Assembly (NCBI GenBank): GCA_947598455.1
Contig: CANQFI010000023.1
Span: forward strand, 1-17,551
DNA from: an uncultured Bacilli bacterium
Lineage (GTDB): Bacteria; Bacillota_I; Bacilli_A; RF39; UBA660
Direction of reading: 5' to 3'
Length of the DNA stretch: 17,551 bases
This document shows positions 1 to 17,551 of the stretch, in pieces. A program made the position numbers and the translations under genes. Positions within the stretch are counted from its first letter, which is position 1, and the number at the start of each line of letters is the position of its first letter. A model generated the notes under the pieces. The model did not search any database and was not told the DNA's origin. It saw nothing but the letters and a program-made list of their open reading frames with translations.

Positions 1-50
1 TAAAATATGATATAAATAAAACATAAATAAATACGAGGAGTACTTTTTTT

Positions 51-1604
51 ATGAAAGAAAAAATAATAAATATCTTATTACCAATACTTATAATTATTCA
101 ACCAATCTTATCATTATATGAATTATATTATAATCCTATCTTTGAAATAGCTGGCTTCCAAATATCTACTATTATAAGATACTTATTACTAGGTATTTTA
201 GGTTTAATTCTTATATATAAAACTAAACTTAAAACATATCGTAAAAGTTTAATAATATATTCAATTCTTTTAATAATATATATTATCTTTCATCATTTAA
301 ATGCCTTACATTTTAAATCATTAATTCCTGGTAATTTAAATTATAGTTTAATAGAAGAAATATTATATTTAATTCGTTATTTAATACCAATCTTTTTAGT
401 TTATTACATGTACCATAATGAGACATCATCTAGTACTTTTAGAAAAATTATCTTAATTTTTTGTTTCATAGTAAGTCTTAATGTCATTATAACTAATATT
501 TTTTATCTTTCACGTACTAGCTATGATAACTTTAAAACTACTTATAATATCTTTGATTGGTTTACTAAAAGTAATCAAATAAGTCATATTAATGCTTCAT
601 CTAAAGGATTATTTTATTCACCATCAATTATTACAACTTTATTAATTATAACACCATACATATTTTATTCATTCTTTAATGATGGTCACAAAATAGATTT
701 AATATGTCTAATATGTAATATGCTAGCTTTATTTATGGTAGGAACTAGAGCTTGTGCTTATGGATATGTTCTAATTGCTGTTTTAATGCCAATTATTTAT
801 TTAATAGTAACAATCCTTAATAAAAAAACAATCGTCGTAAAAAGAGTAGTCATAGTTACTTTTCTTATTATAATAAGTGGTTTTATCTTTGCTAAATCTC
901 CAGCTATAACACGTGAACAATTTGAAAATAATACAATTCAAAACATTACTAATAATACTCCTAAAATAACTGAAGATGATGAAGAAGATAAAGACTTAAA
1001 AGAACTAACTATTAATGATATCTACAATATAAGTGATCGTAATCGTCAAAAAGAATTAACAATAAAATATATAAAAAATAATATAAAAGTCTTAGGAGTA
1101 TATGAAAAATTCCCAGATAAATATCCATACCAATATGATTGGGAATTCTGGTTAGAAACTCTTGTTAAAGAGCCACCTGAAGCTAAAGCAAATAGTCGTT
1201 TTATTGAAGAAAAAATGCTTAAAAGAGTTAAAGAAATAAACAATAACAAATATGATAATCTCTTAGGTTTAACTTATAGCCGTACTTCTAAAGTCTTCAA
1301 TCTAGAACGTGACTATGTCTATCAATATTATTCATTAGGCATAATAGGTTTAATCTTACTAGTCATACCATTACTAGCAATATTTATCTATAATGGCTTT
1401 AAAGTCCTAAATAAAAAACATTTTAATCTATTAAATATTAGTTTATGTTTTGGTTTAGGATTAATCTTCTGTATAGCATACTATTCAGGAGATATCTTAG
1501 ATAATATTGCTACTAATACTATAATTGGTTTTACTTTAGGATACTTAGTTAAAAATATTGCAGATGAAAATAAAGTAAAAGTAAAAAAGATTGCAAAAAA
1601 ATAA
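51..1604 (+). CDS. Wzy/O-antigen-ligase-like polysaccharide polymerase
   Basis: A 517-aa integral membrane protein with about ten or more hydrophobic segments. One large hydrophilic loop lies at roughly residues 285-430, between two blocks of membrane helices. That layout, and a short LFMVGTRACAYG-type segment near residue 228, resemble Wzy polymerases and O-antigen ligases, which join lipid-linked repeat units on the outer face of the membrane. This family is recognised more by topology and context than by sequence. The context is strong: a Wzx-like flippase and four glycosyltransferases follow on the same strand. The ATG at 51 follows a GAGGAG site at 36-41. The gene or promoter upstream lies outside the window. 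It could instead be a ligase attaching the finished polymer; polymerase versus ligase cannot be decided from sequence alone. Confidence 0.75.
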   Translation: MKEKIINILLPILIIIQPILSLYELYYNPIFEIAGFQISTIIRYLLLGILGLILIYKTKLKTYRKSLIIYSILLIIYIIFHHLNALHFKSLIPGNLNYSLIEEILYLIRYLIPIFLVYYMYHNETSSSTFRKIILIFCFIVSLNVIITNIFYLSRTSYDNFKTTYNIFDWFTKSNQISHINASSKGLFYSPSIITTLLIITPYIFYSFFNDGHKIDLICLICNMLALFMVGTRACAYGYVLIAVLMPIIYLIVTILNKKTIVVKRVVIVTFLIIISGFIFAKSPAITREQFENNTIQNITNNTPKITEDDEEDKDLKELTINDIYNISDRNRQKELTIKYIKNNIKVLGVYEKFPDKYPYQYDWEFWLETLVKEPPEAKANSRFIEEKMLKRVKEINNNKYDNLLGLTYSRTSKVFNLERDYVYQYYSLGIIGLILLVIPLLAIFIYNGFKVLNKKHFNLLNISLCFGLGLIFCIAYYSGDILDNIATNTIIGFTLGYLVKNIADENKVKVKKIAKK

Positions 1605-1653
1605 TAATTAATTCATAATTATTATAAGATCTAAGCGAAAGGTAGGGGAAAAA

Positions 1654-3177
1654 ATGCGTACTAAAAAAGCCCTAAAAGGAACAATCTACGAAATAATTCC
1701 CACAATTATAATTGCTTTATTAGGTTTAATTAAAACTAAAGTATTTATTGAATACCTCGGTTCTGATATGAATGGATACTATCAGTTTATTAATCAATTT
1801 ATTAGTTATTTATTTTTAGCTGAAGCTGGTTTTACTACTGCAATCACTTATAAATTATATAAACCAATTGCTAAAAAAGATAATGAAAAAATATCTGAAT
1901 TATACTATGGTGGTTTAAAAATATTTCATCGTATTGGTTTAATAATTTCAGCAGGTATTCTCATATTATGTTTTTTCTTTAATTTCTTTATTCATGATAC
2001 TAATAGTATTAAATTAATTGTTATCATATCATTTATATTAATATCATTAAGTAATGTTATTTCATTCTTCTTTTATTCTAAAATGTATCAAGCTCTATAT
2101 GCTGCTAATCAAGAAGTATATAAAGCATCTATGATAACTAATATCTTTAAAATAATATCTGAAATAGCTTTAATTATAATACCAATCTTTTATCCATCTC
2201 TTCTTTTAATAGCATTAATAATGTTTATTTGTAAAGTAGGCGAAGAAATAGCTTTTATATTTATTAGTCGTAAAAAATTTACTATTAATAAAGTACCAAA
2301 AGATAAATATGATACTAGTGCTTATAAAATGACTAAAGATTTAATATTTTCTCAAATCGGTTATTTAGCTTTTAATAATATAGATATGGTTATTATAATG
2401 GGCTTTAAATCATTAGGAGCTATAGCTGTAAGTATTTATTCAGCATATAACTATATAAGTCGATTTATCTTTTCTTTAATTGCTAAAATATCTAGTGTAA
2501 GCTTACATTTATTAGGTAATGTCTTTGTTAAAGATGAAAAAGAAAATACTAAAGGTATCTTTAATGAATATTTAAGCTTTAGTTTTATCTTAGCTACTAT
2601 CTGTAGTTTATGTTTCTTTATTGGCGCTAGAAGTTTCATTAAAGTATGGATAAATGATAGTAATTATCTTTTAAATATTTATACAGTAGGTGCTTTCTCA
2701 TTAATATTATTCTTATCAATTACTATGGAACCTCTAACTGGTGTTATATCAGCTAATGGTTTATTCAAAGAAAGTAAATATTATACTTTGACAAGTTCTA
2801 TCTTAAATTTAACTTTATCTGTTATTTTATGTAAGTACTATGGTATTGTTGGCGTTTTAATAGCTACTATTATTTCATACTTACTAGATATAACTTTTAG
2901 AAGTATATTAGTTATTCAAAAAGTTTTCCCCGAAATAGGCTATAAAAAACTTTTTAGTAAATATATTATTTCTTTTATTATTATAATTACTTTAATCTTT
3001 ATATCTTCAATAGTTGAAAATAGATTCTTAAATATAAGTACCAGTTATTTATCATTCTTCTTAGGTATAATTATTATTTTTATTATAAGTTCAATTCTTA
3101 TTTTATTATTATATTGCTTAATATATAAATCAGCACGTTCATTAATAAAAAGAGGAAGAAGGTTATTAGCAAGATGA
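1654..3177 (+). CDS. Wzx-like oligosaccharide flippase (MATE/MOP superfamily)
   Basis: A 507-aa protein with about 12-14 hydrophobic helices spread over its whole length and no large soluble domain, as expected for the polysaccharide transporter branch of the MOP superfamily. These proteins flip undecaprenyl-linked oligosaccharides across the cytoplasmic membrane. The N-terminus runs straight into the first helix after a short basic stretch, and the C-terminus ends in an Arg/Lys-rich tail, both usual for the family. A GGTAGGGG site precedes the ATG. The TGA stop overlaps the start of the next glycosyltransferase (ATGA at 3174-3177), so the two are probably translationally coupled. The gap from the polymerase gene is only 49 bp, which supports one operon. 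The sugar substrate cannot be inferred. Confidence 0.85.
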   Translation: MRTKKALKGTIYEIIPTIIIALLGLIKTKVFIEYLGSDMNGYYQFINQFISYLFLAEAGFTTAITYKLYKPIAKKDNEKISELYYGGLKIFHRIGLIISAGILILCFFFNFFIHDTNSIKLIVIISFILISLSNVISFFFYSKMYQALYAANQEVYKASMITNIFKIISEIALIIIPIFYPSLLLIALIMFICKVGEEIAFIFISRKKFTINKVPKDKYDTSAYKMTKDLIFSQIGYLAFNNIDMVIIMGFKSLGAIAVSIYSAYNYISRFIFSLIAKISSVSLHLLGNVFVKDEKENTKGIFNEYLSFSFILATICSLCFFIGARSFIKVWINDSNYLLNIYTVGAFSLILFLSITMEPLTGVISANGLFKESKYYTLTSSILNLTLSVILCKYYGIVGVLIATIISYLLDITFRSILVIQKVFPEIGYKKLFSKYIISFIIIITLIFISSIVENRFLNISTSYLSFFLGIIIIFIISSILILLLYCLIYKSARSLIKRGRRLLAR

Positions 3178-4139
3178 AAGTAAGTATCATAATACCCGTT
3201 TATAATACTGAAAAATATTTAGAAAAATGTTTAAATAGTGTTACAAATCAAACCTATCAAGATCTTGAAATAATCATCATTAATGATGGCTCTACTGATT
3301 CATCAGAAACCATAATTAAAAAATACGCTGATAAATCCCAACAAATTAAATATTTAAAGCAAAAAAATGCCGGTCAAAGTAGAGCTCGTAATAATGGTTT
3401 AAAAGCTGCTACAGGTGATTTAATAGTCTTTCTAGATTCTGATGACTTCCTAGATACTAATATGATTTCTAAGTTAATTAAACCATTTGAAGAAGATAAA
3501 AATATCGAATTAACTTTCTGTAATTATTATATGTATTATAGTGAAGATAAAATAATTAAAAACCAATATTTTCAAAATTCAATCTCTGACTTAAAAAAAG
3601 CCTATTTAATTGAGCCACCAGGACCAGCCTTTAAAATGTATAAAAAAAGTTTATTAAAAAATTTTACATTCCCCGAAGGCATAATATACGAAGACTTAGC
3701 TTGCGTCCCATATTTAATTGCTAAAGCCAAAAAGATAGCTTATATTGATGAATACTTATATTATTATCGTCAACATACTACATCTACTATAAATAATCAT
3801 CAATATAGTAATAAAAAACTAGATATCTTAAAAGCATCTGCGTTATTATGTCAAAAATTTAATACTAAAGATTTAGAAGAATATCAAGAAGAAATAGAAT
3901 TTCTTTTAATAAAACATCTATTTTATTATGCTGGATTACGTTTTTATCGTTATCATAAACCTAAATCTAAATTAAAATTAATAACTGATTTTAAAGATAA
4001 ATATCTTCCAAATTATCAAGATAATTATTATTATCAAAATCTCTTAAGTAATTCAGAAAAAAAAGCTATTTCTAAAATATTAGCTAATAATGTATTATAT
4101 TGTTATTTATATAGTATAAAACTTAAATTCATCAAGTAA
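3174..4139 (+). CDS. GT2 family (GT-A fold) glycosyltransferase
   Basis: A 321-aa cytosolic or peripheral glycosyltransferase. The classic GT2 N-terminus is present: VSIIIPVYN at residues 3-11, NDGSTD around 37-42, the NAGQSRARNNGL nucleotide-binding stretch around 65-76, and a DSDD metal-binding motif at 88-91. A GIIYEDLACVPYL segment near residue 170 matches the ED catalytic region seen in many capsule GT2 enzymes. The C-terminal third is less conserved and rich in Tyr and Lys. It probably transfers a nucleotide-activated sugar to the lipid-linked intermediate. It overlaps the flippase gene by 4 bp and is followed 13 bp later by the GT32-like gene. Donor and acceptor sugars are unknown. Confidence 0.9.
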   Translation: MKVSIIIPVYNTEKYLEKCLNSVTNQTYQDLEIIIINDGSTDSSETIIKKYADKSQQIKYLKQKNAGQSRARNNGLKAATGDLIVFLDSDDFLDTNMISKLIKPFEEDKNIELTFCNYYMYYSEDKIIKNQYFQNSISDLKKAYLIEPPGPAFKMYKKSLLKNFTFPEGIIYEDLACVPYLIAKAKKIAYIDEYLYYYRQHTTSTINNHQYSNKKLDILKASALLCQKFNTKDLEEYQEEIEFLLIKHLFYYAGLRFYRYHKPKSKLKLITDFKDKYLPNYQDNYYYQNLLSNSEKKAISKILANNVLYCYLYSIKLKFIK

Positions 4140-4152
4140 AGGAGTTCAAATT

Positions 4153-4875
4153 ATGAAAAAAGAAACAAAAATTCCTAAGGTTATTCATTATGTTTGGGTA
4201 GGTGGTAAACCCATCCCTAAAGATTTAAAGAAATGTATGAAAAGTTGGCAAAAGTATCTACCCGATTATGAAGTAAAAGAATGGAATGAAAATAATTTTG
4301 ATGTTAATTCTCATCCTTTTTGTGCTGCTGCATATAAAGCTAAAAAATGGGCTTATGTCAGTGATTACATAAGAGCCTATGCTTTATATAATGAAGGTGG
4401 TATATATTTAGATACTGATAATTTAGTTGTCGCTAATTTAGATGATTTATTAAATAACAAAGCATTTGTCGGTTATGAAACAGATGAATATCCTTTTACT
4501 GCTTGTTTTGGTGCTGTAAAACATCATCCTTTATTAAAAAAACTATTAGATTACTATGATAAAACACCATTTCGTTTTGATAAAAAAGATCAAATGAAAG
4601 AAGTTAATAGTAAAATAGTAGCTAATATTTTAATTAATGATTATAAATGTAAAACTGGTAATATCGAACAATTATTAGATGATGATATAAAAGTTTATAA
4701 AAAAGAAGTCCTATGTAATCCTTCTAAAGATTCAAAAGTAATTCATATTTTTACAGGTACTTGGATGGAAGGTATTAAACCTTTTAAAAGAAAAATAGTT
4801 AAATATTTAAAGTTAAATATTAAAACTCCTAAAGATGCAGCTTTTTATAATAAATATATATCTAAAGGTAAATAA
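4153..4875 (+). CDS. GT32-like (Gly_transf_sug, DXD) glycosyltransferase
   Basis: A 240-aa protein with the signature of the DXD-containing sugar transferases related to yeast OCH1 and bacterial capsule enzymes. IPKVIHYVWVGG at residues 7-18 is the typical start. WAYVSDYIRAYALYNEGGIY at about 66-85 is followed by LDTD (Asp87 and Asp89 as the DXD metal ligands). The length matches the compact bacterial members. An AAAGGAG site sits 8 bp upstream of the ATG. Its stop codon shares a base with the in-frame ATG at 4875 (TAATG), so translation of the next transferase is probably coupled. It likely adds one residue of the polysaccharide repeat; the sugar is unknown. Confidence 0.85.
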   Translation: MKKETKIPKVIHYVWVGGKPIPKDLKKCMKSWQKYLPDYEVKEWNENNFDVNSHPFCAAAYKAKKWAYVSDYIRAYALYNEGGIYLDTDNLVVANLDDLLNNKAFVGYETDEYPFTACFGAVKHHPLLKKLLDYYDKTPFRFDKKDQMKEVNSKIVANILINDYKCKTGNIEQLLDDDIKVYKKEVLCNPSKDSKVIHIFTGTWMEGIKPFKRKIVKYLKLNIKTPKDAAFYNKYISKGK

Positions 4876-4886
4876 TGGTGATATCT

Positions 4887-6026
4887 ATGAAGAAAATATC
4901 TATTTTAGGTCTTCACTTAAATTATGGTGGAGTAGAACAAGCTATTATTAATCAAGCTAATTGTTTATGTGATAAATATGAAGTTGAATTAGCTATTACA
5001 TATAAGTTATTATCAAAACCAGCTTTTAATTTATCACCTAAAGTAAAAATTAAATATTTAACTAATGTTAAACCTAATCGTGAAGTATTTAAAAAATATT
5101 TAAAAGAAAAACATTTTATCTTAGCTTTTAAAGAAGGTTTAAAAAGTCTTAAAGTTCTTTATTTAAAATCTAAAACTATGAAAGATTATATAAAGTCTTG
5201 TAATTCAGATATTATCATATCAAGTCGTGTTGATTTTACAAAACTATTAAATAAGTATGCAAAACCTAATACCATAACCATTGCTGAAGAACATGCTCAT
5301 CATAATAATAATTCTAAGTATATTAATAAAGTAATAAAAAGTTGTACTCATATCAATTATTTAATTCCCGTTTCTGAAGAATTAACTAATTTTTATAAAT
5401 CTAAGTGTCCTAATACTAAATGTCTTTATATACCTAATTGTCTAGATTATTGGCCAACTAAGGATTCTAATCTCAAAAGTAAAAATATTATCTCTATTGG
5501 TCGTCTATCTAAAGAAAAAGGTTATTTAGATTTAATTGATGTTTTTAAATTAATATATGAAAAAGATAATACATATCATTTAAATATTGTTGGAGACGGT
5601 AATGAATATGATAATATATTATCTAAAATAAAAGAATATAATCTTGAAAGTAACATATCTTTATTAGGTTTTAAATCTAAAGATGAAATTCATAAATTAC
5701 TTGAAGATACCAGTCTTTATTTAATGACTTCATATGAAGAATCATTTGGTTTAGTATTAATTGAAGCTGGTTCATTTGGTATTCCAGCCATTGCTTTTTC
5801 ATCAGCACAAGGTGCTCATGAAATAATTAAAGATAATGTAAGTGGTTATTTAATATCAAATCGTAATAAAGAGGAAATGGCTAGTAAAAGTATTAAGTTA
5901 TTATCTGATTCTAAAAAATTAAAAGAAATGGGTCAAGAAGCTAAAAAAATATCTGAAAGATATAAATTTGAAAATATTAAAAATGAATGGTTAAAATTTA
6001 TTGACGAGGTGACAAAAGATGCTTAA
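4887..6026 (+). CDS. GT4 family (GT-B fold) glycosyltransferase
   Basis: A 379-aa GT-B enzyme. The N-terminal Rossmann half starts with KKISILGLHLNYGGVEQAI, carrying the glycine-rich acceptor/donor loop. The C-terminal half has the GT4 hallmarks: SIGRLSKEKGYLDLI, a VGDG turn, and the EX7E motif in the ESFGLVLIEAGSFGIPAIA region. I chose ATG 4887 because it begins directly at the first beta strand and has GGTGAT 4 bp upstream. ATG 4875, which overlaps the previous stop and has its own AAAGGT, is equally in frame and would add only four residues (MVIS). The stop lies inside the next gene (8-bp overlap). It probably extends the lipid-linked repeat; the substrate is unknown. Confidence 0.9.
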   Translation: MKKISILGLHLNYGGVEQAIINQANCLCDKYEVELAITYKLLSKPAFNLSPKVKIKYLTNVKPNREVFKKYLKEKHFILAFKEGLKSLKVLYLKSKTMKDYIKSCNSDIIISSRVDFTKLLNKYAKPNTITIAEEHAHHNNNSKYINKVIKSCTHINYLIPVSEELTNFYKSKCPNTKCLYIPNCLDYWPTKDSNLKSKNIISIGRLSKEKGYLDLIDVFKLIYEKDNTYHLNIVGDGNEYDNILSKIKEYNLESNISLLGFKSKDEIHKLLEDTSLYLMTSYEESFGLVLIEAGSFGIPAIAFSSAQGAHEIIKDNVSGYLISNRNKEEMASKSIKLLSDSKKLKEMGQEAKKISERYKFENIKNEWLKFIDEVTKDA

Positions 6027-6741
6027 ATATTTTGATAAATTATATTCACAAGGAGCTGAAAGCTTTTATCAAATTGTTGATGATAATTTAAAAAATGAAG
6101 TAAAAACCTTTATTGTCACAGCTAACCCCGAAACTTTTACTTATGGTGAAAATGATAAAGAAGTCAATAAATTATTATTAGATAAAGAAACAACTTTAAT
6201 TCCTGATGGTATCGGTATTGTAAAAGCTTCTCATACGCTTAATTACGAAGTAAAAGAACGTATTACCGGTATAGATTTAGCTTCCCATTTACTAGAAGTA
6301 TGTCAGAAACATAAATATAAATTAGCTTTATTAGGAGCTAAAGAAGAGGTAATAGTTGCTTTACAAGAAGTAATTAAAAAAGATTATCCTAATATAAAAG
6401 TAGTAAAAGCTCAAAACGGCTATAATGAAGACAAAGATAGTTTCTTTAAAGAGATAGCCAAATTAAAACCAGATGTATGTCTAGTCGCTTTAGGTATACC
6501 TAACCAAGAAAAATTAATATATAAACACTTAAATGACTTTGATAAAGGTATATTTGTTGGAGTAGGGGGATCATTTGATGTTTTAAGTGGTACTAAGAAA
6601 AGAGCTCCTAAATTCTTTCAAAAATTAAATATTGAATGGTTATATCGTATTATAAAAGAACCCAAAAGAATAAAAAGATTTTATGATAATAATGTTAAAT
6701 TTATTTTTAAAGTTAAAAAACTTAAAAAGACAAAAAAATAA
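6019..6741 (+). CDS. tagA: TagA/WecG/CpsF family (GT26) glycosyltransferase
   Basis: A 240-aa member of the WecG/TagA/CpsF family. Recognisable motifs are TANPETFTYG (34-43), IPDGIGIV (61-68) with the conserved Asp, ERITGIDL (80-87) with the conserved Arg, ALGIPNQEK (157-165), and GVGGSFDVLSGTKKRAP (181-197). A Lys/Arg-rich C-terminal tail is present, the part known to help TagA-type enzymes sit on the membrane. TagA adds ManNAc from UDP-ManNAc to undecaprenyl-PP-GlcNAc to make the teichoic-acid linkage unit; WecG and CpsF use other donors. Here the UDP-ManNAc-forming epimerase is the next gene, which favours a TagA-like role. A GAGGTGAC site precedes the ATG. It overlaps the GT4 gene by 8 bp and ends the operon at a terminator. 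Confidence 0.9.
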   Translation: MLKYFDKLYSQGAESFYQIVDDNLKNEVKTFIVTANPETFTYGENDKEVNKLLLDKETTLIPDGIGIVKASHTLNYEVKERITGIDLASHLLEVCQKHKYKLALLGAKEEVIVALQEVIKKDYPNIKVVKAQNGYNEDKDSFFKEIAKLKPDVCLVALGIPNQEKLIYKHLNDFDKGIFVGVGGSFDVLSGTKKRAPKFFQKLNIEWLYRIIKEPKRIKRFYDNNVKFIFKVKKLKKTKK

Positions 6742-6755
6742 TTTTGCCTTTTTTT
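6724..6755 (+). terminator. Rho-independent terminator of the polysaccharide operon
   Basis: AAAAAG-A-CAAAA (6724-6735) pairs with TTTTG-C-CTTTTT (6742-6753), with one A/C mismatch and a 6-nt loop, running into a T tract. The stem begins inside the last codons of the tagA-like gene and the loop holds its stop codon. Confidence 0.7.
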
Positions 6756-6768
6756 ATAATAAGGTTTA

Positions 6769-6777
6769 TGCTATGAT
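6769..6777 (+). promoter_or_regulatory. Extended -10 promoter for the epimerase gene
   Basis: TGCTATGAT is an extended -10 element (TG, one base, TATGAT). No good -35 is seen at 16-18 bp. It sits between the operon terminator and the AAAGGAGA site of the epimerase gene, so the epimerase probably has its own promoter. Confidence 0.5.
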
Positions 6778-6819
6778 ATTTGTAAGAAACATAATACCAT
6801 ATGCAAAGGAGAATTAAAT

Positions 6820-7932
6820 ATGATAAAAGTAATGACTATTTTCGGTACTAGACCAGAAGCCATTAAAATGGCTCCACTAGTAAAAGAATTACAAAGTCGT
6901 AAAGAAATAGAATGTATTGTCTGTGTTACAGCTCAACATAGAGAAATGTTAGATCAAGTATTAGAGACCTTTGATATTAAACCAGATTATGATTTAAATA
7001 TTATGAAACAAGGTCAAACTCTAAGTGATATTACAACTAGAGCTCTACTAGGTTTACAAGATGTAATAAAAGAAACTAAACCAGACCTTGTCTTAGTTCA
7101 TGGTGATACTACCACCACATTCGCTGGGGCTTTAGCTGCTTTTTATGAGCAAGTTGCTATCGGACACATTGAAGCCGGTTTAAGAACCAACGATAAATAT
7201 AGTCCATACCCAGAAGAAATGAATCGTCAAATGGTCGATTGTATGACAGATATGTATTTTGCGCCTACTAATCTTAGTAAAGAAAACTTACTTAAAGAAA
7301 ATATTGAAGAAGATAAAATATATGTCACTGGAAATACTGTTATTGATGCTATGAGCACAACTATAAATGATAGTTACACACATCAAGAATTAAAATGGAT
7401 TACTAGTTCTGATCGTATGATCTTACTTACCGCTCACAGAAGAGAAAACTTAGGTGAACCAATGCGTCGTATCTTTAAAGCTATTAGAAGAATAGTTGAT
7501 GAATTTCCTGACGTAAAAGTAATCTATCCTATTCATCTAAATCCTAAAGTAAGAGAAGTAGCTAATGAAATATTTAGTGACTGCGCAAGAGTTAAACTAA
7601 TTGAACCTCTTGAAGTCTTTGATTTCCATAACTTCCAAAATAAAAGTTATTTAATCTTAACTGATTCCGGAGGTATCCAAGAAGAAGCTCCATCCCTAGG
7701 TAAACCAGTCTTAGTTCTAAGAGATACTACTGAAAGACCAGAAGGAATCGATGCTGGTACCTTAAAATTAGTAGGTACAGATGAAGAAACTATCTATAAA
7801 GAAACTAAAAAACTTTTAACAGATGAAAAAGCTTACAATAAAATGTCTAAAGCTAATAATCCATATGGCGATGGTAAAGCAAGTCAAAGAATTGTCGATG
7901 CAATTATCGATAAGTTTAAAGATAAAATATAA
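6820..7932 (+). CDS. wecB: UDP-N-acetylglucosamine 2-epimerase (non-hydrolysing)
   Basis: A 370-aa cytosolic enzyme that interconverts UDP-GlcNAc and UDP-ManNAc (WecB/MnaA family). Family landmarks run in order: FGTRPEAIKMAP at residues 7-18, TAQHREMLDQ around 37-46, HGDTTTT around 95-101, GHIEAGLRT around 114-122, PEEMNRQ, a TGNTVIDA stretch, LTAHRRENLG near 203, PIHLNP, and TDSGGIQEEAPSLGKPVL with the conserved SGG and EE. The length is standard. It has a clear AAAGGAGA site, an extended -10 upstream and its own terminator, so it is monocistronic and set apart from the glycosyltransferase operon. Its product is the donor for TagA-type enzymes. Its separate regulation suggests UDP-ManNAc may also serve elsewhere. 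I see no unusual substitutions. Confidence 0.97.
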   Translation: MIKVMTIFGTRPEAIKMAPLVKELQSRKEIECIVCVTAQHREMLDQVLETFDIKPDYDLNIMKQGQTLSDITTRALLGLQDVIKETKPDLVLVHGDTTTTFAGALAAFYEQVAIGHIEAGLRTNDKYSPYPEEMNRQMVDCMTDMYFAPTNLSKENLLKENIEEDKIYVTGNTVIDAMSTTINDSYTHQELKWITSSDRMILLTAHRRENLGEPMRRIFKAIRRIVDEFPDVKVIYPIHLNPKVREVANEIFSDCARVKLIEPLEVFDFHNFQNKSYLILTDSGGIQEEAPSLGKPVLVLRDTTERPEGIDAGTLKLVGTDEETIYKETKKLLTDEKAYNKMSKANNPYGDGKASQRIVDAIIDKFKDKI

Positions 7933-7948
7933 TAATCTTAATTAAAGC

Positions 7949-7980
7949 AAAGGACAAAGTATCATATCTTTGTCTTTTTA
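7949..7980 (+). terminator. Rho-independent terminator after wecB
   Basis: GACAAAG (7953-7959) pairs with CTTTGTC (7968-7974) around an 8-nt loop. The stem is extended by A/T pairs on the outside and followed by a TTTTTATTTTTT tract. Confidence 0.85.
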
Positions 7981-7991
7981 TTTTTTACTAA

Positions 7992-8020
7992 TTGTAAAGA
8001 AATAAAATATATATTATAAT
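7992..8020 (+). promoter_or_regulatory. Sigma-A-type promoter for the PfkB-Smr pair
   Basis: TTGTAA (7992-7997) and TATAAT (8015-8020) are separated by exactly 17 bp. They lie directly after the wecB terminator and 25 bp before the likely start codon. Confidence 0.8.
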
Positions 8021-8045
8021 TATAAAAGAATAAAAGGTGATTGAA

Positions 8046-8954
8046 ATGTTAAAAGCAATATGTTTAGGAAGAATCAGTTATGATATTAATTTACCAGTTG
8101 ATGTTATGCCAAAAGAAGGTACAGTAAATGAATTTTTTGATAAACAAGGAAGTGTTGGTGGTGAAGCTGCCACAATGGGTTGTTGTTTAGCTAGATGGGG
8201 AATAAACACATCAATTGCTGGGATCTTAGGAAATGATGTGTTTGGTACACGTATTCGTAAAACTTTTGATAAACTACGTATTGATACTAGATATATTGAA
8301 CCATCATATGATAATGATACTCAAATATCTGTAGTCATCGTAAATAAGAGTTTAAGAAATCATACTATCTTTAATCTATCAGACAAATTTATCAGTTTAA
8401 AAAAATGTGATTTTGATTTTACTCCAGATCTAATATGTGTTGATGGTTATGACTCAGTCCAATCCAAAAATCTTCTTGATAGATTTCCAAAATGTCCTTC
8501 AATTTTATATGCCAACATTATCTCTAGTTCTGTAATAGAATTAATCAAAAAAACTAAATATGCTGTTTGTACCCAAGAATTTGCTGAAAGCATCGCTGGA
8601 GTAAAAATTGATTTTCAAGTTCCTAAAACTCTTGTTGAATTATATCAAAAATTAAAAAAGAAATATCTAAATACTGAATTTGTTATAACATTGGGTGAAA
8701 GAGGTGCATTATATTGCATTAACAATCAAATAAAAGTAAGTCCATCATTAAAAGTTAATGTTGCAGATACTCATGGCTGTGGTTCAATTTTTAGAGCAAT
8801 GTTTGCTTATACTATAGCTAATGGCGATGATATTGAAAAAGGTGTCAAAATGGGATGTATTGCCGCAGGTTTAGCTGCTACCAAAATTGGCGCAAGCGAT
8901 TCAATTCCTACATTAGAAGATATTAAAAATCTATATGAGCAGAATTATTCGTGA
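8046..8954 (+). CDS. PfkB-fold sugar-kinase-like protein with altered catalytic motif
   Basis: A 302-aa protein with the ribokinase/PfkB fold. The N-terminal strand (AICLGRISYDINLPVD) is followed by a VGGEAATMGCCLARWG segment where most family members have GGxxxN and the sugar-binding residues. The C-terminal PfkB signature is present but changed: DTHGCGS at 241-247 replaces the usual DTxGAGD. The Asp that acts as catalytic base (fourth residue of GAGD) is therefore Ser247. Kinase activity is uncertain; it may be a pseudo-kinase or a specialised branch. ATG 8046 is preferred: the in-frame GTG at 8037 falls inside the AAAAGGTGATT Shine-Dalgarno site. The gene overlaps the Smr-domain gene by 20 bp and shares one promoter with it. 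The substrate is unknown. Confidence 0.85.
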   Translation: MLKAICLGRISYDINLPVDVMPKEGTVNEFFDKQGSVGGEAATMGCCLARWGINTSIAGILGNDVFGTRIRKTFDKLRIDTRYIEPSYDNDTQISVVIVNKSLRNHTIFNLSDKFISLKKCDFDFTPDLICVDGYDSVQSKNLLDRFPKCPSILYANIISSSVIELIKKTKYAVCTQEFAESIAGVKIDFQVPKTLVELYQKLKKKYLNTEFVITLGERGALYCINNQIKVSPSLKVNVADTHGCGSIFRAMFAYTIANGDDIEKGVKMGCIAAGLAATKIGASDSIPTLEDIKNLYEQNYS

Positions 8955-9207
8955 TCCCTTTACTTATCACTTACCACACCTTGATATTCACGGCGAAACA
9001 AGTCTAACATGCATAGCTGTTATTAAGTCATTTATAAATGATAATCTTAAACTTAAAAACCCTAAAATAATTATTATTCATGGTAAAGGCACTGGAACCC
9101 TAAGAAAAGCTACTCATGAGTATCTCCGTAAATGCCCTAAAGTGGCAAAATACTATATTGATGGTTTAAATGATGGAGAAACCATCGTTGAGTTAAAAAT
9201 TCAATAG
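8935..9207 (+). CDS. Stand-alone Smr-domain protein
   Basis: A 90-aa protein that is essentially one Smr domain, the module otherwise found at the C-terminus of MutS2. LDIHGET at residues 16-22 is the LDxHG motif. IIHGKGTGTLRKATHEYL at about 47-64 is the HGxG motif, and the domain closes with a GETIVEL strand. Smr domains are known as DNA- or RNA-cleaving or binding modules; the MutS2 forms act on branched DNA and on collided ribosomes. There is no MutS ATPase part and no KOW or coiled-coil linker here. No Shine-Dalgarno is visible before the ATG at 8935, so translation probably depends on coupling to the overlapping PfkB-like gene. Whether MutS2 exists elsewhere in the genome cannot be seen. 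Confidence 0.88.
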   Translation: MSRIIRDPFTYHLPHLDIHGETSLTCIAVIKSFINDNLKLKNPKIIIIHGKGTGTLRKATHEYLRKCPKVAKYYIDGLNDGETIVELKIQ

Positions 9208-9237
9208 CAAAAATCTAATATTTTTGCTATTTTTTTC
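9203..9237 (+). terminator. Rho-independent terminator after the Smr gene
   Basis: A perfect 12-bp stem, AATAGCAAAAAT (9203-9214) with ATTTTTGCTATT (9220-9231), 5-nt loop, followed by a T run. The stem starts at the last codons of the Smr gene. Confidence 0.9.
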
Positions 9238-9266
9238 TTGAAAAACAGAACTTTCGTTGTTATAAT
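9238..9266 (+). promoter_or_regulatory. Distal sigma-A-type promoter upstream of the 139-aa gene
   Basis: TTGAAA (9238-9243), 17 bp, TATAAT (9261-9266). A transcript from here would carry a leader of about 110 nt before the 139-aa gene, crossing the second promoter and a small inverted repeat. Confidence 0.7.
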
Positions 9267-9297
9267 AAAGGTCCAAAACCATCATAAAGGGCAATTT

Positions 9298-9311
9298 TTA
9301 ATAAATATTAA
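9298..9311. promoter_or_regulatory. Small inverted repeat between two promoters
   Basis: TTAATA-AA-TATTAA is a perfect 14-bp palindrome lying between the two promoters of the 139-aa gene, 8 bp before the -35 of the proximal one. It could be an operator, but short AT palindromes are common by chance in DNA of this composition. Confidence 0.25.
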
Positions 9312-9318
9312 GCAAAAT

Positions 9319-9348
9319 TTGACGGGGTTCGGCTTTTTATGCTAGACT
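9319..9348 (+). promoter_or_regulatory. Proximal promoter of the 139-aa gene
   Basis: TTGACG (9319-9324), 18 bp, TAGACT (9343-9348), with a TG one base before the -10 (extended -10). The spacer contains an unusually GC-rich patch, GGGGTTCGGC. Confidence 0.6.
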
Positions 9349-9382
9349 ATAAGCACAAAAAGAAATTTAGGGGGAATAAAAA

Positions 9383-9802
9383 ATGAAAGGATATGTTTTA
9401 GATTACATTAACGAAAACGAGTTTAAAAAATTAGAAAGAGCATTAAAAAAATATAATATGCTTGCCTATAAAAAATTAAACTTCGAATATTATCCAGCCT
9501 TAAGAAATGGTAAATTTGTCGGTGTTATGACAAGTCAAAATAAAAAAGCTGGTACTGAAACTTATGAACTAAAACTACCTAGTGATAGTATGTTTACTCA
9601 AGTTCATGGTGACGTAAAATTAATATATACTGTCTATATTAAGGAACAAACAATTATGTTAAATACTATTACACCATCTGATATTCTTTTAGAAGGACAT
9701 CAATCAGAACTTACTACATATAAAGGTATAATGATTTCTAAGAAAAATGCATCTAAAGACATGTTTAAAATTGATTTATTAAAGATGTTACAAGATAAAT
9801 AG
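9383..9802 (+). CDS. Uncharacterised 139-aa soluble protein
   Basis: I do not recognise this gene. It encodes a 139-aa protein with no signal peptide or membrane segment. The first 30 residues are charged and look helical (ENEFKKLERALKKYN). They are followed by alternating hydrophobic stretches typical of beta strands (GKFVGVMTSQ, VKLIYTVYIKEQTIML) and a short amphipathic C-terminal helix. A strong AGGGGGAA ribosome site precedes the ATG. The gene stands alone: two promoters lie upstream and a terminator begins at its stop codon, so it is monocistronic. Two promoters for one small gene suggest it responds to more than one signal. Codon use and AT content match its neighbours. Confidence 0.8.
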   Translation: MKGYVLDYINENEFKKLERALKKYNMLAYKKLNFEYYPALRNGKFVGVMTSQNKKAGTETYELKLPSDSMFTQVHGDVKLIYTVYIKEQTIMLNTITPSDILLEGHQSELTTYKGIMISKKNASKDMFKIDLLKMLQDK

Positions 9803-9824
9803 GAGCTTTAAAGCTCTTTTTTTT
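9802..9824 (+). terminator. Rho-independent terminator after the 139-aa gene
   Basis: GAGCT (9803-9807), loop TTAA, AGCTC (9812-9816), followed by eight T residues. The stem begins at the stop codon. Confidence 0.88.
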
Positions 9825-9888
9825 GACTAAAATTTGCATTTTTTACTAACTTATAATAATATAATTAACTACAAAAGAGGGGAAAATT

Positions 9889-10494
9889 ATGAAAAAAAAG
9901 TTTATTTTAAATGCTATATTAATAAACATATGTATCTTATCATCCATAATCCTCTTTACAGGTTTAATTTTAATTAAAAATTTATCTAATTTAAGAATAA
10001 TAAGCATTTTTATTATCTATCTTATTATAACAGTACTTATTATATATTGTTATTTAAATAAAAAAAATCTCATCTATAATATTGGTATAATAATTACTAT
10101 TATAATTACTATAATAAGCTTTTATAATATAAATAATCTAAACAAAACATATTCCTATCTTGAAAACATCTTTTACAAAGAATATAAATATAATACATAT
10201 GATGTCTATGTTAATAAAAAGAATACTAAATATAGTAATCTAACTAAACTAAATGGTAAAAAAATTGGTATGTTAGAAGAAAATAGTCAAAATATCATAT
10301 TATACCTTGATAAAATTTCAAATATTGAATATAAAACATATCAAACAAGTGATGAATTAATTAGTGCTTTTACTAACGGCGAAATCCAATCAATTATTAT
10401 CAATACAGAAGAATATAAAAATTTAAATAATAATGATAATATAAAAAGTAAAATAGTTTCAATATATACAAATAAAATAAAAGAATTAATTTAA
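9889..10494 (+). CDS. Membrane protein with LCP-N-terminal-like extracytoplasmic domain (short paralog)
   Basis: A 201-aa protein with three hydrophobic helices (about 7-29, 35-55, 61-81) and a roughly 100-residue soluble domain. That domain contains LNGKKIGMLEENSQN (121-135), YKTYQTSDELISAF and EIQSIIINTEEYKNL (165-179). This GKKIG...DELI.A...G.I.AIIIN pattern resembles periplasmic-binding-protein-like folds. From memory, it also resembles the region just before the catalytic domain in some Firmicutes LytR-CpsA-Psr proteins, which attach glycans to the wall. Here the protein stops before any LCP catalytic domain. The next gene has the same architecture. A GAGGGG site precedes the ATG. The role is unknown; a wall-glycan link is inference from the architecture and the polysaccharide genes about 3 kb upstream. 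Confidence 0.75.
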   Translation: MKKKFILNAILINICILSSIILFTGLILIKNLSNLRIISIFIIYLIITVLIIYCYLNKKNLIYNIGIIITIIITIISFYNINNLNKTYSYLENIFYKEYKYNTYDVYVNKKNTKYSNLTKLNGKKIGMLEENSQNIILYLDKISNIEYKTYQTSDELISAFTNGEIQSIIINTEEYKNLNNNDNIKSKIVSIYTNKIKELI

Positions 10495-10553
10495 TCAACA
10501 ATATTTACAAATTTATGATATATTAATTAAGAAAAGTTTTGGAAGTGAAAAAT

Positions 10554-11432
10554 ATGAATAAAAAGAAATCGAAATCGCAAAAACAGCGTCAAAATAATCG
10601 TAAAAAAATTATTGCTATGAAAGAGGTTAATCCTGAAGAATTAAAAAAGAAAACCAAAGAAAAAACTACTAAAAAACCTCAATTAATAGACAAAAACAAA
10701 GTTAAATACAATGTTGTTTTAAAAAATAAAAAAATTGAATTCCAAAATATTAAACCAACTAAAACTATAACTAAAAAAAATCCAAATAATAAAAAGAACA
10801 ATAATTCAGCTTCAAACGAACATTCTATTAAAAAAATTTTCATTTTTATTAAAAACAATATTCACATATTATTCAATTCCATTTTAATATTACTATTTTT
10901 AATCTTAATTTTAGGTTTATATGAGACCGAAATATTTAATAAAACTATTAATATATATATTATGAGTATCCTAATCTTTTTTATGCTAATTGCCATATCA
11001 TACAATAAATATATTAGTGGAAAAGTATTTACAACAATCTTATGTATAGGTATGAGTTTTGGTATTTATGGTATGAATTATACTTATGATTATATAAATT
11101 GTTTAAATTCTAGTTATTATGAAGCTAAAACATACTATGTTATAACTTTTGATAACAACACTAATAAAAATATTTATAATCTAAGTAATAAAACTATTGG
11201 TTTATTAAATAATAACCATACTAATGTTGAAAAAATTCTTAATATTAAATTAGATTCATCTAAATATGAAGTATATGAAGATATTAATTTACTATATAGT
11301 GATTTTTTTGCTGAAAAAACAAGAGCTATCATTTTAAATGAAAATCAATATTATTATTTACTTAATAATATTGAAAACAAAAACCGATCAGTTAAAGTTC
11401 TTTTTGAATTTAATGCTAACTCCAATAAATAA
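10554..11432 (+). CDS. Membrane protein with LCP-N-terminal-like domain (long paralog, basic N-tail)
   Basis: A 292-aa protein: a very basic, Lys/Asn-rich N-terminal tail (1-90), three hydrophobic helices (about 103-121, 131-149, 156-178), then an outward-facing domain (190-285). SNKTIGLLNNN (211-221), a KYEVYEDINLLYSDF stretch and RAIILNENQYYYLL (257-270) align by eye with the domain of the preceding gene. This makes them tandem paralogs that diverged and differ in the N-terminal tail. ATG 10554 is chosen because GGAAGTGA lies just upstream; the in-frame TTG at 10539 would place that site inside the gene. No LCP catalytic domain follows. No convincing terminator lies between it and the upstream paralog, so they may be co-transcribed. 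Function is unknown. Confidence 0.75.
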   Translation: MNKKKSKSQKQRQNNRKKIIAMKEVNPEELKKKTKEKTTKKPQLIDKNKVKYNVVLKNKKIEFQNIKPTKTITKKNPNNKKNNNSASNEHSIKKIFIFIKNNIHILFNSILILLFLILILGLYETEIFNKTINIYIMSILIFFMLIAISYNKYISGKVFTTILCIGMSFGIYGMNYTYDYINCLNSSYYEAKTYYVITFDNNTNKNIYNLSNKTIGLLNNNHTNVEKILNIKLDSSKYEVYEDINLLYSDFFAEKTRAIILNENQYYYLLNNIENKNRSVKVLFEFNANSNK

Positions 11433-11482
11433 CCATCTAATCTTTTATTATTAAAAATTTAATTTATTAAAAAGAAGTTATC

Positions 11483-11491
11483 TGTTATAAT
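11483..11491 (+). promoter_or_regulatory. Extended -10 promoter for the RDD-family gene
   Basis: TGTTATAAT is a perfect extended -10 element, 19 bp before the ATG. Only a weak -35-like TTTATT (11463-11468) lies 17 bp upstream of the hexamer. Confidence 0.6.
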
Positions 11492-11510
11492 ATAAAAGAA
11501 GGTGACTAAA

Positions 11511-12098
11511 ATGAAAATAAAAAGAATCTTTGCTTATCTATTTGATATTATACTAGTTTCATTTATCGCATCACTTGTTTTTGCTCTTTTTACTAACGAG
11601 CAACAAGCTGCGGACTATGAAGAATTATATACTGAAAGTACCAATTTGTTATTAAATGCCGGTTCTGGAGAAATTAATGAAGATGAGCTTATTGATCTTA
11701 CATATCGTATGCAAATAGCTACTAAAGCATCATCTATTATTAATATTGGTTTATTAATAATTTACTTTGGTGTTGCTTCATACTTAATGAAAGGCCAAAC
11801 ATTAGGTAAAAAGATCTTTCACATAAAAGTAGTATCAGCTAATGATAAAGATTTAAATCCTTCTTTATATATGTTAAGAGCAATACTGGTAACCAACTTT
11901 ATTCCTAAGTTAGTAAATATTATATCATTAATGTTATGTAGTAAAGAAACATGGTATCAAATAAGTAATATATCATCTAATGCCTCAACAATTATAATTT
12001 TCTTAATAGTAGGTTTCATGATCTTTAGAGACGATGAAAGAGGATTACACGATATAATTTGTCAAACCAAAGTTATTGAAACTAACAAAAAAGAATAA
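11511..12098 (+). CDS. RDD family membrane protein
   Basis: A 195-aa membrane protein of the RDD family, a group of small helical membrane proteins of mostly unknown function (some proposed as ion/proton antiporters). The first helix carries the conserved Arg and Asp (KRIFAYLFDIILVSFIA). The second helix leads into GQTLGKKIFHIKVV, the family's most recognisable motif. The C-terminal RDDERGLHDIICQTKVI segment gives the final conserved Asp and HD. An acidic insert of about 40 residues separates the first two helices. ATG 11511 is chosen because the in-frame GTG at 11502 lies inside the AAGAAGGTGA Shine-Dalgarno. It is 11 bp upstream of the next membrane-protein gene, likely co-transcribed. Confidence 0.9.
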   Translation: MKIKRIFAYLFDIILVSFIASLVFALFTNEQQAADYEELYTESTNLLLNAGSGEINEDELIDLTYRMQIATKASSIINIGLLIIYFGVASYLMKGQTLGKKIFHIKVVSANDKDLNPSLYMLRAILVTNFIPKLVNIISLMLCSKETWYQISNISSNASTIIIFLIVGFMIFRDDERGLHDIICQTKVIETNKKE

Positions 12099-12109
12099 GA
12101 GGAGTACAT

Positions 12110-13438
12110 ATGAGTAAGAATAAAAGGGTAAACAAAAAATTCGTTGAAATATACGAAAACAAAATAAAGGATTTTCGAAAAGAATACTATAAAAATATCA
12201 TTAATATGTCGGCTTCTTCTGATAATAAAACAATATTTATACTGATAAATATTATCCCTATAATATTGGGAGTATTAATAGTTTTAACAGGTGGATTTAG
12301 TATTAATAGTCATATTTTGGCAATAATAACTTTTATTATTGCTTGTATTGTTATTAAAGTAGTCTTCAAAGCTACAAATTTAGCTAATACTAATGCTTAT
12401 TTAAATGAATTAATAAAATATGGTTATTATTCTATTGAAGATTATGAAAATAAATTAAAGAAATATATAACAGGACCAAATGGTTATTATAATTATTTAT
12501 TAAATGAATTAATAAAACAATACGATATATCAGATAAAACTCGTAAAGTATCAGGTATTCATGGTGAATTATACTATATTTGGACAAATTCCAATCAAGA
12601 TAAACTACAACTATTAAATTGCCGTACCACTGAAAAACCTGAAATAATAACTATTAGATTCGTTAATATTAGATATTTTCGCGTCGATTATAAAAATAAG
12701 GAAATTGTTTTAAAAACCGATCTTGACGAATACTACTTTAAGTTAGATGCGCTAGATACCTTTAACGAATACATAAAAGAAAAACGTCTTGAAAACATTA
12801 AAACTAATAAACCAGAAGATTATATTAATGATTTTGAATTATATATGCATAAAATTAAGTCTGATATCATAATCAAAGAAGAAAAAAGTAAAGAAGAATT
12901 AGCAACTAATATTATTCAAATAATTTGCTATTTTATTGCAACTATTCTTTTAATATTTACTAAAGTATATATCAATAAAAATTTATTTTTACTAAATCTA
13001 GTTAACTTACTAATCTTTGTTATGTTATGTATAAATATTAAAAAATTAATCTTTAATATAAATAACTTTGTATTAAATGAAGAGGACTATATCAGAGTTT
13101 TAAATACTGACGAAAAATGCAAAGAGCATTTTAATGAATTAAAATTTGCTTTAGGAATTAAAGATACTTATGATCGAGTATATTCTAATGAAGGAGCATG
13201 TTATTTAACATGGGTAGCCAATGGTTATTTTCATATTTTTCTTAATTTAATATATTTTAATGTTGTCTATATGGCTATTAAAACATCAGATGTTTTATAT
13301 TATTTAAAAAGTAATAATGAATGCATTGTTAAATTAAGAGATAAAACCCTAACTTTTACCAGAGATGCTGAAGTCGTATTTAGTAAAATTTTGCCAAATA
13401 AAGACTATAAATGGATAAAAGGATTTAAAAATAAATAA
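12110..13438 (+). CDS. Uncharacterised membrane protein with internal duplication
   Basis: I do not recognise this 442-aa protein. It has two halves of the same plan: a helical hairpin in the membrane (about 41-62 and 68-88; 266-286 and 292-315), then a helical linker and a beta-rich soluble domain. The soluble parts align by eye. LLNELIKQYDISDKTRKV with GELYYIW (130-158) matches HFNELKFALGIKDTYDRV with GACYLTW (340-368), and ITIRFVNIRYFRV (180-192) matches YMAIKTSDVLYYL (387-399). The I..I..I.YF pattern is reminiscent of bacterial PH-like domains, which is only a suggestion. An AGAGGAG site precedes the ATG, and it follows the RDD gene by 11 bp. The following gene has its own -10. Localisation is probably the cytoplasmic membrane. 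Confidence 0.8.
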   Translation: MSKNKRVNKKFVEIYENKIKDFRKEYYKNIINMSASSDNKTIFILINIIPIILGVLIVLTGGFSINSHILAIITFIIACIVIKVVFKATNLANTNAYLNELIKYGYYSIEDYENKLKKYITGPNGYYNYLLNELIKQYDISDKTRKVSGIHGELYYIWTNSNQDKLQLLNCRTTEKPEIITIRFVNIRYFRVDYKNKEIVLKTDLDEYYFKLDALDTFNEYIKEKRLENIKTNKPEDYINDFELYMHKIKSDIIIKEEKSKEELATNIIQIICYFIATILLIFTKVYINKNLFLLNLVNLLIFVMLCINIKKLIFNINNFVLNEEDYIRVLNTDEKCKEHFNELKFALGIKDTYDRVYSNEGACYLTWVANGYFHIFLNLIYFNVVYMAIKTSDVLYYLKSNNECIVKLRDKTLTFTRDAEVVFSKILPNKDYKWIKGFKNK

Positions 13439-13444
13439 TTTATA

Positions 13445-13453
13445 TGTTATAAT
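13445..13453 (+). promoter_or_regulatory. Extended -10 promoter for the 460-aa gene
   Basis: TGTTATAAT, identical to the element before the RDD gene. A TTTAAA -35-like hexamer at 13424-13429 lies in the 3' end of the preceding gene, at 18-bp spacing. Confidence 0.6.
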
Positions 13454-13476
13454 AATAGAGTAAGGAAGTGGAAACA

Positions 13477-14859
13477 ATGAGTGAAATAAAGATGGTTGAG
13501 GGAAAAAAACTAAACAGTAGATTGTTAGAGGAAATAATAAAACGTCGTGATACTTTATTCCAAAAAGGCCACAGAGCTTATACAAGAAGTGAAAATGTAG
13601 ATCTAGAAGAAATTGATGCTACTAATAACAAAAGAATATATAAAGATGATAAAGAAGAATATGATTGCTTACATGAAATAGAAACATTATTTTTACAATT
13701 TGGAAATAGTGGAAATGGCGAACAAGACACATGTCAAAACGATCAAGTTTATGACATACCAGGTGTTAAAGTTATAATAGATGGTAATGAAGTAAATACC
13801 CATATCAACGTTCGTCAAGATAAAATATCAGCATTAGCACGTAAAGCTAAAGACTATGAAAGAATACTTTCTAAAGAAGGTTCTTTACAAATAAAATTTC
13901 CAAACCAAATATATCAATTTAACCATGATCAAACAAATATTCCTGGAACAACATATAAAGCTCCTAAACCAAAATTAGTTTCCCAAACTACTGAAGAATA
14001 CGAAGAAAGTTTAAAAACATTTTATCATGATAAAGGCATAGAAAGAGAAGAAACAGAAGATAAAATATGGCGTAAACCATATCCACATGAATATGTCGAT
14101 TATAAAGGAGCAGCTGCCGATAAAAAAGATCAAGTTCAATCAGAATATTATAGATTTAATTTTAAAGCCAAACAAGAAATAAAAGCACAAAGAGGTAAAC
14201 TTAGATTCACAAGACAACAAGTAAATGAAAAAACACCATTGTTTACCAAATTAAAAAATGGTGTTTTAGGCATAGGTTCAACAGTTAAAGATGATGAATC
14301 AGCTCGTAAAAAAATTAAATATGTCTTAGCAACAGGTGGAGCTATTGCTGCCGGTACATACTTTGGAATAACAAGTGGTCTATTACCAGCTGTCTTACCA
14401 GTTGGGGGAATTGCTCTTCTATATCACTGGGCTAAGAAAAAATTTGATAAAATGCGTAAGGAAAAAGAAAGAAATTCGCAACAGGATAATCAAAGAAACG
14501 ATGGTTCTAGTAGAAGTTCAAATCCAACTCCACAACCACCAACACCAATTAATCCACCAACCCAAGGTGGTGGAACTCCAATTAATCTTGGAGAAGATCT
14601 TGAAGAAAATCTTCAATCATTAAGACAAAACTCAGAAGTAGTTACAAACATTGAAAATAGAATTGCTCAACTTCAACATGAATTAGATAATTTAAACCCT
14701 AATACACCTAACTACAATGATAAAAAAGATAAGCTTAATCAAGAAATAACTAAGCTAAAAGAAAATAAAAGAACAATTTTAGAAAGCTTAAAAGAAGATA
14801 TAACTAAAATACTTAATAGTTACCAATTAGGTAATGAAGCTGGAGGTCCAAAATTATAA
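13477..14859 (+). CDS. Uncharacterised protein: hydrophobic hairpin, Pro-rich linker, coiled coil
   Basis: I do not recognise this 460-aa protein. Residues 1-270 are charged and soluble, with two Cys (63 and 86) and no signal peptide. Residues 280-318 form two adjacent hydrophobic stretches (VLATGGAIAAGTYFGI; LLPAVLPVGGIALLYHW) that could be a membrane hairpin. A strongly basic patch (KKKFDKMRKEKER), a Pro/Thr-rich linker (348-368) and a predicted coiled coil (about 372-449) follow. The layout suggests a membrane-anchored scaffold or adaptor with both large parts in the cytosol. ATG 13477 is chosen because GTG 13468 falls inside the AAGGAAGTGG ribosome site. The DUF1292-like gene starts 2 bp after its stop, so the two are probably co-translated. 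Confidence 0.8.
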   Translation: MSEIKMVEGKKLNSRLLEEIIKRRDTLFQKGHRAYTRSENVDLEEIDATNNKRIYKDDKEEYDCLHEIETLFLQFGNSGNGEQDTCQNDQVYDIPGVKVIIDGNEVNTHINVRQDKISALARKAKDYERILSKEGSLQIKFPNQIYQFNHDQTNIPGTTYKAPKPKLVSQTTEEYEESLKTFYHDKGIEREETEDKIWRKPYPHEYVDYKGAAADKKDQVQSEYYRFNFKAKQEIKAQRGKLRFTRQQVNEKTPLFTKLKNGVLGIGSTVKDDESARKKIKYVLATGGAIAAGTYFGITSGLLPAVLPVGGIALLYHWAKKKFDKMRKEKERNSQQDNQRNDGSSRSSNPTPQPPTPINPPTQGGGTPINLGEDLEENLQSLRQNSEVVTNIENRIAQLQHELDNLNPNTPNYNDKKDKLNQEITKLKENKRTILESLKEDITKILNSYQLGNEAGGPKL

Positions 14860-14861
14860 TT

Positions 14862-15188
14862 ATGAAAGAAAATATAATAATTACATTAGAAACAGGGGCA
14901 CGCTATCTATTACTTCATGAATTAAATGATATAGATGGTAAAAACTATTTCTTTGCTGTTGGTATCACAGACGATGATTCACTTGATGAAAAAGAGACTG
15001 TATTTTTTGAAGTAACAACCGAAAATGGTGAAGAACTAGTTGAAAAAGTTGATCCAGAATCAGATCTATACAAAACATTAATTACTATTGAGTATGCCGA
15101 TTCACGACTAGATGAAGATCCATCTTTTGCTCCAAAACTAGAAACTTTAATTAATGTTATTGAAAAACAACAAACAAGTAGCAAATAA
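14862..15188 (+). CDS. DUF1292/YrzB-like small acidic protein
   Basis: A 108-aa acidic protein with the feel of the DUF1292 family (B. subtilis YrzB). A beta-rich core carries ITLETGARYLLLHELNDIDG, GKNYFFAVGITDDD and TVFFEVTTENGEELVEKVDP, then a C-terminal acidic helix. The match is to the general pattern of hydrophobic strands and EDGEE turns, so moderate only. Context helps: in B. subtilis yrzB lies a few genes upstream of the U32 genes yrrN and yrrO, and here a U32 gene is the next protein gene. The GGAGGT at 14842-14847 is 14 bp from the ATG, inside the previous gene, so coupling is likely. The stop codon lies in the loop of a terminator. Function is unknown for the family. Confidence 0.7.
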   Translation: MKENIIITLETGARYLLLHELNDIDGKNYFFAVGITDDDSLDEKETVFFEVTTENGEELVEKVDPESDLYKTLITIEYADSRLDEDPSFAPKLETLINVIEKQQTSSK

Positions 15189-15205
15189 GCTACTTGTTTT
15201 ATCTT
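15172..15205 (+). terminator. Rho-independent terminator after the DUF1292-like gene
   Basis: AAACAAGTAGC (15172-15182) pairs perfectly with GCTACTTGTTT (15189-15199) around a 6-nt loop that contains the TAA stop. A T-rich tail follows. Confidence 0.92.
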
Positions 15206-15236
15206 ATAAGAAAGTTCTCAAAAGTGTAAAAAAATA

Positions 15237-15266
15237 TTGACGAACAATAGTTCTTCATTATATAAT
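15237..15266 (+). promoter_or_regulatory. Sigma-A-type promoter of the putative non-coding RNA
   Basis: TTGACG (15237-15242), 18 bp, TATAAT (15261-15266). It lies right after the terminator and has no protein gene for over 200 bp downstream. Expected transcription start is near 15273. Confidence 0.75.
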
Positions 15267-15412
15267 TACTTTATGGAGAAAAATTATAATTTATGTTGGT
15301 GACTAAAAAATTATTTTTTTTAGATTAAAGAATGAAAAAAGAAATGTACGGTGGCGACCATCGGAATTTAGGCTTGTGGAGGAGGAGACTCCTATGAAGC
15401 AGGAAAAAGGAA

Positions 15413-15440
15413 TTGTGAGGTTTCTTATGTAAAATATAAT
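15413..15440 (+). promoter_or_regulatory. Possible promoter for the U32 gene
   Basis: TTGTGA (15413-15418), 16 bp, TATAAT (15435-15440). It overlaps the left arm of the long palindrome. Transcription would start near 15447 and give a leader of about 45 nt. Another TATAAT (15470-15475) is too close to the ribosome site to serve this gene. Confidence 0.4.
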
Positions 15441-15469
15441 AATTTTAATTATTTATTTTACTTTTGTTC
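15429..15469 (+). terminator. Long AT-rich palindrome, probable terminator
   Basis: GTAAAATA (15429-15436) pairs with TATTTTAC (15454-15461). After one bulged T, AATAATT (15438-15444) pairs with AATTATT (15447-15453). The tail is TTTTGTTCT. It could end the non-coding RNA, act as an attenuator for the U32 gene, or be an operator over the possible promoter at 15413-15440. Confidence 0.5.
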
Positions 15470-15491
15470 TATAATAAATTGGGTGATTTAC

Positions 15492-17551
15492 ATGAAAAAA
15501 ACTGAATTACTAATCCCAGCGGGCAATATGGAATGTCTAAGCGCTGCCATCCATAATGGCGCCGATGCAATATATATAGGTGGTAAAAAATTTGGAGCTC
15601 GTGCTTATTCTAATAATTTTACAGATGAAGAAATAATTACAGCCATCAAACTATGCCACTTATACAATGTTAAATTATATGTAACCGTTAATACCATGAT
15701 ATATAATGAAGAAATAAATGAAGTAATAAATTATATAAACTTCCTTTATAATAATCATATTGATGCTGTAATTATGCAAGATATCGGTCTAATAAATCTT
15801 ACTAGAAAAGAAATACCTAACTTAGAAATTCATGTTTCAACCCAAACTCACAATCATAATGAATATGGTATTAAATACTTTAAAGATATTGGTTGTAAAA
15901 GAGTAGTCTTTGATCGTGAGTTATCATTAAATGAAATAAAAAATATCAATATCGATATTGAAAAAGAAGTATTTGTCTATGGTGCTTTATGTATTTGTTA
16001 TTCTGGTAATTGCTTATTTAGTGCCTTAAACGGAAATCGTAGTGCCAATCGTGGAATGTGTGTAGGTTCATGTCGTCTTCCTTATAAATTATTAAAAGAC
16101 AATAAAGAAACCGATAACGGTTATTTACTAAGTACAAAAGATTTAAATACCTTACCATACCTTAAAGATATCTTAGATGCTAATATAGAGTCCCTAAAAG
16201 TCGAAGGACGTATGAAAAGTAAAGAATATGTTGCCTTAGTAACTAAAACATTTCGTCATTTAATAGATAATTACTATAATGGTCAAGAAATTAAAATAAC
16301 TAAAGAAGAAGAAACTAATCTTCTTAAAACATATAATCGCGAATTTACTAAAGGATATCTTTTTAATGAAACAAATATAATAAATAAAAAAACTTCTAAT
16401 CACCAAGGAATACCTATAGGTAAAGTAATAAAAGTAACTAAAAATAAAATAATTATTAAATTAAGGGAAGACCTTCATCAAGAAGATGCCATCCGTATAT
16501 CAAATACTAATACTGGTATGTATTTAAATACTTTATATAATGAAAAAGGTTTACTAACTAATGAAGTCTTAAAAAATAATATTTGTCAAATAGATAATAA
16601 AAATCATTTAGAAGAAGCAACTATTTTAAATAGTCTTATCTTAAAAACTATTGATTATAAATTAAATCAATCTCTAAATAATATAGCTGAAAAGAAAATA
16701 CCCCTAGATATTTATTTTAAAGCCCACTTAGATGACAAAACAGAACTAATAATAAAAGAACAAACAAATTATCTTAAAATAACTAAAAAAGCTCCAGAAA
16801 AAGCTTTAAAAGTTCCAATAACTAAAGATAATATAATAAAACAACTATCTAAACTAGGTAATACTCCATTTATAGTCAATAATATCAATATTGATATCGA
16901 TTCTAACATCTATATTAATATTAAAGACTTAAATGAAATAAGAAGAGAAGCTATAACTAAACTAATTAATCAAAAACAAAATAATATACCTAATAATAAT
17001 CAAGTAAACATAAAAAAATTCCCAAGTACATATGAATCAAAACCTTTAATAAGTATTTTAACTCGTACTGAAGAACAACTTCTCATATCTCTAAAAAATA
17101 ATATAGATATAATCTATACTACAGATGAAAACATCTATTATAAATATAAAAAATATAATAATATTTATTTAAGATTAAATAGAGTATTAAAAGACTTTAA
17201 AAACTATCAAAATGAAAGATTATTATGTACTGAATTAGGTTCTATATATAAATATAAAGATAATAATACGATAAGAACAGATTACTACTTAAATATAGCT
17301 AATGATTATAGTATAAATACTTTAGAAGATTTAAATGTTAAAGGCATTACTTTAAGCGTTGAATCAACTATAAATACTTTAAATAATATTAATAGCAAAA
17401 AACAAAGTGAAATAATTATTTATGGTACATTAGAAAATATGATTATTAAAAATAATATTTTTAATATAAATAATGAAATTACTTATTTAGTAGATTTAAA
17501 AAATCTTAAATATCAAGTAGCATATGATGGTTACACCCATATCTTTAATCA
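15492..17551 (+). CDS. Peptidase U32 family protein, RlhA/TrhP-like (3' end cut by window)
   Basis: At least 686 residues, open to the window edge. The N-terminus (ELLIPAGNMECLSAAIHNGADAIYIGGKKFGAR) starts the U32 TIM-barrel-like domain. The family signature is exact at 159-178 (EVFVYGALC...SGNCLFSA), and Cys167, Cys174, Cys190 and Cys194 give the C-x6-C-x15-C-x3-C set expected for an iron-sulfur cluster. A small beta domain (near 310-340) and a DUF3656-like region ending near residue 500 follow, then a further barrel-like stretch. Originally named collagenases, several U32 proteins are now known to hydroxylate RNA: TrhP on tRNA U34, RlhA on 23S rRNA C2501. The DUF3656-like part leans toward RlhA, but the exact target is not decided. 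A GGGTGAT site precedes the ATG. Confidence 0.93.
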   Translation, partial: MKKTELLIPAGNMECLSAAIHNGADAIYIGGKKFGARAYSNNFTDEEIITAIKLCHLYNVKLYVTVNTMIYNEEINEVINYINFLYNNHIDAVIMQDIGLINLTRKEIPNLEIHVSTQTHNHNEYGIKYFKDIGCKRVVFDRELSLNEIKNINIDIEKEVFVYGALCICYSGNCLFSALNGNRSANRGMCVGSCRLPYKLLKDNKETDNGYLLSTKDLNTLPYLKDILDANIESLKVEGRMKSKEYVALVTKTFRHLIDNYYNGQEIKITKEEETNLLKTYNREFTKGYLFNETNIINKKTSNHQGIPIGKVIKVTKNKIIIKLREDLHQEDAIRISNTNTGMYLNTLYNEKGLLTNEVLKNNICQIDNKNHLEEATILNSLILKTIDYKLNQSLNNIAEKKIPLDIYFKAHLDDKTELIIKEQTNYLKITKKAPEKALKVPITKDNIIKQLSKLGNTPFIVNNINIDIDSNIYINIKDLNEIRREAITKLINQKQNNIPNNNQVNIKKFPSTYESKPLISILTRTEEQLLISLKNNIDIIYTTDENIYYKYKKYNNIYLRLNRVLKDFKNYQNERLLCTELGSIYKYKDNNTIRTDYYLNIANDYSINTLEDLNVKGITLSVESTINTLNNINSKKQSEIIIYGTLENMIIKNNIFNINNEITYLVDLKNLKYQVAYDGYTHIFN

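Follow-up and report, generated by a model that had tools for sequence, protein, structure and literature searches.

What is an omega-RNA-like segment doing in front of a U32 peptidase gene, with no nuclease gene beside it? The question is raised by a 17,551-nt stretch of DNA from an uncultured Bacilli bacterium (contig CANQFI010000023.1; hereafter the window). The original prediction read its segment 15273–15470 as an orphan omega-RNA-like transcription unit without tnpB that might be a domesticated trans-acting or regulatory RNA. On the evidence of sequence comparison, the segment is a real omega-RNA unit without tnpB; it is a small but complete transposon rather than a domesticated RNA. Related to tnpB elements, it retains both ends, the promoter and a complete omega-RNA scaffold. 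The explanation that we consider probable is a small, PATE- or MITE-like, non-autonomous element of the IS200/IS605 type whose guide RNA would work with TnpB encoded elsewhere. The parts of the locus are as follows.

15172..15199, + strand: intrinsic-terminator-like hairpin of the upstream ORF, with the element inserted in its T-tract
15197..15202, + strand: TTTTAT, probable target motif (TAM)
15203..15469, + strand: whole element, 267 bp, delimited by aligned dispersed copies and empty sites
15237..15266, + strand: promoter TTGACG-18-TATAAT inside the left end; the same promoter precedes tnpB in four full elements of genome G002
15346–15426: scaffold (omega-RNA)
15349..15363, + strand: scaffold hairpin H1 (fold, co-variation)
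15373..15403, + strand: scaffold helix H2, CTTG 15373–15376 with CAGG 15400–15403, enclosing H3 (co-variation)
15380–15393, + strand: scaffold hairpin H3, inside H2 (fold)
15407..15426, + strand: scaffold hairpin H4, AAGGAA/TTTCTT (fold, scaffold alignment of copies)
15429..15461, + strand: right-end hairpin (fold, aligned copies)
15470..15489, + strand: putative guide position, length assumed to be 16–20 nt (copies diverge from 15470; analogy with ISDra2 as described in the available text of PMC8612924)

The surrounding DNA is AT-rich. The upstream neighbour of the element is a small ORF (14862–15188) with no Pfam match at 1e-3, and the downstream neighbour is a U32 peptidase gene (ORF from 15483; Peptidase_U32, E 5.7e-78), whose preceding TATAAT is covered by the guide position. 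The predicted GC-rich block was confirmed, with GC of 0.50 and 0.45 in the 60-nt intervals 15340–15399 and 15370–15429 against 0.12–0.28 in adjoining intervals. The promoter is as sound as was claimed, being sigma-70-like and agreeing with the consensus at 11 of 12 positions. An inverted repeat, GAAC/GTTC, lies between its −35 and −10 hexamers; it is longer in relatives (CGAACACTAGTTCG). If this repeat is a transposase-bound left-end hairpin, its binding could block the promoter. At the two termini of the element, the right-end hairpin folds and the left-end repeat is short. A terminator scan flagged 15172–15199 alone, and the palindrome taken earlier for a terminator is the right-end hairpin. 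That hairpin has not been replaced by AAGGAA/TTTCTT, as had been proposed; the latter is the last scaffold hairpin and both are present.

The window holds no homology to tnpB or tnpA (best tblastn E 0.75 and 1.1), in agreement with the earlier reading. The suggested Rfam comparison returned no family at gathering score in the window, 6S RNA included, and relaxed filters gave weak matches outside the scaffold. Searches of plasmids and phages by blastn gave short matches, with no record covering 80% of the query. Four of the ten window ORFs scanned are without a Pfam match at 1e-3 (1654–3174, 9383–9799, 13468–14856 and 14862–15185).

The resemblance to the 3′ end of tnpB that had been proposed proved to be real homology. 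When 15330–15430 was compared with ten related genomes, 10 copies at 86–93% identity (best E 4e-34) were found in G002, the genome of locus L004, together with one additional 31-nt partial match (L112). One copy at 83% was found in G001 (L111), and the remaining eight genomes gave short matches only, at E 0.08 or higher. Five of the G002 copies lie directly behind tnpB (four full, one cut by a contig edge) and five have no tnpB upstream. The G002 and G001 copies occupy unrelated sites with different flanks. Among the five solo G002 copies, L109 lacks both a recognised left end and the common right end, and in L112 the left end and the first part of tnpB are preserved but most of the scaffold is gone; decay therefore also happens.

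The family was then surveyed more widely. A pattern for the first hairpin (at most two mismatches) occurred in 37 of 386 family genomes, with no reversed control pattern among the matches listed, and a TnpB search at E 1e-10 was positive in 78 of the 386. A total of 109 copies, including the window and G001 copies, were classified by tblastn with G002 TnpB over at most 1600 nt upstream; this census sees copies that kept the first hairpin (L112, with no recognisable core, lies outside it), and a TnpB distant from the query could escape it. Full tnpB was found at 29 copies, contig-edge tnpB at 12, remnants at 17 and weak remnants at seven; 22 copies, the window copy among them, are solo, with no tnpB homology in the upstream sequence examined, and a further 22 have too little upstream sequence. 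The tnpB stop codon lies 12–56 nt upstream of the scaffold in all 29 full copies. The stops noted earlier in the protein frame of the window segment are thus real, but they are not a sign of decay. In eight of the 22 solo copies the 300 nt upstream contain a match to a strict promoter pattern.

Twelve of the 38 genomes contain at least one solo copy, and in six of them full or contig-edge tnpB with scaffold is also present. No TnpB was found in five of the 12, all searched in fragmented assemblies (G001 by PF07282; G013, G056, G328 and G358 by the TnpB search at E 1e-10). In G340 (L258–L262) and G350 (L232–L236), all ten scaffold copies lie within 82 nt of a contig end; repeated tnpB copies were therefore probably lost in assembly and tnpB undercounted.

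Alignment of the dispersed copies, together with empty sites, defined both termini at 15203 and 15469, where no element end had been recognised before. On the right, most aligned copies are alike up to ...TTTTGTTC and diverge beyond it; L108 has CATATTC at that point and L109 lacks such an end. On the left, CTTATARGAAAGTTC directly follows TTTAT in five of six aligned solo elements and TTTTTG in L110. The window element sits directly 3′ of TTTTAT, within the T-tract belonging to the terminator of the upstream gene. At eight related loci the same terminator stands shortly before the U32 gene with no insert, and the scaffold was found in none of the 76 readable related U32 upstream regions. The nearest relatives by U32 protein are uncultured gut-type Bacilli assemblies; a single-protein U32 query gave no match in genome contigs, where the related loci were found with a 35-row alignment query, and no match was obtained in viral contigs. 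L106 of G002, inserted before lepA, has an empty counterpart too: in G001 this terminator is present and the site, of matching length, is unoccupied. No target duplication was seen at either site with an empty counterpart. The element has thus inserted 3′ of a short motif without target duplication, as two empty counterparts and TTTTAT at the left junction indicate, and it keeps both ends of a tnpB-bearing relative while encoding no protein, as expected of a PATE or non-autonomous IS200/IS605 element. The sequence after ...GTTC varies between copies, as expected of a flank-derived 3′ guide in an omega-RNA, and flank sequence would be used as guide. A guide position thus starts at 15470, where no clear guide had been seen. 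The first base to the right of the element, in 86 copies, is T in 68, A in 11, G in six and C in one, a strong bias but not a fixed base; a fixed base at this position is given as a mark of IS607-type elements in the available text of PMC10711439.

The scaffold is homologous to tnpB-linked RNAs and its structure is conserved. Pairing was counted in an anchor-based alignment, which accommodated 104 of the 109 copies (96 distinct sequences; L192, L200, L209, L215 and L222 were left out). H1 is paired in 478 of 480 cells (1000 shuffles: mean 448.6, maximum 458) and H2 in 381 of 384 (mean 305.7, maximum 320), counts that are inflated by kinship among the sequences and, for H2, include one class (17 of 96) read one base shifted and picked by sequence class. 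Compensatory pair types are T-A, C-G and G-C in H1 and A-T, G-C and C-G in H2. No counts were taken from a MAFFT alignment, in which the variable stems were misaligned. The shuffle test covered H1 and H2; H3 and H4 were judged by inspection. H4 falls into two loop classes, one with CGTGAG-like loops, and is also present in tnpB-linked copies; the H4 finder returned no pairs for L110 and 0–2 for a few other copies. Folding the window scaffold gave the same hairpins (z −2.44, with 4 of 200 shuffles equally good), with the H2 register shifted by one in the lowest-energy fold. The longer segment 15273–15470 folded with z −3.4, pairing the leader with H4; this fold was set aside in favour of the scaffold-only fold, since all members of the CGTGAG-loop class form H4 as a local hairpin.

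The G002 TnpB contains PF12323, PF01385 and PF07282 and aligns with ISDra2 TnpB (8h1j) over residues 3–374 (E 8.6e-62). Glu and Asp are kept in its later motifs, and we take these to be the other two catalytic positions. Asp192 is aligned with 8h1j chain residue 193, which is taken as D191 of the available text of PMC8612924, the chain being two residues longer. Y1 transposase genes were found in 12 of the 38 genomes, and element ends at none of the 19 Y1 loci searched.

Near-identical copies at several sites show that the solo form itself has spread. Three G002 copies (L104, L106 and L107) are 94–96% identical across the whole element at three sites, and two G358 copies (L264 and L265) are 95.5% identical over 332 nt, the element extent, at two sites. 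Solo L264 occupies the same genomic site as the full tnpB element L266 in G200; the left flank with the left end matches at 96.8% over 406 nt, and the stretch from the scaffold through the right end into the right flank at 96.0% over 453 nt. L111 of G001 stands at another locus than the window copy and shares 83% identity with it as a whole, 75% within the leader; this solo form therefore probably predates either insertion. Against L104, L106 and L107 the window scaffold is 91% identical and the leader 53–55%, a likeness too weak to claim a common origin of the window and G002 solo copies. The better preservation of the scaffold fits constraint on the RNA, and exchange with tnpB copies would match it too.

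Placement behind terminators extends beyond the window. Left ends were recognised for 27 of the 109 copies (22 by a motif together with at least 8 T in 12 nt, five by a hand-chosen motif; L264 and L266 represent one site), and 23 of the 27 lie directly behind a terminator-like hairpin with a T-tract. In T-matched controls, drawn like the unmatched ones from loci L001–L080 only, the fraction is 63/281 intergenic and 274/2350 in ORFs for TTTTA, and 33/183 and 187/1441 for TTTTAT; controls unmatched for T content gave 45/350 and 32/300. The comparison of 23/27 with 63/281 gives a Fisher p of about 1e-10, a value that ignores kinship and the T-rich choice of ends. By eye, three of the exceptions (L106, L197 and L200) have AT-rich hairpins missing the GC rule, and L238 fails. 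Left ends directly behind hairpins are seen in the window (15172–15202) and at L101, L103–L108, L111, L199, L208, L231 and L264–L266. If this preference holds in complete genomes, it would show how such elements avoid genes. No description of guide-RNA-only elements behind terminators appeared in the literature searched, in which coverage of TnpB and IscB is incomplete, and no priority is claimed.

These features suggest how the element could persist. The promoter would drive an RNA of ∼200 nt that reads through the right end into the flank, so that its 3′ end copies flanking DNA as guide. By analogy with ISDra2, TATAATAAATTGGGTGATTT is the predicted guide, in full or as the first 16 nt. TnpB from a full-length relative elsewhere in the genome may bind the window RNA in trans and cut TTTTAT followed by the guide sequence, the arrangement that a site takes on once the element has been excised; repair with a sister copy as template would then put the element back. 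At its own locus GTTC, not TTTTAT, precedes the guide, and so only the empty site would be cut and the element spared. The transposase would likewise act in trans. A trans-acting role with TnpB is possible, as the element's own retention rather than host regulation. Use of solo RNA in trans would mean that RNA-guided retention can be parasitised by protein-less elements, and that nuclease and guide need not stay linked. Natural pairs for testing this exist in G200 and G358, which have one site in common that holds a full form in the first and a solo form in the second, and within G002, in which each kind is represented five times. More tentatively, and as a speculation that we would not favour at present, guide-RNA-only transposons may be a recurring class of parasite in the family, devoid of protein genes, with promoter and scaffold under selection, borrowing the TnpB of another element in trans for their retention and homing to the T-tracts of intrinsic terminators. 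Such homing, if true, would keep the elements out of genes and shield their promoter from upstream transcription.

The window copy could instead be a decaying remnant of the same origin and with the same ends, no longer transcribed, guided or moved, its scaffold intact only through recent arrival or exchange with tnpB copies. Damaged copies such as L109 and L112, the 17 tnpB remnants and seven weak remnants among 109 copies, the five solo-copy genomes in which no TnpB was found and the strict promoter pattern in a minority of solo copies all agree with decay. The window copy itself, however, is intact in its promoter, four scaffold hairpins and right end, and neither the near-identical solo copies at several sites nor the better preservation of scaffold over leader is what decay would lead one to expect; we regard this explanation as rather unlikely.

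Far less credible is a domesticated regulatory guide RNA that targets a host gene together with a TnpB-like protein devoid of nuclease activity, in the manner of TldR. The segment has its own promoter, the TATAAT preceding the U32 gene falls at its guide position, and TldR guide RNAs, as described in the available text of PMC13418256, are a known precedent. Yet the absence of the insertion from all 76 related U32 upstream regions does not fit a stable linkage to one gene, the dispersed copies with different flanks are mobile, both ends and a clean junction behind TTTTAT are kept, and at the locus itself the guide is not preceded by TTTTAT. The G002 TnpB with the same scaffold retains Asp, Glu and Asp, and no partner protein is encoded in the window. 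The domesticated part of the original prediction is not supported; the omega-RNA-like, promoter-bearing unit without tnpB is supported by its promoter consensus, its homology to tnpB-linked scaffolds and co-variation. The strong fold of 15273–15470 could also suggest an unrelated structured RNA such as 6S RNA, but this is contradicted by homology to scaffolds behind tnpB and by the Rfam results, and we give it almost no credence.

The small non-autonomous element that we favour has close precedents. PATEs with omega-RNAs have been discussed before. The available text of PMC7290912 describes a PATE-like IS605 element of Halanaerobium hydrogeniformans, ∼271 nt long and thought to be moved in trans. 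The window element resembles it in size, in a left end with a hairpin, in the lack of tnpA and in a whole right end; 58 nt of the tnpB 3′ end are present in the Halanaerobium element. That element is described as one copy and its omega-RNA is not treated in that text, whereas many copies in many genomes are found here, with an own promoter, a full co-varying scaffold and placement behind terminators. In the ISDra2 model, as given in the available text of PMC8612924, TnpB together with a right-end RNA cleaves the empty donor where target motif and right flank have been joined. The similarity to the ISDra2 reRNA lies in a right-end RNA, a 3′ guide from the flank and a target motif 5′ of the guide, with a homologous TnpB in the tnpB-linked copies here. 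Unlike the ISDra2 reRNA, which matches the tnpB 3′ end, the scaffold here begins after tnpB has stopped; the motif is TTTTAT rather than TTGAT, and the window element has no tnpB. TldR systems share a TnpB-type guide RNA, and a figure legend in PMC13418256 raises the possibility that guide RNAs are still supplied in trans by a locus whose tldR is broken; according to the available text, however, TldRs lack a working nuclease and are linked to genes of the host or a phage, and there is no sign of either here. We classify the window element as PATE-like, with a guide RNA that is complete, and as a further case of a known type.
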